NCBI RefSeq assembly: GCF_002159705.1
Contig: NZ_NFJD01000001.1
Coordinates: forward strand, 372,001-436,000
Direction of reading: 5' to 3'
Length of the DNA: 64,000 bases
Origin: Elusimicrobium sp. An273
GTDB lineage: Bacteria > Elusimicrobiota > Elusimicrobia > Elusimicrobiales > Elusimicrobiaceae
Shown: one piece after another, positions 1 through 64,000 of the stretch
Numbering within the stretch: the first letter of the stretch is position 1
Layout: each line of letters starts with the position of its first letter
Translations under genes and position numbers: made by a program
The notes under the pieces: model-generated
The model's database searches: none
Told to the model about the DNA's origin: nothing
What the model saw: only the letters and a program-made list of their open reading frames with translations

Positions 1-32
1 AAAACATCTCTCCCGTTCAAGGCATATAGTCA

Positions 33-1496
33 TTATTTTTGCACGACGCGTCCCGTTGCGGGCGGGGTAAGCGGGCCGTTTTTAAAATCCGCTTCCAAAA
101 TTTGGCGCATCGTCAGCTGCCCGGCGGGGCGGATGCTGCCTTGCGGCAGGGTTTTAAATAATTTGCCTTCGCTGCCGCCGCCCGCCACATACGAATTGAC
201 GGCCAACGTGTATTGTTTATCGTCCTGCAGCCGTTCGCCGCGCACCCAGATTTTTAATTTTTTGATTTTCCCTTTTTTCGTTTTTTTGTACGAAAACGTA
301 AGCCCGCTGTAGGCCAGACGGTTCCACGGCACTACGCCCCCGGCTACCAATTTTTTTAAAAACGCCCCGCTTACCGTGGCCGTAACCACCGTATTGTCAA
401 ACGGGTACAAATCAATAATATCCCGCCGGGTAATATCCCCTTTCGGCAGGCCCACGCGCGCACCGCCCGTATTGTGAATACACACGTCGGCCGGCGTATA
501 GCGGCAGGTGGCGTCGGCTACCCAGTTGTCCACGGGGTCGTCTTGGTGTGTGGGAATAAACGATTTTTTGGAAAAAGCCGCCGCCGTCTGTCCGATTACT
601 TCATCCACGCCCGGCTCGCGCAGGGATTGGGCGTAGGCTTTCATTTTCTTGTCCTCGCCCGTTTGGGCGGTATTCAGCGCAATCAGCTCCGAGCGGATAT
701 CCGTAATTTTACCGGTTTTGTCGTCCGTTTCCAACGTGATTTTGGTTACGTTTTGAAAATGACATCCGCTTTCGGCAAACAAAATGCCGCCGCGCCATTC
801 GTTTTGAAAAATTTTATGAGCATGCCCGCCCAGCACCACCTGCACCCGTCCGCCAAATTGCCGGCCGATATCGCCGATATAGTTGGGAGAGCCGGGGCGG
901 TCATCCGCCAAGGAATCGTGCACCAGCACCACTACCGCATCCGGCTGTTGCTTTTCTGCTTCTTGCAGGGCTTTCTCCAGCGCGGCAAGCGGCTTAATAA
1001 ACTTATATTTTTGGCTTTTTTTCGTCGGGTTGCGGTTGGCCAGCCCGATTACCGCCACCTTCATTCCGTTTACGTTGTAGAGCTGATACGGCTTTACCCG
1101 TTTAGGCAGTTTCTCCCCCGCCGCGGGCACTAAATTGGCCGCCAGCACGTCAAACCGGGCCGCTTCCAACAGCGCGTCAAATCCGTCATCCCGAAAGGCA
1201 AATTCGTGATTGCCCACCGTTGCCGCGTCGTAACCCAAGCGGTTCATCAACGAAACGGCCTTCAGACCGTTTGAGCGCTGGGTTTCCACCGTTCCTTCCG
1301 CAAAATCGCCGCCGTCCAGCAACAAGTAGTTTTTGGGGCCGGCCGCAAGCACCGCCGCCAGCGCGGCCGCGCCGCCCTGGCCGTTCTTCGGATAAAAAAA
1401 TCCGTGCGTGTCGCTGGTGTGGTAAATTGTGGCGGTTTTCGCCGCCAGCGGAAGCGCCGCAAAAAAAGAAAGCAACAGGATAAAAATTTTTTTCAT
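33..1496 (-). CDS. secreted 5'-nucleotidase / UshA-type metallophosphatase
   Basis: Predicted exported phosphohydrolase of the UshA/5'-nucleotidase family, removing phosphate from nucleotides or related esters outside the inner membrane. The chosen ATG at 1496 is preceded by GGAG and begins a clear signal peptide (MKKIFILLLSFFAALPLAAK); an in-frame start 11 codons upstream would bury it. The N-terminal metallophosphoesterase domain shows HTSDTHG (residues 26-32), DGGDF (61-65), VGNHEF (94-99), VLVHDS and GGHAH metal-ligand motifs. The C-terminal nucleotidase domain has DNWVAD, NTGGAR and YPFDN. Length is 487 residues, normal for the family. It lies 49 bases after nifS, but a hairpin terminator separates them. 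The exact substrate cannot be read from sequence. Confidence 0.88.
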   Translation of the reverse strand: MKKIFILLLSFFAALPLAAKTATIYHTSDTHGFFYPKNGQGGAAALAAVLAAGPKNYLLLDGGDFAEGTVETQRSNGLKAVSLMNRLGYDAATVGNHEFAFRDDGFDALLEAARFDVLAANLVPAAGEKLPKRVKPYQLYNVNGMKVAVIGLANRNPTKKSQKYKFIKPLAALEKALQEAEKQQPDAVVVLVHDSLADDRPGSPNYIGDIGRQFGGRVQVVLGGHAHKIFQNEWRGGILFAESGCHFQNVTKITLETDDKTGKITDIRSELIALNTAQTGEDKKMKAYAQSLREPGVDEVIGQTAAAFSKKSFIPTHQDDPVDNWVADATCRYTPADVCIHNTGGARVGLPKGDITRRDIIDLYPFDNTVVTATVSGAFLKKLVAGGVVPWNRLAYSGLTFSYKKTKKGKIKKLKIWVRGERLQDDKQYTLAVNSYVAGGGSEGKLFKTLPQGSIRPAGQLTMRQILEADFKNGPLTPPATGRVVQK

Positions 1497-1511
1497 TTTT
1501 TCTCCAAATAA

Positions 1512-1538
1512 AACCGTGCCTTTTTTCAAGGCGCGGTT
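1512..1538 (-). terminator. hairpin terminator between nifS and the nucleotidase gene
   Basis: On the minus strand an 11-bp stem with a single mismatch (AACCGCGCCTT / AAGGCACGGTT) and a loop of 5 nt is followed by TTTTAT. It sits between the nifS stop and the nucleotidase Shine-Dalgarno sequence. It should end or attenuate the nifU-nifS transcript. Confidence 0.7.
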
Positions 1539-1545
1539 ATTAAAT

Positions 1546-2715
1546 TTACGCGGCTAAACGCGAAAACGGCGAAATTTTACGCAGCCGTTCAATGATGGGA
1601 GGCAGCTCTTTGAGCACCAGTTCAATGTCTTCCCGCGTGGTTTGATCCGACAGCGAGAAGCGAATGGATCCGTGCGCAAACTGGAAAGGCACCCCCATGG
1701 CGCGCAAGACGTGCGACGGCTCCAACGAGCCGGACGTGCAGGCCGAGCCGGACGAGGCACACACCCCCAAATCGTTGAGGTACATCAAAATGGATTCCCC
1801 TTCAATATAGCCAAAACTGATGTTGGTGGTGTTGGGCACGCGGTGTTCGGGATCGCCGTTTACTTTTACGTCCGCAATCGTGGCTACAATGCCTTGCTCC
1901 AGTTCGTCGCGCAAGGCGGCAATGCGGGCGCTGGTTCCGTCCGTCAGGCGTTTTTGTGCCAGCTCCGCCGCTTTGCCAAGCCCCACAATATAAGGAACAT
2001 TTTCCGTGCCGGCGCGGCGGTGTTTTTCCTGGTGTCCGCCCATTAAATAGGGCATAAACCGCGTGCCGCGGCGCACATACAAAGCCCCCACGCCTTTGGG
2101 CCCGTGGAATTTATGCGCAGAAAGCGACAGCATATCAATGTCCATTTCCTGCACATTGACGGGAATTTTCCCCACGGCTTGCACGGCATCCGTATGAAAA
2201 AGCGCTCCTTTTTGGTGCGTCAAACGGGCGATTTCAGCTATCGGGAAAATCGTTCCCGTTTCGCTGTTGGCCCACATGACAGACACCAGTGCCGTATCTT
2301 CGTCCAGCACGCTTTGAAAGCGTTGCATATCAAACCGGCCGTATTCGTCCACCCCGATAAAATCCACCCGGTAACCTTGGGCTTCCAGGTATTTGTACGG
2401 TTCCATAATGGCCGGGTGTTCCACGGCCGAAGTAATGATATGTTTCTTTTTGGGGTAAGAGCGCACGGCGGAAAAAATGGCCGTGTTGTCGCTTTCGGTC
2501 GCACAGGAAGTAAAAATAATTTCATCCGCGTGCGCCGCCCCGATGAGCGAGGCCACCTGCTGGCGGGCCTGGTCAATCACGTGGCGGTTGTTGCCGCCAA
2601 AGGTATGCATGCTGGAAGCGTTTCCGTACTTTTCCGAAAAATACGGCAACATCGCTTCCACCACGGCGGGAGAACACTGGGTAGTGGCGTTGTTGTCCAA
2701 ATAAATCACTTTCAT
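1546..2715 (-). CDS. nifS: cysteine desulfurase NifS/IscS
   Basis: PLP-dependent cysteine desulfurase that takes sulfur from cysteine as a persulfide and passes it to the scaffold protein for Fe-S cluster assembly. The 389-residue length is typical. It begins YLDNNATT, contains the HTDAVQAVGK cofactor region, has the PLP lysine in SAHKFHGPKG (Lys202), the substrate-loop RAGTEN motif, and the active-site cysteine in SSGSACTSGS (Cys326). The gene starts one base after the nifU stop codon on the same strand, so the pair is co-transcribed as desulfurase plus scaffold. The motif spacing fits the NifS/IscS class rather than SufS. Confidence 0.96.
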   Translation of the reverse strand: MKVIYLDNNATTQCSPAVVEAMLPYFSEKYGNASSMHTFGGNNRHVIDQARQQVASLIGAAHADEIIFTSCATESDNTAIFSAVRSYPKKKHIITSAVEHPAIMEPYKYLEAQGYRVDFIGVDEYGRFDMQRFQSVLDEDTALVSVMWANSETGTIFPIAEIARLTHQKGALFHTDAVQAVGKIPVNVQEMDIDMLSLSAHKFHGPKGVGALYVRRGTRFMPYLMGGHQEKHRRAGTENVPYIVGLGKAAELAQKRLTDGTSARIAALRDELEQGIVATIADVKVNGDPEHRVPNTTNISFGYIEGESILMYLNDLGVCASSGSACTSGSLEPSHVLRAMGVPFQFAHGSIRFSLSDQTTREDIELVLKELPPIIERLRKISPFSRLAA

Positions 2716-2716
2716 A

Positions 2717-3565
2717 TTAGGCCTGCTCCACGGTGAGGGAAGCGTCCACCTTTTCCTTCAGCGTTTTTTCAATGAAATTTTTCAGCGTGCCCATTGCGCC
2801 CGCACAGCCGCTGCACATGCCCGTGAGGCGGATTTTTACCACATTCCCGTCTAAATCCACCAGCTCGGCCGATCCGCCGTCCATATTCAGTTTGGGGCGC
2901 ACGTCTTCTTCCAGCACGTGCTCAATGGTTTTGATTTTTTCCACCACCGTCATTTGGGCAAACGTTTTTTGCGCCGAAGCCGCCGGCGTTTCGGCCCCGT
3001 TTACTTTGTCTAAAATCTTTTGAATTTCCCCTTTGCACCGGCCGCAGCCGCCGCCGGCTTTGGTAAAGTGGGTTACGTCTTCCACCGTTTTTAAATGGTT
3101 GGCGCGGATGGCTTTGATAATCGTTTCCTCCGACACGTTAAAACAATGGCAGACGATTTTTTCTTCCTGCTGTTCAAACACCACCGGCGCACCGCCCTGG
3201 CGGTAGCTTTTTACGGCAGCTTCCAAAGCCTCCATACCCATTACGGAGCAGTGCATTTTTTCCGCGGGCAGGGTGCCCAACGCGTCGGCAATGTCCTGGT
3301 TGGTGATTTTGGAAGCTTCGGCAATGGTTTTGCCTTTAATCATTTCCGTTAAAATAGAAGATGAGGCAATGGCGCTCGCACAGCCGAACGTTTCAAATTT
3401 GGCGTCTTCAATGACATCGGTTTCTTTGTTTACTTTGATGGTCAGCTTCAGGGCGTCTCCGCACACCAAGCTGCCTACCTGGCCCGTGCCGTCGGCATTG
3501 GGGATGGCCCCCACGTTGCGCGGATGTCTAAAATGATCCATTACTTTATCCGTATAGTCCCACAT
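2717..3565 (-). CDS. nifU: three-domain Fe-S scaffold protein NifU
   Basis: Scaffold on which Fe-S clusters are built before transfer to apoproteins. The start at 3565 (MWDYTDKVMDHF) is preferred because GGGGG lies just upstream; an upstream in-frame start would add 21 residues lacking family similarity. Three domains are visible in the 282 residues: an IscU-like N-terminal domain with cysteines in VCGDAL, FGCASAIASS and MHCSVMG; a BFD-like [2Fe-2S] domain with VCHCFNV and GGGCGRCKGE; and a C-terminal Nfu domain with CSGCAG. This full NifU architecture is not proof of nitrogen fixation; it is also the housekeeping system in many anaerobes. No nitrogenase genes are present here. Confidence 0.95.
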   Translation of the reverse strand: MWDYTDKVMDHFRHPRNVGAIPNADGTGQVGSLVCGDALKLTIKVNKETDVIEDAKFETFGCASAIASSSILTEMIKGKTIAEASKITNQDIADALGTLPAEKMHCSVMGMEALEAAVKSYRQGGAPVVFEQQEEKIVCHCFNVSEETIIKAIRANHLKTVEDVTHFTKAGGGCGRCKGEIQKILDKVNGAETPAASAQKTFAQMTVVEKIKTIEHVLEEDVRPKLNMDGGSAELVDLDGNVVKIRLTGMCSGCAGAMGTLKNFIEKTLKEKVDASLTVEQA

Positions 3566-3593
3566 AGCAAGACCCCCTTTCCTATATATTTTA

Positions 3594-3599
3594 ATTATA
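3594..3599 (-). promoter_or_regulatory. -10 element of nifU-nifS
   Basis: A perfect TATAAT on the minus strand, about 28 bases before the nifU start, with a Shine-Dalgarno sequence in between. No convincing -35 box is seen at the normal spacing. Confidence 0.55.
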
Positions 3600-3682
3600 C
3601 CATTTTGGCTTTGGCCGCAGCTTTGCAAGAGGGGTTAGCGTTTGCCCCCGCCCGCGGCGCTTTTTGCTAAAATAAAGATACG

Positions 3683-4510
3683 ATGATTTTTAAAAATGCC
3701 TCCGTTTTTTACAATGCCCACAAAACACACACCGCGCCCCTGGCGCAAGAAGTGTGCGCCTCATTGCGCGCCCACGGCGTGCATACGGATTTAATTACAC
3801 AGTTGGACGGGCTGACCGCGGAAACGGATTTGCTTGTCAGCATGGGCGGAGACGGCACCATGCTCTATTGCGCCCGCGCCGCGGCGCCGCTGGGCATTCC
3901 GATTTTCGGCATCAACTGCGGCACGCTGGGCTTTCTGGCGGCCTGCGAAAAAGAAGACGCCTTGCCCACACTGCAAGCCCTGCTAAACGGCAAATGCGCC
4001 GTGAACGAACGCTTTATGCTGCACACGCGCATTCTGGCAAAAGGGGCCAAGCCGCGGGAATTTTTGGCGTTTAACGACTGCGTTTTGCGCGCGGCCGCGC
4101 CGCGGGCTTTTTTACTGGAAGCCAAATGGAACGAAAAAGAAATGCCTTCGTATTTTGGAGACGGCGTCATCGTGGCCACGCCCACCGGTTCTACCGCCTA
4201 TTCGCTGGCTTCCGGCGGGCCGATTGTAGAGCCGGGAGTAGACGTGCTGGCCGTTACGCCTATTTGCCCGCATACGCTCAACCAGCGGCCGCTTATTTTA
4301 TCGGCGCAGGGAACGCTCTCGCTCACGCCTTCGTTTAAAAACAAGGCCGACCGCGCCCTGTGCAGTTTAGACGGCCAAATCAATCTGACCCTTCCCGCCG
4401 GCGCGTGCGTGCAAATTACGCGCAGCGCGCTGAAAGCCAAGCTGCTTTGCCCGCCCGAACGGGGATTTTTCCAAATTCTAAACCGCAAATTAAAATGGGG
4501 GAACCGCTGA
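3683..4510 (+). CDS. nadK: NAD kinase
   Basis: Phosphorylates NAD to NADP in the cytosol. The 275-residue protein has the family GGDGT motif (residues 55-59), the following GINCGTLGFL segment, the conserved NERFML and FNDC strands, and the glycine/threonine-rich DGVIVATPTGSTAYSLASGG nucleotide-binding signature. It overlaps nothing, but recN begins 1 base after its stop, so the two are co-transcribed. A TAAAAT -10-like box lies 9 bases before the ATG and no good Shine-Dalgarno is visible, which suggests a very short leader. Family assignment is firm. Confidence 0.95.
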   Translation: MIFKNASVFYNAHKTHTAPLAQEVCASLRAHGVHTDLITQLDGLTAETDLLVSMGGDGTMLYCARAAAPLGIPIFGINCGTLGFLAACEKEDALPTLQALLNGKCAVNERFMLHTRILAKGAKPREFLAFNDCVLRAAAPRAFLLEAKWNEKEMPSYFGDGVIVATPTGSTAYSLASGGPIVEPGVDVLAVTPICPHTLNQRPLILSAQGTLSLTPSFKNKADRALCSLDGQINLTLPAGACVQITRSALKAKLLCPPERGFFQILNRKLKWGNR

Positions 4511-4511
4511 T

Positions 4512-6167
4512 ATGCTCGTGCGGCTGCATGTACAAAATTTCGCCATTATCTCCGATTTAACGCTGGATTTCGCACCGGGGTTAAACGTATTCTCCGGAGA
4601 AACGGGCGCCGGAAAGTCCATCGTCATTGAAGCACTTGGGTTTGTGCTGGGTGCGCGCGGCGACGTGTCCGCCATTAAAGACGGCGCGGACAAAATGACC
4701 GCCTCGGCCGTATTTTCCAGCACGGATTTGCCAGCTGCCCTTCGCAAAGAACACCAAATCGCCGCGGACGTTTTTACTTTAAAAAGAGAATTAGACCGCA
4801 AAGGCAAAAGCAAAGCTTTTATAGAAGGACGCCCGGCCACCGTGTCGGCCTTGGCACAGCTGGGAAAAGCGTTGGTGGATTTTCACGGCCAGCACGACCA
4901 CCAAAGTTTACTGCACGCCTCCGTGCATCTGATGCTTCTGGATCAGTTTGCCGGGCACGGCGCCCTTGTGCAAAAAACGCAGGACGCGTACCGCCAGATG
5001 CAAAACGCGGCGGCCAAATTAGACGCAGCACGCATGAGCTCGCAGGAAAGAGAACGCCTGCTGGACATGAGCCAATACCAGCTGAAGGAAATAGAAGACG
5101 TTAACCCAACGGCGGACGAAGATTTGCAGCTGGAACAAAACCTGCCCAAAATGAAGCACGCCGGGCGGTTGCTGGAACTGGCGCAAAACGCCTATGAGGA
5201 ATTGTACGCGGCGGAAGACTCGGCCACTTCCCGCGCGGGCAAAGCCCTGCGCGAAGTGCAAAATATGGCAGAGCTGGATGACCATTTAAACGCGCTGGCC
5301 CAAGATTTAAACAGTGCGCTTCTCACGCTGGAAGACGCCGCCTCCACCCTGGGTTCTTACAAGGATGATATTAACCTTGACCCGCAAACCTTAGACCGCA
5401 TGCTGGCCCGCCACGAAAAAATCAAACGCTTAAAAGCCAAATACGGGCCCGAAATTACGGACGTGCTGGAAACAGCGCGCACCCTGCGGGAAAAAATTGA
5501 CCTGCTCCAACACGGCGAAGAACACGAACAGGAATTACTGAAGGAGCTGGAACAGGCCCGCCAAAATTTGCTTGCGCTGGCCGGGGAACTGCACGACAAG
5601 CGCATGCGCGCCGCCCAACGCCTGGCGGCCCGCATCAGCGAAGAAATCCGCCCGCTCGGATTTAACGCCATACGGTTTTCCGTCGCCGTGGAAATGGACG
5701 AAGAAAACCTGGGCCCCACCGGGGCGGACAAAGTGGAATTTTTATTTTCCCCCAACCCGGGCCAAGCCTTGCGCCCGCTTAAAAACATTGCTTCCGGCGG
5801 GGAAATTTCACGCGTGATGCTGGGACTCAAAACCGTGCTGGCCCCCACCGTGCCGGTAATGGTGTTTGACGAGGTGGATGCCGGAATCGGCGGCGAGACC
5901 GGGCACTTGGTCGGCCAGAAGCTGCACCAGGCCGCCCACGGACGCCAAGTGTTATGCGTCACGCATTTGGCACAGGTAGCCGCCCAGGCAGACCAAAATT
6001 TTTACGTATCCAAGAAAGCGTCCAAAAACGCGACCGATGTTTCCATTCAGCCGCTTTCCGGCGAAAAATTAACCGCGGAAATTGCCCGCATGTTAGGCGG
6101 CGGGGACAAACATTCCGCCGCTTTCTCGCACGCAAAGGAGTTGCTTGCCGATGCCAAACGGATTTAA
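4512..6167 (+). CDS. recN: DNA repair protein RecN
   Basis: SMC-like ATPase of double-strand break repair. The 551 residues carry an N-terminal ABC half-domain with Walker A GETGAGKS (about residues 29-36), the DFHGQHDHQSLL motif diagnostic of RecN, a central coiled-coil rich in Glu, Leu and Ala, and a C-terminal half with the ASGGEISR signature, Walker B VMVFDEVDAGIGG and the switch VTHLAQVA. Translation is probably coupled to nadK upstream. Its last 17 bases overlap the next small membrane protein gene. Confidence 0.95.
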   Translation: MLVRLHVQNFAIISDLTLDFAPGLNVFSGETGAGKSIVIEALGFVLGARGDVSAIKDGADKMTASAVFSSTDLPAALRKEHQIAADVFTLKRELDRKGKSKAFIEGRPATVSALAQLGKALVDFHGQHDHQSLLHASVHLMLLDQFAGHGALVQKTQDAYRQMQNAAAKLDAARMSSQERERLLDMSQYQLKEIEDVNPTADEDLQLEQNLPKMKHAGRLLELAQNAYEELYAAEDSATSRAGKALREVQNMAELDDHLNALAQDLNSALLTLEDAASTLGSYKDDINLDPQTLDRMLARHEKIKRLKAKYGPEITDVLETARTLREKIDLLQHGEEHEQELLKELEQARQNLLALAGELHDKRMRAAQRLAARISEEIRPLGFNAIRFSVAVEMDEENLGPTGADKVEFLFSPNPGQALRPLKNIASGGEISRVMLGLKTVLAPTVPVMVFDEVDAGIGGETGHLVGQKLHQAAHGRQVLCVTHLAQVAAQADQNFYVSKKASKNATDVSIQPLSGEKLTAEIARMLGGGDKHSAAFSHAKELLADAKRI

Positions 6168-6456
6168 AAAAATAACGCCCTTTCTGCCGCATCATTGGCT
6201 GGAACTAAAAGGTTTGTCCCGCCTGTATTTGTTCCTGTTTTATGCGACGCTTGCCGTGGGATTATATGCGGGCGTCTGTTGGCTGGAAACGTACTTCCAA
6301 ACGCCCCAGCAGCTGGCCCTTAATTCCGCGCCGCTTCGCCGTTTGTACGGGCTGGCCGCGCTGCAGGCGGGGCTGGCGTGTTTGGTCTGGCTGTTTCTGC
6401 ACCGTTTCTGCCGCACGCTGCAACGCCTTTCTTCCCTTTCCGAAACAGGCAATTAA
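6151..6456 (+). CDS. small two-TM membrane protein (paralogue A)
   Basis: Unrecognised 101-residue membrane protein. The ATG at 6151 is chosen because AAGGAG ends 10 bases before it; a TTG two codons earlier would sit only 4 bases from that site. It overlaps the recN end. Two hydrophobic stretches (about residues 24-44 and 70-87) are separated by a short polar loop. The N-terminal segment HHWLELKGLSRLYLFLFY closely resembles PHNWLCLKGLSVIFLVLFY of the next gene, so the two appear to be paralogues. No catalytic motif is seen. The function is unknown. Confidence 0.75.
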   Translation: MPNGFKKITPFLPHHWLELKGLSRLYLFLFYATLAVGLYAGVCWLETYFQTPQQLALNSAPLRRLYGLAALQAGLACLVWLFLHRFCRTLQRLSSLSETGN

Positions 6457-6457
6457 G

Positions 6458-6487
6458 TTCATAAAAGGCCGCTCTTTTTGATACAAT
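6458..6487 (+). promoter_or_regulatory. promoter of the second small membrane protein
   Basis: TTCATA (6458-6463) and TACAAT (6482-6487) are separated by 18 bases, directly after the preceding stop codon. They lie about 55 bases before the next ATG. Confidence 0.6.
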
Positions 6488-6540
6488 ATGAACAAAGAGG
6501 GGTATGCCGTTTTTTCCCCATCATAAAAAGGAGAGAACTA

Positions 6541-6884
6541 TGTCTAAATGCTGCAAATGCTCCAAGTGGTGGCCGCACAACTGGCTGTGCCTGAAAGGGT
6601 TGTCCGTCATCTTTTTGGTGCTTTTCTATCTGGCGTTAGCTTATGCCGTGTTTCAGGCGTATGCCATCTTTACCTACCCGATGCTGCACGGTTCCGAAAT
6701 GTGGATTTCCGCCGCTTTCTACGTGGCAAGCGATGTGGCGGCCGCGATTGGCTTCTTAACAGTGGCGAAGATTTTAAAAGCCCTGCGCAAAATCAAAAAA
6801 GCCGTCGCCCCCTGCGTCTGCTCGGTGGAAGAAAAACCGGCTCCGTCGGAAATTGAAAAAGTAGTAGAAAAAGAATCCAAATAA
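6541..6884 (+). CDS. small two-TM membrane protein (paralogue B)
   Basis: Unrecognised 114-residue membrane protein. The ATG at 6541 follows AAAAGGAG at a good distance; an earlier in-frame start would add 12 residues without support. It begins with a cysteine-rich stretch (SKCCKCSKWW), then PHNWLCLKGLS and a hydrophobic segment, a second hydrophobic segment around residues 58-78, and ends with a charged tail rich in Glu and Lys. It shares its N-terminal motif with the gene before it. It has its own promoter and a perfect terminator, so it forms a single-gene unit. The three close cysteines could bind metal, but this is speculation. Confidence 0.78.
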
Positions 6885-6889
6885 TAGAA

Positions 6890-6918
6890 GCGGCGCGGAA
6901 AAACCGCGCCGCTTTTTT
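6890..6918 (+). terminator. intrinsic terminator
   Basis: A perfect 9-bp stem GCGGCGCGG / CCGCGCCGC with an AAAAA loop, followed by six T, immediately after the small membrane protein stop. Confidence 0.92.
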
Positions 6919-6941
6919 CCTTTTAACAGAAGCGAGGTTGT

Positions 6942-8270
6942 ATGAGAAAAAGCGTGTTTGCCGTATGCTGTCTGCTGGCGGCTGGGTTGCTGCAGGCGGA
7001 AACCATTAAAATGAAAACCGGGGAGCTTATCAGCGGGTCTATCCTGTCCCAAACCGAATACACGCTGAATTTGGCCACTTCCTACGGCAACATCACGCTC
7101 AACCAACGCGAAATTGAACAAATTCTGCCGGACAAGCACCGCCTGATTTTAAAAGGCGGCACGCAGCTGGTCGGTGTGATTTTGGACTTGGATGAATTTA
7201 ATTTAAAACTGCAAACGGATGATGGGTCTATCGTCAATGTGGACATGCCGCAAATCATCTCCATTGAGGTCTATGACTATGACCAAGGCGAAAAGGCCCA
7301 ACAAAAGTTTGTGCAGGAAAACATCCAGCAACAGCAAGCCGCCGCCCAAGCGGCCGCGCAGCAAAGTGCTCCTGCCGATACCGTGCAAGCGGCCGGCGGC
7401 CTGACCTTTGATTCCGACATTAACCAAGTGTTTGATGCGCAAACCGCCACCGTCGTCAACGGGTCGGTGGTTACGCCTTCGGCCCGGGTGCAAACGGCCG
7501 CGCCCAAACCGATGACGGATGAAGAAGCCTTCTTAAAAGGGGTCAAAACGGGGGCCGTTTCCCAGCAGGAATATGCCGCGGCCGCCAAGGAAGAATTGAC
7601 CGCCAAGAAACCCACCGCAAAAAAACAAACCCCAAAAAAGACCTACAAAGAAAAAGATTTCAATAAATACTTTGCCGTGGAAGCCGGCGCCATGGCCTTG
7701 GACTTGCAGGCGAGCGGCGTGTTAAAACTGGGCGATTTGGCCACCGTGGATTTGGGCGACAACACCCAAGACATGGGCGGCACCAGCGCGGTTATTTCTT
7801 CCAAATTTCTCTGGCGGTTAAAAGAAAGCAATTTGTGGATTGGCCCCATGCTCACCTTTGCCAGTATTGCCAATAACGACTATTCTTTTTCGCTCCCTTC
7901 CCTGGGCAGCGTTTCGGCCAGCAGCAGCGGCAATATCTTGACGGTCGGCGCCGCTGCCAACTATTATTTAAACCCCGCCGGCCGGTTTTCCTTTTACTTG
8001 ACGGCAAACGCCGCCTATGAAATGCTGACGCTCAACTACCGCGGCAACATCACTACGTCTTCTTCCACGGGCACGCAGGAACTGCCGTTTCGCGACTCGC
8101 TGACTTCCAACGGATTCTCGGGCGCGCTGGGCCTAGGGGTGGAAACCTGGGTGGATGACGTAATGATCGGGCTGGAAGTGCGGCAAGTATTTGCCCCCCG
8201 CAGCGGGGAACTCAAGGAATCGGCCGTTTCCAACACGGTAGCCCAAGCCAAACTCAGCTGGAAATTTTAA
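6942..8270 (+). CDS. outer-membrane-barrel-like protein with duplicated N-terminal beta domain
   Basis: Predicted exported 442-residue protein, not matched to a named family. It has a signal peptide (cleavage likely after LLQA), then two tandem repeats of about 45 residues that share the pattern hydrophobic-K-x-G-x-x-h-x-G-x-I ... I-x-x-I (TIKMKTGELISGSIL and LILKGGTQLVGVIL). A Gln/Ala-rich linker and a Lys/Thr-rich segment follow. The last 200 residues alternate aromatic and polar positions and end in a terminal Phe (KLSWKF), as outer-membrane barrels do. It shares the TAATG junction with the glycerate kinase gene. A link between the small beta repeats and the barrel suggests a periplasmic contact domain, but the role is unknown. 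Confidence 0.75.
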   Translation: MRKSVFAVCCLLAAGLLQAETIKMKTGELISGSILSQTEYTLNLATSYGNITLNQREIEQILPDKHRLILKGGTQLVGVILDLDEFNLKLQTDDGSIVNVDMPQIISIEVYDYDQGEKAQQKFVQENIQQQQAAAQAAAQQSAPADTVQAAGGLTFDSDINQVFDAQTATVVNGSVVTPSARVQTAAPKPMTDEEAFLKGVKTGAVSQQEYAAAAKEELTAKKPTAKKQTPKKTYKEKDFNKYFAVEAGAMALDLQASGVLKLGDLATVDLGDNTQDMGGTSAVISSKFLWRLKESNLWIGPMLTFASIANNDYSFSLPSLGSVSASSSGNILTVGAAANYYLNPAGRFSFYLTANAAYEMLTLNYRGNITTSSSTGTQELPFRDSLTSNGFSGALGLGVETWVDDVMIGLEVRQVFAPRSGELKESAVSNTVAQAKLSWKF

Positions 8271-9403
8271 TGCATATTCTTGTACTTCCCAATGCGTTTA
8301 AAGGCTCGTTAAGCGCTCTGCAAACTGCACGCCTGCTGACTCGATACCTCTCGCCCCTCCACGCCGTGAAGGCATATCCCATTTCCGACGGAGGAGACGG
8401 ATTTATAGATTTCTTCCGCGCGCTGTATCCGGCTTCCCGCGTGATTTATCTTCAGGCCAAAAATGCTTTTCTAAAAAACAAACGCACCTCTTTTTTAATG
8501 CTGCCCGACCGCAAGACCGCCGTCATCGAAACGGCCCGCATTTGCGGGCTGGGAAGCGCCAAAAAAGAAGAACTGGATCCGATGGGGGCCTCTTCGTTTG
8601 GCGTAGGACAAGTGATTTTAAAAGCCGTCCGACAAGGGGCCACCCAAATTTACGTGGGCCTCGGGGGCGTGGCCTGCAACGACGGCGGCGCCGGCATGGC
8701 GGTAGCTTGCGGCGCGCACATCAGCGATAAAAACGGAAACGAAATTCCCTTGGGGGCCGCGCCCCTTCTCCGCGCGGCGAAACTGGAACTGAAACAACTG
8801 AAGCAAAATTTAAAAGGCGTTCGCCTCTACGCCGTGGCGGACGTGACCAACCCCTTGCTGGGGCCGCACAGTTCGGCCAAAGTTTTCGGCCCGCAAAAGG
8901 GCGCCTCGCCCGCGCAGGTAAAAGTGCTAGACCGCGCCATGGCCCAATGGGCACGGGTGGTAAAACGCGCCACCCGCCGCGACATTGCCCACACCCCCAG
9001 CACCGCCGCGGCCGGAGCGTTGGCCGCCGGGCTGTACGGCTGTTTTGGCGCCAAATTGATTTTAGGAAGCGAATTTTTGTTTCGCAAAGCGCATTTGGAA
9101 AGCGCTTTTGATTGGGCGGACTGGGTAATTACTTCGGAAGGGAAACTGGACGCGCAAACGTTTTACGGCAAGGCTCCGCTGGCTGTCTTAAAACTGGCTA
9201 AAAAACACAAAAAGCCCGTTTTGTTCATTTGCGGACTGTTGGAGGAAAAAGCGCTCGCCCGGCAAAAATACCGTCCAAACCAAATTGCCGTACTGGCGGA
9301 TTTCGCCCCCACTCCGGACGCCTGCCGGCAGTATCCCGCCGTGTATTTAAAACGTTTGTGCAAACACTTGTTTGCGGGCGAATCCGCTTGCGGCCGAAAA
9401 TAA
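8270..9403 (+). CDS. glxK: glycerate kinase (GlxK/GarK family)
   Basis: Phosphorylates D-glycerate, feeding it into glycolysis. The 377 residues match the bacterial GlxK/GarK family: start LVLPNAFKGSLSA, then PISDGGDGF, ATQIYVGLGGVACNDGGAGM, ADVTNPLLG and the late WVITSEGKLDAQT motif. The start codon overlaps the preceding stop (TAATG), so translation is coupled to the outer-membrane protein gene, an odd partner for a metabolic kinase. The family produces 2- or 3-phosphoglycerate depending on the member; the sequence alone does not decide this. It ends at a bidirectional terminator. Confidence 0.88.
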   Translation: MHILVLPNAFKGSLSALQTARLLTRYLSPLHAVKAYPISDGGDGFIDFFRALYPASRVIYLQAKNAFLKNKRTSFLMLPDRKTAVIETARICGLGSAKKEELDPMGASSFGVGQVILKAVRQGATQIYVGLGGVACNDGGAGMAVACGAHISDKNGNEIPLGAAPLLRAAKLELKQLKQNLKGVRLYAVADVTNPLLGPHSSAKVFGPQKGASPAQVKVLDRAMAQWARVVKRATRRDIAHTPSTAAAGALAAGLYGCFGAKLILGSEFLFRKAHLESAFDWADWVITSEGKLDAQTFYGKAPLAVLKLAKKHKKPVLFICGLLEEKALARQKYRPNQIAVLADFAPTPDACRQYPAVYLKRLCKHLFAGESACGRK

Positions 9404-9415
9404 ATTTGTATGCCA

Positions 9416-9452
9416 CAAAAAATCCTCCGGGCGTCCGGAGGATTTTATTTTT
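9416..9452. terminator. bidirectional terminator between convergent genes
   Basis: A perfect 10-bp stem AATCCTCCGG / CCGGAGGATT with a 4-nt loop, T-rich on the right and A-rich on the left, between glxK and the converging HAD phosphatase gene. Confidence 0.9.
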
Positions 9453-9470
9453 TATCGTTAGAAACGGGTT

Positions 9471-10127
9471 TTAATCCACCATGTCGGCGATTTCCGCCGG
9501 GGTGTCCGTCATAAAATCAGGCTTATAACTCATCAGTTCTTCGCGGGAGCGAAACCCCCACGTCACCGCGCACACGCGCACGCCGGCGTTGTGCGCCGTT
9601 TGCATGTCCACATCCGAGTCGCCCACATACAACACGTTTTGTTTCTGCGCGCCGGACGCCCACAAAATTTCTTCCACAATCGCCGGGTCGGGTTTTACGG
9701 GCACGTCATCGCGCTGGCCCAAAACCGCCGCAAAAGAAATTTCCGGAAAGAAATGTTTGATCAGCCGCCGTGTTGCGCTTTGGTATTTGTTGGAAGCCAC
9801 CGCCAGTTTCACGCCGCCGGCCTGCAATTTGACCAGCAGTTCCTTCACTCCGGGATACGGGCGAGTTTGATCTGTCAAATGTTCATCATAGTACGCAAAA
9901 AAAGCGGGGCGCATATTCGCTACGTCTTGCGGGGTTTTATGCCCTTGCGGAAGGGCTCTTTCCAACAGTTTATTAATGCCGTTTCCCACAAAACGCTGGC
10001 ACTCGGCCTGCGTGCGGACGGGGAAATGATTGGCTTGCAGCGCGGCATTGGCGGCCGCCGCCAAATCGGCAATCGTGTTAAGCAACGTTCCGTCCAAATC
10101 AAAAATTACCAGTCTTGCTTCGTTCAT
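9471..10127 (-). CDS. gph: HAD phosphatase, phosphoglycolate phosphatase-like
   Basis: Haloacid-dehalogenase phosphatase of 218 residues. It has motif I FDLDGTLLNT with the nucleophile Asp, a helical cap starting near residue 20 (class I, as in Gph), motif II AVASNK, the lysine region KPDP and motif IV GDSDVDMQTAHNAG. GGAG precedes the ATG. Within the family it looks most like phosphoglycolate phosphatase, which would clear 2-phosphoglycolate, for instance from repair of DNA ends; PpaX-like pyrophosphatase activity cannot be excluded. It is the last gene of a long minus-strand series. Confidence 0.8.
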   Translation of the reverse strand: MNEARLVIFDLDGTLLNTIADLAAAANAALQANHFPVRTQAECQRFVGNGINKLLERALPQGHKTPQDVANMRPAFFAYYDEHLTDQTRPYPGVKELLVKLQAGGVKLAVASNKYQSATRRLIKHFFPEISFAAVLGQRDDVPVKPDPAIVEEILWASGAQKQNVLYVGDSDVDMQTAHNAGVRVCAVTWGFRSREELMSYKPDFMTDTPAEIADMVD

Positions 10128-10186
10128 TTCTGCTCCTTTTCCAACACCGGACGTCCGCCGGCAATCACCCGCCTAAAGGGCAAGTA

Positions 10187-11086
10187 TTATAAATGCTGAC
10201 GGAAAAAATCTGCCAGCCGCTGTTTGTATTCAAACCCGCCCACTTCGGCGCATTTGTTGTGCTTGGCGCCGGGCACGAGCCAAATTTCTTTGGGTTCGCC
10301 GGCCTTTTTAAAAAGCAGTTTGGCTTGGGCGGCGGGAACCAGGTTGTCGTAGCGGCCGTGAATGATAAATACCGGGCGGGGCGAAATGCGGGGAATGTTA
10401 TACTTGGGGCTGTAACGCTCCGGATTGACGCCCAGGTATTTATGAATATAATGCAAAATAATCGGAATCAGCGGGAAATAAGGCACCCGGTGGTGCACCC
10501 ACGCCCAGCGCGAAACCACCCGCCGGAACGAATAATAGGACGCTTCTGCCACCACGCACGCAATGTCCGGGTTGCGCGCGGCTTCGCAAATGGCCACCAT
10601 CCCGCCCATAGAAAGGCCATACAGGCCGATCTTTTCGCAAAACTGCGGGCGCGTTTCTTTCAAAAAGCGCACGGCGGCGGCCACATCTTTCAGTTCCAAA
10701 TACCCGATGGAGCTGGTTTTCCCGCCGCTTTCCCCCAGCGCCCGAAAATCAAAATACAACAAGTTAAATCCCAGGTCGTGCAGGAAATAGGTGTTTTTTA
10801 AAATATCCGCCCGGTTCATTCCCCAACCGTGCATTAAAATAATGGTTTTGTTGGAATAAGCCTCGCTGGGGATAAACCAGCCTTTGAGCTGGACTTTGTC
10901 TTCCGTCTTAAAATATACGTTCTCGTAGGGCAGGCCAAATTGGTCGGGCCAAGCGTCCAGCGCCTTGCGCTTGGAAACCGGGTGCAAAACCCGTTTGGCG
11001 GCGTGCATACAAAACACCACCGTTCCTAAGCAAAGAAGTAATGCGGCTCCTAACACGATAAGCAAAATATATAAAACGGAAGTCAT
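10187..11086 (-). CDS. membrane-anchored alpha/beta hydrolase
   Basis: Serine hydrolase of 299 residues anchored by one N-terminal transmembrane segment (SVLYILLIVLGAALLLCLG). The start at 11086 follows AAGGAG; a longer reading would add an Arg-rich tail with no support. The hydrolase core shows the oxyanion segment LMHGWGMNRAD, nucleophile elbow GLSMGG, the acid in IHGRYDNLVP and the histidine in PGAKHNKC. It resembles the BAAT/YqkD-type group of membrane-linked alpha/beta hydrolases. It lies 17 bases after nnrD, so it is probably co-transcribed. The substrate is unknown; thioester or ester hydrolysis is the general expectation. Confidence 0.8.
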   Translation of the reverse strand: MTSVLYILLIVLGAALLLCLGTVVFCMHAAKRVLHPVSKRKALDAWPDQFGLPYENVYFKTEDKVQLKGWFIPSEAYSNKTIILMHGWGMNRADILKNTYFLHDLGFNLLYFDFRALGESGGKTSSIGYLELKDVAAAVRFLKETRPQFCEKIGLYGLSMGGMVAICEAARNPDIACVVAEASYYSFRRVVSRWAWVHHRVPYFPLIPIILHYIHKYLGVNPERYSPKYNIPRISPRPVFIIHGRYDNLVPAAQAKLLFKKAGEPKEIWLVPGAKHNKCAEVGGFEYKQRLADFFRQHL

Positions 11087-11103
11087 AATTTCTCCTTTAC
11101 AAC

Positions 11104-12009
11104 TTATTGCAATACTTCCAAAAATGCCTGCGGCAGCGCGTCTGCCGTGTCGCGGGCCAGCACGCCGAAGTCGCTTCGTTTTAACGCGGCCAAATCGCCC
11201 GCCAGGCCGTGCAAATACACGCCGCACAAAGCGGCTTTTGCCGCGCTGGCGGCGTCAAAGCCCTGTGCCGTGCCCAGCTGAGCCCACAAGCCTGCAATGA
11301 CGCCGGATAAAACGTCCCCCGATCCTGCTTTGGCCAGCGCCGGCCCGCCGGTGGTATTCTGCCACACCTGCGGGGTTTGTGCTTGCGGCACGCAAACCAA
11401 GGTGCCGCAGCCTTTTAGCAACGTTACGCCCCCCGTTTTGCGGCACAGCTCCTGCACTTGGTGCAGGCGCTCTTCCTGCGTTTGGGCCATCGGCTCCTTA
11501 AGCAGGCGGGCCATTTCGCCGGGGTGCGGCGTAAAAATGCAAGGCCTGTCTTTGGGCCAGTGTTGCTCCCAATGCGGGCGGCGGGCCAATGCATTCAAAG
11601 CATCGGCATCCACCACCAAGGGCAAGGAAAGATCAAAAAGAAGTTTATCCACTAGCGGGCTTTGCCCCATGCCCGGCCCGATCACGGCCAAAGAGGGGCG
11701 ATGTTCCCGAATAAAATCCAGCAAATCCGTCCATGCGTCTTCGGCTAACAGGCCGTCCGCGGTTTGCGCAAGCGGCAGCGTAATGGCTTCCGGCAGTGCC
11801 GCCGCAAACGCCGGCTGTATGCTTTGCGGCAACGCCCAAAACACCAGCCCCGCCCCTGCGGTCAATGCGCTTTTGGCGCACAAAAACCCGGCTCCGCCCA
11901 TACTGCGCGATCCGGCTACCGCCAGCACCCGCCCGAAAGAACCTTTATGGGCGGTTTTCTCCCGGCGGGGCAAAAAAGCGCTGAGTGTTTCCCGTGTAAT
12001 TTGTTTCAT
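11104..12009 (-). CDS. nnrD: ADP/ATP-dependent NAD(P)H-hydrate dehydratase
   Basis: Repairs hydrated NAD(P)H by ATP- or ADP-dependent dehydration. The 301 residues form only the YjeF C-terminal carbohydrate-kinase-like domain; the epimerase domain fused to it in many bacteria is absent. Motifs: HKGSFGRVLAVAGS, AVIGPGMGQ, VVDADALN, FTPHPGEMARLL and the ATP-binding AGSGDVLSGVIAG. The ATG at 12009 overlaps the acpS stop as ATGA, which decides the start over a longer frame. No separate NAD(P)H-hydrate epimerase gene is seen in this window. Confidence 0.92.
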   Translation of the reverse strand: MKQITRETLSAFLPRREKTAHKGSFGRVLAVAGSRSMGGAGFLCAKSALTAGAGLVFWALPQSIQPAFAAALPEAITLPLAQTADGLLAEDAWTDLLDFIREHRPSLAVIGPGMGQSPLVDKLLFDLSLPLVVDADALNALARRPHWEQHWPKDRPCIFTPHPGEMARLLKEPMAQTQEERLHQVQELCRKTGGVTLLKGCGTLVCVPQAQTPQVWQNTTGGPALAKAGSGDVLSGVIAGLWAQLGTAQGFDAASAAKAALCGVYLHGLAGDLAALKRSDFGVLARDTADALPQAFLEVLQ

Positions 12010-12353
12010 TGCTGCACCACCGCTACGGCCGTTGCGTAGGACTCCGTATGCGAAAGCGAAATCAAGATGCAAAGCCCTTGGCAACGCTCGTCCTCCACGC
12101 GTACTTCCGGCCGGCCGCTTTCCAAATTAACAACTTGTATTTTTTTAAACGCAATCCCCGCAAAAGGCAGTGCCTTATACACCGCCTCTTTGGCGGCAAA
12201 ACGCACCGCCAAATGCTGGTATTCGTTTTTGCGCGCCCGGCAATAGGCAATTTCCTGCGCCGAAAAAATACGCTCCAGCGCGCCCGGCTTTTGGGCGAAC
12301 GCCTGGATGCGTTTGACTTCCACGATATCCGTCCCTAAGCCGATGATTTTCAT
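12006..12353 (-). CDS. acpS: holo-[acyl-carrier-protein] synthase
   Basis: Transfers phosphopantetheine from CoA to acyl carrier protein, activating fatty acid synthesis. The 115 residues are standard for AcpS: N-terminal IGLGTDIVEVKRI with the Mg-binding Asp, a central RFAAKEAVYKAL with the catalytic Glu, and a C-terminal SLSHTESYATA strand. The gene abuts the glmS stop codon with no spacer and overlaps nnrD by 4 bases. The acpS-nnrD pair is common in bacteria. Confidence 0.94.
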   Translation of the reverse strand: MKIIGLGTDIVEVKRIQAFAQKPGALERIFSAQEIAYCRARKNEYQHLAVRFAAKEAVYKALPFAGIAFKKIQVVNLESGRPEVRVEDERCQGLCILISLSHTESYATAVAVVQQ

Positions 12354-14195
12354 TTATTCCACCGTCACGCTCTTGGCCAAGTTGCGCGGCTGATCAATAT
12401 CGCAGCCCAGCCGTTTGGCAATCCAGTACGCCAAAAACTGAAGCGGCACCACGTCAATAATGGGCTGCAGCAAATCATCCGTTTGCGGCACGGTGATCAC
12501 TTTATCCGCCACGTCCTTGGCTTGTTTGACGCCGTTTTTGGTGGTAATGACCACCACAAACGCGCCGCGGGCCCGGCACTCTTGGCAGGCGGAAAGCATC
12601 TTTTCAAACAGGCTGTCGTGCGGCATAATCATAAACACCGGCGTGCCTTTGTCAATAATAGAAATCGGCCCGTGTTTGATTTCGCCCGCGGCAAAACCCT
12701 CCGCACTGCGGTAGGACACTTCTTTTAATTTAAGCGCCCCTTCCAGTGCAATGGGGAAATTGACGTTGCGCCCCAAGAAAATAAAGCGGTCTGCCTTGTA
12801 AATTTTGCGCGTTAAATGGCGAACTTCGTATTCCAGTTTGACGGCTTCGCTCATGGCTTTAGACAAGGCCAAAAGCCCTTTGTAAGCTTTGTCAAACGCG
12901 GCCTGGCTTAAATTGCCGTTGGCTTTCCCTAAAAACAACGCCAACGCATACACCGAAGTAATTTGGCTGGTAAACGCCTTGGTGGAAGCCACGCTGATTT
13001 CCGGCCCGCAGTGCGTAAAGAAGGTTCCGTCGCACGTGCGGGTGAGCGTAGAGCCCAGGACGTTGCAAATGGCCAAGGTGCGAAAGCCCAGTTCTTTGGC
13101 TTTTTTAATGGCGCCAATCGTGTCGGCCGTTTCGCCCGATTGGCTGATGGCCACCGCCAGCGTATGCGGCAGCGGAGGAATGGCGCGGTATTTATATTCG
13201 CTTGCCAAATCCACGCTGACCGGAATCCCGGCCAGCTGCTCAATATAGTATTTGCCCACCAGTCCGGCGTGATAGGCCGTGCCGCAGGCGATGATATGAA
13301 TGTTGCGCAGCTCGCGGATTCCCGTGGTATCCAATCCCAGAATTTTGCCAAAATCGGCCCGTGCGGTGCGCAGGGTGTCTTCAATGGCTTGGGGCTGGTC
13401 GTAAATTTCCTTGAGCATAAAATGCGCAAAGCCGCCTTTTTCGGCCGTTTGCTGATCCCAGGAAATTTTAACGGGTTTCACTTCTTTTTCTTTTCCGTCT
13501 TTATCCAGCACGGTTACGCCGTCCACATGCAGCAGGGCGATTTCGCCGTCTTCCAAGAAAAGCACTTTGTTGGTATGTTTTAAAAAAGCCGGTACATCCG
13601 ACGCTAAGAAATTTTCATCTTTTCCAAGACCCACCACCATCGGGCTTTGGTTTTTTACGCCAATCAGCAACCCCGGTGTGCGGGCCCACAGCACCCCGTA
13701 CGCATACGCGCCGGCAATTTCTTTGTTGGTTTTTTGCACGGCTTTTAACAGGCGGTCTTGGTCGTTCTCCGCGCGGACGTGCAGTAAATTTTCTTCAATT
13801 AAGTGGGCGATTACTTCCGTGTCCGTCTCGCTTTTAAAGCGGTGCCCGCGCGATTCCAATTTGTCGCGCAGCGTCAGGTAGTTTTCGATAATCCCGTTAT
13901 GCACCACCACGATATCGCCGGTGCAGTCCGTATGCGGGTGGGAGTTTTCTTCGCTAGGTTTGCCGTGCGTGGCCCAGCGCGTGTGACCAATGCCGGTGTT
14001 TCCTTTGGGGTTGGCAAGCAGGGTGGCTTTTTCCAATTCGGCCACTTTCCCCACGGCGCGCACCGTAACCAATTCATGCCCTTGCAGAATGGAAATTCCC
14101 GCCGAATCGTATCCGCGGTATTCCAGCCGTTTCAAACCGTCAATAATATAAGGAACGCTGTTATTGTTTCCTACGTAACCGATAATTCCGCACAT
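12354..14195 (-). CDS. glmS: glucosamine-6-phosphate synthase (isomerizing)
   Basis: Makes glucosamine-6-phosphate from fructose-6-phosphate and glutamine, the first step to UDP-GlcNAc for peptidoglycan and LPS. The 613 residues contain the N-terminal glutaminase with catalytic Cys2 (MCGIIGYVGN), GHTRWATHG and NGIIENY, followed by two SIS domains (SQSGETADT, the CGPEISVASTKAFTSQ region, EGALKLKEVSY) and the conserved C-terminus ending KSVTVE. AAGGAG precedes the ATG. No glmS ribozyme is recognisable in the 9-base gap before it. glmM lies two genes upstream, so the amino-sugar pathway is partly clustered. Confidence 0.97.
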   Translation of the reverse strand: MCGIIGYVGNNNSVPYIIDGLKRLEYRGYDSAGISILQGHELVTVRAVGKVAELEKATLLANPKGNTGIGHTRWATHGKPSEENSHPHTDCTGDIVVVHNGIIENYLTLRDKLESRGHRFKSETDTEVIAHLIEENLLHVRAENDQDRLLKAVQKTNKEIAGAYAYGVLWARTPGLLIGVKNQSPMVVGLGKDENFLASDVPAFLKHTNKVLFLEDGEIALLHVDGVTVLDKDGKEKEVKPVKISWDQQTAEKGGFAHFMLKEIYDQPQAIEDTLRTARADFGKILGLDTTGIRELRNIHIIACGTAYHAGLVGKYYIEQLAGIPVSVDLASEYKYRAIPPLPHTLAVAISQSGETADTIGAIKKAKELGFRTLAICNVLGSTLTRTCDGTFFTHCGPEISVASTKAFTSQITSVYALALFLGKANGNLSQAAFDKAYKGLLALSKAMSEAVKLEYEVRHLTRKIYKADRFIFLGRNVNFPIALEGALKLKEVSYRSAEGFAAGEIKHGPISIIDKGTPVFMIMPHDSLFEKMLSACQECRARGAFVVVITTKNGVKQAKDVADKVITVPQTDDLLQPIIDVVPLQFLAYWIAKRLGCDIDQPRNLAKSVTVE

Positions 14196-14204
14196 AACCG
14201 CTCC

Positions 14205-14921
14205 TTATAACAACCCTTTCATTTCATTTACGGCCGTCGGCAGGCCCGCAAAAAGCGAGCGGGTGATAATGGCAAAACCGATGTTCATGCAAGCCATTCC
14301 GCCGATATCCGCCACCGCCAGCACGTTGTGATAATCTAGCCCATGCCCGGCGTGCACCTCAAGCCCCAGCTCTTTGGCCAACAGCGTAGAGAGCGCCAAA
14401 TCCTGCAGGCATTTGCGGGCCTGTTTGGCCGATGCGGCCTCGCTGTAATCGCGGGTGCACAGCTCCACAATATCGGCCCCCAGTTTGGCGGCCGTGCGTA
14501 CGGAAGCCGCATCCGGGCTGATAAACAGGCTGACTAAAATGTGTTTTTTATGCAGGTTTTCAATCATCTCCAACAGGCGTTTGTTCACCTTTGGCGAAAA
14601 TTTAAGGCCGCCCGTGGTCGTTACTTCGCCCGGTTCTTCCGGCACGATACAGACGGAAAACGGTTTGTATTTTAAAGCGGCTTTTTCCAGTTCCGGCGTG
14701 TAGGAGCATTCCAAATGGATTTTGCCCGGAAACGTTTTGCACAAAAGGGCCACGTCTTTTTCATTAATATGGCGCTGGTCTTTGCGCAAATGCACCACAA
14801 TATAATCGGCCCCCGTGGCCAGGCAGACGGCAGCGGCGTCCACCGGATCCGGAAAGGGCTCCCGGCGCGCTTGGCGCAGAGTGGCGATATGATCTATATT
14901 TACACCTAATTTCAAACTCAT
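14205..14921 (-). CDS. pdxJ: pyridoxine 5'-phosphate synthase
   Basis: Last step of the DXP-dependent vitamin B6 route: condenses 1-deoxyxylulose-5-phosphate with aminoacetone phosphate. The 238 residues begin MSLKLGVNIDHIATLRQAR and contain the DYIVVHLRKDQRHI, HLECSYTPE and GLEVHAGHGLDY motifs of PdxJ. The ATG at 14921 is preferred over one two codons earlier because GGAGG lies 7 bases upstream of it and almost touches the other. The ATG overlaps the glmM stop as ATGA. Confidence 0.95.
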   Translation of the reverse strand: MSLKLGVNIDHIATLRQARREPFPDPVDAAAVCLATGADYIVVHLRKDQRHINEKDVALLCKTFPGKIHLECSYTPELEKAALKYKPFSVCIVPEEPGEVTTTGGLKFSPKVNKRLLEMIENLHKKHILVSLFISPDAASVRTAAKLGADIVELCTRDYSEAASAKQARKCLQDLALSTLLAKELGLEVHAGHGLDYHNVLAVADIGGMACMNIGFAIITRSLFAGLPTAVNEMKGLL

Positions 14922-16270
14922 TTGCATACCTCCGTTTTTTGGCGGTATAACGCTTCTACTTCATCCAGCACGCGGTTCACCATATTTTCTTCGTCCCCTT
15001 CCACTAAAATGCGCAGTTTGGGTTCGGTGCCGCTGTAACGCACCACGACGCGGCCGCGGCCGTGCATGGTTTTTTCAATATCCGCTACGCCCGGCAAAAA
15101 GCCGTCCAGGCTTTCCAGCGGCGGTTTGCTGGTTACGGCCAGCGCTTTTAATTTGCTGGGATATTTTTTCCAGCGGTCTGCAAACCAGCTGACCGGGTGC
15201 CCGGATTTCTTCACAAATTGCAAAAATTGCAAAGCGGACAAAATGCCGTCCCCCGTGTTGGCAAAACGGCGGAAAATAATATGCCCCGAGGTTTCCCCCC
15301 CGATGGACAGATTTTCTTTTTCCAGCGCTTCGGAAACGTATTTGTCCCCCACGGTGGTCAGTTCCACTTCCACGCCGTTTTCTTTTAAATAGTTGATGCA
15401 GCCCAAATTGGCCATAATGGTAAGCACGGCCTTGTTGCCGTTTAATTCGCCGGCTTGTTTCATGCACAAGGCGGAGGAGGCGATGATATTGTCGCCGTCC
15501 AGCTGGCGGCCTTGCTCGTCGGAAGCGATCACGCGGTCGGCGTCGCCGTCAAAGCTAAAGCCCACAAAGGCGTGTTCTTGTTTCGTCAGCTGCTGCATAA
15601 ATTCCGTATGCAGGGCGCCCACGTTTTTATTGATGTTGGTGCCGTCTGGCTTGGCGGCGGTGACGGTAACGTCCATCCCCAACCCGGCAAACACGTTGAC
15701 CGCCACTTTGGAGCTGGCGCCGTTGGCGCAGTCCAGCACGACCTTGGTGCCTTTAAGCAGCGAAGCGTCCACCGTAGACATGAGGAAGCGTTCGTAGTCC
15801 CGCACTAAGGACTCGTCCTGCGTGAATACCCCCTTGGGGGCCGGAACGCTTTGCAGCGATTCGATTTCCGCCTCAATAGAGTTTTCCAATTCTTCGGGGA
15901 GTTTGGTGCCGTGGTTGGTAAAAAATTTAATTCCGTTAAACTCGGCCGGATTGTGGCTGGCGGAAATAACCACCCCGCACAAACTGCCGGTATGTTTGAC
16001 CAAGTAGGCCACTGCCGGAGTAGGGGCAATGCCTACGCTGATGACATCCGCCCCGCTGGCGCGGATGCCTTTTTCCAGCGCGGCCAAAATCGCCGGGCCG
16101 GACGCGCGCGAATCCTGCGCGATGATTACCTGGGGTTTTAAATGCTCGCTTTTGGCGTATTCCTGCAATTCGCGCAAGGCGGCATACCCCAATTTTTGGA
16201 TGAAATCATCCACCAACGGAAACTGGCCGGCAACGGCACGGACTCCGTCGGTTCCAAAGTATTTTCCCAT
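14918..16270 (-). CDS. glmM: phosphoglucosamine mutase
   Basis: Converts glucosamine-6-phosphate to glucosamine-1-phosphate for UDP-GlcNAc synthesis. The 450 residues show all four family motifs: the FGTDGVRAVAG start, catalytic serine loop VISASHNPAEFNGIK, metal-binding FSFDGDADRV, sugar-binding GGETSGHI and phosphate-binding VVRYSGTEPKLRILVEG. AAGGAAG precedes the ATG. It is followed by pdxJ (4-base overlap) and glmS in one transcript. Confidence 0.96.
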   Translation of the reverse strand: MGKYFGTDGVRAVAGQFPLVDDFIQKLGYAALRELQEYAKSEHLKPQVIIAQDSRASGPAILAALEKGIRASGADVISVGIAPTPAVAYLVKHTGSLCGVVISASHNPAEFNGIKFFTNHGTKLPEELENSIEAEIESLQSVPAPKGVFTQDESLVRDYERFLMSTVDASLLKGTKVVLDCANGASSKVAVNVFAGLGMDVTVTAAKPDGTNINKNVGALHTEFMQQLTKQEHAFVGFSFDGDADRVIASDEQGRQLDGDNIIASSALCMKQAGELNGNKAVLTIMANLGCINYLKENGVEVELTTVGDKYVSEALEKENLSIGGETSGHIIFRRFANTGDGILSALQFLQFVKKSGHPVSWFADRWKKYPSKLKALAVTSKPPLESLDGFLPGVADIEKTMHGRGRVVVRYSGTEPKLRILVEGDEENMVNRVLDEVEALYRQKTEVCK

Positions 16271-16342
16271 ACAACTTCCTTTTGCGCCGTGCGGAGCAAA
16301 CCGCCGGGCGGCGCGGATAATTCCCGTACAGTTCCTTACGCC

Positions 16343-18274
16343 TTAAAAGAGTTCCGCCTGTTGAGCCTCCGGCTTTTCGGCTTTCGGCGCCTTCGGTTCC
16401 TCTTTTACCGGTTCCGGTTCTGCGGGCTGCGGCTGTGCGTCCTGCGAGGCCGCGGGTTTCAAGCCCAGTATTTCGTCAATTTCGGCGGCCTCCACTACTT
16501 CTTTTTCAAGCAGGGTTTCCACCAATTTATCAAATGCCGCGCGGTTTTTGGTGATAATGTCTTTCGCACGGGCATAGGACGACTTAATCAAATTCATAAT
16601 TTCTTCATCAATGGCGCGGGCCAATTCCGGCGAATAGGTGTGGTGGCGGGAGAGGTCTCTTCCCAAGAACACTTCGCCGTCGTCCCCCGTCGGCAGGGCA
16701 ATGGGGCCCAATTTGTCGCTCATGCCCAGCTCCATCACCATTTTGCGGGCATAGGCCATGGTTTTGTTCAAATCGTCGCTGGCGCCGGACGTAATTTCGC
16801 CAAACACAATTTCTTCGGCGGCGCGGCCGGCCAGGAGGATGCACAGCTTGTCCAACAGTTCCGACTTGCTGGTTAAAAATTTATCTTCCAGCGGCAGCTG
16901 CATCGTGTAGCCCAACGCTTGGCCGCGGGGAATGATGGTTACTTTATGCACCGGGTCGGAATGATTCGTCAGCCGGGCGACCACCGTGTGCCCCACTTCG
17001 TGCGCGGCGATAATGCGCTGTTCTTTGGGGGAAATGATGCGGCTTTTCTTCTGCGGGCCGGCAATCACGCGTTCCACCGCTTCGTCCATATCACTTTTGG
17101 TGACCGCGTCTTTATCGGCACGCGCGGCCAAAATGGCCGCTTCGTTGACGACGTTGGCCAAGTCCGCCCCTACAAAGCCGGGCGTTCCTTTGGCCACCAC
17201 TTTTAAGTCCACATCGGCGCCCAGTTTTACTTTTTTGGCGTGTACTTTTAAAATTTCTTCGCGCCCTTTTAAGTCCGGCGCGGGAACGGAAATATGACGG
17301 TCAAAACGGCCGGGGCGGATAAGCGCCGGATCCAGCACGTCCGGGCGGTTGGTGGAGGCCATTAAAATAATGCCTTGTTTGCTTTCAAAGCCGTCCAGTT
17401 CAATAAGCAGTTGGTTGAGTGTCTGCTCGCGTTCGTCGTGCCCGCCGCCGATGCCGGCAAAACGTCTTCTTCCGACGGCGTCCAGCTCGTCAATAAAAAT
17501 AATGGCGGGAGAATTCTTTTTGGCTTGGTCAAACAAGTCGCGCACGCGCGCCGCGCCCACGCCGACGAACATCTCCACAAATTCGGAAGCCGACGCGGAG
17601 AAGAACGCCACCCCCGCTTCGCCCGCAACGGCTTTGGCCAGCAGGGTTTTCCCCGTGCCGGGCGCGCCGTAGAGCAAAACGCCTTTGGGCAGTTTGCCGC
17701 CTAATTTTTGAAATTTTTTGGGGTTTTTAAGAAATTTAATAACGTCTTGCAGTTCTTCTTTGGCCTCGTCGCAGCCGGCTACGTCTTTAAACGTAACGGT
17801 CTGCTGGGAAGGATCCTGCATTTTGGCTTTGGAACGGGCAAAGTTCATGGCGCTGCGGCCGTCGTTTCGCTGCGGGCGCAGGAAGATGAACCACCACAAT
17901 CCGATCAACAGAAAAATCCACAGTACATTAAACAAAATGTTGCTTACCCAGCTGTTATCCGCTTCGGCTTTGTACTTGATATCCGCCGCCGACAGCTGGC
18001 TGACGAGTTCCGGGTCGTCCATGCGCACCGTTTTAAACGGGGCGAATTCGCCTTTTTCGTTTTTGTACATTCCGCTAATCACGCCGGGAGCAATCGTCAA
18101 ATCCGATACTTCCGAAGACGCTACTTTGTGTTTAAATTCGGAATAGTCCAGCTCCGTCTGCTTAACGCCCGGCTTGTTAAACAGCAGTACAGCCAGTATA
18201 AACACGGCGATCCAGCCTACAATCTGCCCCACGGAAACGATGCGGCGGTTATTCTGATTTTTGTTATTCTTCAT
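16343..18274 (-). CDS. ftsH: ATP-dependent zinc metalloprotease FtsH
   Basis: Membrane-anchored AAA+ protease for quality control and regulated proteolysis. The 643 residues have two N-terminal transmembrane segments ([15 protein letters not shown] and [19 protein letters not shown]) flanking a small periplasmic domain, Walker A GAPGTGKT, Walker [10 protein letters not shown], a second-region-of-homology stretch [18 protein letters not shown], and the zinc site HEVGH. The tail is rich in Glu, Pro and Ala. Its ATG overlaps the hpt stop (TAATG). The hpt-ftsH order is widespread in bacteria. Confidence 0.97.
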
Positions 18275-18801
18275 TATTTTCTAAATACCCCTATATACGG
18301 CAGGTTGCGGTATAGTTCGTTGTAATCCAACCCGTAACCAATCACAAATTCATTCTCTACGGTAAAACCCACATATTTGGGATGTACGTCCACCTTGCGG
18401 TTGCACGGCTTATCCAGCAGGCAGCAGATTTCAATGCTGGCGGCGCCGCGGTTTTGCAGGTTGCCCAGCAAATAGTTCAGCGTCAGCCCCGTATCCACAA
18501 TGTCTTCCACGATAATCACGTGGCGGCCTTTGATGCTTTCGCGCAAATCCAACATGGTGCGCACCTGCCCGGTGCTGGAAGTGCCCGAGTAAGAAGACAG
18601 ACACATAAAATCCATATTGCAGTCCACGCTGATGTTTTTCATCAAATCGGAATAGAACAAAATGCATCCGCGCAAAATACCCACAAACAGCGGCAGTTTG
18701 CCGCGGTAATCGGCAGAAATTTGGCGGCCGAGTTCAGCCACCCGGTCGGCTAATTGTTGTTCAGAAAATAATACACGTTCCAAAATCGGATTTTCAGGCA
18801 T
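18274..18801 (-). CDS. hpt: hypoxanthine phosphoribosyltransferase
   Basis: Purine salvage enzyme converting hypoxanthine or guanine plus PRPP to IMP or GMP. The 175 residues show the family features: LPLFVGILRGCILFYSDL, SSYSGTSSTG, the PRPP-binding IIVEDIVDTGLTLNYLL, and the late FVIGYGLDYNE base-binding motif. GGAGG precedes the ATG. It is the first gene of the minus-strand series running down to the HAD phosphatase at 9471. Confidence 0.95.
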   Translation of the reverse strand: MPENPILERVLFSEQQLADRVAELGRQISADYRGKLPLFVGILRGCILFYSDLMKNISVDCNMDFMCLSSYSGTSSTGQVRTMLDLRESIKGRHVIIVEDIVDTGLTLNYLLGNLQNRGAASIEICCLLDKPCNRKVDVHPKYVGFTVENEFVIGYGLDYNELYRNLPYIGVFRK

Positions 18802-18878
18802 ATGCCCTCCAATAGAGAATATACATAAAGGATACCTTTTTTTGGTCTTGCTGTGAAGAGCAAATATCGATGCAAATG

Positions 18879-18901
18879 CCGCGTGAAAAACGCGGTTTTT
18901 T
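18879..18901 (+). terminator. orphan terminator-like hairpin
   Basis: 6-bp perfect stem with a GAAAA loop followed by TTTTTT. No gene ends here on the plus strand. Confidence 0.5.
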
Positions 18902-19106
18902 AATCGTCTCTCTCCCGGTGTGCAACTTAACCAGGAACGGCCCGTTTCCTTCCTCCGCGCCCGCCGACGCGCACGCCCTAAGCGCCGCGGCCCAAGTCCG
19001 AACGGGAATTTCGCTTACCCCAATGGATTTTCCGTTCCCGCCCTTTCACTCAGAGCCTAGATTGCACTGGGTCTTATGGCCCTGTTTTTTTGGGGGAAAA
19101 CTCTTT

Positions 19107-19112
19107 TAAAAT
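19107..19112 (+). promoter_or_regulatory. -10 box giving a leaderless start
   Basis: TAAAAT lies exactly 6 bases before the ATG at 19119, with no Shine-Dalgarno sequence. Transcription would be expected to begin at or next to the start codon. Confidence 0.5.
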
Positions 19113-19118
19113 AAAAAT

Positions 19119-20357
19119 ATGAAAAAATTTTCTGCCCTTTTACTGTCTGTCTTGTGCATGACCCCTTTCCTGGCCAATGCACGCCCACTTCGGCAAGTGT
19201 CCGACACGACCAGCCGGCAAGCGGCCATCTCCCGCGCGATCTTTCAACAGCAAAACGACTACAACAAACAGAAACAGGCCTCATCGGACGATTCCTTTGC
19301 ACAAGCCCAACAGGCCCTAAACCAGCTGATCCAGCAAAACAAAGAAACCGTATCGCTTTCTTGGGAAGATTTTATAGAAAAAAACAAGCAAGCCCAACAA
19401 CGCGCGCGGCAAGAGCTGCAAGAAACAGAGGAAGAACTAACCCAGGCGTTTTCCGATTCGAATGCTTCGTTTAAGTTTGAGGGAAAGAATACTCCCATAG
19501 ACTATGCAAAAATTTTATCCGGAATTAAACTCATCTATATCGGCGAATCTCATGGTAGTGAAGACGTTCCGCTTGAAGTCATGACCCTTTTGCGCACTGT
19601 ACGGCAGAACAACCCCAATGCCCGCATTCTGCTGGCTTCGGAATTTGCCCTTCGGCAAGAGGCAACCGATCCGTATATTAAAAAAGCAGGCACGGCAGAT
19701 CCCTGGAGAAAAAGCTATCCCGCCTTATTTCAGACCGCGGACGAGCTGAATATAGATCAATTGTCGCTGGATGATCAGATTTTTACGATTGATAAACAGA
19801 AAGACGGCTTTTACCTAGGCACCAAGATAGGCGCTTACGAAGTAACCGTTCCTGGCGGGCAAGACATCTCCGACAGTACGTTTCCCTACATGGTCTTGGC
19901 CACGCATTACAAGATACATGCTTCCACATGGGGCGTGGCGGAACGGAACAGACAGTGGGCGCGCTATATCAATGCGGTCAAGCCCTTTTATGATGTGATT
20001 GTGGTGCATTGCGGTATGGGGCACCTGATTGAAACTACTTCTACGGACTTGCTGGTTCAAATACATATGCCGCCGGCGGCCCTCTTTCTGTACTTCCCGA
20101 TGAAAGAACAATACTCCGAAGTGCTTAAAAAATATGCGGACATGTATGATTCCCATCTGCGCAAAGAAAACTTAATGGATCCCATGTTTATAACCGAAGA
20201 AACCGCCAAACTGTTGCGTGAGAAGACAGGCATGTCGCTGCAGGAGTGGAAGGACTTCAGCAAGCCGCTTTGGTTTATGTTTGAGTCAGAAGGGAAAAAT
20301 CCGAACTCTACGGTTCCGAAGGTCTCCCTCTCGGTTTACCTGCCTATTCTTCCGTAA
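19119..20357 (+). CDS. exported ChaN/TIKI-like protein
   Basis: Predicted secreted protein of 412 residues. It has a signal peptide ending near ANA, then a Gln-rich helical stretch (about residues 25-120) likely to form coiled coil. The core domain contains LIYIGESHGSEDVPLEVM, a later LATHYK region and HCGMGHL. The GE-x-H near the first strand and the GxGH near the end resemble the ChaN/TIKI superfamily of haem-binding or protease-like proteins, where such His and Glu residues act as ligands. That link is inferred from motifs only. It is monocistronic and ends at a strong terminator. An erythromycin-esterase-like relation was considered and is less likely. Confidence 0.6.
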   Translation: MKKFSALLLSVLCMTPFLANARPLRQVSDTTSRQAAISRAIFQQQNDYNKQKQASSDDSFAQAQQALNQLIQQNKETVSLSWEDFIEKNKQAQQRARQELQETEEELTQAFSDSNASFKFEGKNTPIDYAKILSGIKLIYIGESHGSEDVPLEVMTLLRTVRQNNPNARILLASEFALRQEATDPYIKKAGTADPWRKSYPALFQTADELNIDQLSLDDQIFTIDKQKDGFYLGTKIGAYEVTVPGGQDISDSTFPYMVLATHYKIHASTWGVAERNRQWARYINAVKPFYDVIVVHCGMGHLIETTSTDLLVQIHMPPAALFLYFPMKEQYSEVLKKYADMYDSHLRKENLMDPMFITEETAKLLREKTGMSLQEWKDFSKPLWFMFESEGKNPNSTVPKVSLSVYLPILP

Positions 20358-20383
20358 TACAAATCAATTTGCCTGCAAAAAAG

Positions 20384-20416
20384 AACCCCCGAAGCAAACC
20401 TCCGGGGGTTGTTTTT
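20384..20416. terminator. terminator after ChaN-like gene
   Basis: An 8-bp stem AACCCCCG / CGGGGGTT followed by GTTTTT, between convergent genes. Confidence 0.8.
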
Positions 20417-21206
20417 AGGATTTGTCGTTACAATAGAATTCCGGCTCTTTGCGGGCGCCGTATTTTAGCAGGAAGGCCGCTTGCGCCACCCCCTGCAACA
20501 GTTTATTAATGCCTCGGGCATGGTGCGGGCACACAGCCACGCAACGCATACAGCTGATGCAGCGGGAAGCGTCCGTTTGGGACGGGTTTTCAAGCGAAAT
20601 GGCCCCGGTGGGGCACGCTTGGGCGCAAACGCCGCACTTTACGCAGGCCGATGAAGCCGACGGCTGAAACGGAATTTTAGGATACGCTTGATAAGGCCGC
20701 TTGCCCTTAACGGAGGGAACCGTCAGTTCCTGCGCATCCGCCTGCCGGAGGTATTGCTGCACGCGCTTTGCAAACGCCGCCAACAGGGATGCGTCTTTTT
20801 CATCCGGGCGTCCTTTGGCTACGCGGGGCATTAACGAATGCTGCGCCACCGGCGCCGCCGCCGCAACGGGCACAAACCCGCCCGCCAAGGCAATATCCTG
20901 CATTTCCAGCAAAGCGTCGTCATAATCCCGGTTTCCGTACACCGCCAGCACAACGGCCGGGGTGTGGTTCCCTTTCAGGTGCGAAAGCCGCCGCGCCGCC
21001 GCCGCGGGGATCCGCCCGCCGTATACGGGCGCGGCAAACACTACGAGTTCGCTCGGGCCGAAAGAAAGCGAAACGTCCTCTGCAGAAAAGGGGGTAATGT
21101 CCACCTTTTTTACCGGGGCGCCAAACGCGTCCGTAAACAGATCCGCCGTTTTTTGGGTAAGCCCCGTGGCGCTAAAACACACACACGTAATCCGGTCTAT
21201 TTGCAT
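20415..21206 (-). CDS. EFR1-type flavodoxin-ferredoxin fusion
   Basis: Electron-transfer protein of 263 residues joining an N-terminal flavodoxin-like domain (SATGLTQKTADLF phosphate loop, FAAPVYGGRIP) to a C-terminal domain with two [4Fe-4S] motifs (CVKCGVCAQACPTGAI and CISCMRCVAVCP). This is the EFR1 family layout, frequent in anaerobes. The ATG lies 3 bases after the mutL stop, so it is co-transcribed with mutS-mutL, although a link to mismatch repair is not expected. The redox partner is unknown. Confidence 0.88.
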   Translation of the reverse strand: MQIDRITCVCFSATGLTQKTADLFTDAFGAPVKKVDITPFSAEDVSLSFGPSELVVFAAPVYGGRIPAAAARRLSHLKGNHTPAVVLAVYGNRDYDDALLEMQDIALAGGFVPVAAAAPVAQHSLMPRVAKGRPDEKDASLLAAFAKRVQQYLRQADAQELTVPSVKGKRPYQAYPKIPFQPSASSACVKCGVCAQACPTGAISLENPSQTDASRCISCMRCVAVCPHHARGINKLLQGVAQAAFLLKYGARKEPEFYCNDKS

Positions 21207-21209
21207 GTC

Positions 21210-23078
21210 TTATCTCCCGAATAATTTATCCAACTGTTTCATATCCACCTGCGCAATGCAGGGCCTGCCGTGCGGGCAGTGCATGCCGTCTTTGCACTTT
21301 TTCATATTTTCAAGCAAGCCTTCCGCCTCTGCCGGCGAAATAGCGTCGTGCGCCTTGATGGCTTTTTTGCAGGCCAGCATGGCCACCATATTGCGTTTGA
21401 GCGTTTCGGTGGATTTGGACGGGTCGCCCACCACTTGCGAAAGTGATACGATAAATTCTTTCATATCGTCTTCTTTAAAGCGAATCATATGCGGCATGGT
21501 GCGCACCAGCACGGTGCGGGCTGAAAAAGGCTCCACTTCAAAACCGGCCGTTTTGAGCCAAGCCGCCCACGAAAGCAAAGTCTCCGCGTTGGAAGGCGGC
21601 AAATCCACATGCACCGGGAAAAGGAGCTTTTGCACTTTCACGCCCCGCCGTTCAAACGCGTCCAGATAATGTTCAAACAGCACGCGTTCCTGCGCGGCGT
21701 GCTGGTCTATTACCACCAATCCCTGCGGATTTTCAAACAGCAGATAACTCCGCTGCAATTGCCCCAAATAGTGATAGGGCCCCTGATACCACGAAGGCGT
21801 TTCCTCCGGCAGGGAAGCGCGCGGCGCGGGAGCGGACGGGGAAGGAACATCCGTGCCCGACGGTTCGCCTTCCGGGCGAGCGATATATTCGGCGGGGTCT
21901 TCCGTCTCTTTTATCACAAAATGCGGCTTGGGCGAAAAGGCCTGCGCCGGCCGGGCGGCGCACGCCGCGGCAAAGGTTTCCATGGGCGTTGGAGCCGCCG
22001 GGGACAAAAGCTTTTGGGCCGCCTCCTGCGCGGCAGGCGGCAGCGTCATTTGCGGTGCTTCCAGCCGTACGTCCACCGGGCGGGATTGTCCAAAAATCAC
22101 TTCCCCCGCGTCGTTCATAATCCGGCCGAACACTCTGTTTTCGTTTTCAAAGCGAATGTCCCGCTTTTGCGGGTGGATGTTGACGTCAAAATCCGCCGGA
22201 TTAAGCGTCATATAGACCAAAAACGCCGGGTGGCGGTCTTTGGGGCGGACGTTTTGATAGGCTTTGTAAATAGCCTGCTGAACCGTTTTGGAATCTATCG
22301 GGCGGCGGTTGACGAAAATATACTGCATATCGCGCACGGTTACCAATTTATCCGCCGGCGAGAGGAACAAATTTAGTTTTCCTTCGTCAAACGCTTTAAA
22401 CAGCAAAGACCCCGCCACTTCTTCGCCCAAAATCGCTTTGGCGCGGGCAATCACGGCCTGTTCAAACGGGCCGGATTGGGCGGGCAAATCGTACACGGTG
22501 CGGCCGTTCACGTGCACCCGGTACGCCACTTTTAAATTGGCCAAGGCGCTTTCTTCAATTACTTTTAGCAGGCAGGCGCGTTCGTATGAATCGCTTTTTA
22601 AAAATTTAAGCCGGGCCGGCACGTTATAAAACAAATCGCGTATTTCCACCGTGGTGCCTTTGATGGCCGGGGCCGGACTTTTGGAAAATACTTTCCCCGC
22701 GTGCAGTTCCAAGCGGTGCCCGGCGCCTTCGCCGGTGCAGCTGGTAAGCGTCATGCGCGAAACCGCCGCCACGGAATACAGCGCTTCCCCGCGAAAACCG
22801 AACGTCTGCAAGGTGGTCAAATCGTCAAACGAGCGGATTTTGCTCGTAGCGTGGCGCAGTACGCTTTGCTCCAGGTCTTCTTCGTCCATTCCGCAGCCGT
22901 TGTCGTTAATGCGGATGAGCTCGCGCCCGGCGCCTTCTATATCGATGTTAATGCTTGTGGCGCCCGCGTCCACCGCGTTTTCCAGCAATTCTTTCAGCAC
23001 GCCCGCCGGGCGTTCAATCACTTCGCCCGCGGCGATTTTGCCTGCCGTTTTTTCGTCCAATACGCGTATGTTACTCAT
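21210..23078 (-). CDS. mutL: DNA mismatch repair protein MutL (endonuclease type)
   Basis: Mismatch repair matchmaker and nicking enzyme. The 622 residues have the GHKL ATPase motifs near the start (KELLENAVDAGAT, NDNGCGM, GFRGEAL) and a C-terminal domain carrying the endonuclease motifs DQHAAQERVLFE, an ACKKAIKAHD stretch, CPHGRP and a terminal FGR. These predict a strand-nicking MutL, as in bacteria lacking MutH. The gene begins inside the last codons of mutS (8-base overlap). Confidence 0.96.
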   Translation of the reverse strand: MSNIRVLDEKTAGKIAAGEVIERPAGVLKELLENAVDAGATSINIDIEGAGRELIRINDNGCGMDEEDLEQSVLRHATSKIRSFDDLTTLQTFGFRGEALYSVAAVSRMTLTSCTGEGAGHRLELHAGKVFSKSPAPAIKGTTVEIRDLFYNVPARLKFLKSDSYERACLLKVIEESALANLKVAYRVHVNGRTVYDLPAQSGPFEQAVIARAKAILGEEVAGSLLFKAFDEGKLNLFLSPADKLVTVRDMQYIFVNRRPIDSKTVQQAIYKAYQNVRPKDRHPAFLVYMTLNPADFDVNIHPQKRDIRFENENRVFGRIMNDAGEVIFGQSRPVDVRLEAPQMTLPPAAQEAAQKLLSPAAPTPMETFAAACAARPAQAFSPKPHFVIKETEDPAEYIARPEGEPSGTDVPSPSAPAPRASLPEETPSWYQGPYHYLGQLQRSYLLFENPQGLVVIDQHAAQERVLFEHYLDAFERRGVKVQKLLFPVHVDLPPSNAETLLSWAAWLKTAGFEVEPFSARTVLVRTMPHMIRFKEDDMKEFIVSLSQVVGDPSKSTETLKRNMVAMLACKKAIKAHDAISPAEAEGLLENMKKCKDGMHCPHGRPCIAQVDMKQLDKLFGR

Positions 23079-25635
23079 TGATTCGTTTCTTCCATTCGCA
23101 AATTAACTGCAGCGCCGCCAGCGGCGTAAGTTTGTCTGGGTCGGCCATTTTGATTTCTTCCACAATCGGCGAGGAGAACAAGTCCTTTACCATATCCTGC
23201 TCCTTGGCCGATATTTTGGCCCCTTTCTTGGCTTCCAAATCTTTCAGCACTTTTTTGGCGCGCAGCGTGCACGCCGCCGGCAAACCGGCGATTTCGGCCA
23301 CGTGAATGCCGTAAGAACGGTCAGCCGGGCCGGGCAAAATTTGATACAAAAACGCCAGCCGGCTGGCGCCGCAAGCGTCTTTATATTCCTTGGCTTCCAC
23401 GTGGTAGTTGCGCACGCTTTCGTATTTGTTTTCCAAATCCACCAATTCAAAATAATGCGTGGCAAACAGCACCTTGGGGCCGCCGTGCGGCTGGTATAAA
23501 TACTCCACAATCGCCCACGCAATGGAAATGCCGTCAAAGGTGGAAGTGCCGCGGCCCACTTCGTCCAGCAAAATCAGGCTGCGCGGCGTTTTGGACGCCA
23601 AAATATGCGCAGTTTCGTTCATTTCCACCATAAAAGTGGAGTTGCCGCGGCTTAACGCGTCGTGCGCGCCGATGCGCGTCATAATTTTATCCACAATCCC
23701 TACTCTAGCCGACGAAGCCGGCACAAAACTGCCCATTTGCGCCAAAATCACCAAAATGGCGGTTTGTTTTAAAAACACGCTTTTGCCACCCATATTGGGG
23801 CCGGTAATCAGCATAATTTGGTTTTGCGGCGTGCCGATATCCAAGCTGTTGGGCACGAAACTGCCGGCAGGCAGGGTAGCTTCCACCAGCGGGTGGCGGC
23901 CGTTTTGGTAGTGCAGTTCGGTACTGTTGTCCACCACGGGCTTTACCCAGCCGCCCTGCAACGCGCACAGCGCCAGCGATACATACACGTCCAGCTCCGA
24001 AACAATGTGGGCAAAGTCTTTTAAATTATTAATCTGCGCCGCCAGCGTTTTGCGAACGGCATCAAACAAGGCGCTTTCCAAGCGCAGGATTTTTTGCTCG
24101 GCATTTAAAATTTTGTCTTCCAGTTCTTTGAGTTCTTCGGTAATAAACCGTTCCGCATTGACTAGCGTCTGCTTGCGCACGTAGGAATAAGGCACCTTAT
24201 CAATGTGGGATTTGGTCACTTCAAAATAATAGCCGAAAACGGAGTTATACCCCACTTTCATCGTGGAAATTCCCGTTTTTTCGCGCTCGCGGGCGCAGAT
24301 TTCTTCCATGCTTTTGCTGCCGTTGGACTTAAGCGAGCGCAGTTCATCCAGCTCGGCGTTGTAGCCCCGGCGGATGACGTGCCCGTCCGATAGGCGAAGC
24401 GGCGGGTTTTCGTCAATGGCGTCGTACAAAACCCGCGCCATATTTTGAAGCACCGGCAAAATTTCGGTAAATTTGGCCTGCAAATGCGGGGCAATGGCCG
24501 CCCCGTAGGTTTCAAACCAGCGGGCGATCGGGTCTACGTTTAATAAAGACTGCCTCAACCCCGACAAATCCCGCGGCGACGCCGTGCCGGTAGCGGTGCG
24601 CGTCATGATGCGTTCAATGTCGGAAATGTTTTCCAGCAAAGCCGTCAAATCGGCCACGGCCGCCGGGTTTTTGGCAAAGCCTTCCACGCAATCCTGCCGC
24701 TGGGCAATTTCCCCCGGATCCATCAGCGGGTGCAAAATCCATTCTTTTAATTTGCGGCTTCCTACCGCCGTTTTGGTTTTGTCCAACAGGGCCCACAGGC
24801 TGCCTTTGCGCCCCCCTTCCTGGCTTTTGACCAGCTCCAAAGACGCTACGGCGTTTTCGTCAATCTGCAAACATTCTTTCAGTTCCCGGTACGACGGAAT
24901 CAAAACCGTTTTAAAGCTGGGCTCGGTAACGTTTAAATAGTCCATCGTCTGCAGGGCGCAGGCAAGAGCCTTGCGCTTGTTGCCCCATGCGCTTAAAGAA
25001 GGCCAATTGTCCGGCAGAGTGTAATCCCCGTCAAACGCGGGGCGTTCGGTAAGCGTCAGGTTGCCCGGAAGCACCACTTTTGTTTTCAGCAGGGCCAAGC
25101 TGTCTTTGTCTCCGATAATTTCCGAAGGGTTAATTGCCGCCAGCGCCGCCGCCAAGTTGGTTAGAGTGGGGTCTTTGTCGTTTTGATTGATCCAAAACTC
25201 GCCGGTAGACACCTCCACGCACGACAGCGCCCACCCGTTTGCCCCGGCGCTCAGCGCCACCAAATAGTTGGACTGGTTGGCGTCCAGAAGCGTATCTTCC
25301 ATCAGCGTGCCGGGCGTAATGACGCGAATGACTTTGCGTTCAAACAATTTGGTATTTTTGTCCATTACCGAGCTGGTCTGCTCGCAGATACCAATCTTCT
25401 TCCCGGCGTTGAGAAGCCGTACAATGTAGTTGTTTGCCGCGTGGTAGGGAATGCCGCACATGGGCGTGCCGTTGCGCGCGGTGAGCGTGAGCCCCAACAA
25501 CGCGCTTACTTCGCGGGCCTGCTCGTCAAACATTTCGTAAAAATCGCCTAACCGGAAGAACAAAACAATCCCCGGGTATTGGGCCCGGATGTCGTAGTAT
25601 TGTTTCATTAAAGGGGTGGTTGTGGTCTTTGGCAT
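23071..25635 (-). CDS. mutS: DNA mismatch recognition protein MutS
   Basis: Recognises base mismatches and small loops. The 854 residues show the N-terminal FRLGDFYEMF with the Phe-x-Glu that stacks on the mismatch, the central clamp and lever, Walker A TGPNMGGKS, Walker B LLDEVGRGTSTFDG and ATHYFELVDL. The length is typical of MutS1. There is no Shine-Dalgarno sequence; a TAAAAT box ends 6 bases before the ATG, so the mRNA is probably leaderless. It heads the mutS-mutL-EFR1 series. Confidence 0.96.
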   Translation of the reverse strand: MPKTTTTPLMKQYYDIRAQYPGIVLFFRLGDFYEMFDEQAREVSALLGLTLTARNGTPMCGIPYHAANNYIVRLLNAGKKIGICEQTSSVMDKNTKLFERKVIRVITPGTLMEDTLLDANQSNYLVALSAGANGWALSCVEVSTGEFWINQNDKDPTLTNLAAALAAINPSEIIGDKDSLALLKTKVVLPGNLTLTERPAFDGDYTLPDNWPSLSAWGNKRKALACALQTMDYLNVTEPSFKTVLIPSYRELKECLQIDENAVASLELVKSQEGGRKGSLWALLDKTKTAVGSRKLKEWILHPLMDPGEIAQRQDCVEGFAKNPAAVADLTALLENISDIERIMTRTATGTASPRDLSGLRQSLLNVDPIARWFETYGAAIAPHLQAKFTEILPVLQNMARVLYDAIDENPPLRLSDGHVIRRGYNAELDELRSLKSNGSKSMEEICAREREKTGISTMKVGYNSVFGYYFEVTKSHIDKVPYSYVRKQTLVNAERFITEELKELEDKILNAEQKILRLESALFDAVRKTLAAQINNLKDFAHIVSELDVYVSLALCALQGGWVKPVVDNSTELHYQNGRHPLVEATLPAGSFVPNSLDIGTPQNQIMLITGPNMGGKSVFLKQTAILVILAQMGSFVPASSARVGIVDKIMTRIGAHDALSRGNSTFMVEMNETAHILASKTPRSLILLDEVGRGTSTFDGISIAWAIVEYLYQPHGGPKVLFATHYFELVDLENKYESVRNYHVEAKEYKDACGASRLAFLYQILPGPADRSYGIHVAEIAGLPAACTLRAKKVLKDLEAKKGAKISAKEQDMVKDLFSSPIVEEIKMADPDKLTPLAALQLICEWKKRINE

Positions 25636-25641
25636 AGTGAT

Positions 25642-25647
25642 ATTTTA
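25642..25647 (-). promoter_or_regulatory. -10 box of mutS giving a leaderless start
   Basis: TAAAAT on the minus strand, separated from the mutS ATG by exactly 6 bases (ATCACT). No ribosome binding site lies between them. Confidence 0.5.
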
Positions 25648-25716
25648 GCAATTTTACGGACTTATTGCCCGACGGCAGACCGCGGCGTTGGCCGCCGCAG
25701 GGGGCTAGTAAAGCGG

Positions 25717-25745
25717 ATGACAGGAAATAATTTTTTTGTTATAAT
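25717..25745 (+). promoter_or_regulatory. promoter of tRNA-Tyr
   Basis: ATGACA (25717-25722) and TATAAT (25740-25745) with a 17-base spacer. The transcript would run through a GC-rich leader hairpin before the tRNA. Confidence 0.7.
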
Positions 25746-25819
25746 ATTTGTACCTAGTTGTTTAAGTAATAACTAAGGCCCGGGGGCTTCTGGTTCCCGG
25801 CGTTTTTAACGGTTTGTTT

Positions 25820-25906
25820 GGTAGGATGGCTGAGCGGTCAAAAGCAACGGTCTGTAAAACCGTCGGGCTACGCCCTACATAGGTTCGAATCCTATTCCTA
25901 CCACCA
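25820..25906 (+). tRNA. tRNA-Tyr (anticodon GTA)
   Basis: 87-nt class II tRNA with CCA encoded. Acceptor stem GGTAGGA / TCCTACC, anticodon loop containing CTGTAAA with GTA, a long variable arm, and T-loop GGTTCGAATCC. All arms fold. A terminator follows 6 bases later. Confidence 0.95.
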
Positions 25907-25912
25907 TTTAAC

Positions 25913-25946
25913 CCCGCGGGTGCCTTTGGCAAACGCGGGTTTTTTA
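25913..25946 (+). terminator. terminator after tRNA-Tyr
   Basis: CCCGCG / CGCGGG stem with a 15-nt loop followed by seven T. A near copy occurs at 26116-26149. Confidence 0.8.
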
Positions 25947-25952
25947 TAGGCA

Positions 25953-26110
25953 GGTAGGAAAGCAGGCCAACTGCTTGGCCTGCGCTAGGATTCGAAAGGC
26001 GCAGCGATGTTTGGGTTTGCGCCTGCAAGCGCGCAAGGCCCAAACCGCGAGCCCGGCCTGCAGGAATTTTCCGTCAGGAAAATTACCGGAAGGCGAATCC
26101 CCTACCACCA
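25953..26110 (+). other. structured tRNA-like element downstream of tRNA-Tyr
   Basis: 158 bases that begin GGTAGG and end CCTACCACCA, like the tRNA-Tyr acceptor stem. Inside, four further helices can be read: GCAGGCCAA / TTGGCCTGC (9 bp, 25962-25983), GGATTCG / CGAATCC (25988-25994 with 26094-26100), a 14-bp stem with one bulge (26009-26045) and AATTTTCC / GGAAAATT (26065-26084). The two enclosing 3' strands are adjacent, as the T-arm and acceptor strands are in a tRNA. It is followed by a near copy of the tRNA-Tyr terminator. It may be an expanded tRNA pseudogene or a small structured RNA; no known RNA family was recognised. Confidence 0.55.
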
Positions 26111-26115
26111 TTTAA

Positions 26116-26149
26116 CCCCGCGGGTGCCTTTGGAAAACGCGGGGTTTTT
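26116..26149 (+). terminator. second copy of the tRNA-Tyr terminator
   Basis: CCCCGCG / CGCGGGG stem with TTTTT. The sequence from the CCTACCACCA end through this hairpin repeats 25897-25946 almost exactly. Confidence 0.75.
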
Positions 26150-26180
26150 GATAAATAGGCAGTTTATAAACAGGCAGAAT

Positions 26181-26210
26181 AAAAAGCCCCGGCGCCAAGC
26201 CGGGGCTTTT
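26181..26210. terminator. bidirectional terminator at the alaS end
   Basis: AAAAGCCCCGGC / GCCGGGGCTTTT, a near-perfect 12-bp stem with both A- and T-rich flanks, just past the alaS stop. Confidence 0.85.
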
Positions 26211-26225
26211 GCTACTAATATAGAA

Positions 26226-28838
26226 TTACAGCGTTTCTTGCAGTTGGCCGATTAAGTCCCGCCACGGGCGTTTGGCCTCGCCGCCGCCTTGGGCGAAATC
26301 GGGCCGTCCGCCGGCGCGGCCGTTTAAGTCCGCCGCGATCATCTTGGCCACGGTTACCGCATCGGTGTTGGGCAGCTTGCCCGCCATTTTGACGACAAAC
26401 GATCGTTTGCCTTCTTTGTCGCACATCACGATAATCAGCGCCTGTTTGTATTTTTGCGCTACGGTATCGGCAATGGTGCGCAGTTCTTTGGGCTCGGCGC
26501 CGTCTGCTTGGCGCAGCACCAGCGAAGAACCGTTTTTCATCGTAAACGTCATTTCGTTCATGCCGCCGGCAACCAGCGTTCTCTCGCGGAATTGCGTGTA
26601 GCGGCGTTTGACTTCTTTGAGCTCGTCCATAATCGCGCCCACGCGCGTAAATACGTCTTTGGCCGGTACTTCCAGCCGCGCGGCCAACGCATCGGCTTGG
26701 CGGTTGACTTCTTTCAAATAGTCCAGCGCGGCATACCCCGCCACGCCTTCAATGCGGCGCACCCCGGCGGAAACGGAGCCTTCCTTAAGCACCAGCACCG
26801 TGATTACATCCGCCGTGTTTTTGACGTGCGTACCGGCGCACAGTTCCAAACTGTATTTTTGTTCCGGGTGTTCAAAGTCGCCCCCCATCAGCACAAAACG
26901 GGCCGGGTCGGCATACGTTTCGCCCAGCAGGGTTACGGCTCCCAGCTTTTCGGCATCCGCCAACGGACGCACTTGGCACGTAACCGTCAGGGCGGCTTCG
27001 GCCGCCTGGTTGGCAATTTGCCACGCGCGGTTTAATTCTTCGGCCGACGGCGTTTTGGAAAGCGTATAGTCAAAGCGGAACCGCTCCGGCGATACGTATG
27101 ACCCGCTTTGATGCACCGACGTGCCGAACACTTGGCGCAGTGCGGCGTTTACCAAGTGAATGGCGCTGTGGTTGGCCATGCAGCGTTTGCGCAGGGCGGC
27201 GTCCACCCGCAGGGTAACCCGTTCGCTTTTTTTAAGCGTGCCGTTGACTTTATGCAAATACACTTTGCCCAGCGGTTTTTGTACGTCTTCCACGCGGGCG
27301 ATTTCTTTGCCGCCCGCCAAAACAAGGCCTTTGTCACCCACCTGTCCGCCGGATTCGGCGTAAAAAGGCGTTTGGTTAAACACGGCGTACCCTTCGCCCT
27401 GCAGGCTGTCGCACGGTTCAAATTTGTCGTTTAAAAGCGCCAGCACTTCGGCCGCGTCTTCCAGCGTGTCGTATCCGGTAAAATGCGTGGCGGGATAGCC
27501 GTTTTCCAATTTTTGCATCATAACGGCTTTGCCTTTGGTAAATTCGTCCGCATACGAGCGGCTCTTTTCCTGCGCCGCTTCTTTGGCTTTTTCGTAGCCG
27601 GCCATATCCACCGCTACGCCTTTGGCGGCGGCGATTTCTTTGGTCAGCTCCAGCGGAAATCCGTACGTTTCGTGCAGGTGAAAAGCTTCTTCTCCGGGCA
27701 AGGTTTTGCCGCAGGCCGCTAACAAAGCCGCCAGTTTTTCTTCGCCGGTAACCAACGTTTTCAGGAAGGTTTTTTCTTCTTGTTTTAAAACGTCCTGAAT
27801 GTGGGACAAGTTCTTGTCGATTTCCGGATACAGCCCCGCAAAAATGCGCTGCACCACCGGCACCAGCGTGTAGAGGTAGGGCTTATCGTTGCCCATCAGC
27901 TTGGCATAGCGCGCGGCGCGGCGGATCAAGCGGCGCAAAATATAGCCGCGGCCTTCGTTGGAAGGCAAAATTCCTTCGGCAATCAAAAAGCTGGAACTGC
28001 GCACGTGGTCTGCAATAATGCGAAGCGCAGAAATTTCTTCTTTCGTTTCGCCCGTAATGTGTAAGTCTTTTTTGGCTTGCGCCGTAAGCGGGGTGAACAA
28101 ATCCGTTTCAAACACGTTTTTGGCGCCCTGCATGGCCATGCACAGACGTTCTAGGCCCATGCCGGTATCAATGTTGTTGTGCGGAAGGGGTTTAAAGGTG
28201 CCGTCTTCCTGGCGGTTGTAGCTTTCAAAAACGATGTTCCAAATTTCTACGAATCGGCCGCAGTCGCAGGTAATGTCGCAATGCGGGTTTTTGCAGCCTT
28301 TGGGGCCGAAGTCGTAATAAATTTCCGTGCACGGGCCGCAGGGGCCGGTGGGGCCCATCGTCCAAAAGTTGTCAGCCTCGCCCAGTTCAAAAATCCGATC
28401 GGCCGGCACATATTTGCGCCAGTATTCGTAGGCCTCGGCGTCGCGCGGGGCGATGCCCCCTTTGTAGATGCTGACGTAGAGTTTATCGGCCGGAATGGCA
28501 AGCACTTTGGTCAGATATTCCCAGGCCCAGTCGATGGCTTCTTTTTTAAAGTAGTCGCCAAAGGAAAAGTTGCCCAGCATTTCAAAAAACGTCAGGTGCC
28601 GCTCGGTAAAGCCTACGCTGTCGATATCCGTGGTGCGCACGCATTTTTGGCAGGTGGCGGCATTTTTGAGGGAGTTGTCGATCCCCAGCAAATTGGCTTT
28701 AAACTGCACCATACCGGCAGAGGTAAAAAGCAAAGTCGGATCCGAATGGGGAATCAGCGAGCTGGAGGGCAAAATAGGGAGCCCTTTGGAATGGAAAAAT
28801 TCTAAATAACCGTTTCTGATTTCTGTGCTTGTTTTCAT
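26226..28838 (-). CDS. alaS: alanyl-tRNA synthetase
   Basis: Charges tRNA-Ala. The 870 residues have the class II catalytic core (motif 1 SLIPHSDPTLLFTSAGMVQFK, split here as SLIPHSDPTLLF and AGMVQF; GRGYILRRLIRRA), the editing domain zinc site HSAIH and CAGTH, and a C-terminal domain ending in a Gly-rich GRAGGRPDFAQGGG. AGAAGG precedes the ATG. The tRNA-Ala (GGC) gene in this window at 50160 is one of its substrates. The family assignment is certain. Confidence 0.97.
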   Translation of the reverse strand: MKTSTEIRNGYLEFFHSKGLPILPSSSLIPHSDPTLLFTSAGMVQFKANLLGIDNSLKNAATCQKCVRTTDIDSVGFTERHLTFFEMLGNFSFGDYFKKEAIDWAWEYLTKVLAIPADKLYVSIYKGGIAPRDAEAYEYWRKYVPADRIFELGEADNFWTMGPTGPCGPCTEIYYDFGPKGCKNPHCDITCDCGRFVEIWNIVFESYNRQEDGTFKPLPHNNIDTGMGLERLCMAMQGAKNVFETDLFTPLTAQAKKDLHITGETKEEISALRIIADHVRSSSFLIAEGILPSNEGRGYILRRLIRRAARYAKLMGNDKPYLYTLVPVVQRIFAGLYPEIDKNLSHIQDVLKQEEKTFLKTLVTGEEKLAALLAACGKTLPGEEAFHLHETYGFPLELTKEIAAAKGVAVDMAGYEKAKEAAQEKSRSYADEFTKGKAVMMQKLENGYPATHFTGYDTLEDAAEVLALLNDKFEPCDSLQGEGYAVFNQTPFYAESGGQVGDKGLVLAGGKEIARVEDVQKPLGKVYLHKVNGTLKKSERVTLRVDAALRKRCMANHSAIHLVNAALRQVFGTSVHQSGSYVSPERFRFDYTLSKTPSAEELNRAWQIANQAAEAALTVTCQVRPLADAEKLGAVTLLGETYADPARFVLMGGDFEHPEQKYSLELCAGTHVKNTADVITVLVLKEGSVSAGVRRIEGVAGYAALDYLKEVNRQADALAARLEVPAKDVFTRVGAIMDELKEVKRRYTQFRERTLVAGGMNEMTFTMKNGSSLVLRQADGAEPKELRTIADTVAQKYKQALIIVMCDKEGKRSFVVKMAGKLPNTDAVTVAKMIAADLNGRAGGRPDFAQGGGEAKRPWRDLIGQLQETL

Positions 28839-28919
28839 AAAACCTTCTTATTCTAAAACATATATAATAAAGTATATCAAATACAGGGGGCGCTCCGCGC
28901 GCCGCCCGCCGGAGAAGAA

Positions 28920-29618
28920 ATGCCTTTTAGCGCCCGATCCGTCCGCTTTGTCTGTTTTGACGCCGACGACACCCTTTGGAAAAACGAAGAATTTTACCGC
29001 CAGTCCGAGCGGGACTTTGCCCGCCTGATGGCGCCCTTTCTTTCCCAACAGCAAGCCATAGACCGTCTGTTTCAAACCGAAATGGACAATTTGGAAACCT
29101 TCGGCTACGGGGCCAAAAGCTGTATGCTTTCCATGATGCAAACGGCCTTGGAAATACTCCCCCCGCAGCAGGCGGCAGGCGCGCTGAAAGAAATCCTCCA
29201 AATCGGCAGGCGGCTTATTTTGCACCCGGTGGAAGTGTTGCCCGGCGTGAAAGACACGCTTGAAAAACTAACGGGGAAATATCATTTGTCCGTCATTACC
29301 AAAGGCGATTTGTTAGACCAACAGCGCAAGCTGGAACGCTCGGGCCTGCAGCCGCTTTTTAACCATGTGGAAATCGTCAGCGACAAGACGCCCGCCGCCT
29401 ACCGCGCCCTGTTTGTGCGCTTAAACGCCAAACCGCAGGAAGTGTTGATGGTGGGCAATTCGCTGCGATCGGATATTTTCCCCGCTCTGCAGGCCGGCGC
29501 CCAAGCCGCCTATCAGCCCAGCCCCTTTAACTGGAAACACGAAGAAATGCCCGAGCCGCAAGATCCGCCTTATTTAAAAATTGCCTCTCTGCCGGACTTG
29601 CTGCCCGTTTTGTTATAA
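28920..29618 (+). CDS. HAD-family hydrolase
   Basis: 232-residue phosphatase-like protein of the haloacid dehalogenase superfamily. Motif I is FDADDTLW with the nucleophile Asp, the cap is helical, motif II is SVITKGD, the conserved Lys is in VSDKTPAAY, and motif IV is VGNSLRSDIFPALQAGA. The FDADDTLW form is typical of the YjjG/CbbY-like branch. GGAG lies before the ATG. It is followed by a small membrane protein gene and a lipid kinase, which begin a collinear group. The substrate is not evident. Confidence 0.8.
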   Translation: MPFSARSVRFVCFDADDTLWKNEEFYRQSERDFARLMAPFLSQQQAIDRLFQTEMDNLETFGYGAKSCMLSMMQTALEILPPQQAAGALKEILQIGRRLILHPVEVLPGVKDTLEKLTGKYHLSVITKGDLLDQQRKLERSGLQPLFNHVEIVSDKTPAAYRALFVRLNAKPQEVLMVGNSLRSDIFPALQAGAQAAYQPSPFNWKHEEMPEPQDPPYLKIASLPDLLPVLL

Positions 29619-29635
29619 TTTGAAAAGGAGTGCGT

Positions 29636-29983
29636 ATGAATAAAATTTTCGGCTATTTGTTAATTTGTGCGGGGCTGTTGCTGATTTTCTTTTCGCTGGT
29701 GGGCATGTACAAGGTATTTGTAAACGGAAACGCCGTCGTGCCGGTCATGCAGTTGGCGGATTTGCAGCTAAACACCACCTACGGCCCGGTGCAAATCCCG
29801 ATGAAAAGCATCGGCACCCTAGTGAATTTGGGCTTGTTTGCCGTGTTTATGGTTTTTGTTTTATCGGCCGGCGGAACGATCGCCGGAATCGGGAACGGCC
29901 TTCTTAAAACCGAACGCATTTACGAAGCCTTGCTGGAAAATCCTTCCGCCCCGGCCCAGCCGGAGGCGCGCAAAAAATTATGA
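29636..29983 (+). CDS. small two-TM membrane protein
   Basis: 115-residue protein of unknown function. The ATG at 29636 follows AAAAGGAG with 5 bases between, so it is preferred over an upstream GTG. Two hydrophobic segments are visible (about residues 5-27 and 60-85) enclosing a polar loop. The C-terminal 25 residues are polar and Pro/Ala-rich. It overlaps the following lipid kinase start by 4 bases, so translation is coupled and it may act with that enzyme at the membrane. Confidence 0.75.
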   Translation: MNKIFGYLLICAGLLLIFFSLVGMYKVFVNGNAVVPVMQLADLQLNTTYGPVQIPMKSIGTLVNLGLFAVFMVFVLSAGGTIAGIGNGLLKTERIYEALLENPSAPAQPEARKKL

Positions 29984-30867
29984 AACTTCTTTTTATCTTA
30001 AATCCGCACAGCGGCAAATTAAAAGGTGATGCGGATAAAATTGAAGCGATTGGCAAAGCCATTCAGCTCAACTTTCCCGGTGCGGATATGCGCCTGACCC
30101 AAGCCCCCGGCCACGCCACCCAGCTGGCGCGCGCGGCCGTACTGGCCGGCTACCAAGCCGCCATTGCCATCGGGGGGGACGGCACCATCAACGAAACGGC
30201 GCGCGGGCTGGTAGGCTCGCAAACGGCTTTGGGCGTGATTCCCAACGGCTCCGGCAACGGTTTTGCGCGCGAGCTGGGCATGCCCCTTTTGCCGCAAGAA
30301 GCCCTCGCCCGGCTGCAAAAGCCGCGCCCCTTTCCGTGCGACGTCGGCTACGCCAACGGAGAACTCTTTTTAAATTTGGCCGGCGTCGGCATCGAGGCGG
30401 ACATCGCCTGGCAGTTTATGGAACAGGGCAAAACCGGCGCCCGGGGCATGTGGCCTTATTTTAAAATCGGCGCCCGGACGGCTTTTACTTATAAACCCAA
30501 AACCATCGCTTTGGAAGTGGACGGGCAAACGCGCACGCTGGCCCCGCTGACGCTGGTGTTTGCCAACGGGCGGCAGTATGGCAGCAATTTTAAAATCGCG
30601 CCCGAGGCCAGCCTGACGGACGGGCAATTGGATATGGTTACCGTGTCCGACGCACCCAAATGGAAGCTGGCGCTGGCCGCACCGTCTTTCTTTACGGACA
30701 AATGGCGCCCCTTTGGCATTACAAAGACGGAACACGTAAAAAAAGCGCTTATTACCCGCCCGGGAGAAATCATCTACCACATTGACGGTGAACCGCGCAA
30801 AACCGCCGACAAGCTGGAAATTTCCGTTGCGCCCGCGGCCTTGACCGTGTGGCGCCCGTGCCGCTGA
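29980..30867 (+). CDS. diacylglycerol/lipid kinase family protein
   Basis: Lipid kinase of the DAGK catalytic family (YegS/DgkB-like), which phosphorylates diacylglycerol or related lipids using ATP. The 295 residues show LFILNPHSGK at the start, the nucleotide-binding AIGGDGTINET (about residues 62-72), the PNGSGNGFARELG motif, and a C-terminal beta domain with FKIAPEASLTDGQLD, which holds the structural metal and lipid site in this family. It overlaps the upstream small membrane protein gene by 4 bases. Lipid specificity cannot be told. Confidence 0.88.
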   Translation: MKLLFILNPHSGKLKGDADKIEAIGKAIQLNFPGADMRLTQAPGHATQLARAAVLAGYQAAIAIGGDGTINETARGLVGSQTALGVIPNGSGNGFARELGMPLLPQEALARLQKPRPFPCDVGYANGELFLNLAGVGIEADIAWQFMEQGKTGARGMWPYFKIGARTAFTYKPKTIALEVDGQTRTLAPLTLVFANGRQYGSNFKIAPEASLTDGQLDMVTVSDAPKWKLALAAPSFFTDKWRPFGITKTEHVKKALITRPGEIIYHIDGEPRKTADKLEISVAPAALTVWRPCR

Positions 30868-30988
30868 TATGACCAAACGCAAACGCCGATCTGCTGTTCG
30901 TCTAAGCCGCCGCTTCAAATTTTGGGCGTCGCTGGCGGCCCCGTCTGCAACGGAAGCGACGGGGAAGAACCTAACTTTTGGGATGCAA

Positions 30989-31513
30989 TTATTTAATTAA
31001 GTATTTGTCTCCCGAAAGGAGCGTGCCCATCGAACGGCAAATTTTCTGTCCTTGCGTCGTAACGGCTCCGCACAAACGGTATCCTTTTTTAGAAAAAGAC
31101 CATTGTTCCCCGTTTAAATCCAAGAACAAATCATAATCGTGATTGGTCCACTGATTTCCTTGCGCCGTTCCGCGGTAAGCGCGCACAAAATTGGGAGATT
31201 CCAACGAATAAGTAAAATTTTTGCTTTCTTTTAAGCCAAGTGTTTGCGCATTGGTATGCCCCGAGGCCGGCAGAGGAAAATCAATATCCAGCAGTCCCCA
31301 CCTATCGGTAGAAGAGGTAAACGCGCTCATATCCCCCCCGTTTTGCAAGCGATATAACTCCATCGCATCGCCCAAGGATTTCATCGTCTCAAACGCCTCG
31401 GCCGAACGCGCTTTTTCAACCGCCAAGGTATATTGCGGCATTGCAACCGCCGCCAAAATACCAATAATCAAAACGACTACCAACAGTTCGATTAACGTAA
31501 ACCCTTTCTTCAT
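30989..31513 (-). CDS. type IV pilin-like protein
   Basis: 174-residue prepilin with a short MKKG leader cut before Phe5, the N-methylated residue in the family, then Glu9 in GFTLIELLVV and a 20-residue hydrophobic helix. The globular part has a conserved late cysteine pair (RLCGA and KICRSMG) likely to form the D-region disulfide. AAGGAG precedes the ATG. It stands alone, without pilus assembly genes nearby, so it may be a minor pilin, a major pilin or a pseudopilin for secretion or DNA uptake. Scattered single pilin genes of this style are typical of Elusimicrobiota. Confidence 0.88.
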   Translation of the reverse strand: MKKGFTLIELLVVVLIIGILAAVAMPQYTLAVEKARSAEAFETMKSLGDAMELYRLQNGGDMSAFTSSTDRWGLLDIDFPLPASGHTNAQTLGLKESKNFTYSLESPNFVRAYRGTAQGNQWTNHDYDLFLDLNGEQWSFSKKGYRLCGAVTTQGQKICRSMGTLLSGDKYLIK

Positions 31514-31556
31514 AGTATTGTCTCCTTGTTAAAGATGAACGGAAACAGCGTTTCTC

Positions 31557-32096
31557 TTACTTGCCGTGAATCCGATACCACTGCAGGGTAATAATCGTTT
31601 TCGCGTCGGTAATTTCGCCTTTTTCAATCATCTTATACGCTTTTTCCAGCGGGAATTTCTGCAAATTCAAAAACTCGTCTTCGTCCGGCTGGTCTTTGCC
31701 GCGCGTAAGCCCCGTGGCCAAATACAGGTGCTGTTCTTCGTTGGAAAACGCGTTGCACGGATGAAACACCATAATTTCTTTAAGCGACTCGGCCGTCAAA
31801 CCCGTTTCCTGTTTCAGCTCCGCCTTGGCACAGGCCAAAAAGCTTTGCCCTTTTTCCCGCTTGCCGGCGGGGATTTCCCACGTGGCCTGCCGAATCGGGT
31901 AGCGGTATTGCTGCACCAGGTATACACTGCCGTCTTCCACCGGCAAAATGCCGCTTGCGCCGTGATGGTCAAAATACAGCCGGGTGGACGTGCGGCCGTT
32001 TAATAATTTTACTTCGTCCAGCTTCACTCCCAGCACGCCGCGATAGAGCGTTTTGGAAGAAATTTTTGTCTCTTTTAATTTACTATAATGTTTCAT
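31557..32096 (-). CDS. Nudix hydrolase (ADP-ribose pyrophosphatase-like) with altered Nudix box
   Basis: 179-residue protein of the ADP-ribose pyrophosphatase-like Nudix group: VYLVQQYRYPIRQATWEIPAG is the typical preceding strand pattern of this group. The Nudix box, however, reads GKREKGQSFLAC then AKAELKQETGL, with Gln, Ala and Gln at three positions that are normally Glu, Arg and Glu; two of the catalytic-helix glutamates remain. Activity may be reduced or changed. A TATAAG box lies 8 bases before the ATG with no Shine-Dalgarno, so its leader is probably only a few bases. It is divergent from dnaE. Confidence 0.78.
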   Translation of the reverse strand: MKHYSKLKETKISSKTLYRGVLGVKLDEVKLLNGRTSTRLYFDHHGASGILPVEDGSVYLVQQYRYPIRQATWEIPAGKREKGQSFLACAKAELKQETGLTAESLKEIMVFHPCNAFSNEEQHLYLATGLTRGKDQPDEDEFLNLQKFPLEKAYKMIEKGEITDAKTIITLQWYRIHGK

Positions 32097-32181
32097 ATAT
32101 ACATCTTATAACATTTTGGACGTTCCCCGTCCCCGCGCGCTTGCCGCGCCCAAGATCAGTCAATAAGGGTTTCTCTGTTTT

Positions 32182-35100
32182 ATGGCCGAATTTGTACAAC
32201 TGCACAATCATACCGAATACTCGCTTTTGGACGGGATGCTGCGCGTGTCCGAAAACCACAAGCCTTCCCGCTTTTTGCAGAGTTTAGCCGCCCAGGGCAT
32301 TCCCGCCATGGCCATTACCGACCACGGCAATATGTACGGCGCGCTGGATTTTTACGATTCGGCCCGCGCCGCCGGCATTAAGCCCATTATCGGCTGCGAA
32401 TTCTACATTACCGAAGGCAAATACACCGAAAAAGACAAATCCCGCACCGGCCATTTGACCATTTTAGTCCGCAACCACGAAGGCTACCAGAACCTGGTAA
32501 AACTCAACTCCATGGCGTGGGTGGACGGATTTTATTATCACCCCCGCATAGACAAAGAACTCTTAGCCCAGCACAGCGGCGGGCTGCTGTGCCTGTCGGG
32601 CTGTTTGAAAGGGTTCTTGTCCCAATACGTGCGGGAAGGCGCGTTTGAAGAAGCCTGCCGGCTGGCCAAAGAATACGAAGATATCTTCGGCAAAGGAAAT
32701 TATTATATTGAGCTGATGGATCACGGCATTCGCGAAGAGGTGGAAGCCCTGCCGCTTTTAAAAGACGTGTCCAAACGCACTGGCATTCCGCTGGTGGCCA
32801 CCAACGACTGCCACTACGAAAAGAAAGAAGACTGGGAAGCCCACGACGTGCACGTGTGTATTGCCACCGGCAAAACGCTCAACGACCCGCGCCGGATGCA
32901 AATGTCGCACGAACTGTATTTTAAATCGCCCGAAGAAATGTGCGCCCTGTTTGAACACACGCCCGAAGCCTGCACCAACACCTTGGCGATTGCCGAAAAA
33001 TGCAATTTGGAATTTCCCAAACACGGGTTTATTTTGCCCAAGTTTGACATCCCGCCCGAGTTTTCCAGTTCGGCCGAGTATTTTAAAGACTTATGCCGCA
33101 AGGGCCTGACCAAAAAGATGAACGGCCACGTGCCGGATAATTACTGGAAGCAGCTGGAGTATGAATTTAACGTTATTATCACCATGGGCTTTGACTGCTA
33201 CTTCCTCATTGTGCAGGATTTTATCAACTGGGCCCGCGCCAACGGCATTCCGATCGGGCCCGGCCGCGGCTCGGGCGCCGGCTCGCTGGTGGCCTACAGC
33301 CTGGACATTACCCGCGTAGACCCCATTCAAAACAAACTGCTGTTTGAACGCTTTTTGAACCCCGACCGCGTGAGCATGCCCGATTTGGATATTGATATGT
33401 CCGACGCCGGGCGCGAACGCGTGATTGATTACGTACGCCAAAAATACGGGCACGATAAAGTTTCCCAAATCATTACCTTTGGCACCATGAAAGCCAAGCT
33501 GGCCCTAAAAGACGTGGCCCGCGCCATGGATATCCCGGTGGCGGAAGCCAACCGCATCGCCAAAATGATCCCCAACGATCCCAAAATGACGTTGGAAAAA
33601 GCACTGGAAATCAACGAGCTTAAAAACGAAGTGGAGAAAAACCCGCAAAGCAAACGCCTTTTTGAAATGGCGCGCAAAATTGAAGGGTTAAAACGACACA
33701 CCGGCATCCACGCAGCCGGCGTGCTGATTACCAAAGAAGCCGTATCGGAATATGTGCCCTTGGCACGCGGCGCGCGGGACGCGATTACCACCCAGTTTGA
33801 AGGGGAGCCGTGCTCCAACCTGGGGCTTTTGAAAATGGACTTTTTGGGCCTGCGTACGCTGACCGTCATCGACAATGCCGAAAAAATGATTCGCCAGCGC
33901 CACGACCCGAATTTTGACATCAACAAAATTCCGCTGGACGACAAAAAAACGTACGACCTGCTCTGCGCCTGCAAAACGCTGGGGATTTTCCAGCTGGAAA
34001 GCGGCGGCATGCGCGACCTGATTAAAAAACTCCAACCCACCAAATTCAGCGACGTATCCGCCTTGGTGGCGCTCTACCGCCCCGGCCCGATGGAATCGGG
34101 CATGATGGATATGTTCGTGCGCCGCAAAAACGGGCAGGAAAAAATCGTCTACGAAACGCCTCTTTTGGAAGATGTGCTCAAGGACACCTACGGCTGTATG
34201 GTGTATCAGGAACAAATCATGGAAATTTCCAAACGACTGGGCGGATTTACCCCCGGCGAGGCAGACACCCTGCGCAAAGCCATGGGGAAAAAGAAGCTGG
34301 ACGTAATGGAAAAATTCGGCAAAAAATTTGTGGAAGGCTGCCAAGCGCACCATATTTCCGAAAAAATCGCCACCCATATTTACGAGCAGATGAAAGCCTT
34401 TGCCGGATACGGTTTTAACAAATCCCACTCGTTTGCCTACGGTTTGGTATCGTATCAAACGGCTTATTTAAAGGCCAACTATCCCATTGAATTTATGTGT
34501 GCCGCCCTAACCAACGAAATCGGCCACAACGCCATCGGCGCGGACGACAAGGAAAACAAAATCGTTACGTACCTGGAAGAAGCCCGCAGCATGGGTTTTG
34601 AAATTCTGCCGCCGGACATAAACAAATCCCAGCCGGAATTCTCGGTGGAAAACATCGACGGCAAAGAATACATCCGCTACGCCCTAGAAGCCATTAAAAA
34701 CGCCGGTGAGGAAGGATGCCTTTCCATCGTAAAAGAACGCGAAAAAGACGGCCCTTACAAATCGCTGGAAGATTTATGCAGCCGCATTGATTTGTTCCAA
34801 GCCAACAAAAAGACCATTGAAAGCTTGACCAAAGCCGGCGCGCTGGACAGCACCGCCCCCGGCCAAGACCCCAAAATCACCCGCGCCAATATCTTGGCCA
34901 ACATTGACAACGCCGTAGATCTGGCGCATTTGGTGGCCAAAGAAAAAGAAAAAAACACCGGCAATTTGTTTGGGGACGATTTTTCTTCCGTCTTAAGCGT
35001 AAAGCAAAAAGCGCCCGTTGCGGCCAAACCGCTTACGCAAAATGAATTATTAAGCTACGAAAAAGAAGTCTTGGGCCTCTATTTCAGCGGGCACCCCATG

Positions 35101-35670
35101 GCCAAATACCAAGAACACTTGACCCAGCTGCACTGCACGCCGATTATTGACATTTTGGAAGGGCGCGCCAGCGGGCGGCTGAATGTGCTGGGCATTATTA
35201 CCTTGTTTAAAAAACGCCAAAACAAACGCAAAGAAGAATGGGCCCAAATGGTGATAGAAGACTGCACCGGCTCCATTATGGTAAACGCTTTTGCGCGGGC
35301 GTATGCCAATATGTCGCACAAATTGGCGCCCAACGCCATTTTGAACTTTCTGGGAGACATCCGCGTAGACGACGAAAGCGCCCGCATTGAATTAAACTTG
35401 CAGGACGTCAGCAGCGTAACCGATTTGATTTCCAACATCGCCAAGGAATTCACCATCCGCATCCCGGCCGATTATCCCAAGAACGCCTTGCAAAAACTGA
35501 AAACCTACCTGGATATGACCCGCGGCACCACCACCGTTATTTTGGAAGTGCCTTCCAAAGAAAACCCGGGCAAAATCCACCGCATCCGCACCAATAAACG
35601 CATTTTGCTGCACAAAGGACTGTTGGAATATATTGAAAACACGATGGGAAACGCTTGGAGTTTTAAATAA
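32182..35670 (+). CDS. dnaE: DNA polymerase III alpha subunit
   Basis: Replicative polymerase, 1162 residues. The N-terminal PHP domain shows QLHNHTEYSLLDG and AITDHGNMYG. The polymerase core has GPGRGSGAGSLVAY, the catalytic PDLDIDMSD, the HTGIHAAGV and KMDFLGL motifs, the YRPGPM segment and AGYGFNKSHSFAY. A helix-hairpin-helix region and a C-terminal OB domain (LGIITLFKKRQNK) follow. It is DnaE1-like in length. A nearby trimmed tRNA-Val 5' half starts about 100 bases after its stop. Confidence 0.97.
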   Translation: MAEFVQLHNHTEYSLLDGMLRVSENHKPSRFLQSLAAQGIPAMAITDHGNMYGALDFYDSARAAGIKPIIGCEFYITEGKYTEKDKSRTGHLTILVRNHEGYQNLVKLNSMAWVDGFYYHPRIDKELLAQHSGGLLCLSGCLKGFLSQYVREGAFEEACRLAKEYEDIFGKGNYYIELMDHGIREEVEALPLLKDVSKRTGIPLVATNDCHYEKKEDWEAHDVHVCIATGKTLNDPRRMQMSHELYFKSPEEMCALFEHTPEACTNTLAIAEKCNLEFPKHGFILPKFDIPPEFSSSAEYFKDLCRKGLTKKMNGHVPDNYWKQLEYEFNVIITMGFDCYFLIVQDFINWARANGIPIGPGRGSGAGSLVAYSLDITRVDPIQNKLLFERFLNPDRVSMPDLDIDMSDAGRERVIDYVRQKYGHDKVSQIITFGTMKAKLALKDVARAMDIPVAEANRIAKMIPNDPKMTLEKALEINELKNEVEKNPQSKRLFEMARKIEGLKRHTGIHAAGVLITKEAVSEYVPLARGARDAITTQFEGEPCSNLGLLKMDFLGLRTLTVIDNAEKMIRQRHDPNFDINKIPLDDKKTYDLLCACKTLGIFQLESGGMRDLIKKLQPTKFSDVSALVALYRPGPMESGMMDMFVRRKNGQEKIVYETPLLEDVLKDTYGCMVYQEQIMEISKRLGGFTPGEADTLRKAMGKKKLDVMEKFGKKFVEGCQAHHISEKIATHIYEQMKAFAGYGFNKSHSFAYGLVSYQTAYLKANYPIEFMCAALTNEIGHNAIGADDKENKIVTYLEEARSMGFEILPPDINKSQPEFSVENIDGKEYIRYALEAIKNAGEEGCLSIVKEREKDGPYKSLEDLCSRIDLFQANKKTIESLTKAGALDSTAPGQDPKITRANILANIDNAVDLAHLVAKEKEKNTGNLFGDDFSSVLSVKQKAPVAAKPLTQNELLSYEKEVLGLYFSGHPMAKYQEHLTQLHCTPIIDILEGRASGRLNVLGIITLFKKRQNKRKEEWAQMVIEDCTGSIMVNAFARAYANMSHKLAPNAILNFLGDIRVDDESARIELNLQDVSSVTDLISNIAKEFTIRIPADYPKNALQKLKTYLDMTRGTTTVILEVPSKENPGKIHRIRTNKRILLHKGLLEYIENTMGNAWSFK

Positions 35671-35722
35671 AAGCCGGCTTGGCTCTGTACTCCCGTACCT
35701 ACGAAAAAATCCGCGGCGGCCT

Positions 35723-35750
35723 TTGCGAACAAAACACAATTTGCTATAAT
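35723..35750 (+). promoter_or_regulatory. original tRNA-Val promoter, now at attL
   Basis: TTGCGA (35723-35728) and TATAAT (35745-35750) with 16 bases between. It now reads into a truncated tRNA copy. Confidence 0.65.
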
Positions 35751-35774
35751 AGATAGGTATTCACTTCGATTTAA

Positions 35775-35814
35775 GCCCAGTTGGCGCAGCGGTAGCGCGT
35801 TCCCTTGACATGGG
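35775..35814 (+). other. attL core: truncated tRNA-Val 5' half
   Basis: Forty bases identical to 43599-43638, covering the acceptor 5' strand, D-arm and anticodon arm up to GGG after the GAC anticodon loop. The sequence then diverges and lacks the T-arm and 3' acceptor strand, so no functional tRNA is possible here. Including GATTTA upstream, the match extends to 47 of 48 bases. Confidence 0.9.
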
Positions 35815-35847
35815 GACATTCACAATCCATTTTTAACCGCTTATTAG

Positions 35848-35878
35848 TCCTCGTTCTCCGACGAGGATTTTCCTTTTT
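35848..35878 (+). terminator. terminator after the truncated tRNA-Val
   Basis: TCCTCGT / ACGAGGA 7-bp stem followed by TTTTCCTTTTT. It would end an RNA beginning at the old tRNA-Val promoter. Confidence 0.75.
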
Positions 35879-35910
35879 ATACCTCACTGACAACCACCCT
35901 CAAAATGGTC

Positions 35911-35930
35911 AAGTGTCCAAAAAGTGTCCA
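35911..35930 (+). repeat. left arm-type repeat
   Basis: A 20-base block containing two AGTGTCCA units 11 bases apart; the identical block occurs at 43429-43448 near the right end. Confidence 0.7.
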
Positions 35931-36012
35931 TTTCTGCATAAAATCGTACGTAAAATGGACTTTTGACACGCACTCCAACCTGTTTTATGGTTGGAGCGCG
36001 TGCGGTCAATTA

Positions 36013-37032
36013 TTACGCTTTACCTTGTGGCGTATTCATACAAGCAATAACTTCTTTCAGATATTCCGGGCTTAAATGAGCATAGCGGTTGGTCATACGC
36101 GGTGTAGTATGCCCTAAAATGCCTTGTAAGTTAGACATAGACCCGTTACGTACCCGAAACGTAGTAGCAAACGTATGTCGCAGGTCATGGAACGTGAGCC
36201 CCTTTAATCCGGCTTTGGCTTTAGCACGTTTAAACGCACTTTCAAATGTACTTACCTTCATAGTAAATACTTTGCCGGATGTCTTAGGACCTATTTCTTG
36301 CAGTAACGCCTTCAAATGTTCGGACATAGGCACTATACGTTTCTGATGGGTTTTGGATTGAAGGATATAAATAACTCCTAAACCCATATCCACATTAGAC
36401 CAATCAAGGTCAAAGATTTCCCTTCTTCTCATGCCGGAATGAAGGGCAAACCGTACAATTTGTTGAGCTTGTTTGTTTTTGCAATACTGGAACAATTGTG
36501 TTAATTTATCATTACCCCAATATGCCTCACGGTTATTATCTTCCGGCTTCTTAGTTACTACTACGCACGGGTTTTTACCGTTCCACAAGTCATGCTTGAT
36601 ACCATATTCTATAACAGCTCCTAACACAGCAAAATAACGGTTACATGTACTGCTTTTGAGGCCCTTGTTTTTGATTCCACCTTTGGTTAATAATTCATTA
36701 TAGAACTGCTGTAACTTTGTACTGGTTAAATCTTTCATCTTAACATTACCAAATTTATCTTTGCAGATTTTCCACATGGACTTTGCCGAACGCCCCGGAA
36801 GTTCTTTCCCGTGAAGTTCCCAATAGGCATCTGCTAGTTGTCCATACGTTACTTTTAAGGTGCGACGTTCCGGAAAGAAAACATCATCTTCTTTTTCTTT
36901 CATTAGGCGTGTAGCTACTTCCACAGCGTATTTCTTTGTGCCATGTATTTTCTTACGCCACCGCTTACCTTCACTATCACGGAAGTCAATAAGATACACT
37001 TTGCCTTTTTCAATTTCCTTCACATGCTTCAT
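36013..37032 (-). CDS. int: tyrosine recombinase / integrase
   Basis: Site-specific recombinase expected to insert and excise the element at tRNA-Val. The 339 residues have an N-terminal arm-binding domain (KVYLIDFRDSEGKRWRKK), a SAM-like core-binding domain around residues 60-150, and the catalytic domain with Arg in SGMRRREIFDLDW, the Lys region SKTHQKR, HDLRHTF, LGHTTPRMTNRYAH with the nucleophile Tyr. All catalytic residues are present, so it should be active. Its 3' end is about 200 bases from attL. An AT-rich divergent promoter region lies before it. Confidence 0.95.
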   Translation of the reverse strand: MKHVKEIEKGKVYLIDFRDSEGKRWRKKIHGTKKYAVEVATRLMKEKEDDVFFPERRTLKVTYGQLADAYWELHGKELPGRSAKSMWKICKDKFGNVKMKDLTSTKLQQFYNELLTKGGIKNKGLKSSTCNRYFAVLGAVIEYGIKHDLWNGKNPCVVVTKKPEDNNREAYWGNDKLTQLFQYCKNKQAQQIVRFALHSGMRRREIFDLDWSNVDMGLGVIYILQSKTHQKRIVPMSEHLKALLQEIGPKTSGKVFTMKVSTFESAFKRAKAKAGLKGLTFHDLRHTFATTFRVRNGSMSNLQGILGHTTPRMTNRYAHLSPEYLKEVIACMNTPQGKA

Positions 37033-37173
37033 ATCACACCCATCTACTCTTTACTTCACTTTGCTTCTCAATAATTATCAATATATACCAATATATATAA
37101 GTATAATACATAAACTATCAATAGTCAATAGCTATTTATGATTTTCAATACCCCAATGTGTTATAATATAACC
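37033..37173. promoter_or_regulatory. AT-rich divergent control region of int and the RHH gene
   Basis: About 140 bases, strongly AT-rich, with several TATA-like boxes. On the plus strand TATAAT (37162-37167) is 6 bases before the RHH start codon. An RHH repressor encoded next to it would be a natural controller of int. Confidence 0.5.
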
Positions 37174-37326
37174 ATGGAAAAACAGACCCCTAAGAAAACA
37201 AATCCAACTATTGCTTTTGTGGCTACCCCGGAAATCGTGCAAGCCCTTGAGAAACGCTCTAAAACGGAAGAACGTAGTATTTCGTGGCTCATTCGTAAGG
37301 CATTAGAAGCGTACTTGCACATTTAA
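37174..37326 (+). CDS. small ribbon-helix-helix type regulator
   Basis: 50-residue protein resembling CopG/Arc-type DNA-binding proteins: a beta strand (PTIAFVATPEIVQAL) followed by two helices (VQALEKRSKTEERS and ISWLIRKALEAYL). The ATG at 37174 is chosen because TATAAT ends 6 bases before it, giving a leaderless transcript; frames with earlier starts would place the promoter inside the gene. It lies on the strand opposite int, xis and rep, between int and xis, and probably regulates them. Confidence 0.65.
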   Translation: MEKQTPKKTNPTIAFVATPEIVQALEKRSKTEERSISWLIRKALEAYLHI

Positions 37327-37349
37327 TCACACCTGGATTGCTTTACAAC

Positions 37350-37409
37350 CTGCACAAAGGGTGTTTAGACCCTTAATTGTGAGCCAAAACAGGCCCTCTG
37401 TGCAGTTTT
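37350..37409 (+). terminator. stem-loop after the RHH gene
   Basis: CTGCACA (37350-37356) pairs with TGTGCAG (37399-37405), followed by TTTT. AAGGG and CCCT extend the stem internally. It lies between the converging RHH and xis genes. Confidence 0.55.
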
Positions 37410-37417
37410 ACTTGGCT

Positions 37418-37588
37418 TTACAGGTTATTTACCCACTCTTCTATTTCACGGACAATAAATAACAATTTACGTCCGATTTTCTTTACACACTTTGGTGGGA
37501 TAATACCCATACTTTTCCAAGTATAGACCGTTCCCGGTGTGGTTCGCAGGTACTCTGCCAATTCTTCTACAGTCATTAATTCTTCCAT
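37418..37588 (-). CDS. xis: excisionase-like helix-turn-helix protein
   Basis: 56-residue DNA-binding protein of the MerR/excisionase-like HTH_17 family: LMTVEELAEYLRTTPGTVYTW forms the HTH, and the tail IGRKLLFIVREIEEWVNN is the typical wing and helix. The start at 37588 follows GGAG at a good distance; a longer frame would overlap rep. It lies 20 bases after the rep stop, on the same strand as rep and int. Its location between rep and int suggests an excision or directionality role, though it could be only a transcription regulator. Confidence 0.78.
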   Translation of the reverse strand: MEELMTVEELAEYLRTTPGTVYTWKSMGIIPPKCVKKIGRKLLFIVREIEEWVNNL

Positions 37589-37608
37589 TTTTGCTTCTCC
37601 GTACTTAA

Positions 37609-38724
37609 TTACCCCAAAGGGGTTGAAATAAACAGCTCCACTATTGCTAGTAGTACTGGGGCAAAAAGACATGTATCTGATTCAGTTACTATCTCTTTGC
37701 GGGTTAATTCATCTAAATCCGTGTTACTTAGTGGATTTAATTCTTGTACTGCTTTCATAAACGTCTCCTTAAACACAGCCAGACAATGCACATCTTCCAA
37801 CTGTAGCTTTTCAAATCTTTGTATGAACTCTCTAGCTCTTCGCTTACCTAACTTCTTTTCTATTATCTGCCGGACATCTTCTACACCTACATATACACAA
37901 GACATCACATGCAGCATATCAGTCAGTAATGACCGTGTGTTTTCGTATTCCTTCTGGTCTAGCCACATACGAACTTTATCCAGTGCTTTGGCTTTGTCCG
38001 GTACGTGCCAGTGTTGTACGGTCTTTTCCAGATTCTTTTGCAGTACAGCTCTGACTACATTTTCCTGGGATAAGTCCTTCAAACAGCAGGATTCCACCGA
38101 CACACTACACACCTTTAATTCCCGGTCAATTTCTTTAGCAGTCTTGAGCGAACACTCCAACCGATAGAACGTACCGGGAAGATTATTGAGTATATCCTTT
38201 AATTCATCCTCATTCCGTTTATCCTGCAGTATCTCAGCCGTCTTGTTATAGAAACACACTTTGCGACGTTTTAAGGAGCCAGCAGCCATGTGCCCATCAT
38301 CTGTATAGAACGTGAACGCTTGCCTATAATGACCGCCACGATGTTGTTCTTGTAAGCAAGACCACATTGTTTGACTACTAAACGGCAAATAACACACCTT
38401 GGCATAATCAATCCGGTACACATGAGCATAAAACAGGATAGCCGGACAGGTTAACACGTGAGCTTTGTTCAGTAACGTATTTAGCCGAAGCAGGACTTGT
38501 GGTATATCACTGGGAACTATTTCATACAAGTTTTGTCCACACCATACCTTACTTGGACTGAACTCTATCTTTAACCTTTCATCCGGCAGCAGCTCTAATG
38601 CAGGGAAGTAGTCCTTCTGTTTCCGTAAATACTTCCAATTAGCTTCAATATCATCCACACATGCCTTGGAACTTAACTCAAACTCTGCATGCGGTTGCAG
38701 TAATAAACCGACGGTATTAATCAT
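37609..38724 (-). CDS. rep: replication initiator, Phage_CRI / gene II-like
   Basis: 371-residue protein that most resembles the phage/plasmid rolling-circle initiators of the gene II/X group: start MINTVGLLLQP, a HVYRIDYAKVCYLP strand (RxD), then GHMAAGSLKRRKVCFYNKTAEI and FYRLECSL (RxE), matching the family order of an RxD strand, a late YxK and an RxE strand. The start at 38724 is preferred because it begins at the family's usual N-terminus; an upstream TTG would add 17 residues. Identification is by motif only. Together with the cruciform at 39354 it suggests a replicating episome stage. Confidence 0.6.
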   Translation of the reverse strand: MINTVGLLLQPHAEFELSSKACVDDIEANWKYLRKQKDYFPALELLPDERLKIEFSPSKVWCGQNLYEIVPSDIPQVLLRLNTLLNKAHVLTCPAILFYAHVYRIDYAKVCYLPFSSQTMWSCLQEQHRGGHYRQAFTFYTDDGHMAAGSLKRRKVCFYNKTAEILQDKRNEDELKDILNNLPGTFYRLECSLKTAKEIDRELKVCSVSVESCCLKDLSQENVVRAVLQKNLEKTVQHWHVPDKAKALDKVRMWLDQKEYENTRSLLTDMLHVMSCVYVGVEDVRQIIEKKLGKRRAREFIQRFEKLQLEDVHCLAVFKETFMKAVQELNPLSNTDLDELTRKEIVTESDTCLFAPVLLAIVELFISTPLG

Positions 38725-38781
38725 AACTTGCCTACTTTTTACAGCTTTAACTGTTCTTAACTTCCCTACTATCAATCTATC

Positions 38782-38852
38782 TGTTCTATTTTTGTTGCCA
38801 ATCAGTATTTCTGTTTAGACCTTTCTATATACAACCTATGTGTTCTATTTTT
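38782..38852. repeat. pair of 12-base direct repeats before rep
   Basis: TGTTCTATTTTT occurs twice, 59 bases apart, in the upstream region of rep. They could be initiator or repressor binding sites. Confidence 0.5.
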
Positions 38853-39353
38853 AGGCAGGTTAAGCTCTGTGCCGTCGTAGAAAGCTCAATCAGCATGAAG
38901 TGATGTAAGCCTGTCAGACACTGTAAATACGCCCACTTTCGCCAACTTTGCTGCAAAAATTGATTATTGAGATACAGAAACACCTAACAAACCAGGTGTC
39001 TTATGCGTGATGACAGTATTTGGAAATTGCTAATTCCCAGGGGAATTTTGAGCATATATTACAGACCGATTGACCTGTATTGATGATGAAGCTAAAAAGA
39101 CGTGTAAAGTAACCTAGTGAACAAACTAACTACTAAGACACTTACACATTAACCCAATGAACCCGTATGATTGCTTATGGTTTTAATGAGGTAAGAAAGA
39201 CTGTGAAGATACACATTAATAACCCATACCCTATTAATCATAAATCAGTGTAAAGAGTACATAGCTACTAATGAACACATACCAACACAACAGTACGTAA
39301 CAGATGGATTCAGTATTAATAGTATGTGTAATGACTAACACTAATAATACTAT

Positions 39354-39452
39354 TGTGGCAGGAGAGGTGCGAGAGCGCGAACGGTGCGAACAAACCGTGC
39401 CGCCGATTAGGTGCGAGCGTGAGCGAACACCGTAGAGGCGGCACCTGCCACA
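39354..39452. other. cruciform / candidate replication origin
   Basis: A 99-base block closed by a perfect 9-bp stem TGTGGCAGG / CCTGCCACA. Inside are ACGGT / ACCGT (39381-39398), GCCGCC / GGCGGC (39399-39442) enclosing GGTG / CACC (39410-39431). GGTGCGA occurs three times (39366, 39383, 39410). It is GC-rich within an AT-rich region. Such hairpin clusters fit a rolling-circle double-strand or single-strand origin, but a structured RNA is also possible. Confidence 0.6.
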
Positions 39453-39533
39453 GATACAAGGCATATGTTCTACCGGATTTATCCGTGCGGAATTGTTAGA
39501 CAGCATACTTTGCATAGTTTGCTTAAAATTGCT

Positions 39534-39563
39534 TGTTTGCAAATAATCCGTATTTGTTATAAT
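39534..39563 (+). promoter_or_regulatory. promoter of the restriction-modification gene
   Basis: TTGTTT (39534-39539) and TATAAT (39558-39563) with 18 bases between; GGGAGA lies before the ATG at 39603. Confidence 0.6.
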
Positions 39564-39602
39564 AACCACAAGAGCTTTTAACGTCTGTTTGGGAGAACGT
39601 TT

Positions 39603-42600
39603 ATGCAAAAATACAAGGAACTGTTGCGTGTTCTAGGTTTTCAACCGAAAGAAAACGCCGTTGATGTGTATGCAAAAACGTACCCTAACCACCGATACGT
39701 AATAGAGGTGGACTTCCAGAAAGAACAAATCAATTACGGTCCTCTTATCAAAAGCGAATCCAAAACCACACAAAATTTCTCTCAAGCGGAAAACTGGGTC
39801 GTGTTGGAGTGTGTAGACCGTCTTTTGACCAAAGGATATGCTCCAGACCGTCTCATATTAGAAAAGACATGGCCTGCCGGACATGGTACTTCTGGTCGTC
39901 TTGATGTGTGCGTGCTTCGGGAAAAAGATGATTCAGAATACCTACTCATTGAATGTAAAACCTACGGCAAGGAATTTGATAAAGCAGTTGCCAAGATGAA
40001 TAAAGACGGTGACCAACTATTTACCTACTTCAAATTTAGCAACAAAGCTGATGTGATTATGCTTTACACCTCTGAACTGCAAGGCAAGAAGGTTGTTTAT
40101 AAAAATGAGATTGTAAAGATAGAAGATGACTACAGAGCCGGAGACGTAAAGGATTTCTACGAAAAGTGGAACAAATTGACCAAAGATAATGGTATTTTTG
40201 AATCATGGGTCAGTCCGTATTGCTTTGCAAATAAGGCATTGATAAAAAGTCAGTTAAAGCCAATCAATCAGGAAGATTCCAGTTTTATCTTCAATCGTTT
40301 TCTTGAAATTTTACGTCATAACGTTGTGTCGGACAAAGGAAACGCTTTTAATAAGATTTTCACGCTGTTTTTGTGTAAAGTATATGATGAAACTTCTAAA
40401 GAAGATGACGAGGAATTGGAATTTCAGTGGAAAGAAGGGGTAGACGACCATGTGTCCTTTCAGCTCCGTTTAACCGACCTTTACAAGAATGGTATGAAGG
40501 TTTTCCTTTCTCGTACTGTTAGTGATTTTGATGAATCTGAATTTGATAACAAATACAAACATTTATCCCAAGAAACCAAAGCCGAGCTACTGAAAGAAAT
40601 CAATACGCTCCGTTTGGAAAAGAACAACGAATTTGCCATTAAAGAAGTATACGACCATGATTCTTTTGTTGAAAATGCCAAAATTGTTAAAGAAGTGGTA
40701 GAACTGTTGCAGGGATACAAAATACGTTACAATAAACGGCAACAATACCTGTCTGACTTCTTTGAACTTCTACTCACTACAGGTCTGAAACAAGAAGCCG
40801 GCCAGTTCTTTACGCCTGTTCCCGTGGCCCAGTTTATCATTAAGAGTTTACCGCTGGAAGACATGATTGACAAAACGCTCTCATCCAAGACCGGAGACCT
40901 GCTGCCGTATATGATTGACTACGCAGCCGGAAGTGGCCACTTCATTACGGAGTACATGCACGAGGTACAGGATATTATCAACAAGAAAATCCCCAATAAG
41001 TACATAGAACGTACTAAAAAACAGTTGAACTACTGGCAAAATGCTAATTACGAGTGGGCCACTGATTATGTGTACGGAATAGAAAAGGATTACCGCCTTG
41101 TAAAAGTGGGTAAAGTAGGATGTTACTTGCACGGAGACGGCCTTGCTAATGTGATTTTAAGCGACGGGTTAGGAAACTTTGCAAATACCAAAGATTACAA
41201 AGGGAAACTACATAAAGAGCAAAACGATAAGCAGCAAGATAACCAACAATTTGATATTTTGCTGAGTAATCCCCCGTATTCTGTGGCTGCCTTCCGGCAA
41301 ACCACACGGGATTACTACACTGAAAAAGATTTTGACCTCTACCAGTACCTGACCGATAACAGCTCTGAAATTGAATGTTTATTTGTGGAGAGGATGAAGC
41401 AGCTGTTAAAAGACGGTGGGCTGGCCGGAATCATCTTACCCAGTTCTATTTTAACCAACACAGGTATTTACACCAAAACACGTGAATTGCTTTTGAAGTA
41501 CTTTGAATTTGTAGCCATTACCGAACTGGGTTCTAATACCTTTATGGCTACGGGAACAAATACCGTGGTACTGTTCTTACGCCGTCGGAATAATTACGAA
41601 TATGTGAACTTGCAAAAATCTGTAGACAAGTTTTTTAATACACATACAGACGGCAGCATTAATGGCATAGAACATCCTGTCAGTCAGTATGTTAGCCGCG
41701 TGTGGGAAGGGCTAACCTTTGATGATTATCTTACCTTGCTAGACAAAAACCCGAACGAAAAAGTACAGAAACACGACCTGTACCGGGAATACACCCAAAA
41801 ATTGACCACCAAAAAAGAACAAGAATTTTGGAGCAAGGTCCTTGCGTTGGAAAAAGAAAAGCTGTTTTACTTCGTTTTGGCTTACCCGCAAAAGCTCGTA
41901 ATTGTACGAACCGGGGAAAAAGAAGCAGAAAAACAGTTTTTAGGTTATGAGTTTTCTCATGCAAGAGGCAGGGAAGGTATTCATGCTATACAACGTGGTA
42001 AAACCATAGAAGAATGTACCCGTTTATTTGACCTACATTCTTTTGACAACCCACAAAAAGCCAGTACCTACATTTATAAAGCATTTCAAAAGGATTTAAA
42101 CGTTCCTATTGACGATACCCTCAAAGAGAATGTGTCCCGCCTTGACTTATTGGACATGATGACCTTTGACCGGGCCGACTTTGAGAAGATTATCAACACC
42201 AAGATTAAAAAAAAACACATTCCAAGTAAATATACACAAATAAAAGTTGGGAATCTTTTGTTGCCTCTTTCTAAAAAATATACAATTGTGGCTAAAAAGG
42301 ATATTCAAGAAGTTGGTAAGTATCCCGTCATAACACAAGATGAGGATTTTATTAGTGGTTATTGTGATTTGGCACATCCTGTAGACGAACTTCCTATCAT
42401 TATTTTTGGAGACCACACCTGTCGTGTTAAATATATGGAACATCCCTTTATGCGTGGGGGAGATGGCACGAAGTTACTCAAAATAAATGAAAGGATTTCT
42501 CTTCCCAAATACGTGTACTATGTTTTGCAGCATTTGATTATTCCTCAAGGATATCAAAGGCACTATACCATTTTGAAAGATTCAAAAATTCCTCTGCCGC

Positions 42601-43244
42601 CTTTGGAAATACAGCAGAAAATTGTAGATGAAATAGAAAAAATAGAACAATATGCACATGCCATGTTACAGGACATGACTCGCTTACAACAGGAAATTAA
42701 CGCTAAAGTTAGCGATATAGTTGCTCCGTTGTTGCCGTTGGATTCTGTTTGTAAGGATATCTTTGCCGGAGGAGACCTGCCAGAAGGGAATTGGAGTAAA
42801 ATCTGTACTGATGAATATACGGTTCCCATTTATTCTAATGGCATAGCGGAAAAATCCTTATACGGTTATACCAACATAAAAAAAGTAGAAGAAGATGCAT
42901 TATCAATTTCTGCTAGAGGAACCATTGGCTTTACAGCCATACGCAAGGCTCCATTTTATCCTATTGTTCGTTTAATAATTGCAATTCCTAACAAAACAAT
43001 TATTTCCCTTAAATACTTGTGGCTAGTTTCCAAGTCATTAACTATGCCCCAAGCCGGAAAAACTATTCCACAGTTGACAGTTCCTATGGTTAAAAAAATC
43101 AAACTTCCTGTTCCTTCTCTACAAGAACAACAAAAAGTTGTTGCGGAAATTGAAAAACTAGAACAGCAGATTGAAAAGGCTCAGTCAGCTATAACCCAAT
43201 CAGAACAACAAAAACAGGCTATCTTAGATAAGTACCTCAAATAA
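39603..43244 (+). CDS. single-chain restriction-modification enzyme (nuclease, methylase and two specificity domains)
   Basis: Fused restriction-modification protein of 1213 residues, best described as Type IIG-like with Type I-derived parts. The N-terminal HSDR_N-type nuclease has Asp101 in GRLDVC and Glu117/Lys119 in LIECKTYG. A helical linker leads to an N6-adenine methylase with GQFFTP (about 400), DYAAGSGHF (about 439-447) and NPPY (about 555-558). Two HsdS-like target recognition domains follow, each ending in a PLPPLEIQQKIVDEIEKIE or PVPSLQEQQKVVAEIEKLE conserved helix. So cutting, methylation and site choice are in one polypeptide. It has its own promoter and GGGAGA ribosome site. It is the cargo of the element. 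Confidence 0.92.
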   Translation: MQKYKELLRVLGFQPKENAVDVYAKTYPNHRYVIEVDFQKEQINYGPLIKSESKTTQNFSQAENWVVLECVDRLLTKGYAPDRLILEKTWPAGHGTSGRLDVCVLREKDDSEYLLIECKTYGKEFDKAVAKMNKDGDQLFTYFKFSNKADVIMLYTSELQGKKVVYKNEIVKIEDDYRAGDVKDFYEKWNKLTKDNGIFESWVSPYCFANKALIKSQLKPINQEDSSFIFNRFLEILRHNVVSDKGNAFNKIFTLFLCKVYDETSKEDDEELEFQWKEGVDDHVSFQLRLTDLYKNGMKVFLSRTVSDFDESEFDNKYKHLSQETKAELLKEINTLRLEKNNEFAIKEVYDHDSFVENAKIVKEVVELLQGYKIRYNKRQQYLSDFFELLLTTGLKQEAGQFFTPVPVAQFIIKSLPLEDMIDKTLSSKTGDLLPYMIDYAAGSGHFITEYMHEVQDIINKKIPNKYIERTKKQLNYWQNANYEWATDYVYGIEKDYRLVKVGKVGCYLHGDGLANVILSDGLGNFANTKDYKGKLHKEQNDKQQDNQQFDILLSNPPYSVAAFRQTTRDYYTEKDFDLYQYLTDNSSEIECLFVERMKQLLKDGGLAGIILPSSILTNTGIYTKTRELLLKYFEFVAITELGSNTFMATGTNTVVLFLRRRNNYEYVNLQKSVDKFFNTHTDGSINGIEHPVSQYVSRVWEGLTFDDYLTLLDKNPNEKVQKHDLYREYTQKLTTKKEQEFWSKVLALEKEKLFYFVLAYPQKLVIVRTGEKEAEKQFLGYEFSHARGREGIHAIQRGKTIEECTRLFDLHSFDNPQKASTYIYKAFQKDLNVPIDDTLKENVSRLDLLDMMTFDRADFEKIINTKIKKKHIPSKYTQIKVGNLLLPLSKKYTIVAKKDIQEVGKYPVITQDEDFISGYCDLAHPVDELPIIIFGDHTCRVKYMEHPFMRGGDGTKLLKINERISLPKYVYYVLQHLIIPQGYQRHYTILKDSKIPLPPLEIQQKIVDEIEKIEQYAHAMLQDMTRLQQEINAKVSDIVAPLLPLDSVCKDIFAGGDLPEGNWSKICTDEYTVPIYSNGIAEKSLYGYTNIKKVEEDALSISARGTIGFTAIRKAPFYPIVRLIIAIPNKTIISLKYLWLVSKSLTMPQAGKTIPQLTVPMVKKIKLPVPSLQEQQKVVAEIEKLEQQIEKAQSAITQSEQQKQAILDKYLK

Positions 43245-43288
43245 CCTATCATACCCTGTCTTACTTTATCTTTTCCAAACCATACCCT

Positions 43289-43327
43289 ATGCTGTACGCA
43301 AACGGTCGTTTTGTTTGCGTACAGCAT
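43289..43327. repeat. perfect 15-bp inverted repeat
   Basis: ATGCTGTACGCAAAC and GTTTGCGTACAGCAT around a 9-base loop, 45 bases after the restriction-modification gene. There is no T-run after it on the plus strand, so a simple intrinsic terminator is not fully supported. Confidence 0.7.
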
Positions 43328-43428
43328 AAAGCAAACTCCAATTCGGCGAAAAAGTCCTATATTTTTACAGTATGGCAAGATGTCCACAATTTTCCCGACG
43401 TAATGTGTTAAACATGGACCGCAAAGCG

Positions 43429-43448
43429 AAGTGTCCAAAAAGTGTCCA
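43429..43448 (+). repeat. right arm-type repeat
   Basis: 20 bases identical to 35911-35930, with two AGTGTCCA units. Likely integrase arm-binding site. Confidence 0.7.
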
Positions 43449-43578
43449 AAATACATCCCAAATGGTTCAATTTGGTTCAACTTCATTTAAAATAAACACC
43501 CTACAAAGTTAATGCTAAGACTCAACCCAAAAGCCTAATTTCTCAGACGTAAAACTTTTCTTATCGTGCTAGATTTGG

Positions 43579-43584
43579 TATAAT
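43579..43584 (+). promoter_or_regulatory. element-borne -10 box of tRNA-Val
   Basis: TATAAT 14 bases before the tRNA 5' end; the -35 is weak (TTCTTA-like). This sequence differs from the original chromosomal promoter left at 35723-35750. Confidence 0.6.
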
Positions 43585-43598
43585 AATTTTAGATTTAC

Positions 43599-43673
43599 GC
43601 CCAGTTGGCGCAGCGGTAGCGCGTTCCCTTGACATGGGAAAGGTCACAGGTTCAATCCCTGTACTGGGCACCA
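43599..43673 (+). tRNA. tRNA-Val (anticodon GAC), rebuilt at attR
   Basis: 75-nt tRNA with encoded CCA. Acceptor GCCCAGT / ACTGGGC, D-arm with GCGC, anticodon arm TTCCC TTGACAT GGGAA with anticodon GAC, and T-arm CACAGGTTCAATCCCTGT. The first 40 bases duplicate 35775-35814. The 3' half is chromosomal, the 5' half and promoter come from the element. Confidence 0.95.
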
Positions 43674-43681
43674 TTTAAAGT

Positions 43682-43708
43682 CCCTGCCCGCCGGGCGGGG
43701 ATTTTTTT
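43682..43708 (+). terminator. terminator after tRNA-Val
   Basis: 8-bp stem CCCTGCCC / GGGCGGGG with a GCC loop, followed by ATTTTTTT. Confidence 0.88.
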
Positions 43709-43816
43709 GCCCAAATCGCCTCCTGAGTTTCTCCGCCGCCTGTCTCTTTCGTTTAAAAAAGGTAAAATATAAGAAGTACGGACGACGTCTTCGCCGTTTC
43801 GCACCTAGGAGTCTGT

Positions 43817-44125
43817 ATGAGTATTTTTGAAGCGTTAATGATGTTGGGTTTTGGGCTGGCGTGGCCGTTTAACATCAGCCGCTCGCTGCACACCAAAACC
43901 GCCGCCGGAAAAAGTTTTTTGTTCATGATTACCATTGAATTGGCCTACATTTGCGGTATGATTCATAAAATCCTGTATAATTTTGACTTGGTCTTCTGGC
44001 TGTATGTATTGAACTTTGTAATGGTGCTGATTGATTTGGTGCTGATGATCCGCTACACCAAGCTTGATTGGTTCCGCAAACAGCACGCCCAGCTGCGGGA
44101 AGCCCGCCGCAAAGCACGGCAATAA
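43817..44125 (+). CDS. small multi-TM protein, PQ-loop/SemiSWEET-like
   Basis: 102-residue membrane protein with three hydrophobic helices (about 4-20, 35-52, 58-78) and a basic C-terminus. FGLAWPFNISRSLHTKTAAGKS has a proline in the first helix and a polar loop with repeated Lys/Thr, recalling the PQ-loop of SemiSWEET-type small sugar carriers; no other family came to mind. AGGAG precedes the ATG. It stands alone between tRNA-Val and threonine aldolase. Treat the transporter idea as weak inference. Confidence 0.6.
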   Translation: MSIFEALMMLGFGLAWPFNISRSLHTKTAAGKSFLFMITIELAYICGMIHKILYNFDLVFWLYVLNFVMVLIDLVLMIRYTKLDWFRKQHAQLREARRKARQ

Positions 44126-44199
44126 TACGCCGCTGACACTGCGGGCAGAAAAAGTTATAATGGAAACACGAACTAGCTGGTTTTAAAAAGAGGGACTTT

Positions 44200-45243
44200 A
44201 TGATCCGATTTAACTGTGATTACAGCGAAGGCGCACATCCCGCCGTGCTGGAAAAGCTGGCGCTGACGAACCTAGAACAAACGCCGGGCTACGGGCAGGA
44301 CATTTACTGCCGCCGGGCGGCGGATTTAATCAAAAACTTATGCGCCGCACCGGACGCGGACGTTCACTTTTTAATGGGCGGCACGCAAACCAACCTCACC
44401 GTCATTGCGGCCTGCCTACGCCCGTACCAAGGGGTGATTTCCGCCACTTCCGGCCATATCAACGTGCACGAAACCGGCGCCATTGAAACCACCGGCCACC
44501 GCGTTATTACCGTCGAAGAACAAAACGGCAAGCTGACCGCGGAACAAATCGCCCGCTGCTGCCAGGAACACTGGCAGGATGACAATCCGGAATTTGCCCC
44601 GCAGCCCAAGCTGGTATATCTTTCCTTCCCTACCGAATACGGCACCCTGTATTCCAAAGCCGAGCTGACGGCCATCCGCCGCGTATGCGACGAGCATAAT
44701 TTATTCTTATTTATGGACGGCGCCCGCCTGGGCTACGGGTTGGAAGCGCCCGGGAACGATTTGACGCTTTCGGACATTGCCGCCTGCTGCGACGTGTTCT
44801 ATATCGGCGGCACGAAAATCGGCGCTTTGCTGGGAGAAGCGGTGGTCATCGTCAACCCGAAACTGCAAAAAGATTTCCGCTATTTTATGAAGCAAAAAGG
44901 CGCTATGCTGGCCAAAGGGCGCGTGCTGGGACTGCAATTTTTGGCACTGTTTGAAAACGGCCTGTATTTTAAAATCTCCAAACACGCAGACGATATGGCC
45001 CAGCTAATCCGCCGCGCCTGCCAAGAGGCGGGGTACTCGTTTCTGTACGATTCCCCCACCAACCAGCAGTTTCCGATTATGCCGGAAAAGACCATCAAGC
45101 AGTTGGAAGAGTTTTACGCCTTTTCCCACACCCGCCGCCTAGACCGCGGCCGGGCGGCCATCCGCATTTGCACCAGCTGGGCCACGCGAGAAGAAGACGT
45201 GCGCCAGCTCACAGCCGACATCCGCAAATACGCGGGGAAATAA
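44200..45243 (+). CDS. ltaE: low-specificity L-threonine aldolase
   Basis: PLP enzyme splitting threonine and related beta-hydroxy amino acids into glycine and an aldehyde. The 347 residues have FNCDYSEGAHPAVL at the start, the MGGTQTNLT cofactor loop, HINVHETGA, the MDGARLGYGLE Asp that binds the pyridine nitrogen, and PLP lysine Lys206 in YIGGTKIGALLGE. RRAAIRICTSWAT is near the C-terminus. AGAGGGA precedes the ATG. The nfo gene follows 2 bases after its stop, so they share a transcript. Confidence 0.9.
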   Translation: MIRFNCDYSEGAHPAVLEKLALTNLEQTPGYGQDIYCRRAADLIKNLCAAPDADVHFLMGGTQTNLTVIAACLRPYQGVISATSGHINVHETGAIETTGHRVITVEEQNGKLTAEQIARCCQEHWQDDNPEFAPQPKLVYLSFPTEYGTLYSKAELTAIRRVCDEHNLFLFMDGARLGYGLEAPGNDLTLSDIAACCDVFYIGGTKIGALLGEAVVIVNPKLQKDFRYFMKQKGAMLAKGRVLGLQFLALFENGLYFKISKHADDMAQLIRRACQEAGYSFLYDSPTNQQFPIMPEKTIKQLEEFYAFSHTRRLDRGRAAIRICTSWATREEDVRQLTADIRKYAGK

Positions 45244-45245
45244 AT

Positions 45246-46076
45246 ATGTTTTACATTGGTTGCCATTTATCTGCGTCCAAGGGCTGGGAAGCCATGGGCA
45301 AAACCGCCTTGGAAATTAACGCCAATACCTTCCAGTTTTTTACGCGCAACCCCCGCGGCAGCAAGGCCAAAGAGCTGGACTTGCAAGACGTGGCCCGCCT
45401 GCGCCAACTGCTGGTGCAGCACCGTTTTGGCCCCGTCATCGCACACGCTCCCTATACCTTAAATCCGGCCGCGGCCGACCCGCACATCCGCACTTTTGCC
45501 CGCCAAACCTTGGCGGACGATTTGGCCCGGCTGGAACACCTGCCCGGCAATTTGTACAATTTTCACCCCGGCAGCCACGTGGGCCAAGGAACCGAAGCGG
45601 GCATCCGCCTGATTATTCAAACACTAAATGATATTTTAAGCCCCCGGCAGCACACAACGGTTTTGCTGGAAACCATGGCCGGCAAAGGCAGTGAAATCGG
45701 ACGCAGTTTTGACGAATTAAAGCAGATTTTGGACGGAGTGAAACAAAACGACAAGCTGGGCGTGTGCCTGGACACCTGCCACGTGCACGACGCCGGCTAT
45801 TCGCTGGCGGTGCTGGACGGCATGCTGGAAGAATTTGACAAGCAAATTGGCCTTCCCAGGCTAAAAGCCGTTCACTTAAACGACAGCCTCAACCCCCGCG
45901 GCGCCCATAAAGACCGCCACGCCCCAATCGGCCAAGGGGAAATCGGCACCCAAACCCTGGCCCGGGTCATCAATCACCCGGCCTTAAAAGACCTTCCTTT
46001 TTGTTTGGAAACGCCCAACGATTTGGCCGGATACGCGCGGGAAATTGCGCTGCTTCGCAGTTTGCGCGCCGATTAG
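45246..46076 (+). CDS. nfo: endonuclease IV (AP endonuclease)
   Basis: Cuts DNA at abasic sites in base excision repair. The 276 residues form a TIM barrel with the three-zinc ligand motifs: YIGCHLSASKGW, AHAPYTLNPA, NFHPGSHVGQG, VLLETMAGKG, LDTCHVHDAGY, HLNDSLNPRG, DRHAPIGQG and CLETPN. The ATG at 45246 begins at the family's normal N-terminus; an earlier in-frame start would lie inside the aldolase gene. Confidence 0.95.
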   Translation: MFYIGCHLSASKGWEAMGKTALEINANTFQFFTRNPRGSKAKELDLQDVARLRQLLVQHRFGPVIAHAPYTLNPAAADPHIRTFARQTLADDLARLEHLPGNLYNFHPGSHVGQGTEAGIRLIIQTLNDILSPRQHTTVLLETMAGKGSEIGRSFDELKQILDGVKQNDKLGVCLDTCHVHDAGYSLAVLDGMLEEFDKQIGLPRLKAVHLNDSLNPRGAHKDRHAPIGQGEIGTQTLARVINHPALKDLPFCLETPNDLAGYAREIALLRSLRAD

Positions 46077-46787
46077 CTAACGCCGAACACGGGCCACCAA
46101 CATCACGCTGTATCCCCCCACCCACCAAGCCGCCCAAGAATGGGGCAGCAGCACATGCGCCACCTTTCGGATCAGCATGCCGATTCGGCTGCGAAGCCGC
46201 GGCAAAGGAGGAGGGCATTCCACATATTTATTGGTATAGTGCCAGCTTAAAATTTGATATCCCCTGTTGCGAAGCACCCGGCGCAGGTAAGGTGCAGTGT
46301 AGAAGTGAATGTGCCCCACAGTGCGGCGTTCCGTTTCTAAAATTTCCGGTTTAATCACGCTGCGCACCGACAAATCAAGCGGCACATGCAGCACCAGCAA
46401 AGGGGCTTTACTCTCTAAATGGGTTAAAAATAAATCGGGCTCCGGCACATGTTCCAGCACATCTATCGCCAATACGGCGTCAAAAGACGCTTGTCCCGTT
46501 TTGTTTCCCTGCACAAAGTGCACGTTGTCGGGGGCTCCCTGCAGGCACAGCTGATGCGCCTGCGGCGAGATATCACACCCGGTAAAATGCATATGCGGCC
46601 GTTTCCGGGCCCACTCTTTTAACAGTTCCCCGGCCCCGCAGCCGACGTCGCACACGTTGTGTAATTTTCCGGTTACTCCCGCCTGCTCCAATGCGCGCAG
46701 CACATGCTGCAGTTTCCAGCGGGCATCTTGGGCGTGCCAGCCGGGATTGGCTTGCAGGTAGGTACCGTCTGTATAAATGGAAGTCAT
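46077..46787 (-). CDS. SAM-dependent class I methyltransferase
   Basis: 236-residue methyltransferase. It has the SAM-binding motif CDVGCGAGELL, the acidic end of strand two in FTGCDISPQAH, and the IDVLEHVPEPD motif seen in UbiG/Methyltransf_23-like enzymes. The C-terminal 60 residues contain an amphipathic or membrane-associated segment (HVLLPHSWAAWWVGGYSVMLV). The start at 46787 is chosen because TATAAT ends 6 bases before it; a longer frame would add 32 residues without a site. It is monocistronic. The substrate is unknown, perhaps a lipid or glycan. Confidence 0.8.
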   Translation of the reverse strand: MTSIYTDGTYLQANPGWHAQDARWKLQHVLRALEQAGVTGKLHNVCDVGCGAGELLKEWARKRPHMHFTGCDISPQAHQLCLQGAPDNVHFVQGNKTGQASFDAVLAIDVLEHVPEPDLFLTHLESKAPLLVLHVPLDLSVRSVIKPEILETERRTVGHIHFYTAPYLRRVLRNRGYQILSWHYTNKYVECPPPLPRLRSRIGMLIRKVAHVLLPHSWAAWWVGGYSVMLVARVRR

Positions 46788-46793
46788 AGGCTT

Positions 46794-46799
46794 ATTATA
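46794..46799 (-). promoter_or_regulatory. -10 box of the methyltransferase (leaderless)
   Basis: TATAAT followed by AAGCCT and then the ATG. No ribosome binding site is present. Confidence 0.55.
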
Positions 46800-46918
46800 A
46801 CTAAAAAAGACTTCCTGCGCACACCGCCTCGCCGACGGCTTTTTCCCCCTTTCTTGCGGGCCCTTTTTCTCCTCGCAAATCACGCTTAAATAAGGCTTTC
46901 TTTTTATCTTAAATTCTG

Positions 46919-46924
46919 TATAAT
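46919..46924 (+). promoter_or_regulatory. -10 box of the autotransporter gene
   Basis: TATAAT about 38 bases before the ATG; a strong CCGGAGGA ribosome site lies between. No clear -35. Confidence 0.5.
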
Positions 46925-46962
46925 AGAAATATATTGCTTTTTTAATTCAAACCGGAGGACAA

Positions 46963-49900
46963 ATGAAGAATTTGACTGCAGGACTCATCCTTGCGTTTTG
47001 TTTCGCTTCTGCGGCAAACGCCCAAACCTGGAAGCCGATTGAAACGGCGGGCCCGGTGGAAGGGGAAACTGTAACGATTAACAAGCCTCTTACCCAAGAA
47101 GCTACCAATATGATGATTGCTGGCGGCGCTTCGATGAACGCCACTGCCACCAACAACACGCTAAACATTTCCACGGACATCGCCGAAACGAATACCACGG
47201 TTCCGGAAGGACAATATAACCACTATATCGCCGGCGGGGCTGTTTATAATAACACGGCCGATGGAAACACCGTCAACATCTCCGGGGCAAACATTTCCGG
47301 CCGTGCGGTGGCCGGCGGGTTGGCCCGCACCAACCGCGCAGATGCGGTGGATGCCGAAAAATGGAATACGGGCAACGCCACCAACAATACGGTTAATATC
47401 ACGGGCGCAACCATTAACGTAAATCCCCAAACGGCGGACAGCGTATTTGACATGGAAGGAGATCCTGTGGCCGTAGCCGGCGGGGCTTCTCAGTTTTTTA
47501 TCGGCAACGCCTCGGGCAACACCGTAAACATTACAGACTCTGCGATTACCGGCGGGGTAGTGGGAGGGCTTTCCTACGTCAAAACCTCGCAGGAAGAAGT
47601 GGACAACCACCCCGACATTACGGCCGACCGCAACAACAATAACAATACCGTCAATCTGACCGGATCTACCGTGACGGGAGACATTTACGGCTCCTTGGGC
47701 GGTGTAACCGGCAATTACAATACGGTGATCTTAAACAAAACCACCGTGAACGGAAGCGCCTTTGCCGCCAAAAGCGGTTTTTCCCTCTACGACGGAGAAC
47801 AATCCGTAGGAACCTTTGACTACAACCGCTTGGATTTATTAAACGGCTCCCGCGTTCAATCTGCCGCGGCAGTTTCGGCCGCCAACAACAACGCCAGCCA
47901 CAACATCATGAACATCCAAGATTCCACCGTTGCCGACGGTACCTTGTACACCGTCAAAATGATTCACGGCCAGGAAGACAATTCTTCCACTATCGGCGGA
48001 ACGACGGATTACAACACCTTAACCATTACCAACACGCCTATGACGGCCTACGAAATCGGCGGGGCGGTAAACTTTACGGGGAACCCGAGCCATAACACGG
48101 TTTCTATCTCCGGTTCCGACTTGACGCTTACTTATAACGGAAATGACACCTTAGGCGGCGTAATGAATATCCAGTCGTTAACCAGCCAAGAACTTTTAGG
48201 CACCAAAACGTCTCTGGACAACCCCATTTCGCCAGTACTGAATACTTCCCACGGGTACATCTTGGGTGGGGCTACGTCCGACTACACCAGCCAAACCAAT
48301 ACCGAACCGACCGAAGAAGCGCCGGAAGAATTTATCTTGGGTTTTGGCTCCGCCGCGGACAACAACACCATCTCGCTGCAAAACGGCACGATTAACGCCA
48401 ATGTAATGGGCGGGTTTGCTTCGTACGTACGGGAAGTAAACTACACTACCCAGCAAACGGATGAAAAGGGACGCGTGACGGAAAAAGTGGAAGTAAGCAA
48501 AACCGGACTGACGACCACGACCACCACTACTTCCTACACCTATAACGAAGAAACCGGCGAAGTAACCACGCAAACCTCCACCGATACCGACACGGCCGAA
48601 CAGATTGACGACAAATTCAGTGCCTCCGGCAACACCATTATGCTGACGGACGTTACCGTAAACGGCAACGTATACGGCGGCTATGTGGACGGAGCCGAAC
48701 TGAAACAAGAAAATATGCTGGCGCAAAACAATACGGTTGTATTAGCCGGCAATACGCAAGTAAACGGCACGGTATACGGCGGATCTAACCCCTATTATGC
48801 CAACACCAACAAGCTGGTCTTCAGCCATATCGCCAACGGAAATAATTTCGTTTCCTTCGATATGAACAACTTCAAGAATTTCAACCCGATGACGTCCATC
48901 TACGGGGATTTTGACACCCGCCTTGAATTTACCGGCGGCGATGTACATGCGCAAATGACCTTGGCTTCCAGCGCTATGAAAGAAACGGACGCCACCGTCA
49001 TCATCCGCACCCCCGGCGACATTCTGGACGGCTACGGCCCGGTGGAATGCAACGGAGACCCCAACTGCATTAAATATACCTCCGACGTTGCTTTAACCAA
49101 CAACAAACTGGGCGCCTATTCTTTTACGCTGACTCCGGATTTGCAGGGCAACGTTTTGGAATGGACGCTCGCCAGCCGCAAAGACAAAGCGAACGTGGAA
49201 ATGTACGGGCAGCTGCCGTTAGTCGGGTTGGCTCTCGTAAGCGAAGGGCCGGAAATGCTCAACCAAACCATGAATGATATTTGGCAGAGCGATACGGATC
49301 AAAACTCCTTTGTAAACGCTGCGTACCACCACACCCGCTACAAAACGGGCAGCGGCTTTGATTTGGATTCCTCGGTTGTTCATGCCGGTGCGTGGAAAAA
49401 ATTCACGGACGACTGGGTATTGGGCTTCTTTGCCAAGTACGCAGGCGGCTCGTATGACACCTTCCCGATTAAAGTTTCCGGCGACGCCAATGCCGCGGGC
49501 GGCGGTTTGATGACGTCTCTTCGCTACAGCGAAACCGGCCGCTTGGAAATCAGCGCCGAAGCCGGCTATATGGATATAGACTTCAATTCCAGCGAACTGC
49601 TCTCCTCTTTCAGCAGCAAAGGCCTCTACTACGGCGCCACCGCCGGCTTTGTGGAAAACTTGCTGCCGGACTTGGACTTGTTTGCCAACATCCAGTGGCT
49701 GCGCAAAGAAAAAGACGACATGACCGACAACTTGAATCAAAAAATTGAATTTGATTCGATGCAAAGCTTGGCCTTGCGCTTTGGAGCGGACTATACGTTC
49801 ACTTCCGTAGATTTGGGCGGCTTGACCCCGGCGTTGGGCGTAAGCGGCCTCTATGAAATGGACGGCGAATCTACCGTAGCGGTAGACGGGATGACCAACA

Positions 49901-50061
49901 GCGACGCCTCGCTTAAAGGCATGAGCGGCCGCGGCGAATTCTCCCTGATTTACCACAACAACGACACTTTCCTGCCGCTGCACACGGTGCTGACGCTGTA
50001 CGGTCAGGTGGGCAAACGGGAAGGCTTCGGCGGAGAAGTGAACATCTCGTTTGAATTCTAA
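46963..50061 (+). CDS. autotransporter with NTVNI-repeat beta-helix passenger
   Basis: 1032-residue surface protein. A signal peptide ends at ANA. The passenger (about residues 22-730) has at least twelve spaced copies of a degenerate (N/Y)NTVxI-x(4,6)-V/I pattern, each followed by a Gly-rich turn (for example GNTVNITDSAITGG), typical of a right-handed beta-helix. A Thr-rich tract lies near residue 510-550. The only cysteines in this part are the pair ECNGDPNC. The last 270 residues form the translocating barrel, ending VNISFEF with a terminal Phe. It is a single-gene unit with a strong ribosome site and terminator. An adhesin or host-contact role is inferred; no protease motif is seen. Confidence 0.88.
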   Translation: MKNLTAGLILAFCFASAANAQTWKPIETAGPVEGETVTINKPLTQEATNMMIAGGASMNATATNNTLNISTDIAETNTTVPEGQYNHYIAGGAVYNNTADGNTVNISGANISGRAVAGGLARTNRADAVDAEKWNTGNATNNTVNITGATINVNPQTADSVFDMEGDPVAVAGGASQFFIGNASGNTVNITDSAITGGVVGGLSYVKTSQEEVDNHPDITADRNNNNNTVNLTGSTVTGDIYGSLGGVTGNYNTVILNKTTVNGSAFAAKSGFSLYDGEQSVGTFDYNRLDLLNGSRVQSAAAVSAANNNASHNIMNIQDSTVADGTLYTVKMIHGQEDNSSTIGGTTDYNTLTITNTPMTAYEIGGAVNFTGNPSHNTVSISGSDLTLTYNGNDTLGGVMNIQSLTSQELLGTKTSLDNPISPVLNTSHGYILGGATSDYTSQTNTEPTEEAPEEFILGFGSAADNNTISLQNGTINANVMGGFASYVREVNYTTQQTDEKGRVTEKVEVSKTGLTTTTTTTSYTYNEETGEVTTQTSTDTDTAEQIDDKFSASGNTIMLTDVTVNGNVYGGYVDGAELKQENMLAQNNTVVLAGNTQVNGTVYGGSNPYYANTNKLVFSHIANGNNFVSFDMNNFKNFNPMTSIYGDFDTRLEFTGGDVHAQMTLASSAMKETDATVIIRTPGDILDGYGPVECNGDPNCIKYTSDVALTNNKLGAYSFTLTPDLQGNVLEWTLASRKDKANVEMYGQLPLVGLALVSEGPEMLNQTMNDIWQSDTDQNSFVNAAYHHTRYKTGSGFDLDSSVVHAGAWKKFTDDWVLGFFAKYAGGSYDTFPIKVSGDANAAGGGLMTSLRYSETGRLEISAEAGYMDIDFNSSELLSSFSSKGLYYGATAGFVENLLPDLDLFANIQWLRKEKDDMTDNLNQKIEFDSMQSLALRFGADYTFTSVDLGGLTPALGVSGLYEMDGESTVAVDGMTNSDASLKGMSGRGEFSLIYHNNDTFLPLHTVLTLYGQVGKREGFGGEVNISFEF

Positions 50062-50070
50062 CCGATCTTA

Positions 50071-50099
50071 AGAAAAGGCCCGCAAGGGCCTTTTCTTTT
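50071..50099 (+). terminator. terminator of the autotransporter gene
   Basis: Perfect 11-bp stem AGAAAAGGCCC / GGGCCTTTTCT with a GCAA loop and a T-rich tail. Confidence 0.92.
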
Positions 50100-50113
50100 G
50101 GGTTTCATTTTAG

Positions 50114-50142
50114 TTGCACTTTTGCATAAAAACTGTTATAAT
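50114..50142 (+). promoter_or_regulatory. promoter of tRNA-Ala
   Basis: TTGCAC (50114-50119) and TATAAT (50137-50142) with a 17-base spacer. Confidence 0.75.
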
Positions 50143-50159
50143 AATTAGGTAGTAAATAA

Positions 50160-50235
50160 GGGCCTGTAGCTCAGCTGGGAGAGCGCCTGCATGGCATGCA
50201 GGAGGTCGCAAGTTCGATCCTTGTCAGGTCCACCA
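50160..50235 (+). tRNA. tRNA-Ala (anticodon GGC)
   Basis: 76 nt with encoded CCA. Acceptor GGGCCTG / CAGGTCC (one G-T pair), D-arm GCTCAGCTGGGAGAGC, anticodon arm CCTGC ATGGCAT GCAGG with GGC, and T-loop AGTTCGATCCT. Confidence 0.95.
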
Positions 50236-50247
50236 TTTTTTATTTTA

Positions 50248-50270
50248 CCCCGCTTTTGGCGGGGTTTTTT
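50248..50270 (+). terminator. terminator after tRNA-Ala
   Basis: CCCCGC / GCGGGG stem with a loop of five bases and six T. Confidence 0.88.
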
Positions 50271-50349
50271 ATTGCCGTTTTTCAGTCCATTTCTTCCGCG
50301 GCCTGCGCCACAAACCCACAAACATTTTTCGCATGCGTCTTTAATTTCA

Positions 50350-50355
50350 TACAAT
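50350..50355 (+). promoter_or_regulatory. -10 box of the glycosyltransferase gene (leaderless)
   Basis: TACAAT, then AACCGT, then the ATG at 50362. No ribosome binding site is visible. Confidence 0.5.
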
Positions 50356-50361
50356 AACCGT

Positions 50362-51717
50362 ATGGCTTTTTATAAAGACAAAGTGTTTCGGCTTTTATTC
50401 GTCCTTTTGGCACTGTTTAAAGCGGCGGCCCTTTTGTATGCGGCGTTTTGGAACCCGCTGGGAGAAGCGGTACTGGCGTTTCCCGATTCGATTACGTATG
50501 TTTACCCCGCGCAAACGTGGCTGCAATACGGTGCCATGTGGGAGGCCGTCTCGGCCACGCCCATGCTCTTGCGCACGCCAGGGTATCCTTTCTTTTTGGC
50601 GCTCATCGGTTTTTTTACCGGTAATTTAACCTGGGCCGTGGCCATTGCGCAAAATTTCCTTTCGCTGTTTCTTTTAATCCCGGTTTATTTAACGGCACGC
50701 CGTTTGGCCGGGCTGCCGGCCGCACGCTGGGCCACATTTTTCTGCACGGTAAGCGTATTGTATTTTTCCCTGTCTTTTGCCGTACTGAGCGAAACGCTGT
50801 GCGTGTTTTTATTGGCTTGGTTTGTATTTTTTACGGTACGCTTTTTACAGGCCCCCCGCGCTGTAGATTTAGCGGCGGCGGCGTTGTTTTTGGCAGCGGC
50901 CGTTTACGTACGCCCGGCCGTATATTATTTTATGTTTGCGGCGGCCGTCATGCTGGTATGTTTCCAAGCGGGGAAACTCGTTCGCTTTCCGCTGCATAAA
51001 ATAATTGTGTTTTTTATACTGCCGCTTATCCTCTTAATAGGGGCCTGGCAGCTGCGCAACCGCCTGCAAACGGGTTTTGGCGGTTTTACGTCAGTAGGGG
51101 CCTACAACCTGTATATGTGGAACGAAGATTATCTGGCGCACAAAATGGGCTTATCCGTGCCGCAGGCGCACGACGCGCTGGAGCGCGCCCTGCCCGCCGG
51201 ATTTAGCCAACTGCCCGCCCAAGAACAAGTGCGTATTTATAAATCGTGGGCGCGGCCGCTGATTCAGGAAAGCTTTTTTTATAAACTTTCCCGCGCACCG
51301 CTTTGGGCGCTAAAAACGCTGTTTGGCGCCAACTTTGTACACCTCTCGCGCTTGGCCTGGGGCGGACGCACGCCGCAAGCCTTGCTGGAAGGAGAGATGT
51401 TAAACCACACCGAAGCGGTGCATACGCGCTGGCTGGAAAAATTTTCCGACAAGCTGTTGTTTGCGGCCGCCGCCGGGCAAGTGGCGCTGACGGTACTTTT
51501 GGGAATCATCGGCTTTTGGGTTTTGTGGCAAAAAGAAAAAACAAGCGCTTTCTTTTTAGGCGTCTATTGCCTGTATTTCTGGGCGATTGGATCCACTTTT
51601 TTTGGGGCTTACGCCCGTTTTCGGGCGCCTTTTGAATTTGTGCTGTGCATTGCCGCCGGAGCGGCGGCCGCGGCGTTATGGCAGCGGTTTAACCCGCGCC
51701 AAAGGCCGCTTCCTTAA
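50362..51717 (+). CDS. multi-TM glycosyltransferase, family 39-like
   Basis: 451-residue integral membrane protein with about ten hydrophobic segments and basic loops. The first periplasmic loop has FPDSITYVYPAQTWLQYG, in the position where GT-C enzymes (PMT/ArnT-like) carry the catalytic Asp, and the next has LRTPGYPFFLAL, a motif recurrent in this superfamily. The ATG at 50362 is chosen from the -10 box 6 bases upstream and from the start of the first helix; a longer reading frame would run back through the tRNA. It likely moves a sugar from a lipid-linked donor to a cell-surface acceptor. Donor and acceptor are unknown. Confidence 0.75.
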   Translation: MAFYKDKVFRLLFVLLALFKAAALLYAAFWNPLGEAVLAFPDSITYVYPAQTWLQYGAMWEAVSATPMLLRTPGYPFFLALIGFFTGNLTWAVAIAQNFLSLFLLIPVYLTARRLAGLPAARWATFFCTVSVLYFSLSFAVLSETLCVFLLAWFVFFTVRFLQAPRAVDLAAAALFLAAAVYVRPAVYYFMFAAAVMLVCFQAGKLVRFPLHKIIVFFILPLILLIGAWQLRNRLQTGFGGFTSVGAYNLYMWNEDYLAHKMGLSVPQAHDALERALPAGFSQLPAQEQVRIYKSWARPLIQESFFYKLSRAPLWALKTLFGANFVHLSRLAWGGRTPQALLEGEMLNHTEAVHTRWLEKFSDKLLFAAAAGQVALTVLLGIIGFWVLWQKEKTSAFFLGVYCLYFWAIGSTFFGAYARFRAPFEFVLCIAAGAAAAALWQRFNPRQRPLP

Positions 51718-51735
51718 CGGGGAATCTCCCGTTTA
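51715..51735. terminator. weak hairpin between convergent genes
   Basis: AACGGG / CCCGTT, 6 bp, overlapping the region of both stop codons. Confidence 0.4.
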
Positions 51736-52470
51736 TAACCCCAGCGAAAGACTGTCTATTAGAAAAGAGGGATATTTCTGCTTGGCCATTTTTTCCTGCG
51801 TGATGCGCAAGTCGTAGGGCTGGCGGATAAAACGGAAGGTTTTGGCCTCCGTATCCCAAATGCCAAAAGAGGCGTGAGGATTATTATCCCGCGGTTTGCC
51901 CACCGCCCCGGGATTGATAACGTAGCGGTTTTTGTCATTGAGCCGGACGAGCGCGTCCTCTTTGCGGTTTAAATAAATGGCGCACGCGCGGGGAGAGCCT
52001 TTCATGTAAAAAGGCAAATGCGTATGCCCCACCCAGCACACCTGTCCTTCCCACAAGTCAAAACACGCCCGAAACTGCGAACAGCTGGAGAAGTATTCTT
52101 TAATCGGATCGGCCGGGGTGCCGTGTACGGCGGTAAAATTGTCCCCGTGCCGGACGGTGGGAAGAGCGGACAGAAAGCGGATGGATTTTTCGCTTAGTTG
52201 TTTTTTATTGGCGTCCAACGCCACCTTGGCGTCGTAATTAAAAAGCGACTCCAATTCCGGCTGCACAAACACCGCATCGTGATTGCCCAGCACGCAGGCC
52301 AGCAAATTTAATTGGGAAATTTTGCGCACGCACGCCTCGGGATCCGGCCCGTAGCCGATGATGTCGCCGCAGTAAATAAAGTGGCTTACGCCTTCTTTTT
52401 GGTAGCGTTCCAGGCACGCGTCCAGCGCTTCCAAATTACTGTGTACATCCGAAAACACGCCAACCAGCAT
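51733..52470 (-). CDS. metallophosphoesterase (YfcE/MJ0936-like)
   Basis: 245-residue calcineurin-like phosphoesterase. Motifs: VFSDVHSNLEAL, YCGDIIGYGPDPE, LGNHDA, a later HGTPADP and GHTHLPF, and INPGAVGKPRD. This is the layout of small bacterial phosphodiesterases such as YfcE, usually active on artificial phosphodiesters; the cellular substrate is unknown. The ATG overlaps the smc stop (TAATG), so it is co-transcribed with smc. Confidence 0.85.
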   Translation of the reverse strand: MLVGVFSDVHSNLEALDACLERYQKEGVSHFIYCGDIIGYGPDPEACVRKISQLNLLACVLGNHDAVFVQPELESLFNYDAKVALDANKKQLSEKSIRFLSALPTVRHGDNFTAVHGTPADPIKEYFSSCSQFRACFDLWEGQVCWVGHTHLPFYMKGSPRACAIYLNRKEDALVRLNDKNRYVINPGAVGKPRDNNPHASFGIWDTEAKTFRFIRQPYDLRITQEKMAKQKYPSFLIDSLSLGL

Positions 52471-55400
52471 TATGCCTCCGCCAACGCTTCAATGGCTTCT
52501 TTCTTCTTGATGTCTTCCGGATTGGAACGGTCGGCCAGGTTGACCGACAACACTTTCGAAACGCCGCTTTCTTCCATGGTAATGCCGTAGAGCATCCGTG
52601 CGGCTTCCATGGTGCGTTTGTTGTGGGTTACCACAATAAACTGAGTGGTTTTGGAAAACTCTTTAATCAGGTTGACGTAGCGTTCCACGTTGGCTTCGTC
52701 CAAGGCGGCGTCCGCCTCGTCCATAATGCAGAACGGGGACGGGTTGTGCGTAAAGAACGCAAAGAGCAAAGACATGGCCGTAAGCGTTTTTTCGCCGCCG
52801 GACATAGAAGAGATATTTAAGAGTTTTTTACCCGGAGGCTGGGCATAAATTTCAATGCCGGTTTCCAGCAGATTTTCCGGCTGGGTAAGCACCAAGTCGC
52901 ACTCCCCTCCGCGGAAAAGCGTTTGATAAATGTTCTTAAAGTGCGTGCGCACCTGTTCAAACGTATATTTAAAGTTTTCGCGCGTGGTTTGGTTGATTTT
53001 GTTGATGGCGGATTTTAAATCTTTTTTGGCGCCGTCCAAGTCCGCCATTTGGGTGCGAAGGAACGTGTTGCGCTCGGTCAGCGCGTCGTATTCTTCCGGC
53101 GCGGTCATATTGACGGCTCCCATATTTTCAATGCGTTTGCGCATCATTTTCACGCGTTCGTAATCCACGGTTTTGTCGCCGTAATTCATTTGCGCTTCTT
53201 CCGGCGTGATGTTCCAGCTTTCAAACAAATTGTTGGTAACCGTGGTGCGCTGGCGGCGGGCGTTGGCAAGGGCGTTTTCCAAATCGTTCTTTTTAATGGC
53301 CAACTCCGACGATTCTTTTTTGCAGGCGTTTAACGCGGCGGTTTTATCGCTGTATTCTTTTTTAAGGGCTTCCAAATCCGCGCGCATTTTATGCTCGTCC
53401 ACTTCCAATTTGGCCAGCGTGTCGCGCTCGGCCGACAGTTTGGCCTGGGTGGAAAGTTTTTCTTCCGCTAGGCTTTTTAAACGCAAATTGGAAGACGCTA
53501 TTTTTTCGTTGCGTTTGCCTTCGTTTTCCGTCAGGCTGTTAAATTCGTATTCCGTGGATTTTAAATCCAGTTCCACGTTGTTCTTTTTGATTTTTACTTC
53601 ATACAGCCGCGCGTTGAGCGTGCCGATTTCCGATTTGATTTTTTCGGACTGTTCCCGCAGCTGGGCCTGTTTGGCTTTCAGTTCTTCCCCTTGCTTGGTT
53701 AATTGGGCTTGACTGTTTTTTAATTCTTCCAAATTCTGTTTTAAGGTTTCTGCATTTTTCTTGCGTCCTTCCACGCGCAGGGTAATTTCCTGCTTGCGTT
53801 GGGCGGCCCGCTGCAGCGCGTCTTGCACGGAGCGGAGTTCCTGCTCTTTATTGGCCCGCTCGTTCTGCACGACGTTCAGCGCCACCACCGCTTCCTGCGA
53901 TTTGGCGCGCAAATTTTTCAGCGTTTCGTCTGCACGGGTAAGGGCGTCATAGTTGGAAATAATTTCTTTTGAAACCGCGTCTTCTTCGGCGGCTTTTGCT
54001 TCCATCTCGCCGCGGACGGTTTCTTCCTCCCCCCAGTAAGCTTCCGGCGCGCGCACGTCCGCCGCGCCGCCGCTTACAAAAAATCCGCCCGTTACGGTTC
54101 CGCTCTCATACGAGTACCCGCCGATAATAAAATTGATTAAATCTTCCAATTCCGAAGCGTACGAGAGCTGTTTTTTCAAGGTTCCCGTTTCGGCGGCCGC
54201 CGTTTGAGGTACGTGTGAAAGCACAATAAACTTGGCGCGCGCCTTGCCGTGCTGTTTCAGCACGCTTAGCGCCTGCTGCAAGGCATTGTCGTCTTGGCAC
54301 AAAACGGCGTCCAAGTATTTGCCAAACGCTTCTTCCACCGCTACCGCCAAAGATGCCGGATATTTAAGCGCTTTGCGAAGCGTGCCTTTTACGCCCGGCA
54401 GTCCGCTTTGCGCCACCGCTTTTGCGCCCACCCAGTAGGGGTCGTTTTTGCCTTGGGTTTGAATCATCTCCAGCTTGGCGGCCAGCGCCGCGCGGGCCGC
54501 TTTAACGGCGGAAAGTTTTTCATTTAACGCCGCGCGCTGGGTTTGCAGTTTGCGCAGGTCTTCTTCTCCTGCCGAAATGGCACCGCGGGCTTGATCGGCC
54601 TCGGCCTGTTTGGCGGCGGCGCGGGCGGAGATTTCTTCCAGCGTGCGGGTAATCTGCTCCGCGCGGGCTGTTTGTTCCTGGCTGGTCTTTTCGGCGGTAA
54701 TCAAATCCTCGTTTTCGCGCTGGGCGGAAGATTCTTCCAGAGAAATGCGGTTGGAAACTTCCATTTGTTTGCGCACCAAGGCCATCAGGTCGCCCGAAAT
54801 GCGCTGGGATTGCGCTTCGGTATTGCGCAGGTCGGTTTCCAGCTGTTGGGAAGATGCCACCTGCTTATTATATTGTTCCTGCAAGGGGGCCAGCTCCGCC
54901 GAAACGGCGGCCAATTGTTCTTTGAGTTTGGCAATGGCCGGCGCCAATTCCTGCAGGCGGCTTTGCCCGCGCTGGGCTTCGGCGCCCGACGCGGCGATTT
55001 GAGCCGTCAGTTCGGCGGTTAAATTGCCGCAGTTTGTAATGGCCCCTTCCAACAGGCCCACCTGATATTTGCTGGCGGAAATTTTTTCGTTAAATTCGGC
55101 CGCCTCTTTTTGTTTATGCGTTAAATTTAAATCCAAGGCCGCGGCCGCGCCTTCCTGTGCGGAAATGCGCGCTTCCAAATCTTCCAGTTTGCGCAGCACC
55201 GGTTCCAATTCGCCCGTATGCTTGGCGATTAGTCCGTCCGCCTCTTTAATGGAGCAAACCGAAATGGCGATTTCGCTTTCTTTCAGTTCCTCGCGGTAGC
55301 GCTGGTACAGGCGCGCTTTGCGGGCCTCGCTGTCGAGCTTTTTAATTTGTTCTTCAATCAAGGCCACCGTATCGGACAAACGGGCCAAATCCAAATCCAC

Positions 55401-55949
55401 CCGCTCCAAACGCTTGATGCATTCTTCGCGTTTGGCCTTATATTTGGAAACGCCGGCCACTTCTTCAAACATTTCGCGGCGCTGTTCCGGCGAAGCGGAA
55501 AGAACGCTTTCCACGCCGCCCTGGTCGATAATGGCGTATCCTTCCCCACCGATGCCCGTGTCCAAAAACAAATCGCGTATATCGCGCAGGCGGCACTGTA
55601 CTTTATTTAAATAGTACTCGCTTTCGCCGGAGCGGAAAATTTTGCGCGTAACGGTAATTTCGTTAAAATCAAGCGGCAGCTGGCGGGAGGCGTTGTCAAA
55701 CACCATGCTGACTTGCGCCATATTCAGGGGAGCGCGCTTTGCCGTGCCGTTAAAAATAATATCTACCATGGAAGAGGAGCGCAGGGACTTCCAGCTCATT
55801 TCGCCAATGGCCCAGCGGACGGAATCAATCACGTTGGATTTGCCGCAGCCGTTCGGCCCGACTACGCAGGTAATGCCGGGTTCAAAATCCAGGCGGGATT
55901 TGTCGGCAAAAGATTTAAAACCAATAATTTCAATAGCTTTTAAGTACAT
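52470..55949 (-). CDS. smc: chromosome segregation protein SMC
   Basis: Chromosome condensation ATPase of 1159 residues. The N-terminal head has GFKSFADKSRLDF and Walker A VVGPNGCGKSN. Long coiled coils (Glu, Lys, Ala, Gln-rich, about 170-490 and 660-990) surround a hinge near residues 500-650 with GVKGTLRKAL and GGYSYESGTVTGGFF. The C-terminal head carries SSMSGGEKTLTAMSLLFA (signature), FCIMDEADAALDEANV (Walker B) and VVTHNKRTMEAA. AAGGGG precedes the ATG, and TATAAT lies 28 bases upstream. ScpA and ScpB are not in this window. Confidence 0.97.
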   Translation of the reverse strand: MYLKAIEIIGFKSFADKSRLDFEPGITCVVGPNGCGKSNVIDSVRWAIGEMSWKSLRSSSMVDIIFNGTAKRAPLNMAQVSMVFDNASRQLPLDFNEITVTRKIFRSGESEYYLNKVQCRLRDIRDLFLDTGIGGEGYAIIDQGGVESVLSASPEQRREMFEEVAGVSKYKAKREECIKRLERVDLDLARLSDTVALIEEQIKKLDSEARKARLYQRYREELKESEIAISVCSIKEADGLIAKHTGELEPVLRKLEDLEARISAQEGAAAALDLNLTHKQKEAAEFNEKISASKYQVGLLEGAITNCGNLTAELTAQIAASGAEAQRGQSRLQELAPAIAKLKEQLAAVSAELAPLQEQYNKQVASSQQLETDLRNTEAQSQRISGDLMALVRKQMEVSNRISLEESSAQRENEDLITAEKTSQEQTARAEQITRTLEEISARAAAKQAEADQARGAISAGEEDLRKLQTQRAALNEKLSAVKAARAALAAKLEMIQTQGKNDPYWVGAKAVAQSGLPGVKGTLRKALKYPASLAVAVEEAFGKYLDAVLCQDDNALQQALSVLKQHGKARAKFIVLSHVPQTAAAETGTLKKQLSYASELEDLINFIIGGYSYESGTVTGGFFVSGGAADVRAPEAYWGEEETVRGEMEAKAAEEDAVSKEIISNYDALTRADETLKNLRAKSQEAVVALNVVQNERANKEQELRSVQDALQRAAQRKQEITLRVEGRKKNAETLKQNLEELKNSQAQLTKQGEELKAKQAQLREQSEKIKSEIGTLNARLYEVKIKKNNVELDLKSTEYEFNSLTENEGKRNEKIASSNLRLKSLAEEKLSTQAKLSAERDTLAKLEVDEHKMRADLEALKKEYSDKTAALNACKKESSELAIKKNDLENALANARRQRTTVTNNLFESWNITPEEAQMNYGDKTVDYERVKMMRKRIENMGAVNMTAPEEYDALTERNTFLRTQMADLDGAKKDLKSAINKINQTTRENFKYTFEQVRTHFKNIYQTLFRGGECDLVLTQPENLLETGIEIYAQPPGKKLLNISSMSGGEKTLTAMSLLFAFFTHNPSPFCIMDEADAALDEANVERYVNLIKEFSKTTQFIVVTHNKRTMEAARMLYGITMEESGVSKVLSVNLADRSNPEDIKKKEAIEALAEA

Positions 55950-56090
55950 AGCGTCCCCTTAGGCAGATATATTTTGATTATACCATTTCCCTATACAAGA
56001 TAGGGCAAAAGCCCGCCCCCTGCGGTTCGCTTTTTATCCTACGCGTACGGAATAATTTTTCTCCGAGGGCATCCCGACGAAAAAAATTCC

Positions 56091-56119
56091 TTGCAAATAA
56101 CTGAAAATTTTATTAGACT
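56091..56119 (+). promoter_or_regulatory. promoter of the duplicated-motif protein
   Basis: TTGCAA (56091-56096) and TAGACT (56114-56119), 17 bases apart, upstream of AAAAGGAGG and the ATG at 56161. Confidence 0.55.
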
Positions 56120-56160
56120 TTTTCGGTAAGACTGTTTTCCTTAAAAGGAGGATTATCCAC

Positions 56161-56385
56161 ATGGCAGAAAAAGTACTCAAAGTTGGAATGGACCGCGAAG
56201 ACGGCTTCCTCTACTACATTGACAAAGACGGCGACATCGCCCGCGTGCAAATGGCCAGAGGCGGCAAAAAAGGCGGCAAACCGAAAAAAGTAGAAAAATG
56301 CGGTATCAAAAAAGAAAAAGGATATCTGTACTTCTTGGACAAGAAGGGCGATATTTCCAGAGCTAAAATGGTAAACGCTAAATAA
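56161..56385 (+). CDS. small protein with a duplicated YLYxxDKxGD motif
   Basis: 74-residue basic protein of unknown function. It is an internal duplication: GMDREDGFLYYIDKDGDIAR in the first half and GIKKEKGYLYFLDKKGDISR in the second, joined by a Gly/Lys-rich linker (ARGGKKGGKPKK). Each unit looks like a beta-hairpin with an aromatic core and a D-K-x-G-D turn. It has a promoter, a very strong AAAAGGAGG ribosome site and a perfect terminator, so it is probably highly expressed by itself. Nucleic-acid binding is possible given the charge, but this is a guess. Confidence 0.8.
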   Translation: MAEKVLKVGMDREDGFLYYIDKDGDIARVQMARGGKKGGKPKKVEKCGIKKEKGYLYFLDKKGDISRAKMVNAK

Positions 56386-56394
56386 AAGGATTTA

Positions 56395-56423
56395 AACACC
56401 CCGCGCATGTGCGGGGTGTTTTC
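56395..56423 (+). terminator. terminator of the duplicated-motif protein
   Basis: Perfect 10-bp stem AACACCCCGC / GCGGGGTGTT with a 6-base loop and TTTC tail. Confidence 0.85.
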
Positions 56424-56861
56424 TCAAACGCGGTATCCGCGCGCACACGTTTTTTTGCGCGGACTAACCGTCCGACGCAAAGGGGCGCATCTCGCATTGT
56501 ACGACATCACGCAGTGCCTCAGCGTTTTGCGCCTCTTTTTATATTTCTAATTTCACTTCTCTTCCGGCAGTTCCCCAGGCGGGGGTTGAATTTTCTACAA
56601 TCGCGCCTACAATTACTATATCCGACGTATCCGGAGGCGCATCAAATAATTCTTCATTTTCAGCACAGCGGTTTCCCGCTGGCAGCAACGGGCGCAACGG
56701 CGCCTGCTGGCTGCATCCGTTTTCTGTTCCGCGCCGGGCGGACTTAGTACACCTTTTGTGTTTGCCGGCGCAACTGCCCCACAGGGTTTGGCATCCGGTT
56801 GATCAGGCCGGCAACGCCGTTTCAACACCGGTTTCCCGTACGCGCCCGCGCGCGGGTTTCA

Positions 56862-56890
56862 TTGACAGGGGGCCTGATTAATGGTTTAAT
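56862..56890 (+). promoter_or_regulatory. strong promoter of the hpf-PTS operon
   Basis: A consensus TTGACA (56862-56867) and TTTAAT (56885-56890) with a 17-base spacer, about 44 bases before the hpf ATG. Confidence 0.82.
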
Positions 56891-56934
56891 AACTCTACGG
56901 GGGATTCTCTCGCAATTACTTATACGGAGGAATT

Positions 56935-57486
56935 ATGGATATTAAAATTACGGCCAAAAACATCAAATTGACTCCGGCCATCAAAGAATTTATCAATACG
57001 CGCGTGGGAAAAGTAGAAAACTTTTTTGACAATATCGTTTCCGCGCAGGTGCTGATCTCGGTAGAAAAGAAAATCAATCAGCGCGCCGAAATTATTTTGC
57101 ACACCGGCGCCAAAACCACCATCAGCGCCAGCGCCGTGGAAAGCAACCTGTATAAAGCCATCGACGCCGCGGCCGTAAAAGCCGAAGCGCAGGCCAAAAA
57201 AATTAAAAACAAAGCCAAAGCCCGCAAAGTAAGCAAAAAATCCGTCAAGGAAGCCGACATCAACCCGTTTGCCGAACACGTGCTTTTGCCGCAGACCGAC
57301 GTAAAGTTCTCCGTCATCAAGCAGGTGGAAGTCTCGCCGATGAACCCGGAAGACGCCGCCTACGAAATGGAACGCCTGGGATACTCCTTCTGGATGTTCC
57401 TGGACGAAGATTCCAAGCAAATCAACCTGATTTTCAAACGCTTGGACGGCACCTACGGTTTAATTAAACCGATTAAAAAGAAATAA
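56935..57486 (+). CDS. hpf: ribosome hibernation promoting factor, long form
   Basis: Binds ribosomes and promotes inactive dimers in slow growth. The 183 residues have the N-terminal S30AE domain (MDIKITAKNIKLTPAIKEFI), a long Lys/Ala linker (KAEAQAKKIKNKAKARK) and a C-terminal dimerisation domain (SPMNPEDAAYEMERLGYSFWMFLDED), so it is the long HPF type. GGAGG precedes the ATG. It is the first gene of the hpf-hprK-rapZ-PTS operon, an arrangement that resembles the rpoN-hpf-ptsN-rapZ neighbourhood of proteobacteria. Confidence 0.95.
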   Translation: MDIKITAKNIKLTPAIKEFINTRVGKVENFFDNIVSAQVLISVEKKINQRAEIILHTGAKTTISASAVESNLYKAIDAAAVKAEAQAKKIKNKAKARKVSKKSVKEADINPFAEHVLLPQTDVKFSVIKQVEVSPMNPEDAAYEMERLGYSFWMFLDEDSKQINLIFKRLDGTYGLIKPIKKK

Positions 57487-57503
57487 GCCGTACGGGGGAA
57501 GTT

Positions 57504-58454
57504 TTGGAATTTACCAAATCTATCACCGTTGCAGAACTGCTCCAGGTTAAGCGCCTTAACCTGGAGCTGGTCTGCGGGAAAAGATACATCCACCGCGAAA
57601 TTACGCTGGGCAGCGTAAACCGGCCCGGCCTGGCCTTGTGCGGGCATTTGGACAGTTTCCGCGCCAATTCCGTACAGGTGTTTGGCCGCGGGGAACATGC
57701 GTTTTGCGTCAAAGAAAACAAATCCCGCCTGCGCGCCAACGTGGAAAAAATGCTGGTGGAAGGGAAAGTGCCCTGCGTGATTATGGCGGCGGGGCTGGAT
57801 CCGCTGCCGGCCATTCGCAAAGCGTGTTTAAGCTCGGACGTACCGGTATTAAAAACGGATATGGAATCCTCCGCTTTTGTGGCGGAGTTTACCCGCTTTT
57901 TAGATGAGAAACTCTCCCCGGTTACGCATATGCACGGAGTGCTGGTGGACGTAAGCGGAACGGGCGTATTAATCCGCGGGGATGCGGGCATCGGCAAAAG
58001 CGAATGCGCGCTGGAACTGATTAAACGCGGCCATATTTTAGTGGCCGATGACGTAGTGGAAGTGCAAAAGCGGTTTGGCCGTTTTTTGGTCGGCTCCTGC
58101 CCGACGATGCTGAAACATTATATGGAAGTAAGGGGGCTGGGCATTTTGGACGTGCCGCTTCTGTTTGGCGTAGGCTCTACGCTAGACGAAACCAACATTG
58201 ATATGGAAGTGGTGCTTACCTCGCCCAACAAGCAGCCCATCGACCGGCTGGGAGTGGAGCAAAAAACGACTAACATTTTGGGAATTGAAATTCCTTCGCT
58301 GGGTCTGCCCGTTACACCGGGACGCAACCTGGCGGTGCTGATTGAAGTGGCGTCTTTAAACCAACAGCTCAAAAGCCAAGGTATTTTTTCCGCCAAAGAA
58401 TTCAGCCAAAAAATCTTAGACAAAATGAAAAAGGGAACCAATGGCAGACAATAA
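57504..58454 (+). CDS. hprK: HPr kinase/phosphorylase
   Basis: Phosphorylates HPr on Ser46 using ATP and removes it again, controlling PTS flux. It starts with TTG at 57504, supported by GGGGGAA just upstream. The 316 residues have a less conserved N-terminal domain and a catalytic domain with Walker A GDAGIGKS (residues 159-166), ADDVVEV, and the HprK signature region [14 protein letters not shown]. Its target HPr is encoded in the same operon and has Ser46. The last 14 bases overlap rapZ. Confidence 0.95.
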
Positions 58455-59298
58455 ACGCCGTATTTTTATCATTACCGGGCTAAGCGGAGCCGGCAAATCC
58501 CAAGCGCTGAAAATTTTCGGCGACTTCGGTTTTTACTGCGTGGACAATTTGCCGCTGGCCTTGTTTAAAAACTTTACCGACTACATCAAACAAAGCGGCG
58601 AGCGCAAAGACATCGCCCTGGGTATCGACGTACGCGAAGGCGGGCGCCTCAAAGACATGCCCAAAATTTTGAACTCCATGGTGGCGGACGACTTTATTGT
58701 AAGAGTCATCTTTTTAGACGCGTCGGAAGAGTGCCTTATCCGGCGTTTTTCCGAAACCAAACACCGCCACCCCATTCACAAAAAACTGGCGGCCGCCATT
58801 GCCCACGAACGCGAAGTCATGAGCCCGATCCGCACCATGGCGGACAAGGTAATTGACACGTCGGACTTAAAGCTGGGGGAACTGAAGGAAAAACTTTCCG
58901 CCCTGCTGGGCCTTACGCGCGACGGCGATATGCAGATTTCCGTCGTGTCCTTCGGCTTTAAAAACGGCATTTTAAAAGACTGCGACATCGTCATGGACGT
59001 ACGTTTTTTGCCCAACCCTTTCTACATCCCCGAACTGCGGGACAAAACCGGGTTGGACAAAGAAGTACAAAATTATATTATGTCGTTTAAGGAGACGCAG
59101 GAATTTGCCGAAAAATTTGCGGACTTGATTAAATATTTGATACCCAAATATATAAAGGAAGGCAAAAGCTACCTGACCATTGCCATGGGCTGCACCGGCG
59201 GCAAGCACCGCAGCGTGTTTATGGCGCACGAGCTGGCCCAACGCTTGGCAAAAGCCGGGCTGAATGCAACCGAATTTCACAGGGATATAGGACTTTAA
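58441..59298 (+). CDS. rapZ: RNase adapter / nucleotide-binding protein RapZ
   Basis: P-loop protein of the RapZ/YvcJ family. In enterics RapZ senses glucosamine-6-phosphate and controls glmS expression through small RNAs; whether that holds here is unknown. The 285 residues have Walker A GLSGAGKS (13-20), the FYCVDNLP motif, a SETKHRHP segment, and the C-terminal [10 protein letters not shown] phosphate/metabolite-binding motif. It overlaps hprK by 14 bases and is followed by the PTS genes. glmS and glmM are elsewhere in this window. Confidence 0.95.
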
Positions 59299-59300
59299 TT

Positions 59301-59708
59301 ATGGTAAAAATTATTTTAGTTACGCACGGGCACCTCGCCCAAGAAATGCAGGAAACAGCGGCGCAAATCATCGGCAAACCGGCCGATGAAAGCTTGGCCG
59401 CGTTTTCCGTAACGGCCGCCGCCTCGGTGGAAAAAGAAGCGGCCAAATTGCATGATTTGCTCCGCACCTGCGAAGAAGGCGCCGTTATTCTGACCGATAT
59501 TTTTGGCGGAAGCGCCACCAATATCTCGCTCACCGCCAGCAAAGACTTGCCCAAATGCCACGTGATTACCGGCCTGAATTTGAGCATGCTGCTCACGGCC
59601 ATTAACAACCGCAAGAAACTTTCGGCCAAAGAATTGGCGGAAAAAATTGAAGCCGACGGCAAACGGGCCGTAATCAATGCAACGGAACTTTTGATAAAGG
59701 GGCTTTAA
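59301..59708 (+). CDS. PTS mannose-family EIIA
   Basis: 135-residue cytosolic phosphocarrier of the mannose-type PTS. The phosphorylated His is His9 in LVTHGHLA, and the ILTDIFGGSATN loop near residues 63-74 is the family DxxGGSPxN signature. It receives phosphate from HPr and passes it to EIIB. Starts 2 bases after rapZ; its stop overlaps the EIIB start (TAATG). In many mannose PTS the A and B domains are fused; here they are separate. Confidence 0.92.
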   Translation: MVKIILVTHGHLAQEMQETAAQIIGKPADESLAAFSVTAAASVEKEAAKLHDLLRTCEEGAVILTDIFGGSATNISLTASKDLPKCHVITGLNLSMLLTAINNRKKLSAKELAEKIEADGKRAVINATELLIKGL

Positions 59709-60175
59709 TGCCGATTATTTTTGCGCGCGTAGACGACCGCTTGATTCACGGGCAGATTGTGCAGGCTTGGCTGCCGGAACTGAATGTGGACGAAATTTTG
59801 ATCCCCTGTACCAAGGGAAAAGAATCGTGCCTCAACCGCGGCCTGCTGCGCCTGAGCCTGCCGTATGAATACGAGCTGACCATCTTAAACTCGCACGACT
59901 GCGCGCGCTATGCGGCCCAGTCCAAGCGGCGCATTTTTTTGTTGATGAGCTCTTTGCAGGAATTTACCGACCTGATAGAAGACGGGCTGCAAATCAAATC
60001 CCTCAATATCGGCGGCATGCATTTTAAAGAAGGCGCGCAAAAATTGGACGAAAACGTCTTTTTAGACGATAAAGACAAACATTTTTTAAAATTAATCCGG
60101 GATTTGGGCATTAATATCGAAACCCGCGCCGTACCCAATTCCCAATCCATATCGGTAAACGAGGCTATTTCATGA
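59708..60175 (+). CDS. PTS mannose-family EIIB
   Basis: 155-residue phosphocarrier of the mannose-type PTS. FARVDDRLIHGQIVQAW holds the active-site His14, phosphorylated by EIIA, which then gives phosphate to the incoming sugar. The remaining sequence matches the family length and the late KSLNIGGMHFKEG motif. It overlaps both neighbours by 1 and 4 bases. Confidence 0.93.
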   Translation: MPIIFARVDDRLIHGQIVQAWLPELNVDEILIPCTKGKESCLNRGLLRLSLPYEYELTILNSHDCARYAAQSKRRIFLLMSSLQEFTDLIEDGLQIKSLNIGGMHFKEGAQKLDENVFLDDKDKHFLKLIRDLGINIETRAVPNSQSISVNEAIS

Positions 60176-60780
60176 TGACGCCGGAAGTTTTTATGCTGTG
60201 CGTGCTGGCCGCGCTTTTGGAGCTGGATACCACCTATGCTTTCCAGCTTACGTTCTCGCGCGGAATTATTGCCGCGCCGCTGATGTCGCTTCTGACGGGG
60301 GACATCATGGCCGGCATTCAGGTAGGCGTGTTTACGGAACTGATTTTTGCAGATATCAACCCGCTGGGCGGAATTCTCCCCCCCAGCGCGGTGGTATGCT
60401 CGGCGGTGTCGCTTGCGCTGCACGCTTTGGGGATTGATCTGTATTTCGCTTTCTTCTTTGGCGTCGGCGGGGCCATTTTATTTTCGCTCGCTGAAAAACT
60501 CATGCGCAAAAACCGCTTTAAATGGCTGGTCTTTTGGGAACAGAAAATTACCAAAACTCCGTCCGCCGTCAACCGGACGGTGGCCTTGGCGCTGGCCACG
60601 TCGTTTTTAATGAATTTTATTCTCATTTTTATTTTTACGTGGATCTGCGGTAAGCTGATGCTGTGGTTGCTGCCGTATATCCCGGTGAAGGCGCAGTTTG
60701 CGTGCAAGTTTGCGTATATGGCCGTCCCGTGGATCGGGCTGGCCACGCTGGTGCCCGCGTTCCGCCTCAAAACAAGGTAA
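60172..60780 (+). CDS. PTS mannose-family EIIC (short)
   Basis: Membrane channel subunit of the mannose-type PTS. It begins with a Leu-rich segment containing ELDTTYAFQLTFSRGIIAAP and continues GLMAGIQVG-like and ELIFADINPLGGILPP, typical of EIIC. It has about six hydrophobic helices. At 202 residues it is shorter than the usual 250 or so; the C-terminal region is the part that looks reduced. No frameshift is visible. It may therefore be a divergent or regulatory version. Confidence 0.87.
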   Translation: MMTPEVFMLCVLAALLELDTTYAFQLTFSRGIIAAPLMSLLTGDIMAGIQVGVFTELIFADINPLGGILPPSAVVCSAVSLALHALGIDLYFAFFFGVGGAILFSLAEKLMRKNRFKWLVFWEQKITKTPSAVNRTVALALATSFLMNFILIFIFTWICGKLMLWLLPYIPVKAQFACKFAYMAVPWIGLATLVPAFRLKTR

Positions 60781-60783
60781 CGT

Positions 60784-61605
60784 ATGAAATTTTCCATGCG
60801 GCTGAATATGTTTTTGCGTTCGTTTTTCCTGCAGACGGGCTGGAACTTTATGAAATTCCAGAACCTGGGATTAACGTTTGTGATGATGCCGTTTTTAAAG
60901 CAATTGTACAAGGACGACCAAGACGCGCTTCCGTCCGTCCTGCAGCGATACCTAGAAAATTTCAACACGCAGCCGGTCATGGCGTCCTTCTGTTTCGGCG
61001 CGCTGGCCAAGCAGGAAGAGGCCGTAGCCCGGGCCGAATCGTTGACCAAATTTAAAGAAAAAGTAACCGAGTGGGCCAGCATCAAAAAAAGCCTCTCCAT
61101 TACCACCGCCTCCATTGGAGACCGCTTGTTCTGGGGCACGCTTAAACCGCTGACGCTTTTAATGGCGCTGTTTATTTGGCTGATGCTGGGCGTCAATTTC
61201 TTTGAAATTGATTTGCCCCAAAATACCCCTCTTTTGTATGCCTTTTGCGCCGGAGGCGCGGCCTTTTTTGCTTTTAACGCAGTGGCCTTGTTTGTAAAAT
61301 GGCAGGGCCTCAAAATCAGTTACAACGCAGACGAAAACAGTTGTTTCGGCCTAACCCGTTTTGACTGGAACAAAACCATCTACAACGCCAAACGCATCGG
61401 CATTGTGCTGGCGGTGGGGATGATTTTGTTCGGTATTTACCACTATTTAAAAGATTTTGAAGAAGTAGACGTTCATTTTGTTACACGCGCGGTCATCGTG
61501 CTGTTTTTCGTGATGATCAGCTTTGTAACCCGTAAACTTCGCATACCGAACATGTACTTGTATTTAGCGGCCGTAGTGGTGTTCAACCTGGTCTGCTATT
61601 TATAG
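60784..61605 (+). CDS. PTS mannose-family EIID
   Basis: 273-residue membrane subunit paired with EIIC. The soluble N-terminal part shows RSFFLQTGWNFMKFQNLG and FNTQPVMASFCFGALAKQEE, matching the EIID pattern of a conserved phosphosugar-loop region with NTHP replaced by NTQP. The C-terminal half has four hydrophobic segments. It follows EIIC by 3 bases, so all four EII proteins are made together. Confidence 0.92.
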   Translation: MKFSMRLNMFLRSFFLQTGWNFMKFQNLGLTFVMMPFLKQLYKDDQDALPSVLQRYLENFNTQPVMASFCFGALAKQEEAVARAESLTKFKEKVTEWASIKKSLSITTASIGDRLFWGTLKPLTLLMALFIWLMLGVNFFEIDLPQNTPLLYAFCAGGAAFFAFNAVALFVKWQGLKISYNADENSCFGLTRFDWNKTIYNAKRIGIVLAVGMILFGIYHYLKDFEEVDVHFVTRAVIVLFFVMISFVTRKLRIPNMYLYLAAVVVFNLVCYL

Positions 61606-61613
61606 GGGGATAT

Positions 61614-61883
61614 GTGATACAGCAAGACATTCAAATCACCAATCGCTTAGGGCTGCACGCACGCCCGGCCGCTTCCATTGCGCAAACGGCCGCGAAGTTT
61701 GCGTGCGATATTAAGCTGACGAAAGACCATGTAACGGTAAACGCCAAAAGCATTATGGGGGTAATGATGCTGGCGGCGGAGTTTGGCTCGCACGTACAGT
61801 TAACGACGGACGGCTCGGACGAAAAAGAAGCGTTTGAAGCCATTAAAAAACTGTTTGACGATAAATTTAATGAAGAATTCTAA
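61614..61883 (+). CDS. ptsH: phosphocarrier protein HPr
   Basis: 89-residue PTS carrier. The start is GTG at 61614, with GGGGG just upstream. His15 in GLHARPA is the PEP-dependent site, and Ser46 in NAKSIMGVMML is the HprK site. Both regulatory residues are intact. It lies between EIID and EI in the operon. Confidence 0.97.
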   Translation: MIQQDIQITNRLGLHARPAASIAQTAAKFACDIKLTKDHVTVNAKSIMGVMMLAAEFGSHVQLTTDGSDEKEAFEAIKKLFDDKFNEEF

Positions 61884-61896
61884 TCAGGAGCACAGC

Positions 61897-63639
61897 ATGT
61901 TGGTGTTAAAAGGCGTGGCCGCCAGCCCGGGCGTAGCCATCGGGCCGGCCGTACTGCTGCCGGGGGAAAGCTTTGCCGTTACCCGGCAATACATTGAAGC
62001 CGGGGAAGTAAAGGCCGAACTGCAAAAAATAAGCACCGCCATGCAAAAAACCCTGGCGGAGCTGGACGCCTGCGAACAGAAAGTGCTTTCCACCCTGGGA
62101 ACGGAATACGCCAACCTGATGTCCACCCATAAACTGATTTTGCAAGACCCGTCGCTCAAAGAGTCGGTTGCCAAAAAAATCCGCACGGAACACCTGTCGG
62201 CCCAAGCGGCTATTTTTCTTACCTTGCAGGAACTGGCGGCCAGCTTTGATAAAATTGAAGATCCCTTTTTTAAAGAACGCCGCAACGATATTTTTGACGT
62301 CGGCAAGCGTCTGGTCAACAATTTGGAAGGCGACAAGCGGGAATTTCTGGCCTCTATTACCAAGCCTTCTTTGCTGGTGGCGCACAACTTATACCCGTCC
62401 GACACCATCAACCTGCAGGAAAATCAGGTCATCGGTTTCTGCACGGATGTTGGCGGCAAAACCAGCCATACGGCGCTTTTGGCACAAAGCTTAAACATTC
62501 CGGCGGTGGTGGGGCTTTCCACCGCATCCAAGGACGTTAAATCCGGCGATACGCTGATTATTGACGGGGAGAACGGCCTGCTGGTCATTAATCCGGACAA
62601 ATACACCTTGGCCAATTACCGCAAAATTCAGAAAGAAATCAAAAAGACCGAAGCCCTGCTTAAAACCATCAACCACCTGCCGGTCATTACCGAAGACGGG
62701 CACGCCGTGAAGCTGTTTGTCAATTACGACCCCCGCACCGACAACAAAGAAAACAAACGCTTAATTACGGACGGGCTGGGCCTCTTGCGCACCGAATTTT
62801 TGTATATGAACACGCCGCACCCGCCCACGGAAGAAGAACAATACCAAGTTTATCTGTCCGTCGCCAAACGCTTTGACATGCGCCCGGTAACCATCCGCCT
62901 GGCGGACTTGGGGGCCGACAAACTGCCCGATTTCCCGCTGGACGAGTTTGACCAGGACGCCAACCCCTTTATGGGGTGCCGCGGCATCCGGCTGTTTCTA
63001 AAAAATCCGGATTTAATGTTCACGCAGCTGCGGGCGATCATCCGCATGTCCTGCGAAGTGCCGGCACAGGTAAAAATTATGGTGCCGATGATTTCGTCCG
63101 TGGAGGAAGTGCGCCACGTGCGAAACGCGTTTGAACAAGTATTAAAAGAATTTGAAGCCAAAGGCAAAAAACCCGTCAACCGGGTGGGATTGGGCGCGAT
63201 GATTGAAGTGCCGGCGGCGGCCATTGCGCTGGACGGAATGATCCAGCTGCTGGATTTTATTTCCATTGGCACCAATGACTTGATACAATATTTAGTAGCG
63301 GTGGACCGCGTCAACCAAGAAGTGGCCCATATGTACGACCCCTGCCACCCGGCAGTCGGGCGCACCATTAACCAAATCATTCAAACCGCCCACAAACGCG
63401 GGCGCAAAGTAAGCATCTGCGGGGAAATCGCCTCCGACTCTAAAATGCTGCCGCTTTTGCTGGGGCTGAATGTAGACGCGCTGTCCGTTACGCCGCGTAT
63501 GTATTTACGCGTCAAAAACAATATCCGCAATTTAAATTTTGAAAATTGTTCCGACTTGGCCCAAGCCGCCCTTTTAATGGGCAGTTCGGAAGAAATCCGG
63601 AACCTGATAGAGCAGAACGATAAAAATGAAGATTCGTAA
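61897..63639 (+). CDS. ptsI: PTS enzyme I
   Basis: Phosphoenolpyruvate-protein phosphotransferase that loads HPr. The 580 residues begin [18 protein letters not shown]; an upstream in-frame start would fall inside the HPr gene, whereas CAGGAG lies just before 61897. The active-site His191 is in [11 protein letters not shown], and the PEP-binding C-terminal barrel shows [36 protein letters not shown] and [10 protein letters not shown]. The length is standard. The final 14 bases overlap lepA. Confidence 0.96.
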
Positions 63640-64000
63640 TTTTTCCATTGTCGCCCACATTGACCACGGCAAGACCACCCTTTCCGACCGTATTTTGGAA
63701 GACACCGGCACCGTTCCCAAGCGCAAAATGCAAGCCCAGCTGTTAGACGGCATGGACTTGGAGCGCGAACGCGGCATTACCATCAAAGCCAAAGCGGTGC
63801 GCATTCAGTACAAAGACTATATTTTAAACCTGATTGACACCCCCGGCCATGTGGATTTTTCGTATGAAGTGGCCCGCTCGCTCCGCGCGTGCGAAGGCGT
63901 GCTGCTGTTGGTGGACGCGTCGCAAGGGGTGGAAGCGCAAACGGTGGCCCACGCGCATTTGGCCCAAAGCCTGGGGCTTAAAATTATCCCGGTAATGAAC
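63626..64000 (+). CDS. lepA: translation elongation factor 4 (LepA), 3' truncated by window end
   Basis: Ribosome-associated GTPase. Only the first 125 residues are inside the window. They start [18 protein letters not shown], then have [20 protein letters not shown] and [11 protein letters not shown], which match LepA rather than TypA or EF-G. The ATG overlaps the end of ptsI by 14 bases, so it is translationally coupled with the PTS operon. The gene continues beyond the right edge. Confidence 0.92.

Follow-up and report, generated by a model that had tools for sequence, protein, structure and literature searches.

Elements that target tRNA genes mostly restore the 3' end of their target, as already pointed out in a preliminary description of the locus analyzed here and borne out by the Islander survey of complete genomes up to 2014, which counts 159 islands carrying a 5' piece of the tRNA against 3760 carrying a 3' piece (159/3919; PMC4383910). 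According to a review, 5' restoration is seldom met in bacteria (PMC8371274). A documented case is pTN3 (IntpTN3) of the archaeon Thermococcus nautili, where attB and attP share a 41-bp stretch that covers the 5' half of the tRNA up to and including the anticodon, and the tRNA-Leu is rebuilt but cut off from its original promoter (S2 Fig legend, PMC5495485; PMC8371274). In tRNA-dependent lysogeny, integration into a tRNA gene likewise makes host translation rely on element DNA, but the phage brings a whole separate tRNA gene and the host tRNA is not rebuilt (PMC10865867).

The locus under study lies in a window of 64,000 nucleotides, being the whole stretch of DNA analyzed, from an Elusimicrobiaceae bacterium. 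It is a small integrative element (35775-43638) with ~7.8 kb between two 40-nt copies of the 5' half of tRNA-Val(GAC), and it belongs to the rare, already known 5'-restoring kind. The 5' half shared through the anticodon, the rebuilt tRNA and the separated promoter resemble pTN3. However, pTN3 carries its attP within the integrase gene, and integration splits this gene, whereas the integrase ORF in the window is intact and lies ~200 nt from the end of attL, and the leader has its own conserved -10 box; membership in the pTN3 family proper was therefore ruled out. With the 5'-fragment islands of Islander the element shares a tRNA 5' fragment that precedes the restored gene, a tyrosine integrase and an anticodon-centred crossover (PMC4383910). 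A case of tRNA-dependent lysogeny could be dismissed, since the tRNA is rebuilt and ARAGORN called no further tRNA within the element besides tRNA-Val. The 3'-restoring tRNA-Val elements of the same genus (G011, G015, G024, G051, G072) use the same attB and the same anticodon-loop crossover and carry the same kind of module of Rep-like protein, HTH protein and integrase, in G015 even with a Rep of the window family. In contrast to the window element, they carry the 3' half and keep the native promoter in place.

Table. Coordinates of the features of the tRNA-Val(GAC) element and its borders (window positions).
Feature	Position	Strand	Evidence
Native (ancestral) promoter of tRNA-Val, TTGCGA-16-TATAAT, outside the element	35723..35750	+	Promoter scan 10/12, TG before -10; TTTGCTATAATARATARGTA..CCGATTTAA block at empty sites
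attL core, displaced tRNA-Val 5' half (1-40)	35775..35814	+	40/40 identity to 43599-43638
Anticodon loop TTGACAT, likely 7-nt crossover region in attL	35805..35811	+	Overlap of 5' and 3' fragments
Element-borne predicted intrinsic terminator just inside attL, facing native tRNA promoter	35846..35879	+	Terminator scan; fold z = -3.8; conserved in G007, G019, G057
Putative integrase arm-type site, left arm, AAGTGTCCAAAAAGTGTCCA	35911..35930	+	Identical direct repeat at both element ends
Tyrosine integrase, 339 aa, motifs GMR, HDLRH, LGH, RY intact	36013..37032	-	PF00589 3e-30
Ribbon-helix-helix (CopG-like) protein, 62 aa	37138..37326	+	PF01402
HTH_17 protein, likely excisionase/regulator (Xis-like)	37418..37672	-	PF12728 3e-11; phrog_66 excisionase 8e-9
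Rep-like protein, start at conserved MINTVG	37609..38724	-	PF05144 6e-5 (Phage_CRI / G2P, weak, just over cut-off); start from relatives
Type IIG restriction-modification enzyme, 1213 aa, variable cargo	39603..43244	+	PDLC03624 1e-217; N6_Mtase + Methylase_S
Putative integrase arm-type sites, right arm	43429..43459	+	Direct repeat comparison
Element-supplied leader, extended -10 TGG-TATAAT at 43576-43584	43547..43598	+	90-100% identity over 52 nt, all four family members
Restored tRNA-Val(GAC): element 5' half (1-40) + host 3' half	43599..43673	+	ARAGORN
Host-derived tRNA 3' half + native terminator	43639..43709	+	Virtual empty site in register with G002 here; terminator scan

Flanked by the end of dnaE (35670) and the start of a 102-aa gene (43817), the locus contains the sole tRNA-Val(GAC) call of the window. 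Positions 1-40 of this tRNA, spanning the anticodon (33-35) and reaching the 3' side of the anticodon stem, recur as an exact block at a spacing of 7824 nt, in the same orientation, with the 5' fragment upstream, the full tRNA downstream and the tyrosine integrase located between the two att copies. Upstream of the two copies the sequences mismatch from the first base, and after position 40 they diverge, the right copy continuing as a complete tRNA and the left one being truncated. An exact repeat of this length within 12 kb is far beyond chance expectation. The repeat comparison and the ARAGORN call agree with the preliminary description, which had recognized in the block at both ends the tRNA-Val 5' half through the anticodon arm, truncated on the left and running into the 3' half on the right. 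Using the tRNA-Val as query against the assembly (1.5 Mb, 14 contigs), we retrieved, besides the full gene and the 5' fragment, nothing but tRNA-Val(CAC) at 85% identity; thus, tRNA-Val(GAC) is single-copy, as had previously been left as a proviso. A tRNA-Val(TAC) is also present in the genome.

A TATAAT box is found upstream of both 40-nt copies, and a search of 66 genomes of the genus allowed us to determine which side is ancestral. The TTTGCTATAATARATARGTA..CCGATTTAA block forming the left flank in the window is located directly 5' of an intact tRNA-Val in G021, G012, G048, G070, G014, G002 and others. At the empty site of G002, one unbroken stretch runs from dnaE through the native promoter and tRNA-Val to the gene downstream, and it aligns across the junction with the window flanks once these are joined at position 40. 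G021 combines the left promoter of the window and an intact tRNA-Val with the right flank of G007. Within the genus genomes, the right-hand leader (..GCTAGATTTGGTATAATAATTTTAGATTTAC) was detected only beside members of the window's own element family (G007, G019, G057). Given that empty sites carry the left promoter and the right leader is limited to the element family, the element brought the 5' half together with a new leader. The converse, an ordinary 3'-restorer, would make the left copy with its strong promoter the share of the element and the right-hand promoter ancestral; 3' restoration is the rule (PMC4383910) and 3'-restorers sit in the same tRNA-Val of sister species, but the left promoter at empty sites and the confinement of the right leader to the element family of the window leave this reading a barely measurable chance. 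As the ancestral promoter, the right-hand one is ruled out by the empty sites G002 and G021. The previous proposal of an element in the tRNA-Val 5' half, supplying this half plus its own upstream -10 box, had been staked on exactly this comparison with empty-site relatives and is confirmed by both genomes: the left promoter is ancestral, the right-hand one is not.

The 52 nt located 5' of the restored tRNA are 90-100% identical in four elements, while in the next 52 nt upstream identity is at 37-38% for G057. As identity falls beyond 52 nt, the leader is constrained, be it for promoter function, as an att arm or in both roles. Its -10 box is the putative promoter of the restored tRNA; no -35 element passing the promoter scan accompanies the right-hand TGG-TATAAT, and the new promoter may therefore have little strength, or the tRNA may be transcribed from further upstream. 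At the opposite end, the element terminator is located ~70 nt downstream of the displaced tRNA start and is predicted to act as such. Between the displaced native promoter and this terminator, a short RNA of ~100 nt that contains the tRNA 5' half may be made (window 35775-35880, fold z = -2.8).

The exact repeat, the empty sites, the polarity, the intact integrase motifs, the arm-type repeats and the family members in other species together make us highly confident in the following account of integration. An attP made up of tRNA-Val 1-40 and the element's own leader upstream of it was recombined by the tyrosine integrase with the attB of the host, located at the anticodon loop of tRNA-Val(GAC). 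By this, the host 5' half and its promoter were moved to the left end, facing the element terminator, and the element 5' half was joined to the host 3' half, leaving the mature tRNA sequence unchanged. Transcription of the re-promoted tRNA would now start in element DNA, and precise excision would regenerate the original gene.

It had further been suggested that this arrangement ties host viability to the element, which is not supported as stated, as site-specific excision would bring the 3' half back under its native promoter. Because precise excision restores the native promoter, the gene would be broken only by non-precise loss of the right end of the element. An addiction device, in which the element owns the promoter of an essential single-copy tRNA and its own loss is lethal, would fit the single-copy status of tRNA-Val(GAC) and the share of GTT and GTC in the long ORFs of the window (30% of valine codons). 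In addition, no CmoA was found over threshold, so that tRNA-Val(TAC) may read GUC and GUU poorly, this being a weak negative of an insensitive search, the control of which exceeded the cut-off in one genome only. We nevertheless regard such a device as improbable: precise excision reconnects native promoter and 3' half, identical 40-nt cores and an intact integrase should render the main loss route harmless, and with other valine tRNAs (TAC and CAC) present, the GAC tRNA may or may not be essential. Based on its architecture, the element would control the tRNA promoter while integrated, which is not a demonstrated addiction.

Concerning the site of strand exchange, 5' fragments of the genus end at tRNA position 37-40 and 3' fragments start at 28; they overlap in the anticodon arm only, with the 7-nt loop central in its inverted-repeat stem. 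On the basis of this overlap and the known anticodon-loop class (PMC8371274, PMC4383910), the crossover is expected in the anticodon arm, most likely in its 7-nt loop. The repeat AAGTGTCCAAAAAGTGTCCA appears ~140 nt right of the left core and ~150 nt left of the right core in four out of four family members, on the right side with at most one mismatch. It is also found at other tRNAs in four integrase relatives of the window's clade, in a fifth one with one mismatch, and is absent from the other tRNA-Val element families among the genus elements compared. These repeats are good candidates for integrase arm sites. A decayed tRNA 3' half at the left end of the element (whole-tRNA attP) was rejected for the window family, as the alignment was no better than those of shuffled sequences, 47-54% of which scored equally well. 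Near the att core of several element families of both polarities, a short ATTTCTTCGNCGAGAAAT-like inverted repeat (TCGTCG/CGACGA core) is located; it stands upstream of tRNA-Val in L087, L088 and L089 and, in L097-L103, to the left of the 3' fragments. This repeat may serve as a terminator or as a site for an accessory protein.

In terms of gene content, conjugation or relaxase Pfam domains amount to zero in the element, with the Rep-like protein being weakly classified. The latter has no match in PDB, phage records or plasmid records, and IMG/VR scans revealed no relatives of Rep or Int in viral contigs. Apart from the weak Phage_CRI match, no structural or morphogenesis genes were detected among the element ORFs by Pfam and PHROGs, ruling out a temperate phage or filamentous prophage. 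Between integrase and attL, the copy of the window, alone among the family, hosts a hairpin-forming insert of ~40 nt (35962-36010). Its interpretation as a dispersed repeat (35971-35996) was discarded, as it is single copy in the genome.

The integrase of the window, the relatives of which stem from gut metagenome assemblies, shares 98% identity with that of G007, 99% with that of G019 and 89-91% with that of G057. The respective elements have the same 5'-half junction and 5' polarity with differing flanks, and RHH and Rep genes are common to all. What varies is the cargo that lies between Rep and the element's right end: the window and G007 carry a type IIG RM, G019 an N6 methylase with S subunit and DpnI-like protein, and G057 an Mrr-type endonuclease. 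At the same site, the left module genes of G007 are 98-100% identical to those of the window despite a dnaE identity of 87%, suggesting recent transfer between species. A fixed island that has lost its mobility might explain the hairpin insert found in the window's copy alone, but intact integrase motifs, identical 40-nt cores and the likely recent transfer reflected in the G007 module make such a dead remnant unlikely. The element is probably mobile at present. Beyond this family, a related integrase gene fragment adjoins tRNA-Val(CAC) as another possible target (G065:C53, L054, 2076-2147). In G006:C31 (L090, 1982-2018), the inverted repeat that stands before the restored tRNA of the other contig is also found before the 5' fragment, which suggests two 5'-restoring elements in tandem.

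Extension of the comparison to all tRNA-Val(GAC) fragments of the genus revealed 5' fragments in nine genomes (G000, G006, G007, G019, G023, G054, G055, G057, G081) and 3' fragments in ten (G011, G015, G018, G024, G046, G050, G051, G066, G071, G072). In this genus, tRNA-Val(GAC) is a two-way hotspot hosting 5'- and 3'-restorers; the contrast of 9:10 versus 159:3760 in Islander is descriptive, as family members are not independent. In the integrase tree, the 5'-restorers G006, G054 and G081 are sister to the 3'-restorers (100/100), and the window family is nearest to the integrases of tRNA-Arg(GCG) elements in G007, G023, G049 and G079. The latter are 3'-restorers, with the full tRNA upstream and a fragment 26-75 beside the arm site. 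A single integrase clade of all 5'-restorers was rejected (AU test p ~2e-5, with groups named post-tree and long branches present), and restoration polarity consequently appears to have switched more than once. On G057:C20 (L139 3149-3237, L146 2634-2720), two nearly whole copies of tRNA-Ser(TGA) enclose an element with an integrase of the window's clade and the same arm-type repeat; the copy on the 5'-restoring side is intact, and the left one is decaying at its 3' end. This is a possible intermediate between 5'- and 3'-restoring attP.

A chimera in G015 (L099, G015:C7:296900-310900) carries the integrase and a second HTH of a 3'-restoring family, with 3' polarity at the same tRNA-Val. Its Rep (62-81%) and HTH (85%) of the window family stand beside this integrase, from which we conclude that elements of opposite polarity exchange modules at tRNA-Val. 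We lean slightly toward a more general reading, in which the integrase lineage does not fix the restored half and attP polarity would flip repeatedly at anticodon-loop sites. Elements at tRNA-Val(GAC) would then swap either 5' half and promoter or 3' half and terminator, as well as modules, and with the promoter inside the attR arm in the case of 5' restoration, Int/Xis binding could tune the host tRNA.

The two-way hotspot and the apparent repeated switches of polarity are what this analysis adds to the known systems. Elements restoring the 5' end are a small minority and usually met singly, whereas here several independent 5'-restorers, 3'-restorers and empty sites are found side by side in one tRNA gene of one genus. 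A compact module of Int, HTH and Rep-like protein shuttles changing restriction enzymes between species, and the tRNA-Val(GAC) set makes testable how attP polarity changes and whether promoter-owning elements affect tRNA supply.
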